A DNA stretch of 64,000 nucleotides from Idiomarina sp. (GTDB taxonomy: Bacteria > Pseudomonadota > Gammaproteobacteria > Enterobacterales > Alteromonadaceae). How positions within the stretch are numbered: position 1 is the stretch's first letter; each line of letters starts with the position of its first letter. Positions 1 to 64,000 of this stretch are shown here, piece by piece. The stretch lies in contig JAIUMU010000001.1 of assembly GCA_022565355.1 (NCBI GenBank), positions 124,001 through 188,000 of the forward strand, in the 5' to 3' direction. The position numbers were made by a program, and so were the translations under genes. Below the pieces are notes generated by a model, which was not told the DNA's origin, ran no database searches, and was given only the letters and a program-made list of their open reading frames with translations.

Positions 1-185
1 CCAATATGTTGTCGATTCTGGCGTGTCCTTCCTGCAAAGGAAAATTAGTGTGGAATAACGATAAAACCGAGTTGGTATGCCGAGGTGAACAACTTGCTTA
101 TCCTGTGAGTAATGGCATACCCGCGTTGCTTGCAAGTGCAGCACGCGAGCTATCCGTTGCTGAATTGGAGCAGTTAAAATCATGA
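1..185 (+). CDS. Trm112 family protein (YcaR-like), 5' end outside the window
   Basis: The frame is open from the left edge. Its first visible Met codon is at 6, giving 59 residues to the TGA at 183-185. Residues after that Met read [10 protein letters not shown] and later SNGIPALL, the zinc-ribbon-derived pattern of the small Trm112/YcaR family, whose members are about 60 residues long. E. coli YcaR begins with a few residues before the CPxC motif, so the true start probably lies just upstream of the window. The second Cys pair is reduced to one Cys (VCRGE), as in other bacterial homologues. The stop overlaps the kdsB start (ATGA), the same neighbour order as ycaR-kdsB in E. coli. Its role in bacteria is poorly defined; Trm112 proteins can act as methyltransferase partners. 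Confidence 0.85.
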
Positions 186-934
186 GCTTCACGGTAGTGA
201 TTCCCGCACGTTTTAATTCTAGCCGTTTACCTGGTAAACCGCTGGCCGATATTCACGGTAAACCAATGATTCAGCACGTGTATGAACGCGCGTTGAAAAG
301 TGGGGCTGCGGAAGTAATTGTGGCTACCGACGATGATCGCGTAATGGCGGTAATTAAGGAGTTTGGTGGGCGGGTAATGCGTACCTCACCGGATCATCAA
401 TCAGGCACTGAGCGGCTGGCGGAAGTGGTAGACCGTTTAGCTTTATCAGAAGATCAAGTAGTGGTGAATGTACAGGGCGATGAACCGTTCATTCCACCGG
501 AAATTATTTGCCAGGTTGCCGAGAACTTGGCGAGCCAGCGTATTGCACCCATGGCTACGTTAGCGGTGCCATTAAAAGATTCAAGCGAACTGTTTAACCC
601 GAATGTGGTGAAGGTTGTAACCGATGCGCGCAATTATGCGCTTTATTTCAGCCGCGCCGCGATTCCATGGGATCGAGAGCGTTTTAGCGCGAATCGCGAT
701 GAAGTGGATTTGCTGGGCGGTTTATATCGCCGGCACATTGGCATTTATGCTTATCGTGCAGGCTTTATTGAGCGTTATGCGGAATGGGAAGCTAGCCCAT
801 TGGAGCAGTTGGAATCGTTAGAACAGTTGCGGGTGCTTTGGTATGGCGAACGTATTCATGTTGCGGAAGCTTTATTTGATCCACCTGCAGGAATTGATAC
901 CCCGGAAGATTTAGAGCGTGCTCGCGGCAAGTAA
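182..934 (+). CDS. kdsB: 3-deoxy-manno-octulosonate cytidylyltransferase (CMP-KDO synthetase)
   Basis: Activates KDO with CTP to CMP-KDO, the sugar donor for the inner core of lipopolysaccharide; cytoplasmic. At 250 residues it matches the usual length of about 248. The N-terminus carries the nucleotidyltransferase signature [15 protein letters not shown] (residues 7-21). [11 protein letters not shown] (near residue 95) is the CTP/metal-binding region, and HIGIYAYR (near 187) is also typical of KdsB. The ATG overlaps the stop of the preceding Trm112-like gene, indicating translational coupling. The gene ends inside a small GC hairpin facing the convergent DUF1289 gene. Confidence 0.97.
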
Positions 935-943
935 TTTGCCGCG
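923..943. terminator. hairpin between convergent kdsB and the DUF1289 gene
   Basis: A perfect 8-bp stem (CGCGGCAA at 923-930, TTGCCGCG at 936-943) with a 5-nt loop spans the kdsB stop codon. No clear T-tract follows on either strand, so it may be only a weak or factor-assisted terminator, or a 3'-end stabilising hairpin. Confidence 0.35.
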
Positions 944-950
944 CCTCTAA

Positions 951-1208
951 TTACAGCAAATCTAATTGTTGCTGGGCTTGTTCTTTCTGCTCTTGTTCGG
1001 CTTGCTGGCGTAAAAATGCTTCGCGGCGTTTTTGCCGGCCAGCAAGCAACCGCAAAATTTCTGCTCGCTCGCTTTCTGGCTTTAAGTGCCATTGATAGCG
1101 TTCATCCCGCGAGCGCAAACATCCGCGGCAATAGCCTCTAGGCCCTGATTCGCATATACCAACGCAGGGGTTGGGTAAATCGAACATTTCCAGTTGATTC
1201 ACTGCCAT
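951..1208 (-). CDS. DUF1289 domain protein (small Cys-rich protein)
   Basis: 85 residues. The N-terminal half has NPCVGICESGPRGYCRGC with four Cys, the fingerprint of DUF1289 (YdhL-like) proteins, which are thought to bind a metal or Fe-S centre. The C-terminal half is charged and Gln/Glu-rich, probably a helix. The ATG directly follows the stop codon of the upstream AraC-type regulator with no gap, so the two are likely co-transcribed. Function is unknown; the family assignment rests on the Cys pattern and size. Confidence 0.8.
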   Translation of the reverse strand: MAVNQLEMFDLPNPCVGICESGPRGYCRGCLRSRDERYQWHLKPESERAEILRLLAGRQKRREAFLRQQAEQEQKEQAQQQLDLL

Positions 1209-2129
1209 TTAGCTTTCCTGCCTTTGCTGCTCACGCTCAACGCGTTCTCGAAAGTGTTGTGGTGAGGTGCCGGTTATCTTCTTAAATAACCGCGAAAAAT
1301 AATACGGATCATCAAACCCAAAGGCCAGTGCTACTTGCCGCACGCTGGCGTTGGTTTCATTCAGCATACGCTGTGCAGCGGCGATTTTCATTTCATTGAA
1401 GTAACGCAGCGGCGGTACACCCGTAAGTTCTCTGAATTTCTTACTGAAATAATACCGCGATAACCCGGAAAATTCTGCAAAATCATTCAGCTGTAAGGCA
1501 CGATGGCTATTATCGCGCATGAAACGATCGAGCGCGGTAAGGTTAAACAGGCTGTCGGCTTCTGCGGGTTCTTTTACTAATAATGGAATTTGGCTTAACA
1601 GTTTACGCAGAATAGCAGTGGCGTACATAGCCCGTTCAAACGTGAGCCGCTGGTGCTGCAGGTTCAGTAAATCGGTAACATCAGGAAGTAACGATTGCCA
1701 ACGTTTTAAGGTAATCACTGGCGGCTGCTCTGGGGCACCTCGTAAGCCAATATAATCCATGAATTCTTGTGTTTGGCTGCCGGCGAAGTGCGCCCAGTAA
1801 ATACTCCACGGGTTTTCTGGATCGCTATGATAGCTGTGCGCTATATCTTGGCGCAAAAAAAGCATTTGTCCGGCGTGAATTACGCCCTGATGCTGTTCAG
1901 TGCGATAAAAGCCGCGCCCAGCATGGCAAAAAATAAGCAGATGATCAGTGTGCACACTTCTGCGTACGCGGTGATCGCGCGCCTCTAAATAGTGCCCATA
2001 CGATACTGGATATAGCCCGGAGCTCAGCGGATTGCTGGCCAGTTGCTGGCTAATCGCATGGGGCAACAGTAATCGCGAGCTACCTGCGGGTAGCGGCCAA
2101 TCGGAAGGTTGGCTCATGAAAGTGTACAC
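1209..2129 (-). CDS. AraC/XylS-type transcriptional regulator (MmsR-like)
   Basis: 306 residues. An N-terminal cupin-like sensor region (about 20-170, HAGRGFYRTEQHQGVIHAG) is followed by two helix-turn-helix motifs at the C-terminus: LNDFAEFSGLSRYYFSKKF, then VRQVALAFGFDDPYYFSRLFKK. It is divergent from mmsA. In Pseudomonas the mmsAB valine-catabolic genes are controlled by the divergent AraC-type activator MmsR of nearly the same length, so a role in regulating the adjacent cluster is a good inference. The start is uncertain: the GTG at 2129 or the in-frame ATG at 2117 (MSQPSDW); neither has a strong Shine-Dalgarno. Confidence 0.85.
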   Translation of the reverse strand: MYTFMSQPSDWPLPAGSSRLLLPHAISQQLASNPLSSGLYPVSYGHYLEARDHRVRRSVHTDHLLIFCHAGRGFYRTEQHQGVIHAGQMLFLRQDIAHSYHSDPENPWSIYWAHFAGSQTQEFMDYIGLRGAPEQPPVITLKRWQSLLPDVTDLLNLQHQRLTFERAMYATAILRKLLSQIPLLVKEPAEADSLFNLTALDRFMRDNSHRALQLNDFAEFSGLSRYYFSKKFRELTGVPPLRYFNEMKIAAAQRMLNETNASVRQVALAFGFDDPYYFSRLFKKITGTSPQHFRERVEREQQRQES

Positions 2130-2227
2130 TCATCGTAAAAAACAATATTATCCATTATAGCGGCAATTTTATCGATTCTAAAGTGCAGCCTTTTTTGCTC
2201 TAATGCCAGCAACAAAAAATTTACCAA

Positions 2228-2268
2228 ATTGGCGCATGTTGTATTGCCCTAAATTGATGAGCGCCAAT
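2228..2268. promoter_or_regulatory. inverted repeat upstream of mmsA, possible operator
   Basis: In the divergent region between the AraC-type gene and mmsA, ATTGGCGC (2228-2235) and GCGCCAAT (2261-2268) form a perfect 8-bp inverted repeat with 25 bp between the arms. This could be a regulator site or an mRNA hairpin ahead of mmsA. No binding motif is established from the sequence alone. Confidence 0.35.
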
Positions 2269-2310
2269 ACCAATGCAATCGACCATAAGATTTATCTAAT
2301 CGAGGAAGTT

Positions 2311-3810
2311 ATGAGCGCAACGAAAAAAGTAAAACTTTATATCGGCGGTGAGTTTGTAGAATCTACAACTACCCAATATATTCCGGTAACGAACCCGGCT
2401 ACTCAAGAAGTAATTGCGGAAGCGCCTTGTGCTACTCCTGAAGAAGTGGCCCGTGCCATTGCGAGCGCCAAAGAAGCCTTTAAAACCTGGCGTGAAGTGC
2501 CAGTATCTGAGCGTGCGCGAGTAATGATGCGCTACCAAGCGTTGCTAAAAGAGCATCATGATGAAATCGCGAAAATCTTGGCACTAGAAACAGGTAAAAC
2601 CTTTGAAGATGCTAAGGGCGATGTTTGGCGCGGTATTGAAGTAGTTGAGCAAGCAGCGAACATTCCATCGTTAATGATGGGTGAAACGGCTGAGAACGTG
2701 GCGCGCGGTATTGATACCTATAGCTACGTGCAGCCGTTAGGCGTATGCGCAGGTATTACCCCATTCAATTTCCCAGCAATGATTCCATTATGGATGTTCC
2801 CAATGGCAATCGCCTGCGGTAACACCTTTATTTTAAAACCATCTGAGCAAGATCCGCTTACGCCAACGCGTTTAGTTGAGCTGTTTGAAGAAGCGGGTGC
2901 ACCGAAGGGTGTATTGCAAATGATTCACGGTGGTAAAGAGCAAGTAGATATTTTACTGCGTGATCCAGATGTGAAGGCGCTTTCGTTTGTAGGTTCAGTA
3001 CCTGTAGCGGAATATATCTATCGCACGGGTACCGAAAACCTGAAGCGTGTGCAAGCGTTTGCGGGCGCGAAGAACCACAGCGTAATTATGCCAGATTCGA
3101 ACAAACAAACCGTAATCAACAACTTGGTAGGTGCCTCTGTAGGTGCTGCAGGCCAGCGTTGTATGGCGATATCAGTAGCTGTATTTGTGGGTAAATCGAA
3201 AGAGTGGATTCCAGAGCTTGCTGAACAACTTGCCAAAGTTAAACCAGGCGCGTGGGATGATAAAGATGCGGCTTATGGCCCATTAATTAGCCCACAAGCG
3301 AAGCAACGCGTAGTAACTATGATTGAGCAAGGCAAAAAAGAAGGTGCCGAGTGCTTAGTAGATGGTACGAACTGTGAAGTTGCTGGTTTCCCTGATGGCA
3401 ATTGGGTAGGCCCAACGTTCTTCAGCAAAGTAACTGCGGATATGAGCATTTACCAGCAAGAAATTTTTGGCCCGGTACTCTGTGCTGTTGAAGTAGAAAC
3501 CTTGGAAGAAGCGATTGCATTAGTAAACGCCAATCCATTCGGTAACGGCACCTCAATCTTTACCGCCAATGGTGCAGCTGCTCGGAAATACCAACATGAA
3601 GTGGAAGTAGGGCAAGTAGGAATTAACATTCCAATTCCAGTACCACTGCCATTTTTCTCATTCACCGGTTGGAAAAATTCGTTCTTCGGTGATTTGCACG
3701 CTTACGGTAAGCAAGCCATTCGTTTCTACAGTGAAACGAAAACCATTACCGCGCGTTGGCCGGAAAGCGAAATTGATAATGGCCCGAACATGACCATTAA
3801 ATTGCAGTAA
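2311..3810 (+). CDS. mmsA: methylmalonate-semialdehyde dehydrogenase (CoA-acylating)
   Basis: Oxidises methylmalonate semialdehyde to propionyl-CoA at the end of valine breakdown. The ATG at 2311 follows a GAGG Shine-Dalgarno at suitable spacing and gives 499 residues, the usual family length. The frame stays open upstream, but those residues match nothing in the family. The aldehyde dehydrogenase fold is evident from [14 protein letters not shown] (near 150) and [13 protein letters not shown]. The catalytic Cys284 sits in GQRCMAIS, the CoA-dependent subfamily form, and EIFGPVL lies near 390. First gene of the mms cluster; acyl-CoA dehydrogenase follows after 17 nt. Confidence 0.95.
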
Positions 3811-3827
3811 TAGCCCGGAGATTCATT

Positions 3828-4985
3828 GTGAATTTTAATTTAACTGATGATCAACAAGCCTTCGTAGATACGGCGCGGGCGTTTGCTGAAAAAGAAATGG
3901 CACCGCATGCTGCGCGTTGGGATGCTGAGCATTACTTCCCGATCGAAGTGTTCCGTAAAGCGGGCGAAATGGGCTTTATGGGCATGTATACGCCAGAAAG
4001 CGCCGGTGGCTTTGGTATGTCTCGGCTAGATTCCGCGCTCATTTTTGAGCAGTTAGCCATGGGCTGTACTGCAACAACTGCCATGATGACCATTCATAAC
4101 ATGGTGAGCTGGATGATTGGCTCGTTCGCAAAGCCAGAAGTGGCCGAGCAGTTCTGTAGTGAGCTGGTTACGGGTGAAAAACTGGGCTCTTATTGCTTAA
4201 CCGAACCAGGTTCTGGCTCTGATGCAGCAAATTTGCGTACTAGTGCGAAGAAAGACGGTGATGAATATGTGCTGAATGGCTCGAAAATGTTCATCTCGGG
4301 CGCCGGTGCTACCGATGTATTGGTAGTAATGGCGCGCACTGGTGGCGAGGGTGCGAAAGGTATTTCGGCATTTGTGGTACCAGCGGATGCAGCGGGCATT
4401 CATTATGGTAAAGCAGAAGAGAAAATGGGTTGGAATGCACAACCTACTCGCCTGGTTACTTTTGAAGATGTGCGTATTCCAGCAGATTACCTATTAGGTG
4501 AAGAAGGCGAAGGCTTTAAGTTTGCCATGATGGGCCTTGATGGCGGCCGGATTAATATTGCGGTGTGCTCGGTAGGTACAGCACAGGCAGCATTGAACAC
4601 GGCGCGTGATTATATGCACGAGCGGAGCCAATTTGGTAAGCCCTTAGCGGCCTTCCAAGCGATGCAATTTAAACTTGCAGACATGGCTACTGAATTAGTA
4701 GCCGCGCGGCAGATGGTGCGTTTGGCAGCGTTTAAAGTAGATGAAAACGATGCGGATAAAACAACCTACTGTGCGATGGCGAAACGTTTTGCTACCGATA
4801 TTGGCTTTCAAGTGTGTAATGAAGCACTGCAAATTCACGGTGGTTACGGCTATATCAAAGAGTATCCGTTGGAGCGTTATGTGCGTGATGTTCGGGTTCA
4901 CCAAATTTTGGAAGGAACCAACGAAATCATGCGGCTAATTATCGCCCGCCGTATTCTTGCAGATGGCTCTGCGGAGCTGCTGTAA
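3828..4985 (+). CDS. acyl-CoA dehydrogenase, probable isobutyryl-CoA dehydrogenase
   Basis: FAD enzyme of 385 residues starting at GTG 3828 behind a CCGGAG Shine-Dalgarno. Recognisable segments are YCLTEPGSGSDAANLRT (flavin/substrate contact, near 125), FISGAGATDVLVVMARTG, the RSQFGKPLAAFQAMQFKLADM helix and HGGYGYIKEYPLERYVRDVR. The catalytic base is expected to be Glu362 in QILEGTNEIMR. Its place between mmsA and a 3-hydroxyisobutyryl-CoA hydrolase points to isobutyryl-CoA as substrate, which is inference; short/branched-chain activity is the alternative. A T-tract hairpin follows, so downstream expression may be attenuated. Confidence 0.92.
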   Translation: MNFNLTDDQQAFVDTARAFAEKEMAPHAARWDAEHYFPIEVFRKAGEMGFMGMYTPESAGGFGMSRLDSALIFEQLAMGCTATTAMMTIHNMVSWMIGSFAKPEVAEQFCSELVTGEKLGSYCLTEPGSGSDAANLRTSAKKDGDEYVLNGSKMFISGAGATDVLVVMARTGGEGAKGISAFVVPADAAGIHYGKAEEKMGWNAQPTRLVTFEDVRIPADYLLGEEGEGFKFAMMGLDGGRINIAVCSVGTAQAALNTARDYMHERSQFGKPLAAFQAMQFKLADMATELVAARQMVRLAAFKVDENDADKTTYCAMAKRFATDIGFQVCNEALQIHGGYGYIKEYPLERYVRDVRVHQILEGTNEIMRLIIARRILADGSAELL

Positions 4986-4992
4986 TTAAATC

Positions 4993-5028
4993 GGTGTCAG
5001 TGAGCGAAACCTCTGGCACCTTTTTTTT
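4993..5028 (+). terminator. intrinsic terminator inside the valine-degradation cluster
   Basis: GGTGTCAG pairs with CTGGCACC (one G·U pair) and is followed by eight T residues at 5021-5028. It lies 8 nt after the acyl-CoA dehydrogenase stop and upstream of the hydrolase gene. It should reduce read-through into the distal genes rather than end the cluster. Confidence 0.6.
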
Positions 5029-5058
5029 CTTCATTTTTCACCCAACAGGAGGTTGATC

Positions 5059-6198
5059 TTGGATACGCAAGAAACCCAAAACGATGCGGTGTTATTCTCT
5101 GAGGTAGCAACAGTTTCAGGCCATAAAATTGGTATCGCCTGCCTCAACTCTGAGCGTTCATTAAACGCCTTAAGCCTAGATATGATTCATTTGCTGCAGC
5201 CGCAGCTGTTGGCTTGGCAAGATGATCCTGAAATAGCCTGCGTATGGTTAGAAGGTGCCGGCGAAAAAGCATTTTGCGCGGGTGGCGATATCGTAGCGAT
5301 GTACCACGCAATGAAAGAGCTACCGAACACGCCTGCAACCGAAGTTGTGGATTTTTTCACGGCAGAGTATCGCTTAGATTATTTGATTCAAACCTACGCA
5401 AAACCACTGCTGGTATGGGGTGATGGCTTTGTGATGGGCGGCGGCATGGGCCTTATGAATGGGGCCAGCCACCGGGTGGTTACAGAACGTTCCCGTTTAG
5501 CGATGCCGGAAATTAGCATTGGCTTGTATCCAGATGTAGGCGCCACATATTTCCTTGGTCAGTTGCCCGACAACATGGGTTTATTCGTGGGTTTAACAGC
5601 TGCGCATGTGAATGCTGCAGATGCGTTATATCTTGGTATGGCAGATTTTGCGATTCCGAGCGAGAAGCGTGATAACACCCTGCAGGCATTAAAGAATGCC
5701 AGTTGGACCGCAGATACTGAACTCAACCACGCCACTTTAAGTGATACGCTACAACAACGTATTTTTGCAGATGGTGAGTTAGGTGCGGGCTATCTTTACG
5801 AGAACCGCGAGTTGATTAGTAAGCTGATGGCTGGCGATAACGTAGTGGATGTGTGTGCCCAATTCTTAGCCCATGAAACGGACGATTCCGTGCTGCAACG
5901 AGCGCAGAAAACGTTGGCCAATGGCTGCCCATTAACGGCGCACATTGTGTGGCAACAACTCCAATATGGCGGTAGTTTAACGCTGGCAGAAGCGTTTCGT
6001 TTAGAGCTTACGCTTTCAGTGAATTGTTCAATTACGGGCGATTTTGTGGAAGGCATACGGGCTTTATTGATTGATAAAGATCGGAATCCACAATGGAGCC
6101 ATGCTGGCATTGCTGAGGTAAGTGCTGAAGATGTAGATGCACTATTCATAGCGCCATGGGGCGAACAACCTCATCCGCTGGCAGATCTTGGTGAATAA
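5059..6198 (+). CDS. enoyl-CoA hydratase/isomerase family, probable 3-hydroxyisobutyryl-CoA hydrolase
   Basis: 379 residues of the crotonase fold; the length and C-terminal extension are those of 3-hydroxyisobutyryl-CoA hydrolases rather than the shorter hydratases (about 260). The oxyanion-hole segments are GEKAFCAGGDIVAMY (near 70) and GFVMGGGMGLMNGASHRVV (near 120); PEISIGLYPDVGATYFL is also characteristic. I chose the TTG at 5059 because an AGGAGG Shine-Dalgarno (5047-5052) stands 6 nt before it. The in-frame TTG at 5053 would abut that site. No ordinary enoyl-CoA hydratase gene is present in this cluster, so the valine pathway would need one from elsewhere or dual activity here. Confidence 0.88.
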   Translation: MDTQETQNDAVLFSEVATVSGHKIGIACLNSERSLNALSLDMIHLLQPQLLAWQDDPEIACVWLEGAGEKAFCAGGDIVAMYHAMKELPNTPATEVVDFFTAEYRLDYLIQTYAKPLLVWGDGFVMGGGMGLMNGASHRVVTERSRLAMPEISIGLYPDVGATYFLGQLPDNMGLFVGLTAAHVNAADALYLGMADFAIPSEKRDNTLQALKNASWTADTELNHATLSDTLQQRIFADGELGAGYLYENRELISKLMAGDNVVDVCAQFLAHETDDSVLQRAQKTLANGCPLTAHIVWQQLQYGGSLTLAEAFRLELTLSVNCSITGDFVEGIRALLIDKDRNPQWSHAGIAEVSAEDVDALFIAPWGEQPHPLADLGE

Positions 6199-6206
6199 CA
6201 ATAAAT

Positions 6207-6237
6207 ACCGTGGGCAGGTGTTAACCGCCCATACGGT
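6207..6237 (+). other. intercistronic hairpin before mmsB
   Basis: ACCGT and GGGC on the left pair with GCCC and ACGGT on the right across a short internal bulge. Only a short AT-rich stretch follows, so it is more likely an mRNA processing or stability hairpin than an efficient terminator. Confidence 0.35.
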
Positions 6238-6261
6238 TTAATAACAATGAGGAGCAAAACG

Positions 6262-7146
6262 ATGGCTCGCGTAGGATTTATTGGCTTAGGTAATATGGGT
6301 GGCCCAATGGCCCTCAATTTGGTGAAAGCTGGCCATGATGTGCAAGTTTTTGATTTATCCCCAACTGCATTAGAAACGCTAGCACAGGCGGGCGCAACGG
6401 TTGCAGCAAGCGCGGCTGATGCCGTGGCTAACGTTGATTTTGTCGTGTCTATGCTACCTGCCGACAAACATGTGATTGGCTTGTACTTGGGTGAGCAGGG
6501 GATTGTTGATGCCATCCCTAAATCTGCTTTAGTAATCGATTCCAGTACTATTTCTGCAGAAGCAGCGCGGGAATTAGCCGCTGGTATTACTGCGCAAGGC
6601 CGTCGTTTTATTGATGCACCAGTATCTGGTGGTGTGGGCGGTGCAAAAGCCGGCACGTTAACCTTTATTTGTGGTGGCGAAGCGGCAGATATAGAAGAAG
6701 CTCGCACAGTTCTTGAGCACATGGGTAAAAACGTATTTAAAGCAGGCGCACATGGTGCGGGTCAGGTTGCAAAAATCTGTAACAATATGCTGCTGGCGGT
6801 ATTAATGGCGGGTACTTCAGAGGCATTGCAGTTGGGTAGAGCGCATGGCCTTGATGCTAAAGTACTAAGCGATATTATGTTGCAAAGTTCTGGCCGTAAT
6901 TGGACACTTGAAGTATATAACCCATGCCCGGGCGTGCTTGAAGGTGTGCCTTCAAGCAATGATTACAACGGCGGCTTCTTGGTAGATCTGATGCTGAAAG
7001 ATTTAGGTTTGGCGCAAAGTACTGCGGCTACTTCGGCTTCAGCAACGCCAATGGGTGATATGGCGGCGAAGCTTTTTGCTGAACACAGTGAGGCAGGCTT
7101 CGGTAGTAAAGATTTCTCAAGCATTTTTCGTAAGTTTGAAAAGTAA
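6262..7146 (+). CDS. mmsB: 3-hydroxyisobutyrate dehydrogenase
   Basis: Oxidises 3-hydroxyisobutyrate to methylmalonate semialdehyde with NAD+, feeding MmsA. 294 residues from the ATG at 6262. An upstream in-frame ATG at 6247 would place the Shine-Dalgarno-like GAGGAGC inside the coding sequence, so the later start is preferred. The N-terminus shows the Rossmann motif GFIGLGNMGGPMA. DAPVSGGVGGAKAGTL (near 122) is the substrate loop, and GAGQVAKICNN places the catalytic Lys at 171, where the family has it. Confidence 0.95.
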   Translation: MARVGFIGLGNMGGPMALNLVKAGHDVQVFDLSPTALETLAQAGATVAASAADAVANVDFVVSMLPADKHVIGLYLGEQGIVDAIPKSALVIDSSTISAEAARELAAGITAQGRRFIDAPVSGGVGGAKAGTLTFICGGEAADIEEARTVLEHMGKNVFKAGAHGAGQVAKICNNMLLAVLMAGTSEALQLGRAHGLDAKVLSDIMLQSSGRNWTLEVYNPCPGVLEGVPSSNDYNGGFLVDLMLKDLGLAQSTAATSASATPMGDMAAKLFAEHSEAGFGSKDFSSIFRKFEK

Positions 7147-7160
7147 GGATATAAGCACTA

Positions 7161-7925
7161 ATGCAAATCAATGAATCAGTGATTGTAGTAACCGGCGGCG
7201 CGCAAGGTTTAGGCCGCTCAATGGCGGAAGATTTCGCCAAGGGTGGGGCTAAGCTTGCACTAATCGATATGAACGATGAAATGCTGCAAGAAGCGGCAGC
7301 TGCATGTTCTGCTGCCGGTGCCGCAGAGGTACAAACCTACAATGTGAATGTTACCAATGAAGCGGCGGTTGAAGAAGCGTTCGCGGCGATTGATAGCCAC
7401 TTTGGTGGTTTAGATGTGCTGATCAATAACGCGGGCATTTTGCGTGATGGCATGTTGATTAAGTGCAAAGATGGCGAAATCACCCATAAAATGCCGCTCC
7501 AGCAATGGCAATCGGTAATTGACGTGAACCTTACGGGCACGTTCTTGTGTGGCCGAGAAGCTTCAGCCGTGATGGCGAAGCGGGCTCGCAAAGGGGTGAT
7601 TATTAATATCTCGAGTGTTGCTCGAGCGGGTAATATTGGCCAAACCAATTATGCGGCAACGAAAGCGGGTGTAGTGGCAATGACGGTTACTTGGGCGCGT
7701 GAATTGGGGCGCTTTGGTATTCGTTGTGCAGCGATTGCTCCGGGCTTTATTGAAACGCCAATGACTGCGCAAATGAAGCCGGAAGCGGTGGATCGTGCGT
7801 TGGCGATGGTGCCATTACGCCGTTGGGGCCAACCTGCTGAGATTGCGCACTCTGCGCGCTATATCATCGAAAACGACTTCTTCAGCGGTCGCGTAATCGA
7901 AATCGACGGCGGCGTGCGCTTATAA
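7161..7925 (+). CDS. short-chain dehydrogenase/reductase, last gene of the valine cluster
   Basis: 254 residues, classical SDR. Visible features are TGGAQGLGRS (cofactor glycine motif), NNAGILRDGM, the catalytic pair Tyr164 and Lys168 in NYAATKAG preceded by the INISSVARAG serine strand, and PGFIETPM. IDMND after beta-2 suggests NAD(H). The family contains 3-hydroxyacyl-CoA dehydrogenases of the HSD10/FabG type. Adjacency to mmsB suggests a role in short or branched 3-hydroxyacyl-CoA metabolism, but the substrate cannot be read from the sequence. Confidence 0.88.
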   Translation: MQINESVIVVTGGAQGLGRSMAEDFAKGGAKLALIDMNDEMLQEAAAACSAAGAAEVQTYNVNVTNEAAVEEAFAAIDSHFGGLDVLINNAGILRDGMLIKCKDGEITHKMPLQQWQSVIDVNLTGTFLCGREASAVMAKRARKGVIINISSVARAGNIGQTNYAATKAGVVAMTVTWARELGRFGIRCAAIAPGFIETPMTAQMKPEAVDRALAMVPLRRWGQPAEIAHSARYIIENDFFSGRVIEIDGGVRL

Positions 7926-7929
7926 CAAA

Positions 7930-8213
7930 CGAAGTTATGCGAATGAAGCTTCCGCGTGATGGGTCGGGGCAAAGTCGAACCGCTCGAGCACATCCGTGTG
8001 GCGCTATGGCCGCGCCATCCATGGCGCGGACATTTCGATTTTGCCCCGACCCATCACACTCTCGCTTCTTTCGCGTTAACTTCGACAGTTACAGCGCCGC
8101 ACATTTCCACACTCACTCTGCAGCGTTTATACGCCGCGCATTTCAAAAACGCGGACACTTCCATTTTCTCCCGGCCCATCACACTCTCTCTTCTTTCGCG
8201 TTACCTTCGATAG
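7930..8213. repeat. non-coding inverted and direct repeat element
   Basis: Directly after the SDR gene. A left arm (7930-7979) is complementary to a right arm (8034-8084) over about 50 nt with few mismatches; the best part is GATGGGTCGGGGCAAA on the left against TTTTGCCCCGACCCATC on the right. The loop holds a second perfect palindrome, CCGCGCCAT (8010-8018) with ATGGCGCGG (8021-8029). The right arm recurs as a direct copy: 8028-8088 and 8153-8213 agree at 53 of 61 positions by eye. No transposase, no T-tract and no convincing ORF. Candidates are a REP/BIME-like unit, a decayed MITE, or a structured 3' UTR. Confidence 0.75.
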
Positions 8214-8382
8214 ATTCGGCTTAACGCTCTGGTACATCCTTGGCTTGGGCATTTCTAAACGGGCAGTGAGCCCAATGCTTGCGGGTAGTTTGGTGCCTGG
8301 TTGGTAGCGGCTTATGGTGCTTGCGTTGTGCTTAGGGGATACGCATACTATGGGTAATTATTTGGCTTTTAGGATCTAAACC
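8214..8382. other. intergenic stretch before mscS with no recognised feature
   Basis: The bases between the repeat element and the MscS-like gene hold no gene or clear promoter that I can recognise. A promoter for the mscS-DUF1415-lipoprotein group would be expected here. Confidence 0.5.
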
Positions 8383-9258
8383 TTGGAATTGTGGACGGAT
8401 TTTTTAGCGAACTGGCAGATTTCTCGCTCGGTAACGCGATTGTTGGTGAGTTCGGTAGTTTTAGTAGCGGCGGTTTCTGCGTTACGGTTTTTTCTTGGGC
8501 GCTTTATTCATCGTAATGTAAATGCTTCAGATTTACGGCGGCGATGGTTGGTGCAATCGCGAAATGCGTTGTTGTTGCTGTTAATTCTGGGCTTAATTTT
8601 AATTTGGGCGAGTGAGCTGCGTACCTTTGCGTTATCGGTGGTGGCGATTGCTGTGGCCTTTGTTGTGGCTACCAAGGAATTGATTCTGTGTTTAACGGGT
8701 TCGGTGGTGAAATCGGCTGGGCGCTCGTTTAATATTGGCGATCGTATTCAGATTAAAGATTTTCGTGGCGATGTAATTGATCAGAATTTGCTAACGACCA
8801 CTATTTTGGAAGTAGGGCCGGGTAAGCTAACGCATCAGCGTACGGGCCGCATGACGGTGATTCCGAATTCGCTGTTTGTTTCGGAAGCCTTGATTAACGA
8901 GAGTTATACCCATGATTGGGTGCTGCATGTGTTTACCATTCCCTTTAAGCGTGAAGAGAACTGGAAGCTGGCGAAACAGGTGGTGTTTGATTTGGCGTCT
9001 AGTTACTGCGCTCCTTACCTTGATGATGCTCGCCGGTATATGAAGCGAATGAGTGATCACAAAGGGTTAGATACGCCTTCTGTGGATCCACGGGTGTCGA
9101 TTTTGGTGCCGAGTGCGGGTGAAATTCACTTGCTGGTGCGGCTGCCGGTAAAAACCAACCAGCGGAATTTTATTGAGCAAGCAATTCTTACTGATTTGTT
9201 TAGTGAGCATGATTTTTCGAAGCCAGCGGTGCCGCCTGAGGAAGATAACAATGAATAA
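8383..9258 (+). CDS. MscS-family mechanosensitive ion channel
   Basis: 291 residues from a TTG codon preceded by AGGATCT. Two hydrophobic segments (about 18-38 and 60-80) are followed by a third, Ala/Val-rich pore-like helix (about 85-115, VVAIAVAFVVATKELIL). Then comes the MscS beta domain with GRSFNIGDRIQIKDFRGDVID and VIPNSLFVSEALINES. The C-terminal soluble part matches the vestibule region. Members gate on membrane tension and protect against hypo-osmotic shock. The topology is minimal (about 3 TM), as in E. coli MscS. It overlaps the next gene by 8 nt. Confidence 0.9.
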   Translation: MELWTDFLANWQISRSVTRLLVSSVVLVAAVSALRFFLGRFIHRNVNASDLRRRWLVQSRNALLLLLILGLILIWASELRTFALSVVAIAVAFVVATKELILCLTGSVVKSAGRSFNIGDRIQIKDFRGDVIDQNLLTTTILEVGPGKLTHQRTGRMTVIPNSLFVSEALINESYTHDWVLHVFTIPFKREENWKLAKQVVFDLASSYCAPYLDDARRYMKRMSDHKGLDTPSVDPRVSILVPSAGEIHLLVRLPVKTNQRNFIEQAILTDLFSEHDFSKPAVPPEEDNNE

Positions 9259-9820
9259 TGGTGTGGCAAAGCATTCTGCACAGCAGCAAGCGATTGCGCA
9301 AACGGCAGAGTGGGTTCAGCAAGTGATTGTTAAATATAATATTTGCCCATTCGCGCGTGCTGAGGTGGAGCGGCAGAGTATGCGCTACTCGGTGTGTAGT
9401 GAGCAGGAAATGGAGCATGTGTTAACGGCGTTGCTCAATGAATGGCAATGGTTAGATGCGCATCAGGAAACGGAAACTACTTTAGTGATTCTGGATAAGG
9501 GCTTTGTTGAGTTTGCAGAGTATTTGGATTTGCTTGATTTTGCGAATGAGTTGTTAGTGGTTGAGGGGTACGAGGGTGTGTACCAGATCGCTAGCTTCCA
9601 TCCTAACTATCAGTTTGCGGACAGTGAGCTTGATGATGCAGCTAATTTCACTAACCGCTCGCCATTCCCAGTGCTGCATATTTTACGTGAGGCAAGTTTG
9701 GAAAAGGCATTAGCAGATTACTCTGATCCGGAATCAATTCCGGAGCGCAATATTGAATTTGCTCGGCGTAAAGGCGCGCCATTTTTTGCGGATATTTTAA
9801 AGAAGATTAAACGTGTGTAG
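9251..9820 (+). CDS. DUF1415 family protein
   Basis: 189 residues from the ATG at 9251, which overlaps the end of the mscS-like gene; GAGGAAGA at 9238-9245 is the likely Shine-Dalgarno. Residues VIVKYNICPFARAE near the N-terminus and YQIASFHPNYQFADS in the middle, followed by NRSPFPVLHILRE, are typical of DUF1415. These are soluble proteins of unknown function common in gammaproteobacteria. Translational coupling to mscS is likely. Confidence 0.85.
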   Translation: MNNGVAKHSAQQQAIAQTAEWVQQVIVKYNICPFARAEVERQSMRYSVCSEQEMEHVLTALLNEWQWLDAHQETETTLVILDKGFVEFAEYLDLLDFANELLVVEGYEGVYQIASFHPNYQFADSELDDAANFTNRSPFPVLHILREASLEKALADYSDPESIPERNIEFARRKGAPFFADILKKIKRV

Positions 9821-9835
9821 TAAGGGTAATGTAAC

Positions 9836-10420
9836 GTGTTGAAATGGTTGATGGCAGGTGTATCCGCAGTGGTATTGCTCACTGGGTGCAGCGAAGTGCA
9901 GCCGCTTTCTGAAGCGGAGCAGGTGGAACGGATTATTCAGCAAGAAATAGCGCGCAACGAACGTGGTTTAAATGCGCTAACGGATGCGGCTGAAGTAACG
10001 GCTTACGATGGTTTTGCTTGGCGCCGTGGCGAACGTATTCAAGTACGTAATCATACTGACAATGGTATGCAACTGGTGGAAGATGCTGAAGCGCCAAATA
10101 TCATTGCGGCGGCTGTGGATCATAATATCCCAAGCTTTAGTATTGTGCGTTATGCCGATGGCTGGTTGGTGGTATTTCGGAATTACTTGAATGATCATTG
10201 TCAGGCTGTGTATGCCTATGCGTATCGCGGTGATTTAGAGGATACGCCTTTGTGTGCAGAGGATGTGTTTGCCGAAAATGCGAATGGTCAGTGCCAATCA
10301 CCTATTAATACTGAATGGGTGGTATTCAAGGAGTGGTTTTTCGCGGAAGCGTTAGCGGACCAAGGTAATCCGGTTTGTGTTGAAAAAGCTGCTCAAGGCT
10401 GGCAAACGGGAAGGGAATAG
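9836..10420 (+). CDS. putative lipoprotein of unknown function
   Basis: 194 residues. The N-terminus is a lipoprotein signal: Lys3, a hydrophobic stretch, and the lipobox LLTGC with Cys18 as the predicted lipidation site. The start is GTG 9836 or TTG 9839. The mature part is acidic, has a central WLVVFRNYLNDHCQAVYAYAYRG segment and contains Cys residues near the C-terminus that could form disulfides in the periplasm. I recognise no domain. It follows the DUF1415 gene by 15 nt. Confidence 0.75.
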   Translation: MLKWLMAGVSAVVLLTGCSEVQPLSEAEQVERIIQQEIARNERGLNALTDAAEVTAYDGFAWRRGERIQVRNHTDNGMQLVEDAEAPNIIAAAVDHNIPSFSIVRYADGWLVVFRNYLNDHCQAVYAYAYRGDLEDTPLCAEDVFAENANGQCQSPINTEWVVFKEWFFAEALADQGNPVCVEKAAQGWQTGRE

Positions 10421-10447
10421 GGCTGATGAAACTAAGGAATACTATTC

Positions 10448-11371
10448 ATGCGTAAATTACCGCCGTTGAATGCGTTGCGTTCGTTTGAGGCTGCAGCACG
10501 GCATTTGAGCTTTACTAAGGCCGCTGAAGAATTGTTTGTTACGCAAGCGGCTGTAAGCCATCAGGTAAAGGCGCTTGAGGATTTCTTGGGGTTGGCGTTA
10601 TTTTTGCGGCGCAACCGTGCGCTGCTGCTTACTGAAGCAGGGCAGAACTATTATTTAGATATTCGCCAGATGTTCGAGCAACTTACTTTGGCTACTTCGA
10701 AAGTGATGCTGGCGAGTGAGCAAGGCTCGCTTACTGTGTGTGTGCCACCGGGGTTTGCCATTTTATGGTTAGTACCGCGGTTGAGCCGTTTACATGAGGC
10801 CTATCCAGAAATTGATGTGCGCCTAAAAGCGGTAGATGAAATTTCGGGTTCGCTTACGGATTATGTGGATGTTGCTATTTATTATGGTAGCGGCACTTGG
10901 CCAGGGGTTACCTCCTATCGGCTGCACAAAGAGTACTTAATTCCAGTATGTTCACCGCTGTTATTGCAAGGGGCTAAACCATTGAAAACCCCGTCGGATT
11001 TACATGAACACACGCTATTGCATGAAGAAACACGAAATGCTTGGCGTGAATGGTTTGCTATGGTGGGTGAACAACCGCCGAAAAGTAAAAGTGGGCCGGT
11101 GTTCTCACATTTAGCATTAGCCTTAAAAGCGGCGGTGCACGGCCAAGGCGTAACTCTCGCGAACAGCGTGTTGGCAAAGCCTGAGCTTGATTCAGGACAT
11201 TTAGTACAGGTATTTCCGCAAATCTTACCCACCAATGAAGCATTTTATATGGTGTGTCGGGAATCCCAAGCGGATGTGGGAAAGGTGGCGAAGTTTCGTG
11301 ATTGGATTCTCGCTGAAGTATTGCGTGATGAGCAAGAAGCTCAACATTTAGAACATCAGGTACAAGGATAG
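10448..11371 (+). CDS. LysR-type transcriptional regulator, GcvA-like
   Basis: 307 residues. The N-terminal winged HTH (LPPLNALRSFEAAARHLSF, then VTQAAVSHQVKALEDFLG) is very close to GcvA, the regulator of the glycine cleavage operon, and the effector domain follows from about residue 90. E. coli gcvA also lies close to rlmM, and rlmM is two genes downstream here. This synteny supports orthology, but the target cannot be seen in the window. A hydrolase gene follows after 2 nt. Confidence 0.85.
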   Translation: MRKLPPLNALRSFEAAARHLSFTKAAEELFVTQAAVSHQVKALEDFLGLALFLRRNRALLLTEAGQNYYLDIRQMFEQLTLATSKVMLASEQGSLTVCVPPGFAILWLVPRLSRLHEAYPEIDVRLKAVDEISGSLTDYVDVAIYYGSGTWPGVTSYRLHKEYLIPVCSPLLLQGAKPLKTPSDLHEHTLLHEETRNAWREWFAMVGEQPPKSKSGPVFSHLALALKAAVHGQGVTLANSVLAKPELDSGHLVQVFPQILPTNEAFYMVCRESQADVGKVAKFRDWILAEVLRDEQEAQHLEHQVQG

Positions 11372-11373
11372 CA

Positions 11374-11970
11374 ATGGCGATTATCGTATTTGCGCACGGA
11401 GCAGGAGCAGGGCCAGAAAGTGAGTTTATGTGCTCAATTTCTACCTTTTTGGAACAAAAAGGTCATAAAGTTCATCGTTTTGCTTTTCCGTACTGGCAAA
11501 TAATTGAACAGAGTGGTAAAAAGCGCCCCCCAGATAAACGAAATGTGTTGGATGCAGCTTTTATCGAGCAAGTTCGTATAGCGCAACAAGGGGCGGATGA
11601 TATTCCGCTGTTCGTAATGGGAAAATCAATGGGTGCCCGTGTAGCGTTTCGATGTGCGGATGCTGTGGATGCTAAAGCGGCGATTGGGTTAGGGTTTCCG
11701 TTTTACCCGCCGGGTAAACCAGAGAAACATCGCTTGGATGAATTAGCCAATCAGCGGCCGAACAACTTTATTTTGCAAGGTACGCGTGATTCCTTTGGTA
11801 AACCGGATTGGGTGGCGGCACAACAATTGCCTGCTAACCTGCAATTGGAATGGTTTACCGATGGCGATCACGATTTACGCTTGCCAAAGCGCAGCGGCCT
11901 TTCGCAAGCAGAAGCGTGGCAGTTAGTGGCACGAAGCATTGATCGGTTTGTGGGAAAAGTTAGTGGTTAA
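11374..11970 (+). CDS. alpha/beta hydrolase of the KANL3/Tex30-like family
   Basis: 198 residues. FAHGAGAGPESEFM at the N-terminus (oxyanion region) and the nucleophile elbow GKSMGARVA, with Ser as predicted nucleophile, define a small dienelactone-hydrolase-like alpha/beta hydrolase; a His near DGDHDLRLPKRSG could complete the triad. The substrate is unknown. It follows the GcvA-like gene by only 2 nt and is probably co-transcribed with it. Confidence 0.8.
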   Translation: MAIIVFAHGAGAGPESEFMCSISTFLEQKGHKVHRFAFPYWQIIEQSGKKRPPDKRNVLDAAFIEQVRIAQQGADDIPLFVMGKSMGARVAFRCADAVDAKAAIGLGFPFYPPGKPEKHRLDELANQRPNNFILQGTRDSFGKPDWVAAQQLPANLQLEWFTDGDHDLRLPKRSGLSQAEAWQLVARSIDRFVGKVSG

Positions 11971-12051
11971 GTAATCACTGTTTAGAAGTTTAATAATGAA
12001 TATAGTAACTAACTGCAAACGCTTGTGGTTGGTAAAAGGAAGAAGAATTTT

Positions 12052-13122
12052 ATGGCTGTTTTGTTATATTGCCGAGCTGGATTTGAAGGTGAGTGTGCTG
12101 CGGAAATTCAAGAGCGAGCAGCATCGCTTGGCGTATACGGCTATTGCAAAACGCAACCCGACAGTGCGTTAGTTATTTTTGAATGTAAGCCAGAAGAAGG
12201 CGACCATCTTGCTCGCAAGATATCTGTGCATTCCTTGATATTTTCGCGGCAATTATTTGTGCGGGCGGCGGAATTAAACCAATTAGACACGATGGACCGC
12301 GTAACTCCGATTGTGGAATCATTAGCAGATATGCAATTGTGTGGGCGGATGTGGATAGAAACCACGGATACCAATGATGGCCGTTCGTTATCTGCGTTGT
12401 GCAGAACGATTACTAAGCCTCTTACTAAGGCACTACGAGAAAAAGGTGTGTTAGCGAAAGAGGAGGTTAATAACCGTCCAGTATTGCATGTGCTTTTCCG
12501 CAGCACGCATTCGGCAATTATCGGCTATTCGTATAGCTATAATCACTCACCTTATTTGATGGGAATTCCACGGATACGCACGCCGAAAGGGGCGCCGAGC
12601 CGCTCTGCTGCAAAGCTGGCTGAAGCATTTAAAGTGATGATTCCTGAAAGTGAGTTTGAACGCCGGGTACAACCGGGTATGAAAGCGGTTGATTTAGGTG
12701 CCTGCCCTGGTGGCTGGACCTCGGTGTTAGTGCATTACGATATGATGGTAGCTGCAGTAGATAACGGCCCTATGGATGAAGGGTTGATGAATACAGGGCA
12801 GGTTCGGCATTATCAAGAAGATGGCTTCCAGTTTCTACCAAAGCGTAAAAACGTAGCCTGGTTGGTATGCGATATGGTAGAAAAACCGAAACGAGTGGCG
12901 CAATTAATGGCCGATTGGTTTATTGGTGAGTGGTGCCATGATGCGATATTTAATCTTAAGCTGCCGATGAAATCTCGCTATACCGCTGTGCAACAGGATT
13001 TAGCCGCAATTCGAGAACGCTTATCGGAAGCCGAAGTGTATGGATATGAGCTTTCTGCGAAGCATTTGTATCATGATCGTGAAGAAATCACCGTGTACTT
13101 ACGCAAGAAATTTAAAAGTTAG
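12052..13122 (+). CDS. rlmM: 23S rRNA 2'-O-ribose C2498 methyltransferase
   Basis: 356 residues from the ATG at 12052 (MAVLLYCRAGFEGECAAEI), which lines up with the N-terminus of E. coli RlmM; the upstream in-frame GTG at 12025 adds unrelated residues. An N-terminal THUMP-like region is followed by the Rossmann methyltransferase domain with the SAM motif AVDLGACPGGWTSVLV (near 213). NLKLPMKSRY and the C-terminal YHDREEITVYLR also match. Modifies the peptidyl-transferase centre of 23S rRNA. Confidence 0.95.
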   Translation: MAVLLYCRAGFEGECAAEIQERAASLGVYGYCKTQPDSALVIFECKPEEGDHLARKISVHSLIFSRQLFVRAAELNQLDTMDRVTPIVESLADMQLCGRMWIETTDTNDGRSLSALCRTITKPLTKALREKGVLAKEEVNNRPVLHVLFRSTHSAIIGYSYSYNHSPYLMGIPRIRTPKGAPSRSAAKLAEAFKVMIPESEFERRVQPGMKAVDLGACPGGWTSVLVHYDMMVAAVDNGPMDEGLMNTGQVRHYQEDGFQFLPKRKNVAWLVCDMVEKPKRVAQLMADWFIGEWCHDAIFNLKLPMKSRYTAVQQDLAAIRERLSEAEVYGYELSAKHLYHDREEITVYLRKKFKS

Positions 13123-13130
13123 AGGCTCCC

Positions 13131-13418
13131 ATGAAAGAACGTGAGTTAGCCGCATGGCAACAAGCCCAAGAGCAGGGCTTTGGCAAATTTGTAGTAATGA
13201 ATGGTGTGCTCTCTTGGGGCTTGCCGATGCTGATTATTATTGGCTATTTCAATAATGTGCTAGGCGAGGGGGCTACGCTTGCCTCGGTGCTTATTCATTG
13301 TGCGATTTGGTTTGCGGCCGGTGGCTTATTTGGTGTAGTGCTATGGTATGTAAGCGATTATCGTTATAAGAAGCATCTGCGCAAAATGGCGGAAAAGCCA
13401 GATAGTGAGCAAGAATAA
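13131..13418 (+). CDS. small two-helix membrane protein of unknown function
   Basis: 95 residues behind a GAGG Shine-Dalgarno. Two hydrophobic segments, about 28-42 (SWGLPMLIIIGYF) and 52-72 (LIHCAIWFAAGGLFGVVLW), are separated by a short loop and followed by a basic then acidic tail (RYKKHLRKMAEKPDSEQE), so both ends are probably cytoplasmic. It lies 8 nt after rlmM, so likely in that operon. No family recognised. Confidence 0.65.
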   Translation: MKERELAAWQQAQEQGFGKFVVMNGVLSWGLPMLIIIGYFNNVLGEGATLASVLIHCAIWFAAGGLFGVVLWYVSDYRYKKHLRKMAEKPDSEQE

Positions 13419-13446
13419 CTAGCGCCGAATAACATGAGTGGGTTAA

Positions 13447-14238
13447 TTAGGATCTGTTGCTAGGCGTTGCCCATTGAATCGTCACGTTTTGATAAGCCGC
13501 TACCGCGGCTTGATTTTTCGCCACACGATTCTTCGTTGCATGATAGTGGCGCAAGGTATTGGCTAAATACCGGCGTAGTTGCTGCGCGTGTTCTTCACTA
13601 TGCGCATGCCACAATGCACTACCTACCTGATGTATAGGGATTCCCTTGGTGGTAACACCTACGCTTTGCCCGCATTCTTTTGGGTGCGAGCTGTTTGCTT
13701 TCTCGAGTGCGGCAGGCTTCAGCACGTGCAACACCTCATAGTAACGGCGATTTTCACTTACTAATACTTCATCAATTAACGCACACTGCAGCGCAATAAG
13801 CTGTTCCCGCAAAAGGAACTGCTGCCGCACAGGGCAAAGTATAAATTCGAGCTCAAGCTCAGGGTGAGCAGTGCTTATTTGCTGCACCAGCGCAGCGGTA
13901 AGCTCTCCACCAACCCCAGCGATAATCAACAAGTGCGTACCCGGATAATGTTGCAATGGCAGTGTGCCTGCATCTGCGCAATGGGTGTGCCATTGTGTTG
14001 GCTGCACAGCACTGCCAGCAGATTTCTTCACCTTCATGTCGGTGCTATGTTGCTGTAGTTTGGTGCTAAGGGCCTGCACTAACTCGGGCACCACATCAAC
14101 AAAATGAATGTGTGCGGCAGCATTTCGCTGTAATAAGGTTGCCCCTAATAGGCCGTGATCACAGCAGCAATCCCAAATATGGTGATAGCCAGTTAACACC
14201 ATACGATCTATTTGCTGTAATCGTTTTCCTAAGCGCAT
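13447..14238 (-). CDS. trmK: tRNA (adenine(22)-N1)-methyltransferase TrmK family
   Basis: 263 residues from the ATG at 14238 (MRLGKRLQQIDRMV), preceded by AAAGGCAG. The frame stays open to 14295, but the extra residues are unlike the family. The SAM site IWDCCCDHGLLGATLL, a second motif VDVVPELVQAL, and LLIIAGVGGEL are the pattern of the TrmK/YqfN family. The C-terminal part is Lys/Asn/His rich and looks like a helical extension. In Gram-positives the enzyme makes m1A22 in tRNA; the target of the gammaproteobacterial members is less certain. Confidence 0.85.
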   Translation of the reverse strand: MRLGKRLQQIDRMVLTGYHHIWDCCCDHGLLGATLLQRNAAAHIHFVDVVPELVQALSTKLQQHSTDMKVKKSAGSAVQPTQWHTHCADAGTLPLQHYPGTHLLIIAGVGGELTAALVQQISTAHPELELEFILCPVRQQFLLREQLIALQCALIDEVLVSENRRYYEVLHVLKPAALEKANSSHPKECGQSVGVTTKGIPIHQVGSALWHAHSEEHAQQLRRYLANTLRHYHATKNRVAKNQAAVAAYQNVTIQWATPSNRS

Positions 14239-14269
14239 GCATCTGCCTTTGTAACTATTTTTGCGGGTA

Positions 14270-14300
14270 TAAAAAAAGGAGCAGCTGAAAGCCACTCCTT
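14270..14300 (-). terminator. intrinsic terminator downstream of the isocitrate dehydrogenase gene
   Basis: On the minus strand AAGGAGTGGC pairs with the downstream half ending CTCCTT (about 10 bp, including two G·U pairs) around a TTTC loop, followed by a run of T (14271-14277 as A on the plus strand). It separates the dehydrogenase from trmK. Confidence 0.6.
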
Positions 14301-14338
14301 GGTATTACTCATGAACGATCTGCACTGCTATGCAGTGG

Positions 14339-15343
14339 TTACATCCGATCGAGAATGGCTTGGGTAAAATCAGTAGTGCCGTGGCTACCACCTAAATCGG
14401 CGGTAGTGCGATCGCCACTTTCAATTACATCGCGCAATGCAGCAAGAATTTTTTTCGCCTGTTCTTGCATATCTAAATGCTCAAGCATTTGGATAGACGC
14501 CAAGATAACCGAGGTTGGGTTGGCTAAATTCTTACCTGCAATATCAGGTGCAGAACCGTGAACAGCTTCAAAGATAGCGCATTCTTGGCCAATATTTGCA
14601 CCCGGTGCCATACCTAAACCACCTACTAAGCCTGCGCATAAATCAGAGAGAATGTCGCCGAACAGGTTGGTGGTTACGATTACATCGAAATGTTCTGGGG
14701 TCATCACCAACTTCATGCACGCTGCATCTACAATCATTTCTTCAAATTGAATGTCTGGGTATTGGGCAGCAATTTCACGTGCAACCGCGAGGAACATACC
14801 AGAAGTGGTTTTGAGGATGTTGGCTTTATGCACTGCAGTTACTTTTTTGCGGTTCTCGCGCCGCGCGGTTTCAAACGCAAAACGCACGATACGCTCACAA
14901 CCTACACGGGTAACGCGGCTCATAGCTTCGGCTTCACTGCCATCTGCTTTGGTTGTTTGCCCTAAGCCTGAATACATACCTTCGGTGTTTTCACGAATGG
15001 TAATAATATCAATATCTTCATATCGCGCTTTGGTGCCTTTAAAGCTTACTACTGGGCGCACATTTGCGTATAAACCAAAATGCTTGCGCAAGGTTACGTT
15101 AATCGATGTGAAGCCACCACCTACTGGTGTGGTAAGTGGGCCTTTTAAGGTAATACCATTGCGAGCGATGGCGTCTAGAGTTTGATCTGGTAGTAGTTCC
15201 CCGTGCTTTTCAAGGGCAACTAGGCCAGCTTCCGCGTATTCATAATTGAAATCACAGCCAGCTTTATCAAGGATTTGTACTGCAGATTTAATGATATCAG
15301 GGCCGATACCATCGCCTGGAATTACGGTAATTGTTTTGCTCAT
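14339..15343 (-). CDS. NAD-type isocitrate/isopropylmalate dehydrogenase family, probable isocitrate dehydrogenase
   Basis: 334 residues of the beta-decarboxylating dehydrogenase family. ITVIPGDGIGPDI opens the protein. TTPVGGGFTSINVTLRKHFGLYANVRP contains the substrate-binding Ser/Asn and Arg residues in the form typical of isocitrate-specific short enzymes. IIRENTEGMYSG, the metal-binding DILSDLCAGLVGGLG and HGSAPDIAGKNLANP complete the pattern. The alternatives, isopropylmalate or tartrate dehydrogenase, fit less well because no leu genes are adjacent. It would convert isocitrate to 2-oxoglutarate in the TCA cycle, and NAD rather than NADP use is inferred from the family. Confidence 0.85.
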   Translation of the reverse strand: MSKTITVIPGDGIGPDIIKSAVQILDKAGCDFNYEYAEAGLVALEKHGELLPDQTLDAIARNGITLKGPLTTPVGGGFTSINVTLRKHFGLYANVRPVVSFKGTKARYEDIDIITIRENTEGMYSGLGQTTKADGSEAEAMSRVTRVGCERIVRFAFETARRENRKKVTAVHKANILKTTSGMFLAVAREIAAQYPDIQFEEMIVDAACMKLVMTPEHFDVIVTTNLFGDILSDLCAGLVGGLGMAPGANIGQECAIFEAVHGSAPDIAGKNLANPTSVILASIQMLEHLDMQEQAKKILAALRDVIESGDRTTADLGGSHGTTDFTQAILDRM

Positions 15344-15597
15344 AAAATAACCCTTTTACAACTGGTTTATGCAAGTATTCAGTGCTGGAATTTTTAGCTG
15401 CAAGGGAGCTGTGTCCATCTTGCAACTATAAATATGATTTTGATGCGGCTTTATACCATTTTCCGGCTTTTTCCGCCATATAACGAACTACAACTATAGT
15501 CGGTATTCAGCAAATGATTAGCGCTTAGCCGAGCGTTGTAAGCGTATTATCTGCTTCGTAAGCTCGGTTTAGCACTCGTTGATATTCAGTGGCGTGG

Positions 15598-15972
15598 TTA
15601 GCTACCGAACTCAGATTCGTAGGCGGGTTCACCCCAAGAGATGAGCTTATCGTTAGTAAACAGTAAGGGGGTGGTTTCATCGCGGGTGGTAATACCATCC
15701 GAACGCACATGTTGGGTTCGATAGAACAAAATCAGGATATTTCTACCATCGGTAGTGGTGCGGGCTTCACTGAGATCGGGCGGACCAAGCAAACGAAGCA
15801 CTTCATCGCGGGGCGTACCGATCTCTAACCGGCCAATATACTTCCGGTTAAAGATCTCACGTTCACGCCATGTCATGGTTTCAGGGTTCGCTGTGTAAAA
15901 GTGCATGATACCCCCTGCAATAATTGCATAGAGCACAAAGCCTATTACTGCGATCAGAAAGCCTTTCTTCAC
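15598..15972 (-). CDS. DUF3192 family membrane-anchored protein
   Basis: 124 residues. One N-terminal hydrophobic helix (about 5-24, FLIAVIGFVLYAIIAGGIM) is followed by a small soluble domain with RLEIGTPRDEVLRLLGPPDLSEA, the BamE/SmpA-like helix-hairpin signature of DUF3192. It lacks a lipobox, so it is probably inner-membrane anchored with a periplasmic domain. It begins 4 nt after the ppnN stop and is likely co-transcribed. Function unknown. Confidence 0.75.
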   Translation of the reverse strand: MKKGFLIAVIGFVLYAIIAGGIMHFYTANPETMTWREREIFNRKYIGRLEIGTPRDEVLRLLGPPDLSEARTTTDGRNILILFYRTQHVRSDGITTRDETTPLLFTNDKLISWGEPAYESEFGS

Positions 15973-15976
15973 AAAT

Positions 15977-17335
15977 TTACCTTTTCACAACGCGATAGCA
16001 TGGTTGATATTTTGTACCACCTGGCAGTTTCATGCGATCCTGCTCAACGAAAGATTGCAGCAGTTCGTCGAGTTCGTGCATGAATTCTGCTTCACCGGTG
16101 ATTTGATATGGCCCATGTTCACGGATTTCGCGTAAACCGGGTGCTTTCACGTTACCGGCTACAATCGCAGAGAATGCCCGGCGCAAATCGGCGGCAAGTT
16201 GTTCTTTTGGTTGTTTCCGATTCAAGTTTAATGCCGCAACGTTGGCATGAGTTGGCTCGAATGGCTGTTGAAACGGCTCTTCGATGTGCAAGGTCCAGTT
16301 AAAGTGATACGCATCACCACTGTCTTGGCGATAGCGTTTTACCGCTGCCATCCCCGTTTGTACGTGTTGCGCCACCGCGATGGCATCATTGATAATAATT
16401 TTATAGTACTGCGTTGCTTCTTCCCCAAGCGTGTTGGCAATAAAGCGATCTAACTGCTCAAAGTAAGGGCGTGAGCCCTCTGGCCCAGTAAGAATAACTG
16501 GTAGCGCTTGTTCTTTGTTTTGCGGGTGCATCAAGATGCCTAGCAAATACAGTAATTCTTCTGCTGTGCCTGCTCCACCGGGGAAAATAATGATGGCGTG
16601 AGCACAGCGCACGAATGCCTCTAAGCGCTTTTCGATATCAGGCATAATCACCAATTCATTTACAATTGGGTTTGGTGGCTCTGCCGCAATAATGCCCGGT
16701 TCGGTAAGGCCAAAGTAGCGCGCGTTTTTGATCCGTTGTTTGGCGTGGCCGATGGTGGCGCCTTTCATTGGGCCTTTCATGGCGCCAGGGCCACAGCCGG
16801 TACACACGTTAAATGCGCGTAAGCCTAATTCGTAACCCACTACTTTGGTATATTTGTATTCGTTCTCGGAAATCGAGTGGCCGCCCCAGCACACCACCAT
16901 ATCAGGCTCTTGCGCTGGTTTTACTACGCCGGCATTGCGTAAGATATCAAAGGTAACGTGAGTGAGATGGCGGGTACTCATACTTTGCAGTACTTCCGCT
17001 GGGTAACGCTCGCCAACGAACAGAATATCGCGCAGCACGGCTTCTACGTGCTCACGAATACCCACGATAAGCTCACCATCAACGAAGGCAGAAGGTGGTG
17101 GGTTGATTAATTCAAGTTTTACACCTCGTTCGCGGCGCAGAACATTTACTTCAAAATCTTCAAACTGGTCAAAAATATCCGCGCTGTTATCGGTATGGCT
17201 GCCAACATTCAATACTGCCAGCACGCAATTGCGGAATAGCTTGTATAAAGGACTATCAGTAGATTGCTGCAATCTATCGATTTCTAATTGCGATAATAAT
17301 GCCATGCTGCCTTGTGGCGATAATGAAATTCTCAT
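15977..17335 (-). CDS. ppnN: pyrimidine/purine nucleotide 5'-monophosphate nucleosidase
   Basis: 452 residues, very close to E. coli PpnN (YgdH, 454). Hydrolyses nucleotide monophosphates to base and ribose-5-phosphate; E. coli PpnN is (p)ppGpp-responsive. The LOG-family core includes [16 protein letters not shown] and [18 protein letters not shown] (the PGGxGT motif). The N- and C-terminal extensions are also conserved ([35 protein letters not shown]). It lies near queF and syd, as in E. coli. Confidence 0.96.
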
Positions 17336-17464
17336 ACTTATTCTCTGCTCCTCTCCACTAGCCCATGCTAGGTGGTGTTTCTTGTACTTATTATTAATTT
17401 TAATTTTTGCGTTTATAGACAGTAAGAGTACGCATCTTCACTACCATTAATCAACCAAAATCAG

Positions 17465-18316
17465 TTATTGGCGCGCCAATCGGCCCCGTAATAGGGCTGT
17501 ATCAATGTTACCTTTGCGATTACTGCGAATGGGGTTGATATCAAGCCCACCTCTGCGTGTATACCGCGCAAATACCGTAAGCTCTTGGCATTGCAACGCA
17601 GTGCTCAAATCGCTGTGGATTCGTTCCACACATTGTTCGTGAAACTCATTATGGTTGCGAAACGATACAATATATTGCAACAGTGCTTGCCGATCGATTT
17701 TAGGCCCAGTGTAGGCAATATATACAGAACCCCAATCGGGTTGGTTGGTGATCAAACAATTCGATTTCAGTAAGTGGCTATGCAATACCTCGGTAACCAC
17801 GCTATCGGTGCTATTCAGTTTAGCGAGGAGTGCGGGGTTGTAATCATAATCAGTAATGGTTACCGGTTCATGATCAATGCATTCGCCAGGTAAGGTACTT
17901 AAACCATGCGTTGTGTACTCATCTAAGGAATACAGGCGCACTTGCACAGGAGCTCCGGCGCAATTACTCAAATCTTGGCGTAGGGCGTTTGCTACGCTAT
18001 CACTATCTGCAAATACACTCTGGTTATAGCCGTTGAGGTATAGTTTAAATGATTTCGATTCGATCAAGTTCGGGCTTGTTATCGGTACCTCAACTTCAGC
18101 GATCGCTACTGCGGGTACGCCATTGGGTTGCAACCAAGAGAGTTCATAACAGGTCCATAAATCCCACCCAACGAAAGGCAAGGCATCGTTACTAATACCA
18201 ATACTGCTGCGGTTAAGCTGGCGTGGTACTGGTTGTAGCAATGTTGCATCGTATTGATTGGGGTATTCAGTAACTTGGCCAAGTTTCAATTTAGCCATAG
18301 GGTTTTCGCTGCTCAC
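17465..18316 (-). CDS. queF: NADPH-dependent 7-cyano-7-deazaguanine reductase
   Basis: Reduces preQ0 to preQ1 in queuosine synthesis. 283 residues, the long bimodular form as in E. coli (282). [12 protein letters not shown] (near 85) is the substrate-binding motif, and the active-site Cys is expected in [16 protein letters not shown] (near 190). [12 protein letters not shown] is also conserved. The GTG at 18316 has an AAGGGA Shine-Dalgarno; the ATG at 18298 is an alternative. Divergent from syd, the same pairing as in E. coli. Confidence 0.96.
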
Positions 18317-18381
18317 TGGTATTCCCTTTATGGTCTGCGTAGAATGCCACTATTGTATGAAGAATTAGTGGTGGAAGCCAG

Positions 18382-18987
18382 ATGAATACTGGAAACAATC
18401 TAGAAAACACAGCAGCGCAGCGGGCAGCGAAAGCAGCTGCAGCTATTGCAGAGTTACATGAGCGTTATCAACGTGCCTATCAGGCGGCTCAGCAGCAACC
18501 GAGTACCGAATATATGTCGGGCTGGGAAGCGCCTTGTTATGTAGGTAAGCCTAGTGGTGGTGAAATTGCGTGGCGCCCGGTTGCACAAAATCCGGCACTG
18601 GATTTTTCCGGGGTAGAGCATGCCTTGGAAATGCCGCTGGATACTGAAACCAAGATTTTATTCTCGGCGATGTATGCCGGTGATTTAATTTTAGAGTTTG
18701 CTAGCAATGAACTCGTTTTATTGCAGGTGATGTGTGCTGAAGATGGTGAACGTTTGCAAAAGAACTTGATTGGCCATGTGATGATGAAGCAACGTTTAGA
18801 GCAACCTATCACGCTTTTTATTGGCCTAACGGATGAAGATGATTTATTGATCTCAGTAGATAACGATACGGGTGAAGTAGGTCTTGAGTATGTTGGGAAA
18901 CCGCAGCATGAAGTATTGGCCGCGAATGTAAGTGAGTTTTTAGAACAATTATCCCCACGTATTGATGGTGCCGAATTTACCGCATAA
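18382..18987 (+). CDS. syd: SecY-interacting protein Syd
   Basis: 201 residues. The C-terminal two thirds match Syd: YAGDLILEF, EDGERLQKNLIGHVMMKQRL, PITLFIGL and AANVSEFLEQLSP. E. coli Syd (181) binds SecY at the cytoplasmic face of the inner membrane. The N-terminal 25 residues here are Ala/Gln-rich and extend beyond E. coli Syd; the ATG at 18382 is the best start visible. Divergent from queF. Confidence 0.9.
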   Translation: MNTGNNLENTAAQRAAKAAAAIAELHERYQRAYQAAQQQPSTEYMSGWEAPCYVGKPSGGEIAWRPVAQNPALDFSGVEHALEMPLDTETKILFSAMYAGDLILEFASNELVLLQVMCAEDGERLQKNLIGHVMMKQRLEQPITLFIGLTDEDDLLISVDNDTGEVGLEYVGKPQHEVLAANVSEFLEQLSPRIDGAEFTA

Positions 18988-19021
18988 TATCGGCATAAAC
19001 CTGAACGAAAGTGAGAAACCA

Positions 19022-19678
19022 ATGAGTACAGATATAAGTTTAAAAGGCGAATTAATGTATTTGGGCCAAGGGCATTTGGCTACTGCCGCTTCGTTGTTGT
19101 TTCAAGCCTACCAAAACGATCCGTTATTCCAATCTATCTTTCAAGTAGAAAAAGAGGGCTATGCCCAGCGCTTACGAGCAGCCATTCGTGAAGAACTGGC
19201 CGTGTTTCATGAACATCAGCAGCCGATGTTCGGGCTATTTCATGATGATACCTTGGAAGGTGTGGTGTGCATGACCCGACCGGGCAGTAATTTTGGCCCG
19301 GAGCGATTTTGGCATTGGCGGCTGCGCATGCTGCTTACTGCTGGTTATGTGAGCACTAAGCAAATGCTTGAGAAAGAGCGCATTATTGCAGAAGCCATGC
19401 CAGTGCAAAATTATCATATGCTCACCTTTATAGCAGTGCATCCAAATTATCAGCAACAAGGGCTTGGTGATTTACTAGTGCATGCCGCTCGCAATGAGTT
19501 GGAGAATCATGAGGAATCTGCTGGTATCGCGCTGTTAGCAACGCGCAGCGAATACGGCAAGTTTTTTGCTAGCCGCGGCTTTCATGAATTGCGCTCACTA
19601 CAGGTTGGTGAAATTAAGGGGCAACTGATGTTTTTGGCGCGGGAAGATAAAGAAGTGGTGGAGAATTCCGCAGAGTAA
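19022..19678 (+). CDS. GNAT-family N-acetyltransferase
   Basis: 218 residues from the ATG at 19022 (MSTDISLKGELMYL). The frame is open further upstream but would overlap syd. The acetyl-CoA site is visible as TFIAVHPNYQQQGLGDLLVHAA (near 135-157, Q/RxxGxG/A variant QQQGLG), followed by ALLATRSEYGKFFASRGF. The substrate is unknown. It lies 34 nt after syd. Confidence 0.82.
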   Translation: MSTDISLKGELMYLGQGHLATAASLLFQAYQNDPLFQSIFQVEKEGYAQRLRAAIREELAVFHEHQQPMFGLFHDDTLEGVVCMTRPGSNFGPERFWHWRLRMLLTAGYVSTKQMLEKERIIAEAMPVQNYHMLTFIAVHPNYQQQGLGDLLVHAARNELENHEESAGIALLATRSEYGKFFASRGFHELRSLQVGEIKGQLMFLAREDKEVVENSAE

Positions 19679-19707
19679 TTGACATTTATCGCCATTTCAG
19701 GTGAAAT
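19679..19707 (+). promoter_or_regulatory. candidate sigma-70 promoter for the lysC leader
   Basis: TTGACA at 19679-19684, a 17-nt spacer, then TGAAAT at 19702-19707 (4 of 6 matches to TATAAT). A start near 19714 would give a transcript containing the whole lysine riboswitch. The -35 overlaps the stop of the upstream gene. Confidence 0.4.
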
Positions 19708-19751
19708 CCACGCCCTTGTTTTTGTGCGGCAGCATGCGCTTTACAAAAACA

Positions 19752-19919
19752 CCAGAAGAGGTGCGTTTGCTAGGTAGGCTTAAGTTGGGTGCCAAACCCC
19801 GATAACTTAAGTTCAGGGAGCATAACGCCGAGGTAGCTACAGATTGGCAATGTCGCTATCGGTGCCACGGGTTGAATCTCTGTCACTGTCACCGTTTTTC
19901 ACAGGTGGAGAGCTTCTGG
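19752..19919 (+). ncRNA. lysine riboswitch (L box) upstream of lysC
   Basis: The P1 helix is CCAGAAG (19752-19758) with CTTCTGG (19913-19919). Inside are the conserved blocks AGAGGTGCG after P1, the GGGTGCC/CCCGATAACTT region, GAGCATAACGCCGAGGTAGCT, the GGTTGAATCTCTG stem and CAGGTGGAGAGC before the closing strand, in the order known for L-box aptamers such as E. coli lysC. It lies in the leader of an aspartate kinase gene. Lysine binding should lower lysC expression. Confidence 0.92.
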
Positions 19920-19983
19920 AGCGTAGCTTTTTAAGGCTAAGCACTAGTTTGCTGGCGAAAAAAGCTTTTAGCGTTCCTGAACT

Positions 19984-20007
19984 CTTCGAACACGATATGG
20001 TTCGGAG
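19984..20007 (+). promoter_or_regulatory. hairpin covering the lysC Shine-Dalgarno
   Basis: CTTCGAAC (19984-19991) pairs with GTTCGGAG (20000-20007), 8 bp with one U·G, burying the only GGAG before the lysC ATG at 20010. No strong T-tract terminator lies between the aptamer and lysC, so translational control by Shine-Dalgarno sequestration is the simplest expression platform; this is inference. Confidence 0.5.
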
Positions 20008-20009
20008 CT

Positions 20010-21380
20010 ATGCAAAAGAATTTAGAATCTTCAGTTATTGTCGCCAAGTTTGGTGGCACTTCAGTCGCCGATTACTCGGCGCTTCAGCGTTGTGCTGATA
20101 TTATTCAAAATAATCCCGCTATTCGATTAGTAGTAGTGAGTGCTGCTGCTGGCGTAACCAATCGTTTGGTGGCGCTCTCGAAAGGTGTTGAAAACGAGAA
20201 AGAACGGCTACAGCTGCTGAGTGAAGTAATGGATATTCAGCATCAAATTAGCCAGCACTTATCACCAACGCCCGAATTAAACTCTCAGCTTCGTGATTAT
20301 TTGGTGCGCATGGCGTTGCTGAGTAATCAACTAGCAGAGCAGGGAGTTGAAGCTGCGAAACAAGATGAATTGCTCGCCTTTGGGGAACGCTGTTCGTCTA
20401 TGTTTCTGGCGGAATTACTGCGCCAGCGCGGCCATACTGCGCGTGATTTCAACGCTTGCTTAGCCATTCGTACCGATAGCCACTTTGGCGCGGCAGAAGC
20501 TCGGCCGGTGCGGATTAGCATGTTGGTTCGTGAGCACTTAACGCCGCTACTCGAAAACTATTGTGTGGTAACCCAAGGGTTTATTGGTGCAGATGCCGCG
20601 GATCGCGTTACTACTCTGGGGAGAGGTGGCTCCGATTTAAGCGCAGCGCTATTTGCCGAGGCGTTGCGGGCGCATACCTTACAAATTTGGACCGATGTAG
20701 ATGGCATTTATACGTGCGATCCACGTCAGGTACCCACGGCGCGGCCAATTCCAGAAATTACCTTTGCGGAAGCAGCGGAAATGGCTACTTTCGGCGCGAA
20801 AATCCTCCACCCAGCTACCTTATTGCCAGCGCAACGCGCTAAAGTTCCGGTGTTTATCGGTTGTACGCGTGAGCCCGAAAAAGCGGGCACCTGGGTGCGT
20901 AACACTACGCAAAAACGGCCGATGTGTAGGGCATTAAGTGTGCGAAAAGGGCAAGTGTTGCTTACTGCCCGCAGTTTAAACATGTTGCATGCGCGCGGTT
21001 TTTTGGCTGAACTATTTGCGATTCTAGCGCGCCACCGTATTTCGGTGGATTTAATTACCACATCAGAAGTTTCGGTAGCTTTAACCCTTGATACCACAGG
21101 CTCACAATCTACTGGGAAAGCGCTGGTAAGCGAGGCGTTATTGGCTGAGTTAGCGCCACTTTGTGATGTAAAAGTGGAAGATGGCTTGGCGCTTATCGCA
21201 TTGATAGGGCATCAGCTTTCGGAAACACCAGAAGTTGCCGGCCGGGTATTTCAGGTGATAGCACCAAGAAATATCCGCATGATTAGCCAAGGTGCAAGCC
21301 CAAACAATTTGTGCGTGCTGGTGCAAGAAACCGATGCTGCGGAAATACTACAGGCATTGCACAGCAACTTTTTGGATTAA
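20010..21380 (+). CDS. lysC: lysine-sensitive aspartate kinase III
   Basis: Phosphorylates aspartate, first step towards lysine, threonine and methionine. 456 residues (E. coli LysC 449). VAKFGGTSVADYSALQRC is the aspartokinase signature, GRGGSDLSAALFAEAL binds ATP, and IWTDVDGIYTCDPRQVP lies near 230. Two ACT domains at the C-terminus (about 310-456) provide lysine feedback. The lysine riboswitch in the leader supports a biosynthetic lysine-controlled isozyme. The spacing from GGAG to the ATG is unusually short (2 nt), but no better in-frame start is seen. Confidence 0.96.
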   Translation: MQKNLESSVIVAKFGGTSVADYSALQRCADIIQNNPAIRLVVVSAAAGVTNRLVALSKGVENEKERLQLLSEVMDIQHQISQHLSPTPELNSQLRDYLVRMALLSNQLAEQGVEAAKQDELLAFGERCSSMFLAELLRQRGHTARDFNACLAIRTDSHFGAAEARPVRISMLVREHLTPLLENYCVVTQGFIGADAADRVTTLGRGGSDLSAALFAEALRAHTLQIWTDVDGIYTCDPRQVPTARPIPEITFAEAAEMATFGAKILHPATLLPAQRAKVPVFIGCTREPEKAGTWVRNTTQKRPMCRALSVRKGQVLLTARSLNMLHARGFLAELFAILARHRISVDLITTSEVSVALTLDTTGSQSTGKALVSEALLAELAPLCDVKVEDGLALIALIGHQLSETPEVAGRVFQVIAPRNIRMISQGASPNNLCVLVQETDAAEILQALHSNFLD

Positions 21381-21397
21381 GGTAGCGCGCCTAAACG

Positions 21398-22138
21398 TTA
21401 ACCATCAATAGAGCTAGGGCCTTCTATAGGGAAGGGGGTACTCAACGCTTCGCTGTGTTCAGCGGGTATATCGTTGTGATCACTAGGGAATACGGCGGCA
21501 ATGATATCGTCGTCTTCCTCCTGGCTCTCGCTGGCATCAGTTTGGTTGCGTTGGCCGTAGGTTACGTTCCAGGCAATTGCCGGTGCCGGAATATTATGCA
21601 AGTTGCCGCGGCTGGCAAGGCTAGGTGCTGATTTCTCTTGCTGGGTCTGGTTAGTTGCTTCGCCGCTTCCCGCAGTTGCCTCAGGCGTGCTTGCACTGGG
21701 CTCAGGGCTGTTTGTACTGGGCTCAGGGCTGTTTGCACTGCGCTCAGGACTGTTTGCACTGCGCTCAGGGCTGTGCGCATCGGCCGCAACCACAGTGCCA
21801 TCAACAGTGTTGCTGGCGGCACGGGCATCGGGTGCTGAACGGTGCGGCGGCATTTGTACATCGCGTAAATTTAAATTTAATAGCGTTAATTCACCCTCGT
21901 AACGGGATTTCGTATCGCTACTGAACCCAAATTGAAATTGTGCTTCCCAACCAGTGCGGGGGGTAAGCCGCAAGCGGCCACCTGAACGGGCAACATCCAA
22001 AAACTGCACTTTGTATTGCTTGCATACTGTTTCTGCGTGTTTACGCGCACTCTCTTCTTGTAACCGCCATTGCCAAAACAGGTACACGCCGAGAATCAGC
22101 AGTAATAGATATAACGCATCCATTAAACCGTCGGTCAT
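21398..22138 (-). CDS. DUF3301 protein with an inserted heptapeptide repeat tail
   Basis: 246 residues. An N-terminal membrane helix (about 6-24, MDALYLLLLILGVYLFW) and the following EESARKHAETVCKQYKVQFLDVA region plus RLRLTPRTGWEAQFQF are the DUF3301 core, which is normally only about 100 residues. From about residue 120 the protein changes to low-complexity sequence with heptads of the type NSPERSA, then an acidic tail ending at the terminus. The ATG overlaps the DUF3549 stop (TAATG). DUF3301 and DUF3549 are commonly adjacent to yqcC and truC. Function unknown. Confidence 0.82.
   Translation of the reverse strand: MTDGLMDALYLLLLILGVYLFWQWRLQEESARKHAETVCKQYKVQFLDVARSGGRLRLTPRTGWEAQFQFGFSSDTKSRYEGELTLLNLNLRDVQMPPHRSAPDARAASNTVDGTVVAADAHSPERSANSPERSANSPEPSTNSPEPSASTPEATAGSGEATNQTQQEKSAPSLASRGNLHNIPAPAIAWNVTYGQRNQTDASESQEEDDDIIAAVFPSDHNDIPAEHSEALSTPFPIEGPSSIDG
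21671..21775 (-). repeat. 21-bp minisatellite inside the DUF3301 gene (heptapeptide NSPERSA)
   Basis: Five tandem 21-bp units on the minus strand: 21775-21755, 21754-21734, 21733-21713, 21712-21692, and a diverged fifth at 21691-21671. Peptides are HSPERSA, NSPERSA, NSPEPST, NSPEPSA, STPEATA. The DNA unit consensus is AACAGCCCTGAGCGCAGTGC plus A. A closely related array lies in ynjB at 30730-30855. Confidence 0.9.
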
Positions 22139-23250
22139 TAACTACTCCTCGTTTGGGCTACCAAAGCCGCGATACCGCGTTGCAGTGCTGGCGAGAGTTG
22201 CTCCTTACGGAATAACTGCAACATAAGCCCGCGAAGTTCGGGCAGCATTACCAGATCGCGGAAAATTTGTATAAATACATGTTCGTTGATTGTAGCAAGT
22301 AAGCCAAGGTAGTGTTCTAAATTATCGTTGGCGGTAAGTGCAATCCAGTTTCGTGCTCCAATGGTAAGCAGCAGATCTTGGATATCATTTACTACCGCAG
22401 TTTCGGAAGTGTTGCCGCTAGTATTAAGATCCTGTGCACAGGCGTTAAGCAGCTGCTGTATGGCGTTTTGCAGGTTCGTATGCTGGCTTGCGTTAGCTAA
22501 ACAACGTAACACCATGATTTGCTGTTCTCGAGGTACTGTTGGCAACGTGCCAATTAAGTTCTGTGCAAGTGTAGCTGGCAATTTAGCGTGTTCCAGAGCT
22601 TCCATTAGTGTTTGCTGCAAGGGTTTAGGCCACTGCAGAAGCTGCGTGTGAATGTGCTGTTGAATGCTTGGTTCCTGCAAATTACGCACCACAACATCAT
22701 GAATGCCTTGCACGCCCAAATCTTGCCAGGTACTGGTGGCTGCTTCGCCACGTAAAAACGCGAGGGCATCGGAGTAATGAACCGAGGCTGGAAATTGTAA
22801 ATCATGGCTTACCTGCGCATGAAACGCTGCCCTTCGTGGTTCATCCGGGGTGAAAATATACGGGTTTTGCTGTTGTCGTTTTTCTTGTTCGGCAGTTGGC
22901 GCAGCAGTTGGGTTCTCACCCAAGGCCTCAACAATAATGCTTAGGAAATGCTGCCGCGCTGCATGCTGAAATAATCCGCGTTCATCGAGCGGTAGTTTCA
23001 CAAACCAAATATAGGGATCATGAATTTGGTTTGATTCTGCTCGTTCTTTTTGGCGCAATACAATACCCAGCCATGCATGTTGCTGGCGCGGGTATGGAAA
23101 TGGCCGCTCGCCATTTTCAATGGCGCGAAACTCTTCTGCGGTGAAGGGTTTCACGATACGGCTCAGATCATAAATGCGGTATTCAGTGCTAGCTTCGTGA
23201 TTTGCGCCGGCAACGGCAAGAAAATCAGTTAAGGTATCGATTGATTGCAT
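22138..23250 (-). CDS. DUF3549 family protein
   Basis: 370 residues, soluble, mostly helical in appearance (HEAT-like leucine-rich pattern in the C-terminal half). The opening IDTLTDFLAVAGANHEASTEYRIYDLSRIVKPF and RPFPYPRQQHAWLGIVL match DUF3549, a gammaproteobacterial family of unknown function usually next to DUF3301 and yqcC. Divergent from yqcC. Its stop overlaps the DUF3301 start. Confidence 0.82.
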   Translation of the reverse strand: MQSIDTLTDFLAVAGANHEASTEYRIYDLSRIVKPFTAEEFRAIENGERPFPYPRQQHAWLGIVLRQKERAESNQIHDPYIWFVKLPLDERGLFQHAARQHFLSIIVEALGENPTAAPTAEQEKRQQQNPYIFTPDEPRRAAFHAQVSHDLQFPASVHYSDALAFLRGEAATSTWQDLGVQGIHDVVVRNLQEPSIQQHIHTQLLQWPKPLQQTLMEALEHAKLPATLAQNLIGTLPTVPREQQIMVLRCLANASQHTNLQNAIQQLLNACAQDLNTSGNTSETAVVNDIQDLLLTIGARNWIALTANDNLEHYLGLLATINEHVFIQIFRDLVMLPELRGLMLQLFRKEQLSPALQRGIAALVAQTRSS

Positions 23251-23350
23251 GCTTTTCCGGTATAATTAGAGATTCAACTTACGAATAAATGTATGCTTTT
23301 GAGTATCGATTCAGATAGCTCTAGCACAGCGTTAATATTAGGCTTTTATT

Positions 23351-23722
23351 ATGGCGAACTCATCTTCAAACAAGCCCATGGCTGCACAATCTATTGCTCA
23401 GCAAACCTTAACTTTACTCGCCCAGCTAGAAGCTGATTTGCAAGCTGCTGAGTTGTGGGATAAGCAAATGCCCAAACCCGCCCAGCTTATGAGTTCACAG
23501 CCCTTTGCTACAGATACGTTAGATTTCCATCAATGGGTGCAGTTTATCATGATCCCAAGTTTACGACAGTGCGTGCAGCAACGAAAGCCATTACCAACCA
23601 AGATTGCGGTGAGCCCAATGGCACTTGAAGTATGGAAGGGCCAATTGAAAGCGCATCGGGAAATTATTCTTACCTTAAAAGCCATCGATGAATTATTGGA
23701 TGGCCACCATGAGCGACACTAA
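23351..23722 (+). CDS. yqcC: YqcC family protein (DUF446)
   Basis: 123 residues. The segment FATDTLDFHQWVQFIMIPSL followed by LPTKIAVSPMALEVW is the hallmark of YqcC, a small helical protein of unknown function. It overlaps the start of truC by 14 nt, the same yqcC-truC pairing as in E. coli. The extra N-terminal residues (SSSNKPMAAQS) are not conserved. Confidence 0.9.
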   Translation: MANSSSNKPMAAQSIAQQTLTLLAQLEADLQAAELWDKQMPKPAQLMSSQPFATDTLDFHQWVQFIMIPSLRQCVQQRKPLPTKIAVSPMALEVWKGQLKAHREIILTLKAIDELLDGHHERH

Positions 23723-24494
23723 GCCGTTGCCAGCTGCCAAACCTGAGGTATTACCTTTGGCACAGCAGAATGAAAGGCCATTTTTACCCATTGTGTATCA
23801 AGATGAACATATCGCTGTAATTGATAAACCGGCAGGTTTGCTCGTGCATAGAACGATGCTTGCGCGCCGCGAGAAATGGTTCGCGATGCAACTTCTGCGT
23901 GATCAAATTGGCCAGCACGTTTTTCCAGTACATCGCTTAGATCGGCCTACCTCTGGCTTAATGGTGTTTGCGTTAAGTGCTGAAGTGGCCACCGCCATGG
24001 GGCAATTGTTCGCCGAGCAACGGGTGAACAAAGTGTATCATGCAGTGGTACGGGGGTATTTGCTGGGAGAGGGGCGCATTGATTACCCGTTAAAAGAAGA
24101 ACTTGATGCAATTGCCGATAAAATGGCAGATGCCAATAAAGCAGCCCAAAGTGCCATTACCGATTACAGCTGTGTACAGCAAGTGGAGTTACCCTATGCA
24201 GTGAGTAAACGCCACGCAACCAGCCGTTACTCATTGGTGAGGCTAGCGCCGCAAACTGGCCGCAAACATCAGTTGCGCAGGCATATGGCGCACTTACGCC
24301 ACCCTATTGTGGGCGATACCAATCACGGCGATGGCCGCCACAATAACTTCTTCCGCCAACACTTTAATATTCACCGGTTGCTATTAGCCGCAACCGAGCT
24401 AAGTTTCCCACATCCCGTTACGCAGCAACTAGTGCACTGCAGAATTCCATTGCCAGAGGAATTCTCTGCCGCTTTTCAGCGCAATAATGGTTAA
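23709..24494 (+). CDS. truC: tRNA pseudouridine(65) synthase
   Basis: Isomerises U65 in tRNA. 261 residues from the ATG at 23709; in-frame ATGs at 23688 and 23700 lie inside yqcC. The RluA-family catalytic motif is VHRLDRPTSGLMVFAL with the catalytic Asp in HRLDR, and LVRLAPQTGRKHQLRRHMAHLRHPIVGD is the second conserved block. A 20-residue N-terminal extension precedes the core relative to E. coli TruC. Confidence 0.94.
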   Translation: MSDTKPLPAAKPEVLPLAQQNERPFLPIVYQDEHIAVIDKPAGLLVHRTMLARREKWFAMQLLRDQIGQHVFPVHRLDRPTSGLMVFALSAEVATAMGQLFAEQRVNKVYHAVVRGYLLGEGRIDYPLKEELDAIADKMADANKAAQSAITDYSCVQQVELPYAVSKRHATSRYSLVRLAPQTGRKHQLRRHMAHLRHPIVGDTNHGDGRHNNFFRQHFNIHRLLLAATELSFPHPVTQQLVHCRIPLPEEFSAAFQRNNG

Positions 24495-25117
24495 CGTTGC
24501 GGTTTTTCGGCGTGCAAACTTATTTCTAGTATCTGACCATGGGCTGAACTTTGGGTGTTATCGCAATCTGTCATAATCGCAAGCGCTGTGAGTTCATTTA
24601 GATTACGGCCATGAAACTCGATAAAATCCTCTTGTAAGTTGCGCACTTCTACCTGCCAAGTGTGTGGCTCCGCAACTCCTGATTGTAGCGCAATCATCTG
24701 TGCTTGTTGCGCAAATGGGTTTGCCCAATCATCGAGAATATCAGCACTGCGTGCCCACACGTAGTTCAGCGCTCGGGTGCGCCAACGCAGCACTTTATGT
24801 TCATCTATTGCATAGATGCGTAGCGCGAAATCGTCACCTGAACGGCTTTGCTCATCTGCACCTGACGGTGTTTGCAGCACTCGCCACTGCCAACGAATCC
24901 AGGGCGTTTCTTGTAAGTTAATCCCTTCTCTGAAAAATAATCCAGATGCTTCACCCGCATTACATTGCGCATCAAGTAATCGCTTTTCGCCTTCTACGAG
25001 TACTGTATAGCTGCTTGGCTTGGTGAATACATGTTCCGGCCAGCGGAGAATATCTTGGGCGCTAAACACAATACTTGCGCTCAGTGATGCGAGTTGTATG
25101 GCCGTAAGGGTAAACAT
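24491..25117 (-). CDS. DUF3047 family periplasmic protein
   Basis: 208 residues from the ATG at 25117 behind AAGGA; the open frame reaches 25183 but lacks a ribosome site there. The N-terminus (MFTLTAIQLASLSASIVFSA) is a signal peptide. The mature domain contains WIRWQWRVLQTPSGADEQSRSGDDFALRIYA and LNYVWAR, typical of DUF3047, a beta-rich family of unknown function. It converges on truC with overlapping stop codons and is divergent from the TonB receptor gene. Confidence 0.8.
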   Translation of the reverse strand: MFTLTAIQLASLSASIVFSAQDILRWPEHVFTKPSSYTVLVEGEKRLLDAQCNAGEASGLFFREGINLQETPWIRWQWRVLQTPSGADEQSRSGDDFALRIYAIDEHKVLRWRTRALNYVWARSADILDDWANPFAQQAQMIALQSGVAEPHTWQVEVRNLQEDFIEFHGRNLNELTALAIMTDCDNTQSSAHGQILEISLHAEKPQR

Positions 25118-25366
25118 AAATGTATTCCTTAGTTGTGCTTCCTCAGTTGTAGTTACTCTGATAGCAGTAGGCTTTGCAAGCAATAGGTAAACAATAAAAA
25201 TATTTGCATGGTTGATAAAAAAGGTGTTTCGGTAGATACCTCAATAGGTTATCGCGCTACACTATAATCACATTAAACGTACATCGAACCTCTACACGCC
25301 GCTATAGGCTTGGCATTGCGATGCCGCCTTAGGCGAAGATGAGTTTGCATCTAGATAGGAATAATT

Positions 25367-27820
25367 ATGCGTAAGGGCAGAAAAACACAAGCAAATACCC
25401 ACTCACTGGGTATGCCAGAATACCGGGCAACACGCCGCCAATCAGTAACAACGGCCATGCACAAAGGGTTCGTATTAACGCCTATTGCAAGCTTGCTGTG
25501 CGCTTTCGCGGTGCAAGCAAATACTGATGAGCCTAGTGATGCTGAAAGAGCGGCAGCGCCTATTGAGCGTATACAAATCATTGGTGAAACACGGAATGAA
25601 GCGCTTTCCCCACAAGGCGCGAAATTACGTGGTGTTTTTGGCTTGGATGAAGGCATTCTCGATATTGGCCGTTCAATTACGCCACTTAGTGAAGCCTTGT
25701 TACTGGATAGCCAGATTGTCGATTTAAATAGCCTCAGCCGATTGGTACCGAATACCCATGGCGCAGTTGGGTTTGGCTCAGCCTCGTTGCCAACGATTCG
25801 CGGCCAGCTTGGTGAAGTGTTCAGCAACGGCTTGCGGCGGCAAGGTGGCAACAATGGCTTTGGTATTCCTATGTCGTTTAACAGTGTAGAGCAGTTAGAT
25901 GTTGTAAAAGGGATGCCGCCAGTAATGCTAGGAACCACACAGCGCGTGGGCGGTTTTGTAAACATACAAAGTAAACGCCCAAGTTTAACGGAGAATTTCA
26001 GCCGTATCGATCTTTCGGCGAGCCGTTGGGATCGCTATGGAATGCAGGCAGATGTTGCTCGCGTAGTGCGTGAAGATGAGCTTGCAGTGCGCCTAAGTGT
26101 TGAATTGCGCGATGAGAATAGCTTTTACGATTACACCCACTTCAACAGTGAAAATATCTTTTTAGCTGCGCGCATGCGGCCATCGGATCAGGCAGAGTGG
26201 AACGTAAGCTGGGAGTATTTCGATGCTGATTTCACCGATAACGCTGGCTTGAATCGGCCTACTCAGGGGCTTATTGACCATGGATTGTATATTACCGGCC
26301 AAGGGCAACAGCCGAATGGCTCGTTTGTGCCAGGCGCTGGCGCAGTAGTTTCGCCCACGGGTGTTGTGAAAATACCGCGCTCGCAAGTGCTAACAGACCC
26401 GGACAATATTAGTACTGGCTCAACACACATTCTGCACTCTACGTTTAACTACGATGTTAGCGATGCGCTCACTGTAGTGAATCGTAGTTACGCTGAATAC
26501 TTGCAGCGCGAGAACATTGCCCAGAATAGCTTTGTGGAAATTATTGATGCGGCTAAAACAGTAGAAAACCGCATAGAGTTGCACTATCAACAAAGCGAAC
26601 GGGCAACGCTAATATCTGGCGCAAGTGTGCGTTACAACTCAGTGTTGGGGTACAGCCAGTTTACCACCGAAGCGGATAACCCGATTGATTTAACGGGTTC
26701 AATTGACGACCGCCGCATTCCGCTTACTCCGGAGCAGCAAGCGCGGTTTGTGCAGTTACGCCCTGGGTTGTATGTATCTCCGGGTGCTAATTACGATATC
26801 AATAACGATGGCAACCTTGATTTCAATACCTCAGACACCACCGATTCGCAAACATGGCAGTATGGTTTGTTTGCCCAATATCAGTTTCAAGCATCTGATA
26901 GATTGCGGCTAACCACAGGTGTGCGTGGCGATTGGTATGATGTTTCAGCCCGTGATCCATTGCCGCCTGAAGGGGTAGTTGCAGCACAAGATAGCTACAA
27001 TACCTTTCTTTCGGCGGGTGAAATTACGGCGTTGTATCAGGTAACTAATACCATGAATGCCTATGTAACCGCAGCCTATGCCGAATCTACTGCTAATAGT
27101 ATGGGAGGAGGTACAGTATTAGGTGCAAACAACGAAATTGATGCGTTGAATTTCGCCACAGAAAACGAGCTGTATGAAGTGGGCCTGAAATGGAACAGCC
27201 TTGATAGCAGTTGGTATGGCGATGTTGCTGCTTTTCAGCAAACGCGCAGTTTACGTAACCGTGATGGCTCGAATTCGGGGATAAAAACTCGCGGAGTGGA
27301 AGGGCAACTCTATTATATGGCCGATACTTGGCTGTGGAATATTGGTGCAGCTTATCTTGATGCCCGATTTGATAATTCAACGGCATTCCAAGGTACTCGG
27401 CAAGTGGCTGATGTATTCGATAACTCTCGCCCAGATTTGATTGAGGGTACCGGAGTAGGTTCTCCCAATTTCACTGCATTCCCAAATTCTACCGCCCGCA
27501 TTCAAGGCTTACCGCGGGTTTCGCTATCTAGCTCGCTGCGCTATGAGTTTAATGAACGGCTACGGTTTGGTGTTGATGGTTGGTATACCCAAGCGTATCC
27601 ATTGGATTATTTAGCTACAGTGTACATTCGTGACCAGTATGAATTGAATGCTATGGTGAGCTATCAGGTGAATGAAAACACCCAATTACGGTTAGATATA
27701 ATGAACCTAACCGATGAGAAGAATTGGAGCCCAGTATTTGAAGGGGGTTATTTTGGCGCTGATCTAGTGATGCCAAATTTACCGCGGCACATGAAATTAA
27801 CGCTTAGCCTGCGGTTTTAA
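25367..27820 (+). CDS. TonB-dependent outer-membrane receptor
   Basis: 817 residues. A long N-terminus precedes a signal-like stretch (FVLTPIASLLCAFAVQA, about residues 36-51); a shorter start at the Met at residue 31 (MHKGFVL) is possible. The plug domain follows (IERIQIIGE as a TonB-box-like segment; SVEQLDVVKGMPPVMLG). A 22-strand barrel with alternating aromatic residues ends in the C-terminal KLTLSLRF, terminal Phe as expected for outer-membrane insertion. The ligand is unknown: siderophore, carbohydrate or other. I see no clear Fur box upstream; a lone TATAAT at 25263-25268 may be a promoter -10. Confidence 0.9.
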   Translation: MRKGRKTQANTHSLGMPEYRATRRQSVTTAMHKGFVLTPIASLLCAFAVQANTDEPSDAERAAAPIERIQIIGETRNEALSPQGAKLRGVFGLDEGILDIGRSITPLSEALLLDSQIVDLNSLSRLVPNTHGAVGFGSASLPTIRGQLGEVFSNGLRRQGGNNGFGIPMSFNSVEQLDVVKGMPPVMLGTTQRVGGFVNIQSKRPSLTENFSRIDLSASRWDRYGMQADVARVVREDELAVRLSVELRDENSFYDYTHFNSENIFLAARMRPSDQAEWNVSWEYFDADFTDNAGLNRPTQGLIDHGLYITGQGQQPNGSFVPGAGAVVSPTGVVKIPRSQVLTDPDNISTGSTHILHSTFNYDVSDALTVVNRSYAEYLQRENIAQNSFVEIIDAAKTVENRIELHYQQSERATLISGASVRYNSVLGYSQFTTEADNPIDLTGSIDDRRIPLTPEQQARFVQLRPGLYVSPGANYDINNDGNLDFNTSDTTDSQTWQYGLFAQYQFQASDRLRLTTGVRGDWYDVSARDPLPPEGVVAAQDSYNTFLSAGEITALYQVTNTMNAYVTAAYAESTANSMGGGTVLGANNEIDALNFATENELYEVGLKWNSLDSSWYGDVAAFQQTRSLRNRDGSNSGIKTRGVEGQLYYMADTWLWNIGAAYLDARFDNSTAFQGTRQVADVFDNSRPDLIEGTGVGSPNFTAFPNSTARIQGLPRVSLSSSLRYEFNERLRFGVDGWYTQAYPLDYLATVYIRDQYELNAMVSYQVNENTQLRLDIMNLTDEKNWSPVFEGGYFGADLVMPNLPRHMKLTLSLRF

Positions 27821-27833
27821 GATTAAGCACTAG

Positions 27834-27864
27834 AAAGCCGATATATTTAACGATGATCGGCTTT
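27834..27864 (+). terminator. hairpin after the TonB receptor gene
   Basis: AAAGCCGAT (27834-27842) pairs perfectly with ATCGGCTTT (27856-27864), 9 bp with a 13-nt loop. The T-run is short, so termination may be weak. Confidence 0.4.
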
Positions 27865-27917
27865 ATGCCATACCACGAGTGAGTAGGTTAGCGTGAAGAA
27901 CACCTGAAGGGGATAGC

Positions 27918-30038
27918 ATGCAGTTTTCGAAAATTATTTTAATTCTTACTGTGGCCAGTTTATTGATACTGGCTTACGTGTTTGATGTGCAAAGTTACTT
28001 AAATTTGGAAACGCTGCGCGCAAACTACGCCGAGTTGGTGGCATGGAAAGATAACAATTTAATTATTGCAGTAACAGCCGCAATGGTGATTTATATTCTG
28101 GTTACCGCCTTATCAATTCCAGGCGCTGCGGTTATGACCCTGGCTGTTGGCGCGATTTTTGGTTTCTGGCACGGCCTCGTTATTGCTTCATTTGCATCTA
28201 CCATTGGCGCTACCTTAGCATTTTTGGCAGCGCGATTTTTATTGCGGGATTGGGTGCAAAGTAAGTTTAGTAATCGATTTACACAAATTGATGAGCGCTT
28301 CGCAAAAGATGGTGCGTTTTATCTTCTTTCGTTGCGCTTAGTGCCGTTATTTCCGTTTTTCATGATCAACTTACTTATGGGCTTAACGCGCATTCGTACC
28401 TTCACCTACTTTTGGGTGAGCCAGCTGGGGATGTTGGCGGGCACCGCGGTGTTCGTGAACGCAGGTACCCAACTGGCCACAATTCAAAGCCTTGGCGATG
28501 TATTTTCGTTCCAACTGGTGTTGTCATTTACCTTGCTGGGTATTTTCCCGCTGATTGCCAAAGTGATTGTGAATGTGCTGCAGCGTAGAAAACGGCTAAA
28601 AAACTGGCAAAAACCGAAAGTGTTTGATCGTAATTTAATTGTGATTGGTGGGGGTTCTGCTGGCCTTGTTTCGGCGTATATCGCTGCAACAGTGAAGGCC
28701 AAAGTAACCCTGATTGAACAGCATAAGATGGGCGGTGATTGTTTGAATACCGGCTGTGTACCATCGAAAACCTTGATCAATATCGCCCGCAAGCATGCCG
28801 CGCTAAACAAGGCAAATGGCACTTCTCAGCCGATACAACTGAGCAGTGCAATGGCCAAAGTAGAGCAGGTGATTAAAGATATTGAGCCGCATGATTCAGT
28901 GGAGCGCTATACGAACTTGGGCGTTGAGGTGTTGCAAGGACATGCCACTATTACATCGCCCTGGCAGGTAGAGATTACTACGAATGCTGGCACCCAAACG
29001 CTTACTGCCCGCAGCATTATTGTGGCTACAGGTGCGAAGCCTTTTGTGCCGCCTATCCCTGGTTTAAGTGATATTCCGTATCGCACCAGCGATAGTGTGT
29101 GGGAGCTAGAACAGTTGCCGCCACGATTGCTGGTGTTGGGCGGTGGCCCCATTGGTTGTGAACTGGCCGCGGCCTTTGCCAACCTTGGTAGTAAGGTTAC
29201 TGTGCTGGAAGCAGAACAACGTTTGTTAAGTAAAGAAGATGAAGATGCTGCGGAAATGGTTACTGATTCCATGCAACAGCAGGGCGTACAGATTGTAACT
29301 GGCAAGAAAGCCGTTCGTTTTGCCCAGGAAGGCGGAGAAAGCTTGGTGTATGTTGAGGGTGAAGAGCAGCCACTGCGCACAGATTGTGTGTTGGTAGCCG
29401 TTGGTAGAGCTGCGAATTTAAGTGGTTTTGGTTTGGATGAATTGGGAGTGGAAACAGAGCGTACCTTGCCGGTGAATGCGCTAATGCAAACGGAGATCCC
29501 TTCAATTTATGCTGCGGGTGATGTAGCCGGGCCATATCAGTTTACTCATGTGGCCGCACATCAAGCTTGGTACGCCAGTGTGAATGCATTGTTTGCGCCA
29601 TTGAAGAGCTTTGCTGCAGATTATCGGGTAATACCGCGCGCTACTTTCACTGATCCGGAAGTTGCTGCGGTAGGTTTAAATGAGCTTGAGGCAAAAGCAC
29701 AGCATATAGATTACGAAGTAACTCGCTATGATATGAGCGATTTAGATCGCGCCATAGCGGATGATGTGGCCTATGGCTTCGTTAAAGTACTCACGAAACC
29801 TGGGAAAGATGAAATTCTTGGAGTAACCATTGTTGGAGCGCGTGCTTCGGAGCAAATTAGCGAGTTTGTGTTAGCGATGAAGTATAAATTGGGTTTGAAT
29901 AAAATTTTGGGCACCATTCATATTTACCCAACCATGAGCGAAGCGAATAAATATGTAGCCGGCGAATGGCGCAAAGCACACAAGCCAGAGCGCGCTTTGG
30001 CGTGGTTAGAGAAGTTTCATGCGTGGCGAAGAGGCTAG
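27918..30038 (+). CDS. VTT-domain (TVP38/DedA-like) membrane protein fused to a flavin disulfide oxidoreductase
   Basis: 706 residues in two parts. Residues 1-230 hold several membrane helices with the VTT/TVP38 signature (LSIPGAAVMTLAVGAIFGFW; LRLVPLFPFFMINLLMGLTRI). Residues 235-706 are a pyridine-nucleotide-disulfide oxidoreductase: FAD motif VIGGGSAGLVSAYIAA, redox pair Cys275/Cys280 in GGDCLNTGCVPSKT, NAD(P) motif VLGGGPIGCELAAAF, and AAGDVAGPYQFTHVAAHQA. The C-terminal dimer motif reads HIYPTMSEAN, with Tyr where dihydrolipoamide dehydrogenases have the active-site His of HPT. In E. coli separate VTT genes (ydjX, ydjZ) lie beside ynjABCD, so the fusion probably belongs with the following transporter. 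Substrate unknown. Confidence 0.88.
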   Translation: MQFSKIILILTVASLLILAYVFDVQSYLNLETLRANYAELVAWKDNNLIIAVTAAMVIYILVTALSIPGAAVMTLAVGAIFGFWHGLVIASFASTIGATLAFLAARFLLRDWVQSKFSNRFTQIDERFAKDGAFYLLSLRLVPLFPFFMINLLMGLTRIRTFTYFWVSQLGMLAGTAVFVNAGTQLATIQSLGDVFSFQLVLSFTLLGIFPLIAKVIVNVLQRRKRLKNWQKPKVFDRNLIVIGGGSAGLVSAYIAATVKAKVTLIEQHKMGGDCLNTGCVPSKTLINIARKHAALNKANGTSQPIQLSSAMAKVEQVIKDIEPHDSVERYTNLGVEVLQGHATITSPWQVEITTNAGTQTLTARSIIVATGAKPFVPPIPGLSDIPYRTSDSVWELEQLPPRLLVLGGGPIGCELAAAFANLGSKVTVLEAEQRLLSKEDEDAAEMVTDSMQQQGVQIVTGKKAVRFAQEGGESLVYVEGEEQPLRTDCVLVAVGRAANLSGFGLDELGVETERTLPVNALMQTEIPSIYAAGDVAGPYQFTHVAAHQAWYASVNALFAPLKSFAADYRVIPRATFTDPEVAAVGLNELEAKAQHIDYEVTRYDMSDLDRAIADDVAYGFVKVLTKPGKDEILGVTIVGARASEQISEFVLAMKYKLGLNKILGTIHIYPTMSEANKYVAGEWRKAHKPERALAWLEKFHAWRRG

Positions 30039-30039
30039 A

Positions 30040-31398
30040 ATGCGGGTGTTTCAGTATGTTTTAGTGTTGGTAACGTTGTTTACTTTCTCTACCAGTGCCG
30101 CGGTTAGTGGTTCGGCAGAGAAGGATAAGGTACCGCAAAACTGGCAAGACATTACCGCCGAGGCGCGCGGGCAAACTGTGTATTTTCATGGCTGGGGTGG
30201 CTCAGCGGAAGCCAACCGATATATGCGCTGGGCTGCTACGCAGCTACAGGAAAAGTATGGGGTGCGTTTACGCCATGTGCGTGTTGCTGATATTCGTGAA
30301 TCGGTGAATTTATTATTGAATGAGCAAGCAAGCCAAGGTGATGATTACCGTAGCGCCATTGATTTGATTTGGATTAATGGTAAGAATTTCCATGCGTTAA
30401 AAGAAGCGGGTTTATTAACTGCCGATTTATCCACGCAAATTCCGAACAGTGCATTACTAAACCCGGAACATTTATATGAGTTAGATTTTGGGGTGCCCAC
30501 CCAAGATTTGGAATTACCTTGGGGAGTGGCACAGTTTTACCTGATGCTATCAGAGCGTGCTCAAGCATCATTGCTTGCAGCTAGGGAGAACGATCCCCAG
30601 GTTCATCAGGCTCAGATATCGGCTGAGCAGTTGCTGGCGTTTGCAAAAGCCAATCCCGGCCGCGTTAGCTACCCAAAACCGCCAGAGTTTCATGGCACCA
30701 CGTTCCTTAAGCAGGTGTTACTTGCGCTTAACAGCCCTGAGCGTACGGCAAACAGCCCTGAGCCCTCGGTAAACAGCCCTGAGCTCTCCAGAAACAGCCC
30801 TGAGCGCTCGGTAAACAGCCCTGAGCGCTCCGGAGAAAACCCTGAGCAAGAGTACATCAGGGTAGAGCACCTGTACGAAGAATATCATGCCGAGCGCCAC
30901 GCACCGATATTGGCGGCACTGTTTAGTTACCTTGATCAACTCCATCCACACATGTGGCGTGAAGGACGCGCATTCCCCAACAGTGCAGCAGAGCAAATGC
31001 GGATGTTTGCCGATGGCCAATTGGATATCGCGGTTAGCTTTAATCCTGGAGCCTTACCCAGTGGTATTCAACGGGGCACCATAGCAGCAGTTACCATGCC
31101 GGCAAGCTTAGGAGCAGAGGCGATTACTAATAGCCATTACCTTGCTATTCCCAAGCACAGTAAACAACAAGCCGGCGCATTGGTAGCACTTAACTTTCTA
31201 CTTTCAGAAGCAGCGCAACGGCACAAAGCAAACCTAGATGTGTGGGGCGACCCAGCTGCTATTGTGTTGCCCTATTTATCGGTAAAGAATTTATCGGTAG
31301 AGAATTCCCCCATAGAGCTGATATTTCCTGCTGCGCAAGAACCACATGTGAGTTGGAATGCTGTGTTGGAGCAGGCGTGGCGTGAGCGCTATGAATAA
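30040..31398 (+). CDS. ynjB: ABC transporter substrate-binding protein, YnjB family, with inserted heptad repeats
   Basis: 452 residues from the ATG at 30040, just after the preceding stop (30036-30038) and 5 nt after GAGG; an earlier in-frame ATG at 30019 would overlap that gene. A Sec signal peptide (VFQYVLVLVTLFTFSTSAAVS) precedes a periplasmic binding fold with VYFHGWGGSAEANRYMRW, IDLIWINGKNFHALKEAGLL and LPWGVAQFYLM, as in E. coli YnjB. Residues 231-272 are an insertion of six heptads (NSPERTA type) in a surface region. A second small duplication, LSVKN/LSVEN (31276-31305), lies near the C-terminus. Probable importer component of unknown substrate, working with YnjC and YnjD. Confidence 0.9.
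   Translation: MRVFQYVLVLVTLFTFSTSAAVSGSAEKDKVPQNWQDITAEARGQTVYFHGWGGSAEANRYMRWAATQLQEKYGVRLRHVRVADIRESVNLLLNEQASQGDDYRSAIDLIWINGKNFHALKEAGLLTADLSTQIPNSALLNPEHLYELDFGVPTQDLELPWGVAQFYLMLSERAQASLLAARENDPQVHQAQISAEQLLAFAKANPGRVSYPKPPEFHGTTFLKQVLLALNSPERTANSPEPSVNSPELSRNSPERSVNSPERSGENPEQEYIRVEHLYEEYHAERHAPILAALFSYLDQLHPHMWREGRAFPNSAAEQMRMFADGQLDIAVSFNPGALPSGIQRGTIAAVTMPASLGAEAITNSHYLAIPKHSKQQAGALVALNFLLSEAAQRHKANLDVWGDPAAIVLPYLSVKNLSVENSPIELIFPAAQEPHVSWNAVLEQAWRERYE
30730..30855 (+). repeat. 21-bp minisatellite inside ynjB (heptapeptide NSPERSV)
   Basis: Six tandem 21-bp units: 30730, 30751, 30772, 30793, 30814 and a diverged one at 30835. Peptides are NSPERTA, NSPEPSV, NSPELSR, NSPERSV, NSPERSG, ENPEQEY. 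The first 12 nt AACAGCCCTGAG are invariant in the first five units. The unit contains the palindrome GAGCGCTC in two copies. The DNA matches the array at 21671-21775 in the same coding frame. Confidence 0.92.
31276..31305 (+). repeat. 15-bp direct duplication in ynjB
   Basis: Two adjacent 15-bp units encoding LSVKN and LSVEN, differing at one base. Being a multiple of three, the duplication keeps the reading frame. Confidence 0.8.
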
Positions 31399-31495
31399 AA
31401 CACTATGAGTGTACTGCTATGAGTGCGCTGCGATGAGTACACCCCTATGAGTGAACTACTATGCGTACAACGCGATGAGTAAACTACTTGGATGA
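31391..31495 (+). repeat. 14-bp tandem array forming a chain of ATGA-overlapping micro-ORFs between ynjB and ynjC
   Basis: Units start at 31391, 31405, 31419, 31433, 31447, 31461 and 31475 (the last is 17 bp); ynjC at 31492 begins with the same motif. All eight begin ATG. The ORFs are MNKTL (31391-31408), MSVLL (31405-31422), MSALR (31419-31436), MSTPL (31433-31450), MSELLCVQRDE (31447-31482), MRTTR (31461-31478) and MSKLLG (31475-31495). Each TGA overlaps the next ATG except that unit 5 starts ATGC, so unit 4 runs on and stops beside the unit 6 start instead. The first ATG overlaps the ynjB TAA (31396-31398), and the last TGA overlaps the ynjC ATG. No ordinary Shine-Dalgarno precedes ynjC. 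Confidence 0.85.
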
Positions 31496-33186
31496 ACAAA
31501 CTACTTGAGTGGCCGAAAATATCGATAGCACTGCTGGCGTTGCCGGCAGTGCTATTAATCGGGCTGCCGTTAGTGGCTGCGGTGTGGTTAATTATTACGA
31601 TACTCACCCAGAATGGCAGCCAAGATTGGCTCTTATTTCTGAGTGTTGGTTCGGTGCTTACCGGTTTAGTTTACAGTATTGCTTTGGCGATCATTCCTAC
31701 ATTGCTGGCGCTGTATAGCGCATTTTGGTTGCTTGCTAGAATGACCAAGCCACCCGCGTGGATGGCAGCGTTGTTAGCCATTCCCCATGTTGCTTTTGCA
31801 ATAGGATTAAGCCTGTTATTGCTGCCTGGCGGTTGGATTAGCCGAGTATGGTTAGGGTTAGATTTGCAACTGCAAATACCTTTGCTAACGCCATTTTTGA
31901 GCGCTATTTTCACTGATAAAAGCCTACCATTTTTACTTGTTACCTTGTGGCTAAAAGAGCTACCGTTTTTATTGTTAATGGCGCTGATCGTAATGCAACA
32001 GTTGCCGGTGCGAGAGTGGCAACAGGTAGGAGCCAGTTTTGGGTATCGAGCCCCACAAACATTTTGGCGCATTATCGTTCCCCAGCTTGTGCGTAGGCTA
32101 CGGTTGCCAATTATGGTGGTGGCTATTTACGGGTTAGCGGTGGTAGATGTTGCCTTAGTGGCGGGCCCAAATTTACCAAGCCCACTCGCCGTGCAAGTAT
32201 TGCAATGGTATCAACAGCCTGGAAGTGAGTTATTTGCCGCGCTTGGCAGTGTAGTATTGCTTGTTGCTAGTGCGCTGGTGTTACTGCTGTTTCGCGGGCA
32301 TGAGTGGTTACACGGCCAATGCGCACGGCTCGCAGTTACTCGCGGTGTGAACATTGCTGGCCAAGCAACCTTACCAAGCTTTGTGCAGGGGCCAGGCATT
32401 GCGCGTTTACGGAAGTTCTTGGCGCAGTTGCCGTTTGCAGCGTTTTTAGTGGTGCAGATTGCTACCGTAATCGCGTTGCTGTTATGGTCTTTCACTGCAG
32501 CTTGGCCGAATACGGCATTGCTTCCTACTAGCTACAGTGTTGCGAACTGGCAATGGGAATGGCAGCCTTTACAAGAAGTGTTATGGAACTCATTGTGGAT
32601 TGGGGTGGTGGTAGCTTCTTTAGCTACGGTATTGGTACTACTAATGCTTGAGTGGGAATACCAACGCGGCAAGCGAATTGCAGATGCTTATATGTTGTTG
32701 CCTCTGTTAGTACCGCAATTACCCTTGGTAATGGCTTGGCATATGCATGTTGCACCCTTTACGCTAGCAGCACCTGCGTTTTGGCTGGTGTGGGCGCATA
32801 CGGTGTTTGCCGCCGCATATATTTGGCTTACGTTAGCTGCAAGTTATCGTAATTTTCCTAATATGTGGCTTACTCAAGCAGCTACGCTCGGCTACTCAGC
32901 GCCACAACGTTGGTTTAAGGTGCGTTTGCGCATGTTAGCTGCCCCGATTGTGTTGGCGTGGTCGGTGGGTTTTTCGGTGAGTATTTTGCAGTACTTGCCC
33001 ACGTTGATTTTTGGCGCAGGGCGTATTCTTACCGTAACTACTGAAGCTACGGCCTATGGTAGCGGTTTTGAACGTTCGCTAGCGGCGATCTATGGCCTAG
33101 CACAGATCGCTTGGCCGTTAATCATGTTTGTAGTGGCGGCAATATTAGCGAATAAATATCGCGTTCATACAATACGAGGTGCATAA
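31492..33186 (+). CDS. ynjC: ABC transporter permease, YnjC family (two fused permease domains)
   Basis: 564 residues, strongly hydrophobic, about 12 membrane helices in two homologous halves, as in E. coli YnjC. Each half has the permease coupling (EAA-like) loop: VGASFGYRAPQTFWRIIVPQL (first half) and AATLGYSAPQRWFKVRLRML (second half). The ATG overlaps the last micro-ORF stop and its first codons (MNKLLEW) copy the array unit, so the array arose from, or gave rise to, this N-terminus. It ends directly against ynjD. Confidence 0.92.
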   Translation: MNKLLEWPKISIALLALPAVLLIGLPLVAAVWLIITILTQNGSQDWLLFLSVGSVLTGLVYSIALAIIPTLLALYSAFWLLARMTKPPAWMAALLAIPHVAFAIGLSLLLLPGGWISRVWLGLDLQLQIPLLTPFLSAIFTDKSLPFLLVTLWLKELPFLLLMALIVMQQLPVREWQQVGASFGYRAPQTFWRIIVPQLVRRLRLPIMVVAIYGLAVVDVALVAGPNLPSPLAVQVLQWYQQPGSELFAALGSVVLLVASALVLLLFRGHEWLHGQCARLAVTRGVNIAGQATLPSFVQGPGIARLRKFLAQLPFAAFLVVQIATVIALLLWSFTAAWPNTALLPTSYSVANWQWEWQPLQEVLWNSLWIGVVVASLATVLVLLMLEWEYQRGKRIADAYMLLPLLVPQLPLVMAWHMHVAPFTLAAPAFWLVWAHTVFAAAYIWLTLAASYRNFPNMWLTQAATLGYSAPQRWFKVRLRMLAAPIVLAWSVGFSVSILQYLPTLIFGAGRILTVTTEATAYGSGFERSLAAIYGLAQIAWPLIMFVVAAILANKYRVHTIRGA

Positions 33187-33816
33187 GTGCTGCAGTTGAA
33201 CAATGTTGTGATAACCCTGAAAGGTGCGAAGCAGCCCATGCTTGAGGTGCCGCAATTAAGCATTGCGGCAGGCGAAATTGTGGTGCTGATGGGGGCAAGT
33301 GGAAGTGGTAAAAGCACTTTATTGAACTGGTTAATTGGCGCGCCATTACCAAATTTTCAGTGTACTGGTGAGGTGCTGTTGCATGGTGCGCCTATTCAGC
33401 AACTACCTATGGAACAACGCCATATTGGCATTCGCTTGCAACAACCGTGGTTATTTCCCCATTTAACCGTACTCGAGAACTTACTGTTTGCATTGCCGCG
33501 TGATTTTGGGAGCCGGCATCAGCGAGTACAACATGCAGAACACTTGTTAACCGCGTTTAATTTGTTCGCTGTACAAAAACAACTACCCGATACGCTCAGT
33601 GGTGGCCAAGCGGCTCGTGTATCATTGGCACGTGCGTTGATTAATAATCCGCAAGCGATGTTATTAGATGAACCTTTCTCCGCTTTAGATAAAGCGACAC
33701 GAGAACAAATTAAGACATTTACCTTCAATCACTTAATGCAGGCGCAACTACCTTGCTTATTGGTAACCCATGATAGCGGTGATTGCCCAACAGGAGCGCG
33801 TGTTATTCATGTTTGA
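33187..33816 (+). CDS. ynjD: ABC transporter ATP-binding protein, YnjD family
   Basis: 209 residues from GTG 33187, contiguous with the ynjC stop. Walker A is GASGSGKST, the Q-loop lies in RLQQPWLFPHLTVLENLL, the signature is LSGGQAARVSLARAL, Walker B is AMLLDEPFSALD and the switch His is in LLVTHDSGD. It is a minimal nucleotide-binding domain without a regulatory extension. It energises the YnjC permease. Confidence 0.94.
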   Translation: MLQLNNVVITLKGAKQPMLEVPQLSIAAGEIVVLMGASGSGKSTLLNWLIGAPLPNFQCTGEVLLHGAPIQQLPMEQRHIGIRLQQPWLFPHLTVLENLLFALPRDFGSRHQRVQHAEHLLTAFNLFAVQKQLPDTLSGGQAARVSLARALINNPQAMLLDEPFSALDKATREQIKTFTFNHLMQAQLPCLLVTHDSGDCPTGARVIHV

Positions 33817-34420
33817 TCATCGAGTATTACCGCTATTGAAGCGCATTACCTTGCCATTGGCACAGCAGCTCGTGAAAATGCAGGTGCGCGCGGATCATGT
33901 TACCGTGGCGGGCTTTGTTGTAGGCGTATTGGCCTGCATAGCAGTGGTTTTAAGCCAATTTTGGCTGGCCTTGGTGCTGTTGTTGCTGAATCGCCTTGCC
34001 GATGGCATTGATGGCGAGCTAGCGCGCTTGCAGGAGCCCACCGATAGTGGCGCATACTTGGATATCGTGCTTGATTTCCTGTTCTACAATGGCTTTGTGG
34101 TAGCGTTTATTTTGTTGCATCCTGAGGCTAATGCCATTGCTGGTGCGGTATTAATGCTTAGCTTTGTGGGTACCGGGATTAGTTTTCTGGCGTTTGCCAC
34201 CTTGGCTGCTAAACGCGGCATTAGTAATCCGCGCTATCCCAGTAAATCCTTGTATTATCTTGGTGGCTTAACGGAAGGCACCGAAACAGTAGTTGTGTTT
34301 GCGCTCTTCTGTTTGTTGCCGCAGTACTTTGCCATATTGGCGTACTGCTTTGCGGCGCTTTGTTTTATTACCGCAGCGATGCGAATTGTGGGTGGCTATC
34401 AAACTCTGCGAGCCGATTAA
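33809..34420 (+). CDS. ynjF: CDP-alcohol phosphatidyltransferase family protein, YnjF-like
   Basis: 203 residues from the ATG at 33809, which overlaps the ynjD end; AGGAG lies at 33792-33796. The family motif is visible as ADGIDGELARLQEPTDSGAYLD followed by IVLD (DG, AR, G, D, D residues). About five membrane helices follow, and GGLTEGTETVVVFALFCLLP resembles E. coli YnjF closely. The family transfers a phosphatidyl group from a CDP-alcohol to an acceptor alcohol in the inner membrane; the acceptor here is unknown. E. coli ynjF also lies by ynjD/E. Confidence 0.88.
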   Translation: MFDHRVLPLLKRITLPLAQQLVKMQVRADHVTVAGFVVGVLACIAVVLSQFWLALVLLLLNRLADGIDGELARLQEPTDSGAYLDIVLDFLFYNGFVVAFILLHPEANAIAGAVLMLSFVGTGISFLAFATLAAKRGISNPRYPSKSLYYLGGLTEGTETVVVFALFCLLPQYFAILAYCFAALCFITAAMRIVGGYQTLRAD

Positions 34421-34450
34421 TGTTAGTGTTCTATTGTCAGCGTTTGGGCA

Positions 34451-34482
34451 TAAAAAAAGCGGCTCACCGATAGTGAACCGCT
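34451..34482 (-). terminator. intrinsic terminator downstream of dapD
   Basis: AGCGGCTCAC (from 34458) pairs with GTGAACCGCT (to 34482), 9 of 10 positions with one wobble. On the minus strand the stem is followed by seven T residues (34452-34458). It lies between the convergent ynjF-like gene and dapD. Confidence 0.7.
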
Positions 34483-34500
34483 GATTATGAAGCAACCATA

Positions 34501-35325
34501 TTACTCAGCAGAGCGAAGTAGTTCGTTAATGCCTACTTTGGCGCGGGTTTTCGCATCTACTTTTTTCACAATGATGGCCGCATACAATGAGTGCGTACCA
34601 TCTTTCGAAGGTAGTGAGCCTGATACCACCACAGAGCCTGCAGGAATGCGGCCGTAGCTTACTTCGCCGGTTTCCCGATCATAGATACGGGTGCTTTGGC
34701 TGATATACACGCCCATCGAAATTACTGAACCTTCTTCAACGATTACCCCTTCAACAACTTCAGAGCGAGCGCCGATAAAACAGTTATCTTCGATAATCGT
34801 AGGGTTCGCTTGCAATGGCTCTAGTACGCCGCCAATACCAACACCGCCAGAAAGATGTACGTTTTTACCGATTTGCGCGCAAGAACCCACAGTGGCCCAT
34901 GTATCTACCATGGTGCCGCTATCTACATACGCACCAATATTCACATACGAAGGCATTACTACTACATTTTTACCGATGTAGGCGCCGCGCCGCACCATTG
35001 CCGGTGGCACGATACGCACGCCATCAGCTACAAATTGTGCAGCGCTGTAATCTGCGTATTTGCTCGGTACTTTATCAAAGAATTGAGTTTCGCCGCCTTG
35101 CATTAATACGTTGTCATTTAAGCGGAATGACAACAGCACAGCTTTCTTCACCCATTCATTTACAACCCATTCACCGCTCGTTTTTTCTGCAACACGCAAG
35201 CTACCGTTATCGAGGCCGGCTAAAACTTGGTTTACTGCATCGCGCACATCGGCAGGGGCAGATGATGGGCTGAAATCAGCGCGATTTTCAAAAGCTTGTT
35301 CAATGATGGTTTGCAAATTACTCAT
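34501..35325 (-). CDS. dapD: 2,3,4,5-tetrahydropyridine-2,6-dicarboxylate N-succinyltransferase
   Basis: 274 residues, equal to E. coli DapD. Succinylates tetrahydrodipicolinate in lysine and diaminopimelate synthesis. The left-handed beta-helix shows as hexapeptide repeats ([41 protein letters not shown]), with [18 protein letters not shown] after. Last gene of map-glnD-dapD, as in E. coli. Confidence 0.97.
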
Positions 35326-35346
35326 GGGGATACCTTTACATTCAAT

Positions 35347-37986
35347 TTATTCATCGGATAGGGCGCTAATGATAGCGTTTTTTAGGGCTTCGCGCTCGCT
35401 TTCTGTCAGCGCTTCTTGGTTGTTCGACGCAACAATAAATAAATCCTCTGCCTGCTCACCAACGGTGGTGATTTTTGCCGCCATTAGGTTGATGTCGAGC
35501 TCTTGAAATACTGCGGCGAGCCTAGCAATTAGCCCAGGGCGATCGAGGGTAATGAGCTCAAACGTGGTGCGGCGTGCATTCTTCAAATTCACAAACTTCA
35601 CCCGCGTACGTACTTTAAAGTTTCGTAAACGTCGTGATATGGAACGCTGGCTAGTTGGCACTGGGCGGCGCTTGCGTAATACATCATGGAGATGCTGATG
35701 TACTTCTTCAATGCGCTGGGCATCGGCAAGGGGATGGCCATCCCGTTGCAAAACAATAAAGGTATCCATTACATAGCCATCGCGGGTATTCAAAATTTGC
35801 GCATCATGAATACTGAGTTGCTCGCTATCAAGTACCGCAGCAACTTTGGCAAACAAATGGCTCTCTTCGTGGTGATAAATAAACAGTTCAGTGGTGCCAT
35901 TATTGTTTTCATCACCAATTAACACTAAGGGTAACTGGTGTTCTTGCACATGCATGATGTGCTGCGAGTGCCAGGCGATTTGCTCAGGGGTGTGGCGGAA
36001 AAAGTAATCGGCGGTAAAGCGGCCCCACAACTGATTAATATGATCTACTTCAAACCCCGCACTTAATAAATAGCCCATAGCTAACTGGCGATTGTTCTGC
36101 ACGCGCTCGCGTACATCGAAGGTTTTCTTGTCTTTTTGTAGCAGCGATTCGTAGGTTGCCCGATACAATTCTTCGAGCAAAGTAGCCTTCCAGTTATTCC
36201 ACAAGTTGGAATTTGTGGCACGGATATCCGCAACGGTAAGGCAATACAAATGATTTAAGCGTTCAATGGTACGGCATTCGTTGGCAAATTTGGCGATCAC
36301 TTCAGGATCATAGATATCCCGTTTTTGTGCGGTAACCGACATTAATAAATGCTTCTCAACTAGCCACGCGATTAGTTCACCGGCCGCTTCAGGTAACTCG
36401 TGTAAACTGGCAAACGCAAGAGCATCTTGCGCTCCTAGTTCGGAGTGGTCGCCACCGCGGCCTTTGGCGATATCATGAAAAATACCGGCTAGGAATAGCC
36501 ATTGTGGTGCAGGCAGCTCCTGCATGATTTCGCTCGCCAGTGGAAAGCTTTCGCTATCGTCCGGATCGGTGAGTTTGTACAAGTTGTTAATGAGCCGATA
36601 GGTGTGCTCATCTACCGTATAGGCGTGGAATAAATCAAACTGCATTTGCCCAACAATGTGATCCCAAGCGGGCAAATAGCGCGCTATGATGCCGAAGCGA
36701 TGCATAAGCTCAAAGGCGAGCCCAAATCCACGTGGATGTTCAATGATTTGTAAAAAAATTGCTCTGCATTCCGGATATTCGCAAAGAGGCTTCGTGAGAT
36801 TTCTGCGGGCATTGCGCAGCAGCCGTATGGTATGTGAGCGTACGCCAGTGATTTGCGGATGATTGGCAATCACGAGGAAAAATTCCATTACCGCGGCGGG
36901 TTTTGCAAAGGCATTATCAGTGCGCGCCATGATCTGCTGGTTTAGTAAGGCAAATTCATCATTCAGTGGCGTGGGTTCGGTTAATTCCATTGGCCCTAAA
37001 ATGGCTTGTTCAAAAAACTGCAATAGCATGCGATTGAGTTCGCCAACGCGCAAAACCACTTTAAAGTAATCTTTCATCATGCGCTCAACCGCAGCTTTGC
37101 TGGCTTTTTGCACCTGTGTATCCGCTGCCGCTAAATAGCCCAGTAACCGCGCCACATCGGGTTGATAATCAAAGAGTAGGCGGTCTTCAGCTTTGCCTGC
37201 CGTAAGATGCAAGGCGAAGCGAATGCGCCACAAAAAATGGCTGCATTCTTTTAATTCGATAAATTCTTCTGCGGTAATGTAGTTAAATTCAACCAGGCTT
37301 TCATCACTGTGCGTATTGAAATGCTGTTTGGCTATCCAACTAATGGTTTGAATATCGCGCAAGCCACCGGGAGATGATTTGATATTGGGCTCTAGATTAT
37401 AGGCTGTGCCATGGTATTGCTGATGGCGCGCTACTTGCTCTTGTTTTTTGGCTTGGTAAAAATCGCGGCTGCTCCAAGGGAAATCATAATGCAGTTGCTG
37501 TTCTAACTGTTGCCGCAAGGTTTCGCTGCCGGTTAATAAGCGATGCTCAATTAAACTTGTAGCTACACTAATATCTGCTGCCGCTTGTTGCATGCATTCG
37601 GCTACGGTGCGAACCGCATGGCCAACTTGCAATCGCAAATCCCAGAGTAAGGTAATGAACTGGCTAATTCGCTCTTGTTGGCGAGTAGGCAGGGGGCCTG
37701 GTACAAGAAACAGTAGATCGATGTCAGATTCAGGGTGCAATGCCCCGCGGCCATAGCCACCTACCGCTAGCAAGGCGCAACTTTCATCTGGAAATTGCAG
37801 CCGTTGCCATAATGTAGCGAGGAGTTCATCAAAGAACAGGGCGCGATCAGCAACCAGTGTTTCAATATCAGCGCTAAGAAATTGCTCGCCAGACCATTCG
37901 TTATAAGCGCGAACTTGTTCGCGCCATTCACTTACAAGCGCTACATCGTTGGGCCATGTGGCAACAAAAGAAGAGCGCTTATCCAT
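35347..37986 (-). CDS. glnD: bifunctional uridylyltransferase / uridylyl-removing enzyme of PII
   Basis: 879 residues (E. coli 890). Senses glutamine and modifies PII. The nucleotidyltransferase site is GGYGRGALHPESDIDLLFLV (near 75), and the HD hydrolase motif is FHDIAKGRGGDHSELG (near 505). Two C-terminal ACT domains follow (HLFAKVAAVLDSEQLSIHDA and RPGLIARLAAVFQELDINLM). The ATG overlaps the map stop (TAATG). Confidence 0.97.
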   Translation of the reverse strand: MDKRSSFVATWPNDVALVSEWREQVRAYNEWSGEQFLSADIETLVADRALFFDELLATLWQRLQFPDESCALLAVGGYGRGALHPESDIDLLFLVPGPLPTRQQERISQFITLLWDLRLQVGHAVRTVAECMQQAAADISVATSLIEHRLLTGSETLRQQLEQQLHYDFPWSSRDFYQAKKQEQVARHQQYHGTAYNLEPNIKSSPGGLRDIQTISWIAKQHFNTHSDESLVEFNYITAEEFIELKECSHFLWRIRFALHLTAGKAEDRLLFDYQPDVARLLGYLAAADTQVQKASKAAVERMMKDYFKVVLRVGELNRMLLQFFEQAILGPMELTEPTPLNDEFALLNQQIMARTDNAFAKPAAVMEFFLVIANHPQITGVRSHTIRLLRNARRNLTKPLCEYPECRAIFLQIIEHPRGFGLAFELMHRFGIIARYLPAWDHIVGQMQFDLFHAYTVDEHTYRLINNLYKLTDPDDSESFPLASEIMQELPAPQWLFLAGIFHDIAKGRGGDHSELGAQDALAFASLHELPEAAGELIAWLVEKHLLMSVTAQKRDIYDPEVIAKFANECRTIERLNHLYCLTVADIRATNSNLWNNWKATLLEELYRATYESLLQKDKKTFDVRERVQNNRQLAMGYLLSAGFEVDHINQLWGRFTADYFFRHTPEQIAWHSQHIMHVQEHQLPLVLIGDENNNGTTELFIYHHEESHLFAKVAAVLDSEQLSIHDAQILNTRDGYVMDTFIVLQRDGHPLADAQRIEEVHQHLHDVLRKRRPVPTSQRSISRRLRNFKVRTRVKFVNLKNARRTTFELITLDRPGLIARLAAVFQELDINLMAAKITTVGEQAEDLFIVASNNQEALTESEREALKNAIISALSDE

Positions 37987-38768
37987 TAGTGAGAAATAAC
38001 GCGCGGAATATCTTCATCACTGCGCAAGGTGAGGATTTCCACACCGTTATCCGTAACTAACAAGGTGTGTTCCCATTGCGCGCTTAAGCTGCGATCTTTG
38101 GTAAGTACGGTCCAGCCATCACTAAGGATTTTGGTGTTGCGTTTACCCGCATTAATCATCGGCTCGATGGTAAGGCACATGCCAGCTTGTAAGGTTTCAC
38201 CCGTGCCCGCGCGGCCATAATGCAATACCTGTGGCTCTTCGTGGAATTCATTGCCGATGCCATGGCCGCAAAACTCGCGCACAATTGAGTAACCAAAGCT
38301 TTCACCGTACTTTTGAATTTCTGCGCCGATATCACCTAAACGCACACCCGGTTTCACTAATTTAATAGCGCGATACAGAGATTCTTGGGTAACTTTAATT
38401 AAGCGATTCGCTAGAATAGAACCTTCACCTACCACAAACATCTTGCTGGTATCACCGTGGTAGCCGTCTTTTATAACGGTGACATCGATGTTGATAATAT
38501 CGCCATCCTTTAATGGTTTGTCATTGGGTATGCCGTGGCATACGCAATGATTTACCGAGGTACAAATAGATTTCGGAAAACCATGGTAATTAAGCGGTGC
38601 AGGAATAGCATCATGGGCAATAATATAATCATGGCAGATGGTGTTGAGCTCATCTGTGGTGATTCCTGCCTTTACATGTGGGGTAATCATTTCTAACACG
38701 CTTGCAGCCAGCTTCCCAGCTACGCGCATTTTTTCAATTTCTTCTGCAGTTTTAATTTTAATTGCCAT
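37986..38768 (-). CDS. map: type I methionine aminopeptidase
   Basis: Removes initiator Met from nascent proteins. 260 residues (E. coli 264). Metal ligands are recognisable in INIDVTVIKDGYHGDTSKMF (two Asp), CGHGIGNEFHEEP (His) and MCLTIEPMIN (Glu), with a final Glu in QWEHTLLVT. Divergent from rpsB as in E. coli, where this intergenic region also carries the rpsB leader. A 14-bp tandem array lies in its 5' region. Confidence 0.97.
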   Translation of the reverse strand: MAIKIKTAEEIEKMRVAGKLAASVLEMITPHVKAGITTDELNTICHDYIIAHDAIPAPLNYHGFPKSICTSVNHCVCHGIPNDKPLKDGDIINIDVTVIKDGYHGDTSKMFVVGEGSILANRLIKVTQESLYRAIKLVKPGVRLGDIGAEIQKYGESFGYSIVREFCGHGIGNEFHEEPQVLHYGRAGTGETLQAGMCLTIEPMINAGKRNTKILSDGWTVLTKDRSLSAQWEHTLLVTDNGVEILTLRSDEDIPRVISH

Positions 38769-38811
38769 AGTAATACTGAACCTTATGCTTTTTGCTACCT
38801 ACGCAGGTAAT

Positions 38812-38881
38812 GCAAGCAGTTACGTGCAAGCAGTTACCTGCAAGCAAATACGCGTAAGCAAATATGTGCAAGGGTAAATGC
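38812..38881. repeat. 14-bp tandem array between map and rpsB
   Basis: Five 14-bp units: 38812 GCAAGCAGTTACGT, 38826 GCAAGCAGTTACCT, 38840 GCAAGCAAATACGC, 38854 GTAAGCAAATATGT, and a diverged fifth at 38868 GCAAGGGTAAATGC. It sits 44 nt upstream of the map start (minus strand) and about 110 nt upstream of the rpsB promoter. Unlike the 31391 array it contains no chain of ATG codons on the map strand. Confidence 0.85.
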
Positions 38882-38971
38882 CGCAATATAATCGCTTTAT
38901 TAATCATAATTGGCTGCAATTCTAGCAGAAAATAATCGATTAAAGAATGCATTCAATACGAGTGATTTTGG

Positions 38972-39000
38972 TTGTTCCAATAGGCCTTTTGTGGTATAAA
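38972..39000 (+). promoter_or_regulatory. candidate rpsB promoter
   Basis: TTGTTC at 38972-38977, a 17-nt spacer and TATAAA at 38995-39000 (TATAAAAT overall), followed by a GC-rich stretch GCGCCGC. A GC-rich discriminator is typical of promoters under stringent control, as ribosomal protein promoters are. Confidence 0.55.
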
Positions 39001-39006
39001 ATGCGC

Positions 39007-39179
39007 CGCTCACCTATTGAGTGAGTAAAACCCTAAATAACACACACATATCGACACATGGTGCGGGGTGCTTGGAATACTGCTTTTATCCTCCTATTGG
39101 ATCTTTTCCTAGAGGATAAGGAATCCGGGTCGCGGCATGGGATATGTGGAGGCATAACCCCTTACAAAGGAAAATTATC
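39007..39179 (+). ncRNA. rpsB 5' leader, predicted S2 autoregulatory element
   Basis: About 170 nt of untranslated leader. TATCCTC (39087-39093) pairs with GAGGATA (39112-39118). The loop TTTTCCT (39104-39110) is complementary to AGGAAAA (39168-39174), the rpsB Shine-Dalgarno, allowing a loop-to-Shine-Dalgarno pseudoknot. In gammaproteobacteria the rpsB leader is known to mediate S2 autoregulation, and a structured RNA (t44) is catalogued upstream of rpsB in enterobacteria. The specific pairing here is my reading of the sequence. Confidence 0.6.
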
Positions 39180-39929
39180 ATGGCAAACGTGTCAATGCGT
39201 GACATGCTCAAAGCTGGTGTACATTTTGGTCACCAAACCCGTTACTGGAACCCTAAAATGAAGCCTTTCATTTTCGGCGCACGTAACAAGATTCACATCA
39301 TTAACCTTGAAACTACGGTTCCAATGTTCAATAAAGCACTTGATTTCCTTCAGCACACTGCGTCTAACGGCGGTAAAGTGTTGTTTGTTGGTACCAAGCG
39401 TGCTGCTTCTGAGCAAGTGAAAAACGCTGCTATTGCTTCAAACCAATTCTATGTAAATCACCGTTGGTTAGGTGGCATGCTTACGAACTGGAAAACTGTG
39501 CGTCAATCAATCAAACGTTTGAAAGATTTAGAAGTGCAGAGCCAAGACGGTACTTTCGAAAAGCTAACCAAGAAAGAAGCGTTGATGAACACACGCGAAA
39601 TGGCGAAGCTTGAAAAGAGCCTTGGCGGTATCAAAAACATGGGCGGCTTGCCTGATGCAATCTTCGTGATCGATGCCGATCATGAACATATCGCAATCAA
39701 AGAAGCGAATAACTTAGGTATCCCAGTTGTTGCAGTGGTAGATACAAACTCTTCACCAGATGGTGTTGATTATGTAATCCCTGGTAACGACGATGCGATG
39801 CGCGCAATTCAGTGCTACTTAGGTGCTGCGGCAACTTCAATTAATGAAGGTCGCCAGAAGAACGGTGCAGAAGTAACTCCAGCTGACGATTTCGTTGAAG
39901 CTGTAGAAGCTGACAACAGCGCTGAGTAA
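39180..39929 (+). CDS. rpsB: 30S ribosomal protein S2
   Basis: 249 residues from the ATG at 39180 ([20 protein letters not shown]), preceded by AAAGGA. Conserved blocks: [44 protein letters not shown] and [29 protein letters not shown]. The longer open frame upstream to 39144 covers leader RNA. A strong terminator separates it from tsf. Confidence 0.98.
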
Positions 39930-39936
39930 GAAAATT

Positions 39937-39964
39937 AAAAACGGCCTGAATTAAGGCCGTTTTT
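39937..39964 (+). terminator. intrinsic terminator between rpsB and tsf
   Basis: AAAAACGGCCT and AGGCCGTTTTT form a perfect 11-bp stem with a GAATTA loop, ending in T5. It would let rpsB be expressed in excess over tsf, the known arrangement in enterobacteria. Confidence 0.82.
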
Positions 39965-40051
39965 GAATAATTTCGCAAAGCTCAGTACCGATAACATGCA
40001 AATGCTTCGTTACTGGGCCAGGCATGAATCCTGAACACAGAGGATAGTATC

Positions 40052-40930
40052 ATGGCAATTACAGCCGCAATGGTAAAAGAACTGCGTGAGCGTACTGGCG
40101 CAGGGATGATGGATTGTAAAAAAGCACTCGAAGAAGCGAATGGCGATATCGAGCTAGCAATTGAGAACATGCGTAAGAGCGGCCAAGCTAAAGCTGCTAA
40201 AAAGGCAGGCCGTATTGCTGCTGAAGGCGTGATCTTGGCTAAAACCGAAGGCAATGTAGGTACTTTGGTTGAATTGAACTGTGAAACCGATTTCGTAGCA
40301 CGCGATGTAAGCTTCCTAGCAATGGGTGAGCAAATCGTAAATGCTGCTTTTGCTAACAAAGAATCAGACGTTGAAAATCTGAAAAATACTCAGATCGAAG
40401 GCGGCACGGTTGAAGAAGTGCGTAGCACTTTAGTTGCAAAAATTGGCGAGAACATGAATGTGCGTCGCGTATTTACTGCTGAAGGCGGTGATATTGCTGC
40501 TGCATACGTACACGGCGGCCGTATCGGCGTGTTAGTATTGCTAACTGGCGGTAGCGAAGAGCTTGGCAAAGATATCGCCATGCACGTTGCTGCAAGCACT
40601 CCACAGTTTGTGAAGCCTGAAGATGTAGCTGCAGACGTAATTGCGAAAGAGCGTGAAATTCAAATCGACATCGCGATGCAATCTGGTAAGCCGAAAGAAA
40701 TCGCTGAGAAGATGGTTGAAGGCCGGATGAAGAAGTTCACTGGCGAAATCAGCTTAACTGGTCAGCCTTTCGTTAAAGATCCTTCAAAAACTGTTGGCGA
40801 GCTTCTGAAAGAAGCGGGTGCTGACGTAATCACCTTCGTACGTTTCGAAGTGGGTGAAGGCATCGAGAAGAAATCTGATGATTTTGCAGCTGAAGTACAA
40901 GCACAGGTTGCTGCGGCGAAAAAAGGTTAA
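40052..40930 (+). CDS. tsf: translation elongation factor Ts
   Basis: Nucleotide exchange factor for EF-Tu. 292 residues. The N-terminal domain has [19 protein letters not shown], the core [13 protein letters not shown] (TDFV contacts EF-Tu) and the dimerisation/coiled-coil part lies near [16 protein letters not shown]. The order rpsB-tsf-pyrH-frr is conserved. Ends at a strong terminator before pyrH. Confidence 0.98.
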
Positions 40931-40972
40931 TAGCCGTGGCTAACCAGCCTATGTATAGCAGTACCTAATCCT

Positions 40973-41010
40973 AACCGCGCTTTGCTGATGCAGCAGGCGC
41001 GGTTTTTTTT
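40973..41010 (+). terminator. intrinsic terminator between tsf and pyrH
   Basis: AACCGCGC (40973-40980) pairs with GCGCGGTT (40997-41004); the loop itself holds a small TGCTG/CAGCA stem. The tract reaches T8 by 41010. Confidence 0.87.
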
Positions 41011-41034
41011 AACCTGAAAACGGAAGCCAGAGCT

Positions 41035-41778
41035 ATGAGTACAAATCCGAAACCTAGTTACCGACGCATTTTACTTAAACTCAGTGGTGAAGCACTGATG
41101 GGCGATGAACAGTTTGGTATTGATCCCAAGGTTCTCGATCGGATGGCCCAAGAAATCAAGGAAATTCTGGAGCTCGGTGTTCAGGTAGGCATAGTGATTG
41201 GTGGTGGTAACTTGTTTCGCGGTGAAGGTTTAGCGAAGGCAGGCATGAACCGAGTAGTTGGCGACCATATGGGGATGCTAGCAACGGTAATGAATGGTTT
41301 GGCAATGCGAGATGCGTTACACCGTACCTATATAAACGCGCGTTTAATGTCGGCAATAGAGCTAGCTGGCGTGTGTGATAGTTATAACTGGGCAGAAGCA
41401 ATTAGCTTGCTGAAATCCGGCCGAGTAGTTATCTTTTCTGCTGGCACTGGAAATCCGTTTTTTACCACCGATTCAGCGGCATGTTTGCGCGGAATTGAGA
41501 TCGAAGCTGATGTAGTATTAAAAGCAACAAAGGTAGATGGCGTATATTCTGATGATCCAGTGAAGAATCCCGAAGCTACAAAATATGCCTTGCTTGATTA
41601 TAGCGATGTGTTAAAGAAAGAGTTAAAAGTTATGGACTTAGCAGCATTTACCTTGGCTAGAGACCATAGTTTACCAATCCGGGTGTTTAATATGAATAAG
41701 CCGGGTGCATTGAAAGCAGTGATAATGGGTGGCGATGAAGGTACACTAATCACCCATGTAGCAGATTCAGATAAATAA
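41035..41778 (+). CDS. pyrH: UMP kinase
   Basis: 247 residues of the amino-acid kinase fold. [42 protein letters not shown] and [16 protein letters not shown] are diagnostic of bacterial UMP kinase (phosphorylates UMP to UDP, GTP-activated hexamer). Since a strong terminator lies just upstream, it should depend on read-through or on its own promoter. Confidence 0.97.
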
Positions 41779-41797
41779 ACAGTAAGAGGATCTTACA

Positions 41798-42355
41798 GTG
41801 ATTAACGAAATTATTGCCGATGCGAAAGATCGCATGAATAAAAGCGTAGAAGCATTGAGCTCACAGATGTCTAAAATCCGCACAGGGCGCGCTCACCCGA
41901 GCCTTCTTGATAGCGTTATGGTGCCCTATTACGGAACGGATACTCCGCTCAAACAGTTAGCGAATATCACGATTGAAGATTCTCGCACATTAGCGGTTAC
42001 CGTGTTTGATAAGAGTTCTTCTGGTGCAGTAGAAAAAGCGATTCTAACTTCAGATTTGGGATTAAACCCAGCCGGAGCGGGTAACGTGATTCGTGTTCCG
42101 TTGCCAGCACTTACCGAAGAACGCCGCCGTGATTTAGTGAAAATTGTTCGCCATGAAGCCGAGCAAGGTCGTGTTGCCGTGCGCAATATACGCCGCGATG
42201 CGAACAGCGACATTAAAGAGTTACTTAAAGAGAAAGAAATTACCGAAGATGATGATCGCAAAGCACAAGACAATATTCAGAAGCTTACAGATGAGTTTGT
42301 GAAGAAGATTGACGAAGTTCTTGCTGCAAAAGAAGCTGAATTGATGGAAGTTTAA
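41798..42355 (+). CDS. frr: ribosome recycling factor
   Basis: 185 residues, the same as E. coli. Starts at GTG 41798 behind [49 protein letters not shown] and [21 protein letters not shown] are signature blocks. Works with EF-G to split post-termination ribosomes. Confidence 0.98.
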
Positions 42356-42383
42356 GCACTCATCGTCAACTTCGTTGGCGGAT

Positions 42384-42423
42384 AACGCCGTGTCGGATAT
42401 ACTGACGCGGCGTTTATTTTTTT
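42384..42423 (+). terminator. intrinsic terminator between frr and uppS
   Basis: AACGCCGTGTC (from 42384) pairs with GACGCGGCGTT (to 42414), 11 bp with one G·U, followed by a T-rich tract with seven consecutive T. Confidence 0.82.
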
Positions 42424-42432
42424 GGATGTAGC

Positions 42433-43209
42433 ATGACAGGGAAAACCCACTTAAAAGCTGATATTTTGTTACCGCGCCATGTGGCTATTATCATGGACGG
42501 CAACGGGCGTTGGGCAACTGCGCAAGGAAAGCGGCGCACGTCTGGGCATCGAGCCGGTGCTGAAGCAGTGCGCAAAGCAATTACTTTTGCCCGCCGCAAT
42601 GGCATTGAAGCACTTACATTGTTTGCGTTTAGCAGCGAGAATTGGGGCCGCCCAGCACGGGAAGTAAATGTGTTGATGGAACTATTCATGACCGTGTTGA
42701 AACGTGAAGTAGGTGAGTTGGCGGAGAATAACATTCGTTTGCGGGTGATTGGAGATGTAACGGGCTTTAGTAACCGCTTACAAAAGCAAATTCGTATTGC
42801 CGAAGAAAAAACTGCGCACTGCAACGCTTTAGTGTTAAACATTGCCGCCAATTACGGTGGCCGCTGGGATATCGCGCAAGCAGCGAAAACACTTGCCCAG
42901 CGAGCTGTGGCTGGAGAAATTGCCAGCTCGGATATTAATGAAACGTTGTTAGCCGAACATGTATGCCTTGCCGACGGCCCGGAACCTGATTTATTGATTC
43001 GTACCGGCGGTGATATACGAATAAGCAACTTTTTGCTTTGGCAGCTTGCTTATGCTGAATTATATTTTACCGAAACACTATGGCCAGATTTTGATGATAT
43101 GACATTCGCCGCCGCCATAGATTGTTTTGTTCGTCGCGAACGACGATTTGGCCTGACCAGCGCACAAATACAACAATTAGCTGGGTCAGATAACGAGCAT
43201 GAGGATTAA
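42433..43209 (+). CDS. uppS: undecaprenyl diphosphate synthase
   Basis: Makes the C55 lipid carrier for peptidoglycan and O-antigen. 258 residues. Catalytic Asp in [12 protein letters not shown] (near 25), followed by [32 protein letters not shown]; substrate-binding [34 protein letters not shown] near the C-terminus. The cdsA start follows after 2 nt. Confidence 0.97.
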
Positions 43210-43211
43210 TT

Positions 43212-44075
43212 TTGCTTAAACAAAGACTTATTACCGCAGTAGTGCTGATTCCACTCGCCCTTGCTGCTATTTTCTTGCTACCGCTCGCTTGGTTTGGGGT
43301 TGTGGTTACGGCAGTTTTAGCATTAGCAGCTTGGGAATGGTCGCCACTCATGGGCGTTACCAACAAAGCCGGTAGAATTGCATATACGCTATTCAATACC
43401 GTTATCTTAGCTGGTTTGTATTGGCTAACCCCATTCGAAAATATTTGGCACCAAGATGGCATTGTTGATGGCCTGTTTTATATCGTGTTAATTGGCGGTA
43501 TTTGGTGGTTATTAGCGATAGCGTTAGTGTTTAATTTTCCACGCAGTAAAGCTCTGTGGTGCAAAAGCAGAGTGTTTGTTGGCGTTTTCGGCGTGCTGGT
43601 ATTGGTACCTGCTTGGGCGGCCTTAATGGCGCTACGTTCTTTACATTATGATAGCAATCCGTTGTTTGGTGGCTTCACCGTACTGTTTGTTTTCGTGTTG
43701 ATATGGGCCGCCGATATTGGTGCATACTTCACCGGTAAACGGTTTGGTAAGCACAAACTAATGCCTGCAGTTAGCCCTGGGAAAACAATGGAAGGCCTGA
43801 TGGGCGGGCTACTGTTGGCGATCCTAGCGATGATTGTTGTGGCGCAGCTGATTTCCTTGCCTGGCGAGTTGGCCGTGGCGTTTTACGGCGTAGGTGTTGT
43901 TACAGTTTTAGTATCAGTGTTTGGTGATTTAAATGAAAGCATGTTCAAGCGTTGCGCTGGTGTGAAAGACAGCGGCTCTATTTTGCCTGGGCATGGCGGT
44001 ATTCTAGACCGTATTGATTCGTTAACTTCGGCGTTACCGATATTCTTGCTCGGCTATTTGTGGTTGATACATTAA
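43212..44075 (+). CDS. cdsA: phosphatidate cytidylyltransferase (CDP-diglyceride synthase)
   Basis: 287 residues, about eight membrane helices, start TTG 43212 behind GAGGA. The family signature lies near the C-terminus: SVFGDLNESMFKRCAGVKDSGSILPGHGGILDRIDSL. Produces CDP-diacylglycerol from phosphatidic acid and CTP, the branch point for phospholipids. Confidence 0.96.
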   Translation: MLKQRLITAVVLIPLALAAIFLLPLAWFGVVVTAVLALAAWEWSPLMGVTNKAGRIAYTLFNTVILAGLYWLTPFENIWHQDGIVDGLFYIVLIGGIWWLLAIALVFNFPRSKALWCKSRVFVGVFGVLVLVPAWAALMALRSLHYDSNPLFGGFTVLFVFVLIWAADIGAYFTGKRFGKHKLMPAVSPGKTMEGLMGGLLLAILAMIVVAQLISLPGELAVAFYGVGVVTVLVSVFGDLNESMFKRCAGVKDSGSILPGHGGILDRIDSLTSALPIFLLGYLWLIH

Positions 44076-44098
44076 TGATGTTAGTTGAGCGGCGTTAA

Positions 44099-45349
44099 GT
44101 GAGTGGTGATAGCAGTATGGCAATAGCAGCACCAAGCAACATGCGCACGAATAAAAGTGCAGTAATTACCATTTTGGGCGCTACAGGCTCGATAGGTTTG
44201 AATACCCTAGATGTAATTGCGCGCCATCCTGAACAATTTTCACTGTTTGCTGTTACTGCGCACAGTAAAGTTGCGGAAATGCTCGCGATTTGTAAGCAAC
44301 ATAAACCGCGCTATGCGGTAATGGGCTCGGAAACAGCGGCGAGTAAGTTACGCACTGAATTACATGCATTAAGCCTAAACACAGAAGTGTTGGTGGGTGA
44401 GAAAGAGCTGGTTGCCGTTAGTGAGGCAAGCGACGTAGATGTAGTGATGGCGGCGATTGTTGGCGCAGCAGGCCTGCTACCTACACTTGCGGCGATTCGT
44501 GCCGGTAAGCGCGTGTTATTGGCGAATAAAGAAGCGCTAGTAATGAGCGGGCAACTATTTATTGATGCGGTGCGCTCTGCCAACGCGCAATTATTGCCTG
44601 TAGATAGCGAGCATAACGCAATTTTCCAAGCTCTTCCGCAAGCCGTGCAACAGGATTCAATTAGTACCTCTTTTCAGGAGCATGGTATTCGCAAGATACT
44701 ATTAACTGGCTCCGGTGGCCCATTTCGGGAAACCCCACTTGCAGAAATAGCTTCACAAACCCCAGCGGCTGCATGTGCGCACCCGAATTGGCTTATGGGC
44801 GCGAAGATATCGGTAGATTCAGCAACCATGCTGAACAAAGGGCTGGAGTATATTGAAGCGCGTTGGTTGTTTAATTGTAATGCCGATCAACTGGATGTGA
44901 TTTTGCACCCGCAAAGCGTTATACATTCAATGGTGCAGTATATTGATGGCTCAGTAATTGCTCAGCTTGGGCAGCCAGATATGCGTACCCCGATAGCCTA
45001 TTGTTTGGGTTATCCGGAGCGTTTAGCCAGCGGTGTTGCAGATTTAGATTTTACTGAAATAGGGGCCTTTACCTTTGCTAAGCCTGAGGCAGAGCGCTAC
45101 CCATTGTTGCAGTTGGCAATTGATGCCTGTTGGCAAGGCCAAGCCGCTACAACAACTTTAAATGCCGCTAATGAAGTGGCGGTAGCAGCGTTTTTGAATG
45201 AGCAAATCAGCTTTGGTGAAATTGCTGAAATTTGTACCGAAACTTTGCAGAAAGCGAATATTTCGCCACTTAATGATATTGAAGCCGTGTTAAACTGCGA
45301 TGCAGAAGCGCGTAGAATTGCGCGTAAGCATATTCAGAGGGGGCGTTAG
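44099..45349 (+). CDS. dxr: 1-deoxy-D-xylulose 5-phosphate reductoisomerase
   Basis: Second step of the MEP isoprenoid pathway. About 416 residues from GTG 44099 (E. coli 398). The NADPH motif TILGATGSIGLNTLDV starts about 22 residues in, so later starts at ATG 44117 or 44141 are possible; none has a strong Shine-Dalgarno. ANKEALVMSG, LPVDSEHNAIFQ (metal ligands), LTGSGGPFRE and HPNWLMGAKISVDSATMLNKGLE complete the active site. Its stop overlaps the rseP GTG. Confidence 0.95.
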   Translation: MSGDSSMAIAAPSNMRTNKSAVITILGATGSIGLNTLDVIARHPEQFSLFAVTAHSKVAEMLAICKQHKPRYAVMGSETAASKLRTELHALSLNTEVLVGEKELVAVSEASDVDVVMAAIVGAAGLLPTLAAIRAGKRVLLANKEALVMSGQLFIDAVRSANAQLLPVDSEHNAIFQALPQAVQQDSISTSFQEHGIRKILLTGSGGPFRETPLAEIASQTPAAACAHPNWLMGAKISVDSATMLNKGLEYIEARWLFNCNADQLDVILHPQSVIHSMVQYIDGSVIAQLGQPDMRTPIAYCLGYPERLASGVADLDFTEIGAFTFAKPEAERYPLLQLAIDACWQGQAATTTLNAANEVAVAAFLNEQISFGEIAEICTETLQKANISPLNDIEAVLNCDAEARRIARKHIQRGR

Positions 45350-46689
45350 TGGAGCAGGTATTTTGGTCGGTAGGCGCATTTATTGTTGCACTTGGCCTCG
45401 TTGTTACCTTTCATGAATTTGGTCACTTCTGGGTTGCCCGGCGTTGTGGCGTGAAGGTACTTACCTTTTCTATTGGCTTTGGTACTCCATTGCTGAAGTG
45501 GCGAGGCAAAGATGGCACTCAATACCAAGTAGCGGCTATTCCGCTAGGTGGCTATGTGCGCATGCTGGATCATGAAATAGACCCAGTATCCGATCAAGAA
45601 GTACCGCAAAGTTTTCGCGCCAAATCGGTACAACAGCGCTTTGCAGTGGTAGTAGCCGGACCAATGGCGAACTTTATTTTTTCAATTGCCGCATTGTGGT
45701 TAATGTTAATGATTGGCATGCCAGCGGTGAAGCCGGTAATCGGTGAAATCACCGAAGGCAGCATTGCTGCTGATGCAGGGTTAACCAGTGGCTCAGTGAT
45801 TACCGCTATAGATAATCGGCGTGTGCTTGATTGGCAGGATGTGAATCTTGCTTTAGTAAGGCGTATTGGCGATGCACAAACCATTGTTCGAGTTGAAGAG
45901 GGTGGGGTTGAGCGCGATATTCAGGTACCATTAACGCGTTGGAATTTTAACCCAGAAACGGATTCCACCATTCACAGTTTGGGAATGGATATTTATCGTC
46001 CGCAAACCACCAGTATTATTGCTGCGATTGCCGAGAATAGTCCGGCCGCAGCAGCTAATTTGCAGGTTGGCGATAAAATTATTGCAGTAAATGGAACTCA
46101 AACCACAAATTGGGAACAAATAAGGGAGCTGATAGGAACCTTACCTAACTCAGAGCAACAATTAGTAGTGGAGCGTAACGGCGAACGATTAGCATTAAAC
46201 GTTCGTTTTGGTGAACAAGAGGGGCGCGGTTATCTTGGTGTGGTAGCACAACAAGAACCTTACCCAGAACACTACTTATTTACTTTGCAGTATGGGCCTG
46301 TGCAAGCATTGGCGGGGGGCGTTGAGCGCACATGGAACCTAGTTGGTTTAACCTTAGGAATGCTAAAGAAGTTAGTTACCGGTGATATCGGCGTTAACAA
46401 TTTAAGCGGCCCAGTAGGTATTGCTCAAGGAGCAGGTGAACACGCTAGTTATGGCTTGGTATATTTTTTAAGCTTCTTAGCACTGATTAGTGTGAGCTTA
46501 GGTGTATTGAACTTATTGCCAATTCCAATGCTAGACGGTGGGCATTTACTGTTTTACATCATTGAGTGGGTACGGGGTAAACCGGTACCAGAACGAATTC
46601 AAGAACTTAGTTTTCGAGTAGGGTTGTTAATTCTTGTAACCTTATTAATGGTTACATTGTTTAATGATATTGGCAGGCTTATCTCGTAA
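45349..46689 (+). CDS. rseP: site-2 intramembrane protease RseP
   Basis: 446 residues from GTG 45349 (TAGTG overlap with dxr). Zinc site VTFHEFGHFWVARR (HExxH) in the first helix and the third ligand Asp in PIPMLDGGHLLFY near the C-terminus. Two PDZ domains lie between (GEITEGSIAADAGLTSGSVI; AAIAENSPAAAANLQVGDKI). Cleaves RseA in the sigma-E envelope stress response and removes signal peptides. The bamA ATG overlaps its stop. Confidence 0.96.
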   Translation: MEQVFWSVGAFIVALGLVVTFHEFGHFWVARRCGVKVLTFSIGFGTPLLKWRGKDGTQYQVAAIPLGGYVRMLDHEIDPVSDQEVPQSFRAKSVQQRFAVVVAGPMANFIFSIAALWLMLMIGMPAVKPVIGEITEGSIAADAGLTSGSVITAIDNRRVLDWQDVNLALVRRIGDAQTIVRVEEGGVERDIQVPLTRWNFNPETDSTIHSLGMDIYRPQTTSIIAAIAENSPAAAANLQVGDKIIAVNGTQTTNWEQIRELIGTLPNSEQQLVVERNGERLALNVRFGEQEGRGYLGVVAQQEPYPEHYLFTLQYGPVQALAGGVERTWNLVGLTLGMLKKLVTGDIGVNNLSGPVGIAQGAGEHASYGLVYFLSFLALISVSLGVLNLLPIPMLDGGHLLFYIIEWVRGKPVPERIQELSFRVGLLILVTLLMVTLFNDIGRLIS

Positions 46690-49196
46690 TGAAATTATCT
46701 AACAATAAGACGTGTTGCATGACATTGAAAAAGCTGTTTATTGGAGCTGTATTAGTAGGGACAGGGCTGAACGCACAAGCTTCTGACTCATTCGTAGTCG
46801 ACGACATTCAAATTCGAGGGTTACAACGAGTAGGCATGGGTGCCGCGTTAACTTACGTACCTGTGCGTGTGGGTGACGAAATCAACCCGCAGCGAATTCG
46901 GCAAATTATTCACGAACTTTATTCATCTTCGCACTTTGATGACATTCGCGTATCTCGTGAGGGTGATTCGATCTTCATCCGCGTTACTGAGCGTCCTACC
47001 ATTAGTGAAATTCGCTTTGAAGGGAATAAAGATCTTAAAGATGATCAACTCCTTGATAGCTTGCAAACCAGTGGTGTTGCAGTTGGTGAATCGTTAGATA
47101 GAACCATTATTTCTGCACTTGAAAAGAATCTTGAAGATTTTTATCACAGCGTGGGGAAATATAACGCCAGCGTTCGTGTGCAGATTGTAAACTTACCGCG
47201 TAACCGGGTTGAGTTACGGTTTGATTTTACCGAAGGCCCTGCTGCCGAAATCGCGCAAATTAATATGATTGGCAATAACGATTTTGAGCGCGATCAATTG
47301 CTCGGTTTAATGGAACTGCGGGATAGATTGCCGTGGTGGAACATTATCGGTAAACGCAATTACCAACAGCAACAATTGATGGGTGATTTGGAGAATATCG
47401 AATCGTTCTACCGTAACCAAGGCTATATCCGCTTTGATATTGATTCTGTTCAGGTAGCCATCACACCGGAGAAGGAGGGGATTTATATCACCCTTAACTT
47501 CGATGAAGGTGAACAGTATAGCGTTGATGGTACTCGGGTTATCTCCGAAATTCGTGATGATGAAGAGTTTCTCGCCAATTTCGTAAACACCTTAGATGGG
47601 CGCCGTTATAGCCAAGCTGAAATTACCGGTATTGAAGAAGCACTGAAAACCTATTACGGCCGTTTGGGTTATGCCTACACTGAAGTGAATACGGTTCCAG
47701 AAATTAATGATGATAATAAGGTGGTAAGCCTTACCTTTGCTATTAATCCTGGCCAACGTGTTTACGTGCGCCGGATTGTTTTTGAAGGCAATGATGCTAC
47801 TAAAGACGAAGTGCTGCGGCGGGAAATGCGCCAAATTGAAGGCGCTTGGTTGAACGAAATGTTGGTAGAAAGCGGTAAAACTAACCTGAACCGTTTGGGT
47901 TACTTCGAAACCGTTGAATACGATACAGTGCCAGTACCTGGCCAAGATGATCAGGTTGATTTGGTATTCCGTGTGAAGGAGCAGCCATCAGGGAGTATTA
48001 GTGCTGGTGTAGGTTATGGTGATTATGCCGGGTTTAGTTTGAATGGCTCAATTAGCCAAGAAAACTTTCTAGGCAGTGGTAACCGCGTGGCGTTTACAGT
48101 GGATAGCAATCGCTTCCAGCGTAGCGTGCAACTGCAGTATATTGACAATTACTTTACCGACGATGGCATCAGTTTGGGTGGTTCAGTTTACTACCAAGAT
48201 TTCGATGCTCGCCAAGCGAACTTGCAGCAGTATAATCAACGCTCATGGGGTGTTGCTGCCGACCTTGGTTTCCCGATTAACGAAAATAGCCGTTTGAACT
48301 TTGGTGTTGGTTACACCAGCAGTGGTATTACCCAGTTAAATCCGTACGATCAGATTCGAGCGTTTTATGATAAGTATCGTGACGCTGATGGCGATGGCAC
48401 GGCGTTAAATTTCCAAGCGTTTAACCTTTCGGCCGCTTGGCAACGCGTTACTTTGAACCGTGGTATGTTCCCTACAGCTGGTACTAGCAATCGCTTGAGT
48501 GGTAAAATTACGGTTCCGGGTAGTGATTTACAGTATTTTAAAATTGATTATCGTTTCCGCCATTATAAGCCGTTAGATAGTGACCATAATTGGGTGCTAC
48601 TAACACGGGTGAATGCTGGTTATGGTAATGGTTACGGCCGTGATGGCGATCTTGAGTACACCTTACCGTTTTGGGAAAACTTCTACGGTGGTGGTTCGGA
48701 TAGCTTACGGGGTTTTGAACAGAACCGTGCGGGGCCACGTGGTTTGATTCGTCGTTCACAAACGATTCAAGGCCCACCGGATGCTGATGGTAACCCAACT
48801 ACAATTACCTTGGGGCCAGAGTTTGATCGTATTGAAGTGGCTCGCTTTGCGTCTATTGGTGGTAACGCAACACTTACCGGTGGCTTAGAGCTAATTGTAC
48901 CTACGCCATTAGTTGGTGAAGAGAACCGCAATTCGGTGCGAACCAGCTTGTTCTTAGATGTTGGTGCGGTTTGGGATACTGAGTTTAACTACAATGAGTA
49001 CCGTGATTTGCAAACCACCGGTAGCGGTGTGTTGTGGGATTACAGCGATCCAGGGAACTATCAGGCATCTTACGGTGTCTCGGTACAGTGGCTATCACCT
49101 ATGGGTGTTTTAACCTTTAGCTTTGGTATTCCACTTAGATCATTGGATTCGTCTGCGGAAGATCGATTTACCTTTAATATTGGTGCATCGTTCTAA
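46689..49196 (+). CDS. bamA: outer-membrane protein assembly factor BamA
   Basis: 835 residues (E. coli 810). Signal peptide (KKLFIGAVLVGTGLNAQA), five POTRA domains (first begins SFVVDDIQIRGLQRV), then a 16-stranded barrel. GGSDSLRGFEQNRAGPRG holds the conserved RGF motif of the Omp85 family, and the chain ends FTFNIGASF. The ATG at 46689 overlaps the rseP stop; an ATG at 46719 directly before the signal peptide is an equally plausible start. Confidence 0.97.
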   Translation: MKLSNNKTCCMTLKKLFIGAVLVGTGLNAQASDSFVVDDIQIRGLQRVGMGAALTYVPVRVGDEINPQRIRQIIHELYSSSHFDDIRVSREGDSIFIRVTERPTISEIRFEGNKDLKDDQLLDSLQTSGVAVGESLDRTIISALEKNLEDFYHSVGKYNASVRVQIVNLPRNRVELRFDFTEGPAAEIAQINMIGNNDFERDQLLGLMELRDRLPWWNIIGKRNYQQQQLMGDLENIESFYRNQGYIRFDIDSVQVAITPEKEGIYITLNFDEGEQYSVDGTRVISEIRDDEEFLANFVNTLDGRRYSQAEITGIEEALKTYYGRLGYAYTEVNTVPEINDDNKVVSLTFAINPGQRVYVRRIVFEGNDATKDEVLRREMRQIEGAWLNEMLVESGKTNLNRLGYFETVEYDTVPVPGQDDQVDLVFRVKEQPSGSISAGVGYGDYAGFSLNGSISQENFLGSGNRVAFTVDSNRFQRSVQLQYIDNYFTDDGISLGGSVYYQDFDARQANLQQYNQRSWGVAADLGFPINENSRLNFGVGYTSSGITQLNPYDQIRAFYDKYRDADGDGTALNFQAFNLSAAWQRVTLNRGMFPTAGTSNRLSGKITVPGSDLQYFKIDYRFRHYKPLDSDHNWVLLTRVNAGYGNGYGRDGDLEYTLPFWENFYGGGSDSLRGFEQNRAGPRGLIRRSQTIQGPPDADGNPTTITLGPEFDRIEVARFASIGGNATLTGGLELIVPTPLVGEENRNSVRTSLFLDVGAVWDTEFNYNEYRDLQTTGSGVLWDYSDPGNYQASYGVSVQWLSPMGVLTFSFGIPLRSLDSSAEDRFTFNIGASF

Positions 49197-49337
49197 AGAA
49201 AGGATAGCGCTTGCATTCAGTTGAACGCAGCGCTACCGTTATAGTTGATTTTTAGCTAATTCAAACCAGAATGAACAAGTTAAAAGCAACCGCCTTTAAT
49301 TTGTAAAACCAAAATTTTTTTGAGAGAGGATATAACT

Positions 49338-49850
49338 TTGAAAGCAGTAGCTATTACATTTGCAGCGCTTATCGCTTTAGTAGCCAGTGTAGCACCAGCG
49401 CAGGCGCAAAATGCTTCACCAAAAATTGCCGTTATTGACGTGGCGCGGGTGTTTGCAGAAATGCCAGAGCGTGATGCTATCTCTCAGCGTTTGGAAGAAG
49501 AATTTGCCGAGCCTTTAGCGCAGTTGCAGCAATTAGAAGAAGAGTTTGAACAATTGCGTGAGCGTATGCAGCGTGACCAAGCCATCATGACTGAAGAAGA
49601 ACTAGCCGCTGGCCAAGAAGAATTGCGCCAACGTGCATCTGGTTTGCAGCGTGGTGGTGAGCAAATCAATCAGTATATGCAGCAACGTGAAAGCGAAGAG
49701 CGTAATCAGTTGTTGGAGAAAATGTTTGTGGTTGTAGACGCATATGCGGCAGAAAACGGCTATGATTTAATCATGGACAAAGGACGCATGTTGTTTAGCT
49801 CTCCGGCTATGGATATTTCTGACCAAATCATCGAGCGTATCGTTGATTAA
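49338..49850 (+). CDS. skp: periplasmic chaperone Skp (OmpH family)
   Basis: 170 residues from TTG 49338, which has GAGAGGA about 8 nt before it; an in-frame TTG at 49320 lies ahead of that site. Signal peptide VAITFAALIALVASVAPAQAQ, then KIAVIDVARVFAEMP, a long charged coiled coil (residues about 45-125) forming the chaperone tentacle, and YDLIMDKGRMLFSS. Escorts unfolded outer-membrane proteins to BamA. Confidence 0.94.
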   Translation: MKAVAITFAALIALVASVAPAQAQNASPKIAVIDVARVFAEMPERDAISQRLEEEFAEPLAQLQQLEEEFEQLRERMQRDQAIMTEEELAAGQEELRQRASGLQRGGEQINQYMQQRESEERNQLLEKMFVVVDAYAAENGYDLIMDKGRMLFSSPAMDISDQIIERIVD

Positions 49851-49942
49851 AATGGTTGATTAACATTGCTGAAGAACTCAGCAATGTATTTTAGTAACCG
49901 AAAGGTAATGATACGAGTGCAGTAAGCGCAGAAGGATAAATA

Positions 49943-50962
49943 ATGACGCTGAATGAGTTAGCGGCAAAAATCGGTGCTGAAGTTCGCGGTAATGGCGAAC
50001 TTCAGGTTACCGGGCTAGCCACACTCGCGAATGCCGGCCCTCAACAGGTCGGCTTTCTTGCGAATGAGAAGTACAAATCACATCTTAGCAGCACCCAAGC
50101 GGCTGCGGTTATAATACACCCTCAGCATGATGACCCAGTTACACTAAGCAATGCGTTACTCTCGGAGAATCCGTATCTTGCCTATGCCTATGCAGCACAA
50201 GCATTTGATGATGCACCGAAAGCAACGATTGGCATTGATGCGAGTGCGAATGTGGCAGCTAACGCTGTAATTGGCAATAATGTGAGTATCGGGCCATTTG
50301 CGGTGATTTCCGAGCGAGCAGAAATTCGTGATGGTGCCATTATTGGCGCACACTGTTTTGTTGGTGAAGATGCAGTGATTGGCGCTCATACGCGCTTATG
50401 GCAGGGTGTTAATATTTACCACAAGGTACGAATTGGCGAACATTGCACAGTGCATTCTGGTGCTGTAATTGGCGCTGATGGCTTTGGTTGGGCCAGTGAT
50501 CGTGGAAAATGGGTTAAAATCCCCCAGCTGGGTCGAGTTGTGATTGGTAATCATGTAGAAATTGGTGCCAATACCACTATCGATCGAGGAGCTCTCGACG
50601 ACACCGTGATCAGTGACAACTGTATTATCGATAATTTGGTAATGATTGCCCATAATGTAAACATTGGCGAAGGTACTGCAATCGCCGGCCAAACCGGTAT
50701 TGCCGGCAGTGCAAGTATAGGCAAGCATTGTATGATTGGCGGTGCTACCGGAATAAATGGCCATATTAAAATTGCCGATGGGGTACAAATTCACGGCATG
50801 ACAATGGTTACCAAAAGCCTTGAGAAGGGCGTGTACGCATCTTCATTACCGGTGGTTGATCAAACTACTTGGGCTAAATCTGGCGCTCGTGTGCGTCAGT
50901 TGCCAGAGTTGTTTATGCGGGTTCGAGCTATCGAGAAAAAATTGGAAAACCCGGAAGGGTAG
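49943..50962 (+). CDS. lpxD: UDP-3-O-(3-hydroxyacyl)glucosamine N-acyltransferase
   Basis: 339 residues (E. coli 341). N-terminal uridine-binding domain ([31 protein letters not shown]), then a left-handed beta-helix of hexapeptides; catalytic His in [12 protein letters not shown] (near 238) and the C-terminal helix [20 protein letters not shown]. Third step of lipid A synthesis. Confidence 0.97.
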
Positions 50963-50977
50963 TTGGAGGAATTTAGT

Positions 50978-51451
50978 TTGAACAACACAGCAACCGAAGC
51001 CCAAGCGATGCCCGGCTTTGATATTCAAGAAATTCAGAAAATTTTGCCACATCGTTATCCGTTTGCGTTAATTGATCGTGTTATTTCATATGTGCCGGGT
51101 AAATCATTGCATGCGATTAAGAATATCACCATGAATGAGCCTGTATTTATGGGGCACTTCCCTGGTAATCCAATTTTTCCAGGTGTTTTATTATTGGAAG
51201 CGATGGCCCAAGCAACCGGGTTGTTGGGTTTCAAGATGATGGAAAACGAAGTTGGAAGCGATGAGATTTATTTGTTTGCGGGTATTGATAATGCGCGCTT
51301 TAAGCGCCAAGTAGTGCCGGGCGATCGCGTTGATTTTCATGTAGAGTTTGTTAAAGAGAAACGCGGCATTTGGAAATTTACCGGGCGCGCCGAAGTAGAT
51401 GGCAAGCTCGCTTGTGTTGCAGAAATCATGTGTGCAAGAAGGACTACCTAA
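50978..51451 (+). CDS. fabZ: 3-hydroxyacyl-[ACP] dehydratase FabZ
   Basis: 157 residues from TTG 50978, preceded by TTGGAGGA; the in-frame TTG at 50963 lies before that Shine-Dalgarno. Hot-dog fold with [17 protein letters not shown] and the catalytic helix [21 protein letters not shown] (His and Glu). Its place between lpxD and lpxA balances fatty-acid against lipid A synthesis. Confidence 0.96.
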
Positions 51452-52219
51452 TTGATTCACGAAACAGCGATTATTGATAGCAAAGCCCGTATTGGTGCCA
51501 ATGTAAGTATTGGTGCGTATACGGTGATTGGCCCAGACGTTGAGGTTGGTGATGATTGCATTATCCATTCTCATGTTGTGCTGAAAGGGCCTACACGGAT
51601 TGGTAAAGCGAACCATATTTTTCAATTCTGCTCAATTGGTGAAGATTGTCAGGATAAGAAATTTAAGGGCGAGCCAACAGAGCTAGTTATTGGTGATCGC
51701 AACGTATTTCGAGAAGCTTGCACTATTCACCGTGGCACGATTCAAGATAACAGCCTAACGCAAATAGGTAGCGATAACTTATTTATGGCGTATGTACACG
51801 TTGCCCATGATTGTATGATTGGCAGCCATAATATTTTAGCCAATAACACCACGTTGGCCGGCCACGTTCATTTGGGCGATTACGTAATTTTGGGTGGTTT
51901 CACGGGTGTGCATCAATTTTGTAAAATTGGTTCCCATTCGTTTGCAGCAGTAAGCTCTGTGGTGGTGCAAGATATACCACCGTATGTGATGGCCCAAGGG
52001 CATAATGCCGTACCGCGCACCATTAATAGCGAAGGGTTACGCAGACGCGGCTTCACCGCTGAGCAAATTCAGAATATTAAGCGAGCTTATAAGTTATTGT
52101 ATCGGAGCTCGCTTACAACAGCGGAATCGTTACCGCAAATCGCAGCGTTAAACGAACCGTTACTCGCTGGTTTTATCGAATTTATTGAGAACTCTGAGCG
52201 CGGTATCATTCGCCCTTAA
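51452..52219 (+). CDS. lpxA: UDP-N-acetylglucosamine O-acyltransferase
   Basis: 255 residues (E. coli 262), TTG start directly after the fabZ stop. Beta-helix hexapeptides from the N-terminus (IIDSKARIGANVSIGAYTVIG). The catalytic His lies in YVHVAHDCMIG (near 122); FTGVHQFCKIGSHSF and GLRRRGFTAEQIQNIKRAYK follow. First step of lipid A synthesis. Confidence 0.97.
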   Translation: MIHETAIIDSKARIGANVSIGAYTVIGPDVEVGDDCIIHSHVVLKGPTRIGKANHIFQFCSIGEDCQDKKFKGEPTELVIGDRNVFREACTIHRGTIQDNSLTQIGSDNLFMAYVHVAHDCMIGSHNILANNTTLAGHVHLGDYVILGGFTGVHQFCKIGSHSFAAVSSVVVQDIPPYVMAQGHNAVPRTINSEGLRRRGFTAEQIQNIKRAYKLLYRSSLTTAESLPQIAALNEPLLAGFIEFIENSERGIIRP

Positions 52220-52275
52220 GTTCTTTATGAAGGTTGGTATTAAGGCCTTTATGATTCCTTGCTTTGTAGTTGCAT

Positions 52276-52311
52276 AAGAAGGCGCATAAGAAGGCGCACA
52301 AGAAGGCGCAT
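52276..52311 (+). repeat. 12-bp tandem array just upstream of lpxB
   Basis: Three units AAGAAGGCGCAT, AAGAAGGCGCAC, AAGAAGGCGCAT at 52276, 52288 and 52300, ending 5 nt before the lpxB GTG. Each unit carries AGAAGG, a Shine-Dalgarno-like core, though the nearest one lies about 10 nt from the start codon. Copy number could modulate translation. Confidence 0.85.
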
Positions 52312-52316
52312 TTAGG

Positions 52317-53549
52317 GTGGCAGAATTGCATTCGAACACGAATGAAGCTCAACAAGTTGCAGAGAAGGGCGCTATACAGCGCCCTTTGCTTATTGGCATT
52401 GTTGCGGGTGAGGCTTCTGGCGATATTCTTGGTGCTAGCTTAATGGCCGGTTTGAAACAGTTGCAACCGCAAGTGCGCTTTATTGGCGTAGGCGGACCGC
52501 GGATGCAGGCGGAGGGTTTGCAAAGCTTATTTGCAATGGAAACTCTTTCAGTGATGGGTTTTGTAGATGTGCTAAAACAACTACCGAGTTTATTACGGGC
52601 TCGTAAGCAGGTGGTGAGTAGTATGTTAGCAGAACAGCCTGATGCGTTTATTGGTATTGATGCACCAGATTTTAATCTGCCAATAGAGAAAAAGCTGAAA
52701 AAGGCCGGCATTCGTACACTCCATTATGTTTCGCCATCGGTATGGGCATGGCGGCCCAAGCGTATTTATGGCATTGCTGAAGCCACTAATATGGTGCTTG
52801 GTATTCTGCCGTTTGAAGCGGATTTTTATGCTCAGTATCAGGTGCCATACACCTTTGTGGGGCACCCATTAGCAGATAAGTTTCCCCGTGAATCATGCAA
52901 ACAGGCTGCACGCGCTAGTTTGCAACTGGATGAAACAAAGCAATATGTGGGGATTCTTCCTGGTAGCCGTAGCAGTGAGGTAGGGCATTTGGCCGGGCCT
53001 TTTATTGATGCTGCTATTGCTTTGCAAAAACAACATCCGGATTTACAGTTTTTAGTTCCCCTAGTGAACGAGGCGCGCAAGGCGCAGTTTCTAGCCGCAT
53101 TAGCGGAGCGCAAGGCACAGTTGAATTTGCACTTGTTCGCGGGGCAAAGCCATGACGTAATTGCTGCTAGCGATGCTACCATTCTTGCCTCTGGCACAGT
53201 GGCGTTGGAAGCTATGTTAATTAAACGGCCGATGGTGGTGTGTTACCGCTTTGGTTGGTTAAATTTCCAACTTATTAAACATTTTGTGAAAGTGCGCTTT
53301 TTCTCCTTACCAAATTTACTGCATACAGCTGCATCAGGCGTGCAGCAAGGCGAGAAACCTTATCAACAGCCGCTGGTAAAAGAATTACTACAAAATGAAG
53401 TGAGTGGCGCCAACATTGCCGCAACGGTAGAACAGCTGCTTACTAGCGATAATACCCAACTATATCAACGTTATCAGGAGCTTCACGCGCAACTGCAACA
53501 AGACGCGAGCTCGATATCGGCACAAACGGTGCTCGATACCATTCGTTAG
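52317..53549 (+). CDS. lpxB: lipid-A-disaccharide synthase
   Basis: 410 residues (E. coli 382). An N-terminal tail of about 25 residues precedes the core IGIVAGEASGDILGASLMAGL; no better later start is visible than GTG 52317. Further GT-B blocks are FIGVGGPRMQAEG, PSVWAWRPKRIYGIAE, ILPGSRSSEVGHLAGPF and ASGTVALEAMLIKRPMVVCYR. Condenses UDP-diacylglucosamine with lipid X. rnhB and dnaE, its usual downstream neighbours, are absent here. Confidence 0.96.
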   Translation: MAELHSNTNEAQQVAEKGAIQRPLLIGIVAGEASGDILGASLMAGLKQLQPQVRFIGVGGPRMQAEGLQSLFAMETLSVMGFVDVLKQLPSLLRARKQVVSSMLAEQPDAFIGIDAPDFNLPIEKKLKKAGIRTLHYVSPSVWAWRPKRIYGIAEATNMVLGILPFEADFYAQYQVPYTFVGHPLADKFPRESCKQAARASLQLDETKQYVGILPGSRSSEVGHLAGPFIDAAIALQKQHPDLQFLVPLVNEARKAQFLAALAERKAQLNLHLFAGQSHDVIAASDATILASGTVALEAMLIKRPMVVCYRFGWLNFQLIKHFVKVRFFSLPNLLHTAASGVQQGEKPYQQPLVKELLQNEVSGANIAATVEQLLTSDNTQLYQRYQELHAQLQQDASSISAQTVLDTIR

Positions 53550-53767
53550 TGTTCCTGTAAGGTACTGCATCGGTGATGAATACCTAATCAGTGCAGTGTA
53601 ATAACAGCTTGCACCTACTGCTTTTCCAAATACCTCTTACCATTATTCATTTTTCGATTAGTAAATTCCATCGCTATGCGATAAGTGAATACACGCTTTG
53701 CAGCCAGCGATTTGTGCCGCGGATTACATCTTCCTATACTGCACACATTGAAAAAAAGGAGAGCACT

Positions 53768-54745
53768 ATGGGATTATTAGTAGATGGCCAATGGCAAGAT
53801 AAATGGTATGACACCAGCAAATCAGGTGGCCGCTTTGAGCGCTCTGAAGCACAATTTCGGAATTGGGTAACGGCTGACGGTAGCGCAGGCCCAACCGGTA
53901 GCGGTGGCTTTAAGGCTGAATCGGGTAGGTATCATTTGTATGTTTCTTTCGCCTGCCCTTGGGCTCACCGAACGCTTATTTTTCGCAAGCTTAAGGGCTT
54001 AGAAGAGCACATTACTTTCTCCGCTGTGGCGCCGGAAATGTTGGCAAATGGCTGGGAGTTTCGAACGGGAACTGAACTTGCAGATCCGTTATATGATCTT
54101 GAATTTATGCATCAAATTTACACCAAAGCTAACCCAGATTACAGTGGCCGCGTAACCGTGCCGGTGTTGTGGGATAAGCAGCAGCAAACCGTTGTAAGTA
54201 ATGAATCAGCAGATATTATTCGCATGTTGAACAGTGCTTTCAATGAACTAACGGGCAATCAGGAAGATTATTATCCAGAACAGCTGCGTGCGGCGATTGA
54301 TGAAGTAAATGACTTGGTGTACGACAACGTGAACAATGGCGTATACAAAAGTGGTTTCGCTACCTCGCAAGCGGCTTATGAAGAAGCATTTACCAGCTTA
54401 TTCGCCGCGTTAGATAAGCTTGAGCAAACTCTTGCAGGAAGCCGTTATTTAACCGGCAGTACTCTTACCGAGGCGGATTGGCGTTTATTTACCACACTGG
54501 TTCGTTTTGATGCGGTTTATGTAGGGCACTTTAAATGTAATCAAAAACGTATTGTTGATTACCCAAACTTATGGGGCTTTGTACGCGACCTTTATCAAGT
54601 TGAGGGCGTAGCGGAAACTGTGAACATGTACCACATTAAAACGCACTATTATGTAAGCCACGACATGATCAACCCAACGGGTGTAGTGCCCAAGGGGCCA
54701 GAAATTGATTTTATGGCACCACATGATAGACAAAAATTTGCGTAA
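53768..54745 (+). CDS. yqjG: glutathionyl-hydroquinone reductase (xi-class glutathione transferase, YqjG/ECM4 type)
   Basis: 325 residues from the ATG at 53768 behind AAAGGAGAG. The catalytic Cys is in YVSFACPWAHRTLIFRKLKGL (CPWAxR motif), and VTVPVLWDKQQQTVVSNESADIIRML is the glutathione-binding Glu/Ser region. YLTGSTLTEADWRLFTTLVRFD and YYVSHDMINPTGVVPKGP lie in the C-terminal half. Reduces glutathionyl-hydroquinones. A pirin gene follows, suggesting a redox/xenobiotic unit. Confidence 0.92.
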   Translation: MGLLVDGQWQDKWYDTSKSGGRFERSEAQFRNWVTADGSAGPTGSGGFKAESGRYHLYVSFACPWAHRTLIFRKLKGLEEHITFSAVAPEMLANGWEFRTGTELADPLYDLEFMHQIYTKANPDYSGRVTVPVLWDKQQQTVVSNESADIIRMLNSAFNELTGNQEDYYPEQLRAAIDEVNDLVYDNVNNGVYKSGFATSQAAYEEAFTSLFAALDKLEQTLAGSRYLTGSTLTEADWRLFTTLVRFDAVYVGHFKCNQKRIVDYPNLWGFVRDLYQVEGVAETVNMYHIKTHYYVSHDMINPTGVVPKGPEIDFMAPHDRQKFA

Positions 54746-54815
54746 TATTTAATAACTTTCATGATTTTTAAAGCGGCTCCGTAACCTTGTTAGTGAACCG
54801 CGCGAGGGTATCTTT

Positions 54816-55646
54816 ATGGCCAGTTCAATTATTAAACATCGCGTACGCGGCATGCCTGCACAAGATGGTGCGGGTGTTAAGTTAAAGCGCGTTATTAATC
54901 AGCCGGCGTTTCGCCATCGGGATCCAATTCTGATGCTGGATGAATTTAAATCCGATGATCCCAATGATTATATTGCAGGCTTTCCACCGCACCCACATCG
55001 TGGTTTTTGCACGCTAACCTATATGTTGGCTGGCAATATGGCGCATGAAGATTCGAAAGGAAATACGGGTGAAATTAGCACGGGTGGGTTACAGTGGATG
55101 AAAGCAGCCCGGGGCATGATTCATTCAGAAATGCCGAAACAGAAAGATGGCTTAATGTGGGGCTTTCAACTTTGGCTGAACTTGCCTGCAGCGGAAAAAA
55201 TGAGTGACCCGGAGTATGCGGACATCCCTGGCGACACGGTACCAGAAGTGCCTGTTGAAGGTGGCATTGTGCGGGTATTAAGTGGTGATTTTAATGGCCA
55301 AACTGGGCCAGTAAACGCGCCAGGTCGTGATTTTCTGTATTTGGATTATCGGTTGCCAGGCGGGGTAAGTGTAGTACTACCACAACAAGGCCAACAAACT
55401 CGCTTAGTGTATGTATATCAAGGATCCATCCAAGTGGCTGGTGTAGAAGTACAAGCGGGCGAATTAATTGAGCTTGATGCGGATGCTGAGGTAAGCTTAG
55501 TAACGGGTGCAGAAGGGCATTTCTTATTGATGGCAGCCAAGCCAATTGGTGAGCCGATTGCCCAGTATGGTCCATTTGTGATGAACACTGAGGCTGAGTT
55601 ACGGCAAGCCTTTATGGATTACCAAAGTGGTAAATTAACCGCCTAA
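54816..55646 (+). CDS. pirin family protein
   Basis: 276 residues, bicupin. The metal-binding site of the N-terminal cupin is visible: FPPHPHRGFCTLTYMLAG (two His) and ARGMIHSEMP (His and Glu). Some bacterial pirins act as quercetin 2,3-dioxygenases; others have regulatory roles, so the activity here is open. It follows the glutathione transferase by 70 nt. Confidence 0.9.
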   Translation: MASSIIKHRVRGMPAQDGAGVKLKRVINQPAFRHRDPILMLDEFKSDDPNDYIAGFPPHPHRGFCTLTYMLAGNMAHEDSKGNTGEISTGGLQWMKAARGMIHSEMPKQKDGLMWGFQLWLNLPAAEKMSDPEYADIPGDTVPEVPVEGGIVRVLSGDFNGQTGPVNAPGRDFLYLDYRLPGGVSVVLPQQGQQTRLVYVYQGSIQVAGVEVQAGELIELDADAEVSLVTGAEGHFLLMAAKPIGEPIAQYGPFVMNTEAELRQAFMDYQSGKLTA

Positions 55647-55676
55647 TGCGCAATGTGGCGCAGCATTTAGGAGCTC

Positions 55677-56552
55677 ATGGATCTCGATCTTTTTCTGGAT
55701 AAGTTATGGTTGCAGCAGGGTGTAAGTAAACACACCCTCGCTGCTTATCGCTCCGATTTACGCCACTTTGCCGAGTGGCTAGAGCCGCAATCATGTGCGC
55801 TTGCCGATGCTAACCGTGAGCACTTAGAAAACTATTTGGCGTATCTGCGCCAATCAGGCAAACACCCCCGCACCCAAGCACGCTTCTTAAGCGCTGCGCG
55901 CAAATACTTTGGTTGGTTAATGCAACAACATGGGCGCACTGATGATCCTTGTGCGCATTTGCAGAGCCCCAAACAACCCGCTTCGTTACCGAAATCACTA
56001 TCAGAAGACGCGGTAGCAACGCTATTGGCGGCGCCAGATGTGCATACCAGCTTGGGTTTACGCGATAAAGCGATGTTGGAAGTATTGTATGCAACAGGCT
56101 TACGGGTTACTGAATTGGTGCAACTGAAATTGAATGAACTTAGTGTGCGGCAAGGTTTAGTGCGTGTAGTAGGTAAGGGCAATAAAGAGCGTTTGGTACC
56201 TCTGGGTGAAGAAGCATTGCATTGGCTTGGAGAATACTTACGCCACGGCCGGCCTGATCTATTAAAAACTAATCACGATGTGGTATTTGTATCGAATCGT
56301 GGCAAGCAAATGACCCGGCAAACATTTTGGCATCGAATTCGCATTTATGCGCAACAAGCAGGGTTACCAGAAGGTATATCACCGCACCGCTTACGCCATG
56401 CATTTGCCACCCATCTATTAAACCATGGTGCCGATCTCCGAGCCTTGCAAATGCTTTTAGGGCATAGCGATATTGCTACTACACAAATCTACACGGAAGT
56501 GGCCAAGGCTCGTTTGAAGCAGTTGCATGAAACGCATCATCCACGGGGTTAG
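55677..56552 (+). CDS. xerD: site-specific tyrosine recombinase XerD
   Basis: 291 residues (E. coli 298). Resolves chromosome dimers at dif with XerC. N-terminal core-binding domain (FLDKLWLQQGVSKHTLAAYRSDLRHF) and catalytic residues in order: Arg in YATGLRVTELVQL, Lys in VVGKGNKERLVPL, His/Arg in SPHRLRHAFATH, His in LLGHSDIATTQ, Tyr in IYTEVAK. In E. coli dsbC lies between xerD and recJ; here it is missing. Confidence 0.95.
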   Translation: MDLDLFLDKLWLQQGVSKHTLAAYRSDLRHFAEWLEPQSCALADANREHLENYLAYLRQSGKHPRTQARFLSAARKYFGWLMQQHGRTDDPCAHLQSPKQPASLPKSLSEDAVATLLAAPDVHTSLGLRDKAMLEVLYATGLRVTELVQLKLNELSVRQGLVRVVGKGNKERLVPLGEEALHWLGEYLRHGRPDLLKTNHDVVFVSNRGKQMTRQTFWHRIRIYAQQAGLPEGISPHRLRHAFATHLLNHGADLRALQMLLGHSDIATTQIYTEVAKARLKQLHETHHPRG

Positions 56553-56673
56553 TTACTCTGTAGGCAGAAGCTCATGCTAATGCTAGAATGCTCTCTACTC
56601 GTGCGCAATAGCGTACCCAGTTTTGCATTACCCGATTGTTCTTCACGGTCGTTTCATATGAGTGAGATACGCA

Positions 56674-58398
56674 GTGAGCTCTCCGATACAAATTCGCCGG
56701 CGTGAGCCGCGCACCACTACTAATTTCCCTAGCCATATTCCGAGCGTTTTGCAGCGCGTGTATGCCAATCGCGGTGTTGAACACGCAGAGCAGCTGGATT
56801 TATCGGCCAAAGGCCTTGTGCATTATCAACAACTCACGGATTGCGAGCGTGCGGCAGCGCGGATTGCCACGGCAATTATGCAGGGCGAAAGTATCTGCAT
56901 TTGTGGCGATTTTGACGCCGACGGCGCCACCAGTGTTGCGTTGTTAATGAGCTTCTTTCGCGATATACAGCACGCGCGCGCGTTTTATTTAGTGCCGAAT
57001 CGATTTGCTGATGGTTACGGATTATCGGCAAATCTTGCCGAGTATGCGCACAAAGAGGGCGCTAACTTATTGATTACCGTTGATAACGGCATAAGTAGCC
57101 ATGCTGGTGTGCAGCGGGCGAATGATATAGGCATGAACGTAATCGTTACGGATCACCATTTACCGGGCAAAGAGTTACCGAATGCTTACGCTATCGTGAA
57201 TCCAAATCGTGCCGATTGTTGCTTTCCTTCTAAGCAACTGGCGGGTGTGGGCGTTGCTTTTTATATTTTACTTGCGCTTCGCGCATGGTTTCGCGAACAC
57301 AAGCCCGAGCATCAAGCAGCCCAGGTTAATATTGCGGAATATCTTGATTTAGTAGCACTCGGCACCGTTGCCGATGTAGTGCCGCTAGATTACAACAACC
57401 GCATTTTAGTGCGCCAGGGATTAGCACGAATTCGCGAACAGCGGTGTCGGCCAGGAATTCTGGCGTTATTGGCAGTGGGTCGCAGAGAAGCACAGCAAAT
57501 TACCGCTACCGATCTCGGTTTTATTGTGGGGCCACGTATTAATGCGGCAGGGCGGCTGGATGATATTCAACAAGGCATTGAATGTTTGTTAGCGCAAGAT
57601 TATCCAAGGGCACAAATGATTGCCTTACGCCTTGATGAACTGAATCAACAGCGGCGCAGCATAGAAACAGATATGCAAGCGGAAGCGCAGCAATGTATTG
57701 CGCGATTACAGCTGAACGAACAAAGTTTACCGCCAATTCTTACGGTTTATGATGAGAATTTCCATCAAGGCGTAATTGGCATCGTGGCGGGCCGGTTAAA
57801 AGAACAATTTTATCGGCCTACGATGGTATTCGCCAAGGGTGAAGATGGCTGCTTCAAAGGATCCTGCCGTTCGGTACAGGGCGTGCATATTCGTGATTTG
57901 TTGGAACAAGTAGCTGCGGAAGCGCCTGAGGTGATTAGTAAGTTCGGTGGCCATGCAATGGCGGCGGGTTTAAGTGTTCCAGAACAACACTGGGAAGCCT
58001 TCAATCAAGCCTTGCAGAGCGTAGCTGCCCGCTGGGTTCCACAAGAAGTATTGGCGCGCGTAGTGTGGAGCGATGGCGAACTTGCGGCGCACGAGTTTAA
58101 TCTTGATGTGGCCACCGCATTACAGCACGGTGGCCCCTGGGGACAAGGGTTTCCCCAGCCTCTGTTTGACGGGGAATTTACCATTCTGCAAGAGCGTTGG
58201 TTGAAAGATGTGCATTTGAAACTGGTACTGCAACCACATGGTAGCAGGGAAACCTTCGATGCGATCGCATTTAATGTGCCACGTGCCGGATGGCAATGGC
58301 ACTCCCCTGGTAGTGCGAGAATGGTATATAGGCTCGATATTAATGAGTTTCGCGGGCAACGGAATGTGCAACTATTGATTGAACATGTAGAGGCTTAG
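56674..58398 (+). CDS. recJ: single-stranded-DNA-specific exonuclease RecJ
   Basis: 5'-3' exonuclease for recombination and mismatch repair. 574 residues from GTG 56674 (MSSPIQIRRRE), which aligns with E. coli RecJ (577); an in-frame GTG at 56662 adds four residues. DHH-family motifs: GDFDADGATSVAL, TVDNGISSHAGVQ, VTDHHLPG, LGTVADVVPLD; DHHA1 domain KFGGHAMAAGLSV. The upstream 120 bp after xerD hold no gene. Confidence 0.95.
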   Translation: MSSPIQIRRREPRTTTNFPSHIPSVLQRVYANRGVEHAEQLDLSAKGLVHYQQLTDCERAAARIATAIMQGESICICGDFDADGATSVALLMSFFRDIQHARAFYLVPNRFADGYGLSANLAEYAHKEGANLLITVDNGISSHAGVQRANDIGMNVIVTDHHLPGKELPNAYAIVNPNRADCCFPSKQLAGVGVAFYILLALRAWFREHKPEHQAAQVNIAEYLDLVALGTVADVVPLDYNNRILVRQGLARIREQRCRPGILALLAVGRREAQQITATDLGFIVGPRINAAGRLDDIQQGIECLLAQDYPRAQMIALRLDELNQQRRSIETDMQAEAQQCIARLQLNEQSLPPILTVYDENFHQGVIGIVAGRLKEQFYRPTMVFAKGEDGCFKGSCRSVQGVHIRDLLEQVAAEAPEVISKFGGHAMAAGLSVPEQHWEAFNQALQSVAARWVPQEVLARVVWSDGELAAHEFNLDVATALQHGGPWGQGFPQPLFDGEFTILQERWLKDVHLKLVLQPHGSRETFDAIAFNVPRAGWQWHSPGSARMVYRLDINEFRGQRNVQLLIEHVEA

Positions 58399-58447
58399 GC
58401 CTGTTGTTTAGGAGTGAAATCCGTTAAACTATCGCGCTCATATGAAG

Positions 58448-58474
58448 GGTGTCAGAGGCTAGGCCGCTGACACC
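58448..58474 (+). terminator. hairpin between recJ and prfB
   Basis: GGTGTCAG (58448-58455) pairs perfectly with CTGACACC (58467-58474). The following tract is AATTTG, so termination would be weak. Confidence 0.4.
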
Positions 58475-58519
58475 AATTTGTTCATAGCCATCGAATAATA
58501 TGTAATTCAGGAAGCGTTA

Positions 58520-59630
58520 ATGTCTGAGAGAATGCTGGAAAGCAACGCCATTGCTCATCAAATAGAAGACCTCAAGCAGCGCTCAGCGCAGCTTAGGGGG
58601 TATCTTTGACTTAGAGGTGAAAACAGAACGCCTCGAAGAAGTTGAACGTGAGCTTGAAGACCCCGATGTTTGGAATAACCCAGAGAAAGCGCAAGCATTG
58701 GGCAAAGAGCGCGCAGCTTTAGAAGCTGTGGTGAATACCATGCGCAATCTCACGCAGGGTTTAGAAGACGCCGAAGGCTTTTTAGAGCTTGCCAGTGAAG
58801 AAAGTGATGATGACATGCTCACCGAAGCTGGCGATGAAGTACAACGCCTTACTACTGATCTGGAAAAGCTCGAGTTTCGCCGTATGTTTTCTGGCCCCAA
58901 CGATGCCTCAGATTGCTACTTAGATTTGCAATCGGGTTCTGGCGGTACCGAAGCGCAAGATTGGTGCAGCATGCTGTTACGTATGTATTTGCGCTGGGGC
59001 GAAGCCAACGGCATGAAAACCGAGATCACCGAACTCTCTGAAGGTGAAGTTGCGGGCATAAAATCCGCTACCATTCGCTTTTCTGGTGAATATGCGTTTG
59101 GTTGGTTACGCACAGAAACCGGCGTACACCGCTTAGTTCGTAAATCGCCATTTGATTCCGGTAGCCGGCGGCACACGTCGTTTGCTTCGGCATTTGTTTA
59201 CCCTGAAATTGATGATGATATCGAAATCGATATTAATCCTGCTGATTTACGCGTAGATACCTACCGCGCCTCTGGCGCAGGTGGGCAGCACGTAAACCGA
59301 ACTGATTCGGCAATTCGTATTACCCACGAACCGAGCGGAATTGTAGTGCAATGCCAAAGCGATCGTTCGCAACATAAAAACCGCGATGCAGCAATGAAAC
59401 AGCTTCGCGCCAAGTTGTATGAAATGGAATTGCAGAAGCAGAATGAAGCGAAACAAGCTCTTGAAGATAGCAAATCAGACATTGGTTGGGGCAGCCAAAT
59501 TCGCTCTTATGTGCTCGATGATTCGCGCATTAAAGATTTACGTACTGGTGTGGAAACACGCAATACGCAGGCCGTACTTGACGGTGATTTGAACAAGTTT
59601 TTACAGGCCAGTTTGAAATCAGGCTTGTAA
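58520..59630 (+). CDS. prfB: peptide chain release factor 2, with programmed +1 frameshift
   Basis: Recognises UGA and UAA. Translation starts at ATG 58520 and reaches an in-frame TGA at 58607-58609 after 29 codons. The site AGGGGG TAT CTT TGA C (58595-58610) is the classical RF2 autoregulatory frameshift: a Shine-Dalgarno-like AGGGGG three bases before CTT, slip on CTTT, reading resumed at GAC 58608. Total about 369 residues (E. coli 365). The codon-recognition SPF lies in [11 protein letters not shown] and the hydrolysis GGQ in [15 protein letters not shown]. lysS follows, as in E. coli. Confidence 0.97.
58595..58610 (+). promoter_or_regulatory. prfB: prfB programmed frameshift site
   Basis: AGGGGGTATCTTTGAC, identical in its functional elements to the E. 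coli site: internal Shine-Dalgarno-like AGGGGG, slippery CTT, stop TGA followed by C. Low RF2 slows termination and favours the +1 shift. Confidence 0.96.
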
Positions 59631-59696
59631 GTAAGGTTAATGAATTGCTGGCCCGCGTAATGTGTTAGCACCAACGAATTGAATGAAGGATTTTTT

Positions 59697-61214
59697 ATGA
59701 GTGATAAGCAGCAGCCCGAAGTGCAGGATGTAAACCAGCAAATTCGTGAGCGTAAGCAGAAGTTGCAGCAATTACGTGATGCTGGTAATCCGTTTCCAAA
59801 CGATTTTCGCCGCGAAAATTTAGCGGCTGAATTGCACGAGGCTCACGGTGCAGCTGAAGGTGAAGCACTAGTGGAGCAGGGTGTACGCGTAAGTGTAGCC
59901 GGCCGTATGATGCTGCGCCGCATTATGGGTAAAGCAAGCTTTGCTACGTTGCAGGATATGAGCGGCCAGATTCAAATTTATGTGGCTCGGGATAATTTGG
60001 CTGAAGGCCTGTACAACGATGGCTTCAAAAAGTGGGATCTTGGCGATATCGTTGGCGTTACCGGCACGTTGTTTAAAACACGCACGGGTGAGCTTACAAT
60101 CCAAGTGGATGAAATTAAGCTATTAACGAAAGCTTTGCGTCCATTACCAGACAAATTCCATGGCTTAGCGGATCAAGAAACTCGTTATCGCCAACGTTAC
60201 CTTGATTTAATTGTGAATCAGCAAGCGCGCGAAACTTTTGTGATGCGCAGTAAAGCTATTGAATATATCCGCCAGTTCTTGAACAAACGGGCGTTTTTAG
60301 AAGTAGAAACGCCAATGATGCAAACCATTCCTGGTGGTGCATCAGCGCGGCCATTTGTAACTCATCATAATGCGCTGGATATGGATTTGTATTTGCGAAT
60401 AGCGCCAGAGCTTTACCTTAAGCGGCTTGTGGTAGGCGGTTTTGAAAAAGTATTCGAAATAAACCGCAACTTCCGTAATGAAGGGCTTTCTACGCGCCAT
60501 AATCCAGAGTTCACCATGCTTGAGTTCTATTGGGGTTATGCTGATTACCAGGATTTAATGAACCTTACGGAAGAAATGATTCGCGGTTTGTGTTCTGAGC
60601 TACTCGGCAGCACTTTGGTAAATTACCAAGGTGAGCAGTTTGATTTTGGCCAACCGTTTGCGCGTTTATCTGTTGTTGATGCGATTTTGCAGTATAACCC
60701 TGAGCTAACAGAAGCCGATGTAAACGATATGGCAACGGCTACAGCTTACGCTGAAAAGCTTGGAATTAAAGTGCAAAAAAGCTGGGGTTTGGGCAAGCTA
60801 CAAATCGAAATCTTCGAAGAAACAGCGGAACACAAGCTGCTGCAGCCAACCTTTATAACCGCTTACCCTGCAGAAGTTTCGCCCTTGGCGCGGCGTAATA
60901 ACGACAATCCATTTGTTACTGATAGATTTGAGTTTTTTGTGGGCGGCAGAGAAATCGCTAATGGCTTCTCTGAGTTGAATGATGCGGAAGATCAGGCTGC
61001 TCGCTTCCAAGAACAAATGCAGCAAAAAGAGGCCGGTGATGCCGAGGCCATGTTCTATGATGCGGATTATGTAACTGCGTTGGAATATGGTTTGCCGCCA
61101 ACTGCGGGTGAGGGAATCGGTATTGATCGGTTAGTAATGTTACTAACAGATTCACCTTCTATTCGCGACGTGTTGCTGTTTCCACATATGCGGCCACAGA
61201 AGCAAGAGAGTTAA
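59697..61214 (+). CDS. lysS: lysyl-tRNA synthetase, class II
   Basis: 505 residues from the ATG at 59697 behind AAGGA; the open frame extends to 59679. N-terminal OB-fold anticodon domain ([26 protein letters not shown]) and class II core: motif 1 [21 protein letters not shown], motif 2 [18 protein letters not shown], motif 3 [20 protein letters not shown]. Same order prfB-lysS as E. coli. Confidence 0.98.
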
Positions 61215-61232
61215 TCTCTAATTGCGCACAAC

Positions 61233-61270
61233 AACCCTCAAATAGTTATGCTGTTTGGGGGTTTTTATTT
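61233..61270 (+). terminator. intrinsic terminator after lysS
   Basis: AACCCTCAAA (61233-61242) pairs with TTTGGGGGTT (61254-61263), with one T·G, then T-rich sequence. It overlaps the 3' end of the convergent EAL gene. Confidence 0.7.
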
Positions 61271-62055
61271 TCTGCAACCCAAGTACTTAGTTCTGCAATA
61301 CTTAAGGGTCTACTAATTTGAAACCCTTGAATGATATCAAACCCTAATTCAGCAACTGTATTGAGCGTGGCGATATCTTCAATTCCTTCAGCGGTAACCA
61401 AAACGCCAGTTTGATGCGCAAGGAGCATTACTGCTTTGGTCAAAAATTCCGCTTCTTTGGAGGTGTGAATGTTCGCAATAACAGAAATATCCACTTTAAT
61501 TTGATGCAGGTGCATTTGCGCTATTATAGTTGCGGTGGCGTCAGCGGTGCCAAAATCATCGAGTGCTACTTTAAAGCCTGCTTTGCGGAATTTCTCAAGC
61601 AGCCCAATAAAATGATTAATTTGATTGAATACCACAGATTCAGGAAACTCTAAAATTAACTGGTTCGGATGAATGCCGTGTTGCTCACACTGCTCGATAA
61701 GCACCGTTAAGAAGTTTGGATGTTGAAAGGATGCTGGGCTTACATTCACCGATAAGTTTAAATCCGCATCATGCTCACATAGCAATTTAAACTCTGGTAA
61801 CGCTTGTTGCAAAATGCGTACTGTAACTTCATCGATAATGCCGCGTTCTTCTGCTAGTTCGATTAATTCTGGAGCACTCAATTCACCGTAGTGAGGATGT
61901 GACCAACGGGCAAATATCTCCACGCCGATAAATCGACGTGAATTCACTAACTGCATGGGTTGGTAGGCAACCGAGCAATGTTCTAGCAATAGCTCATTGG
62001 CAATGCTTTTTTTATTGCGCGGTAAGTGTATAACTCCATTTGTGGGCTCTGCCAT
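61246..62055 (-). CDS. EAL-domain protein (putative c-di-GMP phosphodiesterase)
   Basis: 269 residues consisting of a stand-alone EAL domain without a sensor, GGDEF or membrane segment. The signature EAL is changed to EIF (GVEIFARWSHP), but other catalytic positions look intact: Asn in LSVNVSPASF, Glu in LILEFPESV, LDDFGT, Lys in QIKVDISVI, Glu in TAEGIED and Gln in IIQGFQISRPL. It may be active or may only bind c-di-GMP. It converges on lysS. Confidence 0.88.
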   Translation of the reverse strand: MAEPTNGVIHLPRNKKSIANELLLEHCSVAYQPMQLVNSRRFIGVEIFARWSHPHYGELSAPELIELAEERGIIDEVTVRILQQALPEFKLLCEHDADLNLSVNVSPASFQHPNFLTVLIEQCEQHGIHPNQLILEFPESVVFNQINHFIGLLEKFRKAGFKVALDDFGTADATATIIAQMHLHQIKVDISVIANIHTSKEAEFLTKAVMLLAHQTGVLVTAEGIEDIATLNTVAELGFDIIQGFQISRPLSIAELSTWVAENKNPQTA

Positions 62056-62358
62056 TTCCTATTTGCTACCTTGGTTTTACTGTACTGTTAGAACACTTTG
62101 AGTTGTTGATTACATTTTGGTCTAAAATGCTCAATAGTGCAATTGCTACTAGGTTAGGATAAACGCAGGTTTTTAGCGCTATTTGTGCGCTTTGCATAAA
62201 GCTATAAGGCAAGATTACGAAATTTAATTGTGATGGAGGTAGATAAAAAAGAGCCGCAATCATGAGATTGCGGCTCTTTTTAACATTCTACAGAATAACG
62301 TTTCACAAAGTAGTGTTGCGGGTTTATCTGATGGAATCAGTTTACCCGATAGCAGTGC
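62056..62358. other. intergenic region between slyD and the EAL gene
   Basis: About 300 bp without a gene. The only clear feature is the perfect terminator hairpin at 62246-62282; the remaining part must contain the EAL gene promoter, which I could not place confidently. Confidence 0.6.
62246..62282. terminator. bidirectional-looking intrinsic terminator downstream of slyD
   Basis: A perfect 16-bp stem, AAAAAGAGCCGCAATC (62247-62262) with GATTGCGGCTCTTTTT (62267-62282) and an ATGA loop, giving T-tracts on both strands. It most likely ends the ygfZ-slyD transcript on the minus strand. Confidence 0.87.
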
Positions 62359-62844
62359 TTAGTGATCAACGCCGCCTGGACCATGCACATGGCCATGGTC
62401 AAGCTCTTCTGCAGTTGCTTCGCGCACATCGATAACCTTAACTTCAAAGCTTAAATCAACGCCCGCAAGTGGGTGATTGCCGTCTACAGTTACTTCAGTA
62501 TCAGTAACTTCTACAACCATTACTGATTGCTCACCATGATCGGTAGTTGCACGAAATTGCATGCCAGGGTTTACATCCTGGTCACCAAATAGGTTCCGCG
62601 GAACTGTTTGTACTAGACCATCATGGCGCTCACCGTAAGCATCTGCCGCAGTGATATCTGCATTAAGCTCTTCGCCAGCAGTTTTACCTTCTAACACTTT
62701 CTCAAGGCCAGGAATTAACATACCACGGCCGAAAATGAAGGCGAGAGGACGCTCTTCAGAAGATTGGTCCAAGGTTACACCTTCACCATTTTTCACGGTG
62801 TAGTGGATGGTTACTGCTTTGTCTTGACTGATGGTTTCACTCAT
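62359..62844 (-). CDS. slyD: FKBP-type peptidyl-prolyl isomerase, SlyD-like
   Basis: 161 residues from the ATG at 62844 (MSETISQDKAVTIHYTVKN); the open frame upstream belongs to ygfZ. FKBP core split by an insert-in-flap chaperone domain: PLAFIFGRGMLIPGLEKVLEGK, then AYGERHDGLVQTVPRNLF and NHPLAGVDLSFEVKVIDVREAT. The tail DHGHVHGPGGVDH is a short His-rich metal-binding end, much shorter than the Cys/His tail of E. coli SlyD (196). Overlaps the ygfZ stop region by 8 nt. Confidence 0.9.
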   Translation of the reverse strand: MSETISQDKAVTIHYTVKNGEGVTLDQSSEERPLAFIFGRGMLIPGLEKVLEGKTAGEELNADITAADAYGERHDGLVQTVPRNLFGDQDVNPGMQFRATTDHGEQSVMVVEVTDTEVTVDGNHPLAGVDLSFEVKVIDVREATAEELDHGHVHGPGGVDH

Positions 62845-63781
62845 TGATTGATTCCGTTTCGTCTGGTTTTTGGCAGGGGGTGAATTTGCTGTCGTCCTGC
62901 CCTTTAATGCGCAATTGAGCAGTAGCTTCGATATCGCTTGGAAGCACCGCCTGAATTGCAATGACATCGCTATCATAACGCACTGCGCTGATAACTGCAC
63001 CTGCGCGGCGCCAATTTTCGCCCAGTTTTACTTCTAACTGGTCTGTTGGCGTCGGCGTAGATTTTGCTACACCGGTAAGCTGAAATAACCGGCGTTTGTT
63101 CATTCCTTTGTAGTGCATTCGCGCTACAGTTTCTTGGCCGATATAGCAGCCTTTCTTAAAACTAATCGCGCCTAGCGTATCTAGATTAAGCATCTGCGGA
63201 ATGAATGTTTCTTGGTGTACATCTTCCATAATAGGCCAATCGTGCTCTATTTGCAGAGCCTGCCAATAGCGCTCATTTTGGATGGGCTCGGGTAAGGCTA
63301 TGTTGTTTGGCTGTACCAGCAAGTATGCGTTTTCTGTAAGTGCAAACACACTGGTTTGCTGTTGGTAGTGATAGGGCTCGTGAATGGTAAAACCAAGTTG
63401 CGTGGCTATAGCAGATTTGGCATTAGCGCCTACCACAACATACGTGCTGAACTGTTCGCTTACATCAGTAAAGTTAACTTGGCTGAACACCGAGAATTTC
63501 TGCAGTTGAGCTAGGCTTTTTGCCAGCGTACTGCGGTTTTGTATGAGTATGAAGCCAGCTTCATTACGCGCGATACGCGACACACTCCAAAGCTTACCCT
63601 TCGCATCGCAGTGACCACAAAGCTGCCAGTTATGCTGGGTGAGTTGCTTTAGATCGCAGGTAAGTTGGCCCTGTAAGAACTGCTCGGCATCGCTACCTGA
63701 TACCTGTATCACCGCCAAACTCTGCACGGCAATGTTCGCAGTGGAAGGCGATGAGGTTAACGTGTTTGGCAATAACGACAC
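62837..63781 (-). CDS. ygfZ: tRNA-modifying protein YgfZ (folate-dependent, Fe-S maintenance)
   Basis: 314 residues from GTG 63781, with GGAG 5 nt upstream. GcvT-like fold; the family motif KKGCYIGQETVARMHYKG contains the essential Cys. The N-terminal VIQVSGSDAEQFLQGQLTCDL is also typical. Needed for MiaB-type Fe-S enzyme function in E. coli. Probably co-transcribed with slyD. Confidence 0.93.
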   Translation of the reverse strand: MSLLPNTLTSSPSTANIAVQSLAVIQVSGSDAEQFLQGQLTCDLKQLTQHNWQLCGHCDAKGKLWSVSRIARNEAGFILIQNRSTLAKSLAQLQKFSVFSQVNFTDVSEQFSTYVVVGANAKSAIATQLGFTIHEPYHYQQQTSVFALTENAYLLVQPNNIALPEPIQNERYWQALQIEHDWPIMEDVHQETFIPQMLNLDTLGAISFKKGCYIGQETVARMHYKGMNKRRLFQLTGVAKSTPTPTDQLEVKLGENWRRAGAVISAVRYDSDVIAIQAVLPSDIEATAQLRIKGQDDSKFTPCQKPDETESINE

Positions 63782-63975
63782 AAAGGCTCCTGAGCAATAA
63801 TTTATTTGAATAATTAACAGTGGGGATTCATAGGTAATTTTTCAAGGTTTACGATTAGGGTTCTTAACGAAAAACATCAGCTAGAGCGCTTTTTAATAGA
63901 ATCAATTGGGCGAAGTGGTGCCTTACTGATAAACTATGCTAGCAAACTGCGATAGTTAATAAGAGTGGAGTAGTT

Positions 63976-64000
63976 ATGAGTTTTCCAAGGCAATCAGAAG
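63976..64000 (+). CDS. start of a divergent gene, truncated by the window end
   Basis: ATG 63976 with GGAG at 63967-63970, a good Shine-Dalgarno, opens MSFPRQSE and runs off the edge. In E. coli the gene divergent from ygfZ is sdhE, but the eight residues seen are too few to confirm this. Confidence 0.5.

Follow-up and report, generated by a model that had tools for sequence, protein, structure and literature searches.

The window, by which we mean the whole stretch of 64,000 nucleotides of Idiomarina sp. DNA analyzed here, contains an apparent operon at 27918-34420, in which genes overlap or abut with zero gap at several junctions. Its members are a mercuric-reductase-like oxidoreductase gene with what we take to be an N-terminal membrane domain, ynjB, ynjC, an ABC ATPase gene, and a phosphatidyltransferase-like gene. 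The ynjB-like gene (30019..31398, + strand) encodes a substrate-binding protein (NCBIfam PRK11622.1, E 1.3e-117). The ynjC-like gene (31492..33186, + strand), with a start in register with the array described below, was recognized as an ABC permease gene by homology to relatives; its product matches the NCBIfam PotC permease weakly (E 4.3e-4, far below the cut-off) and has no match in Pfam. The names ynjB and ynjC for these two genes are those of an earlier note, made from the sequence alone, and start sites throughout are the choices of an ORF caller, not annotations.

Structure of the ynjB-ynjC junction

The 93 nt from the ynjB stop to the ynjC start are filled by seven units, each headed by an ATG, with first letters at 31391, 31405, 31419, 31433, 31447, 31461, and 31475, followed by the ynjC ATG at 31492. 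The earlier note had described a 14-bp tandem array, which fits six units; the ATG-to-ATG spacing is 14 nt six times and then 17 nt for the last unit. The seven units themselves proved real, with ATG in 8/8 copies (the ynjC start included) and an A directly after it in 7/8. Tandem Repeats Finder scores the array 66 at period 14 and 81 at period 28. Pairs of units have from 6 to 13 of 14 letters in common, and the array thus does not show the near-identical units of a fast contingency (phase-variation) repeat.

The micro-ORFs, all on the + strand, encode exactly the peptides that had been listed: MNKTL (unit 1, 31391..31408), MSVLL (unit 2, 31405..31422), MSALR (unit 3, 31419..31436), MSTPL (unit 4, 31433..31450), MSELLCVQRDE (unit 5, 31447..31482), MRTTR (unit 6, 31461..31478), and MSKLLG (unit 7, 31475..31495). 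Units 1-4 and 6 have five codons and unit 7 has six, and the TGA of each lies over the following ATG, that of unit 7 over the ynjC start. The claim that every unit ends in this way fails at unit 5: because unit 6 begins with ATGC, no TGA lies over its ATG, and the unit 5 frame runs for 11 codons past unit 6 to a TAA (31480-31482) within unit 7, with an 8-nt overlap, ATGAGTAA. Unit 6 is therefore bypassed and stands off the stop/start chain, and a relay through all seven units, as originally proposed, is not supported. At the upstream end, the unit 1 ATG sits within the final ynjB codons CGC TAT GAA TAA. The overlap with the ynjB TAA (31396-31398) claimed in the earlier note is present, although it is the 8-nt ATGAATAA and not of the ATGA type.

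With unit 6 skipped, the best path from ynjB to ynjC remains unbroken, with hops of -8, -4, -4, -4, -4, -8, and -4, the first and sixth of which share the form ATGARTAA. Stop and start thus overlap at every link, as at translationally coupled junctions. Since the repeat is a 14-nt repeat of ATGA, short ORFs that end at the next ATG are largely a matter of arithmetic; an unbroken chain appeared in 29% of shuffles with the ATGs fixed and in 18% with everything shuffled.

The divergence of the unit interiors around constant ATGs, pointed out in the earlier note, is borne out by the column counts over the eight copies: 0/24 cells depart from the consensus in the ATG columns and 23/88 in the others (p 0.003; p 0.018 for units 2-7 alone). 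This difference is suggestive, and no more than suggestive, of selection holding the ATGs, because the feature was spotted through its ATGs, which makes the test post hoc, and because the copies share ancestry. The energy of pairing with the anti-Shine-Dalgarno sequence is -4.7 kcal/mol before unit 1, the best match in the array, from +0.5 to -3.2 kcal/mol before units 2-7, and -2.2 kcal/mol before ynjC. For reference, the median in the same genome is -5.2 kcal/mol at 279 predicted ORF starts and -1.9 at random sites. The ynjC match is thus random-like, in agreement with the view that this gene has no normal Shine-Dalgarno sequence; judging from these energies, the ribosome-binding stretch of ynjC seems to have remained at unit 1.

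No promoter-like site was detected on the + strand from 30317 to 33850, array included. The array shows no unusual RNA fold (z-score -0.2) and matches no Rfam family at an E of 0.1 or lower, so that it has neither mark, unusual fold or known family, of a leader-peptide attenuator or other structured RNA. Within the own genome, the array is the sole site of three ATGAs spaced 14 nt apart (three overlapping matches; the reversed control pattern has two), and the unit pattern, as tested, was not found there a second time.

Origin of the array

Among the 17 genomes sampled from the genus, four have ynjC, the own genome counted. The comparison of the ynjB-ynjC spacer among relatives, suggested in the earlier note, yielded direct overlap in place of an array: the two nearest relatives, G011 and G016 (loci L003 and L002), have no array at this junction and carry an in-frame ynjC ATG inside the last ynjB codons, ATGAATAG or ATGAGTAA. 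YnjB ends in RYE followed by the stop in both, and the three YnjB proteins, including that from the window, align to the last residue. In-frame starts also exist further upstream in these relatives (ATG in G016, TTG in G011), so the placement of their ynjC start is a deduced one. In G013, the predicted ynjC start likewise falls within the end of ynjB, at a different place. Because the relatives have an ATG that fits ynjC inside the ynjB end, without an array, the array appears to have arisen locally, by tandem expansion of the initial 14 nt of ynjC. Most simply, unit 1, the ATG of which is consistent with the ancestral ynjC start, would be the old start, and the present start would be the last copy.

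Two further repeats lie in frame within ynjB on the + strand, a 21-nt tandem repeat encoding NSPExxx (30730..30847) and a 15-nt repeat of 2.2 copies near the 3' end (31274..31306). Both are missing from G011 and G016, and for this reason the ynjB-ynjC stretch is, as far as this comparison reaches, prone to tandem expansion.

Other repeats were noticed in the window. In-frame 21-nt NSPExxx repeats with the core AACAGCCCTGAG occur in two different open frames, at 21680-21774 (- strand) and in the ynjB repeat (+ strand), and 464 kb of own-genome sequence contained one more copy of the core, at L027:17800. A second 14-nt tandem array (TGCAAGCAAATACG) lies at 38811-38872, outside open frames of at least 120 codons, and a 12-nt array (GCATAAGAAGGC) at 52272-52311 occupies the 5' end of the open frame 52290-53549.

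Arrays and displaced starts at other junctions

Four ATGAs at 14-nt spacing were found in 45/394 genomes of the order; many of these arrays are intergenic, and the reversed control of the pattern matched many genomes too. We called an array double-anchored when an upstream stop lies at its first unit and a downstream start at or soon after its last, and before counting we excluded arrays of period 7 (23 bacterial, 46 viral) as well as those whose unit similarity fell below 0.5. Across 388-394 genomes of the order, the double-anchored fraction among the matches listed was 8/39 at 14 nt (the window being one of the eight), 2/23 at 13 nt, 0/12 at 11 nt, and 0/9 at 17 nt; of the places listed, 13 with 11-nt spacing and one with 13-nt spacing are outside these counts, and the double-anchored 11-nt array L245 is absent from the 0/12 through the unit-similarity filter. 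At six further 14-nt arrays (6/14 of those with a start), a gene begins within the array or downstream of it, and no upstream gene ends there. On viral contigs, with at most 80 loci per period, the corresponding numbers, again among the matches listed, were 2/30 (14 nt), 1/62 (13 nt), 2/54 (17 nt), 2/61 (16 nt), 0/73 (11 nt), and 3/58 (10 nt). A scan of 758 loci for duplicated starts returned 61 events, 20, 31, and 10 of them at 0, 1, and 2 mod 3; as many of its loci had been collected for their repeats of given periods, we did not count it as a test. No clear preference for repeat lengths of 2 mod 3 was seen in the bacterial or the viral arrays, and the duplicated-start scan does not favor such lengths either.

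Chains were tested in 12 double-anchored arrays: the eight at 14 nt, the two at 13 nt, one at 11 nt, and a three-copy case from G004. No hop exceeds 3 nt in 9/12 (the window, L139, L161, L164, L166, L174, L178, L021, and L192), and three are poorly linked (L140, 19 nt; L212, 9 nt; L245, 8 nt). According to Pfam, the genes joined are uroporphyrinogen decarboxylase and alpha/beta hydrolase at L139, acyl-CoA dehydrogenase and short-chain dehydrogenase at L161, MobA-like and MobB at L164, and response regulator and sensor kinase at both L021 and L178; the upstream gene at L166 encodes a von Willebrand A protein, and L174 pairs an ABC ATPase with a protein without a Pfam match, taken as its permease.

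Several of these junctions were followed through related genomes, with the upstream partners at mobA-mobB, at G318, and in the g23 and ynjC surveys taken by position. Across 11 species of one genus, mobA and mobB meet in a plain ATGA overlap in one, through one linked 14-nt unit in six, and through three units in one, and the unit interiors differ between species. In the remaining 3/11, which may form one lineage, the mobA stop lies further upstream and each has at least one broken unit, with in-frame stops or a 13-nt length; such units are as expected if constraint had been lost. In G004, of the same genus as the window, a kinase gene has three copies at its start, and a plain ATGA overlap is seen at its nearest homologue within the genus (G006, 40% identity).

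The ATPase-permease pair of genus g23 was surveyed at 58 loci from 60 genomes, G430 and G459 (26-27% identity) being left out. The permease start lies within -30 to +3 at 45 loci, 31 of them at -8, and 12 were scored displaced and one unscored; in this count, G452 is taken as the unscored locus and G426 is scored at a TTG, both being rescored separately. Ten displaced permease starts are 4-9 nt off and unbridged. G318 has three added 14-nt units, the first of them headed by the retained -8 ATG. In G452 and G426, with permease ATGs at +48 and +36, a single micro-ORF spans the distance between the -8 ATG and the new start, which it meets in an ATGA, and the better anti-Shine-Dalgarno match is at the -8 ATG; the probability of such a bridge by chance is 0.34 and 0.69, respectively.

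Across 464 kb of the own genome, 2/92 spaced gene pairs, ynjBC among them, are bridged by overlapping micro-ORFs, against an expectation of 1.3; direct overlap was counted in another 48 pairs, in seven of them at -8. At 80 ynjC loci from named genomes, nearly all Vibrionaceae, none of the 63 starts displaced within 150 nt is bridged (0.4 expected), and the relay is therefore no general feature of ynjBC; many of these 63 starts are displaced by 4-12 nt only. Shine-Dalgarno energies were obtained for 20/23 ynjC starts displaced by at least 24 nt (L069, L099, and L119 left out). The match is strong at eight of these (-7.0 to -8.5 kcal/mol) and weaker at the other 12, so that weak displaced ynjC starts without a relay do exist.

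Two sets of arrays were noticed in passing. In the single genome G091, several predicted gene starts carry ATGA arrays of 13 nt or 14 nt (L150, L166, L197, and L212). Near-identical 11-nt ATGA arrays recur in several genomes of genus g19 (L229-L232, L234, L235, and L237-L239); they resemble a Pho box, and the 11-nt ATGA arrays are thus presumably in part transcription-factor sites.

A possible ribosome relay and its relation to known systems

Coupling through stop/start overlap, by termination and reinitiation, is described as general (Huber et al. 2019, PMC6728339). For six native pairs from E. coli and Haloferax, spacers of about 20 nt are reported to have almost abolished it, with 60% left at 14 nt for hyfH-hyfI of E. 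coli, and in two pairs from E. coli reinitiation needed no more than the last 15 nt of the upstream gene (Huber et al. 2023, PMC10666635). Some studies are cited as reporting coupling across longer spacers (PMC12548453).

We consider it somewhat more probable than the alternatives taken together (roughly 0.6) that the array is a slippage-born expansion at an already coupled junction, along which ribosomes are relayed through micro-ORFs to ynjC. Before the expansion, ynjC would have been coupled to ynjB via an 8-nt stop/start overlap. Slippage would then have duplicated the first 14 nt of ynjC in tandem, with a last step of 17 nt. As 14 and 17 each equal 2 mod 3 and the unit opens with ATGA, an added copy would make a micro-ORF of five or six codons with its stop over the next start. 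Ribosomes that finish ynjB would reinitiate at unit 1, terminate on the following start after a few codons, and repeat this to ynjC, so that the expansion would have left the two genes coupled; the chain would carry coupling over 93 nt that otherwise would largely break it. The refuting condition named in the earlier note holds in part, in that the array is missing from the two nearest relatives; their direct overlap of ynjB and ynjC at that place fits such a coupling-preserving expansion. Each hop would lose some ribosomes and lower YnjC relative to YnjB. The use of the chain by ribosomes, selection keeping its links, and this loss per hop are what we infer from the arrangement.

A serious competitor, though an unlikely one, is that the ynjC start was duplicated by slippage and now works independently, by de novo initiation or scanning, with the micro-ORFs idle. 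The links are near automatic at this unit length, as the ATG-keeping shuffles indicate; arrays also occur at starts with a 13-nt period and at starts without a coupled upstream gene, no phase effect was seen, and ynjB itself carries repeats of 21 and 15 nt. Retention of the ATGs amid diverged interiors argues against idle micro-ORFs, and an independent start sits poorly with the random-like Shine-Dalgarno match of ynjC and the lack of a promoter-like site in the stretch scanned on the + strand.

Binding proteins and permeases are commonly needed in unequal amounts, and the number of units at mobA-mobB varies among species, both of which would suit an array with a copy number adapted to set the YnjB:YnjC ratio, the purpose proposed in the earlier note. 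We regard such selected tuning as improbable: the search, which turned up no second strain of the species, gave no ynjBC copy-number variant, and copy number is unlikely to change fast in units as diverged as these. Even less credence is due to an element acting in DNA or transcription, be it a promoter, a binding-site array, or an RNA structure. The resemblance of 11-nt ATGA arrays elsewhere to Pho boxes lends it some plausibility, but the array shows no promoter-like site, an ordinary fold, and no Rfam match, and its unit pattern, as tested, lacks a second copy in the own genome. Also in its favor, promoter activity is reported for the spacer with mycobacterial interspersed repetitive units (MIRUs) between senX3 and regX3 (PMC4213456).

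If the relay operates, the array amounts to a natural test of whether post-termination ribosomes can be handed on serially, and of whether stop/start overlap alone suffices to keep translation going for about 90 nt by way of five- or six-codon micro-ORFs. The parallel arrays, which join unrelated gene pairs, suggest that a route has been overlooked by which coupled starts tolerate tandem duplication, perhaps with a change in protein ratios. It is a more tentative and rather doubtful extension that relays are a recurrent way of lengthening coupled junctions without uncoupling them, built from the first codons of the downstream gene, with links kept by selection and an expression ratio that can evolve stepwise.

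The individual links resemble the overlapping gene pairs described in PMC6728339 and PMC10666635 in their short stop/start overlaps (-4 or -8), and differ in that a chain of micro-ORFs replaces a single overlap. With short upstream ORFs that couple translation, natural (PMC12548453) or synthetic (PMC13255528), the array shares the delivery of ribosomes onward by a short ORF; here, however, several micro-ORFs would act in series, without a strong internal ribosome-binding site. The earlier note knew of no bacterial operon with as many ATGA-linked micro-ORFs, and in this it overlooked the MIRUs, the one tandem start-codon relay found in the literature searched. MIRUs in the senX3-regX3 spacer were reportedly described by Supply et al. 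in 1997. These repeats are ATGA-coupled micro-ORFs (PMC12548453, PMC4213456), with three 77-bp units given for one strain and two 77-bp units plus one of 53 bp for another (PMC4213456). Like the present array, they stand in several copies between two operon genes (the operon here being deduced from same-strand adjacency) and, by our own arithmetic, 77 and 53 bp are both 2 mod 3, as are 14 and 17; the unit composition of MIRUs varies by strain. They are, however, longer, apparently mobile, and dispersed genome-wide in units of 53-77 bp, whereas the unit here is of 14 nt, local, with its tested patterns confined to this site, and seemingly derived from the start of the downstream gene itself. 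By this analogy, the array would work like a MIRU series, yet it is not a MIRU.
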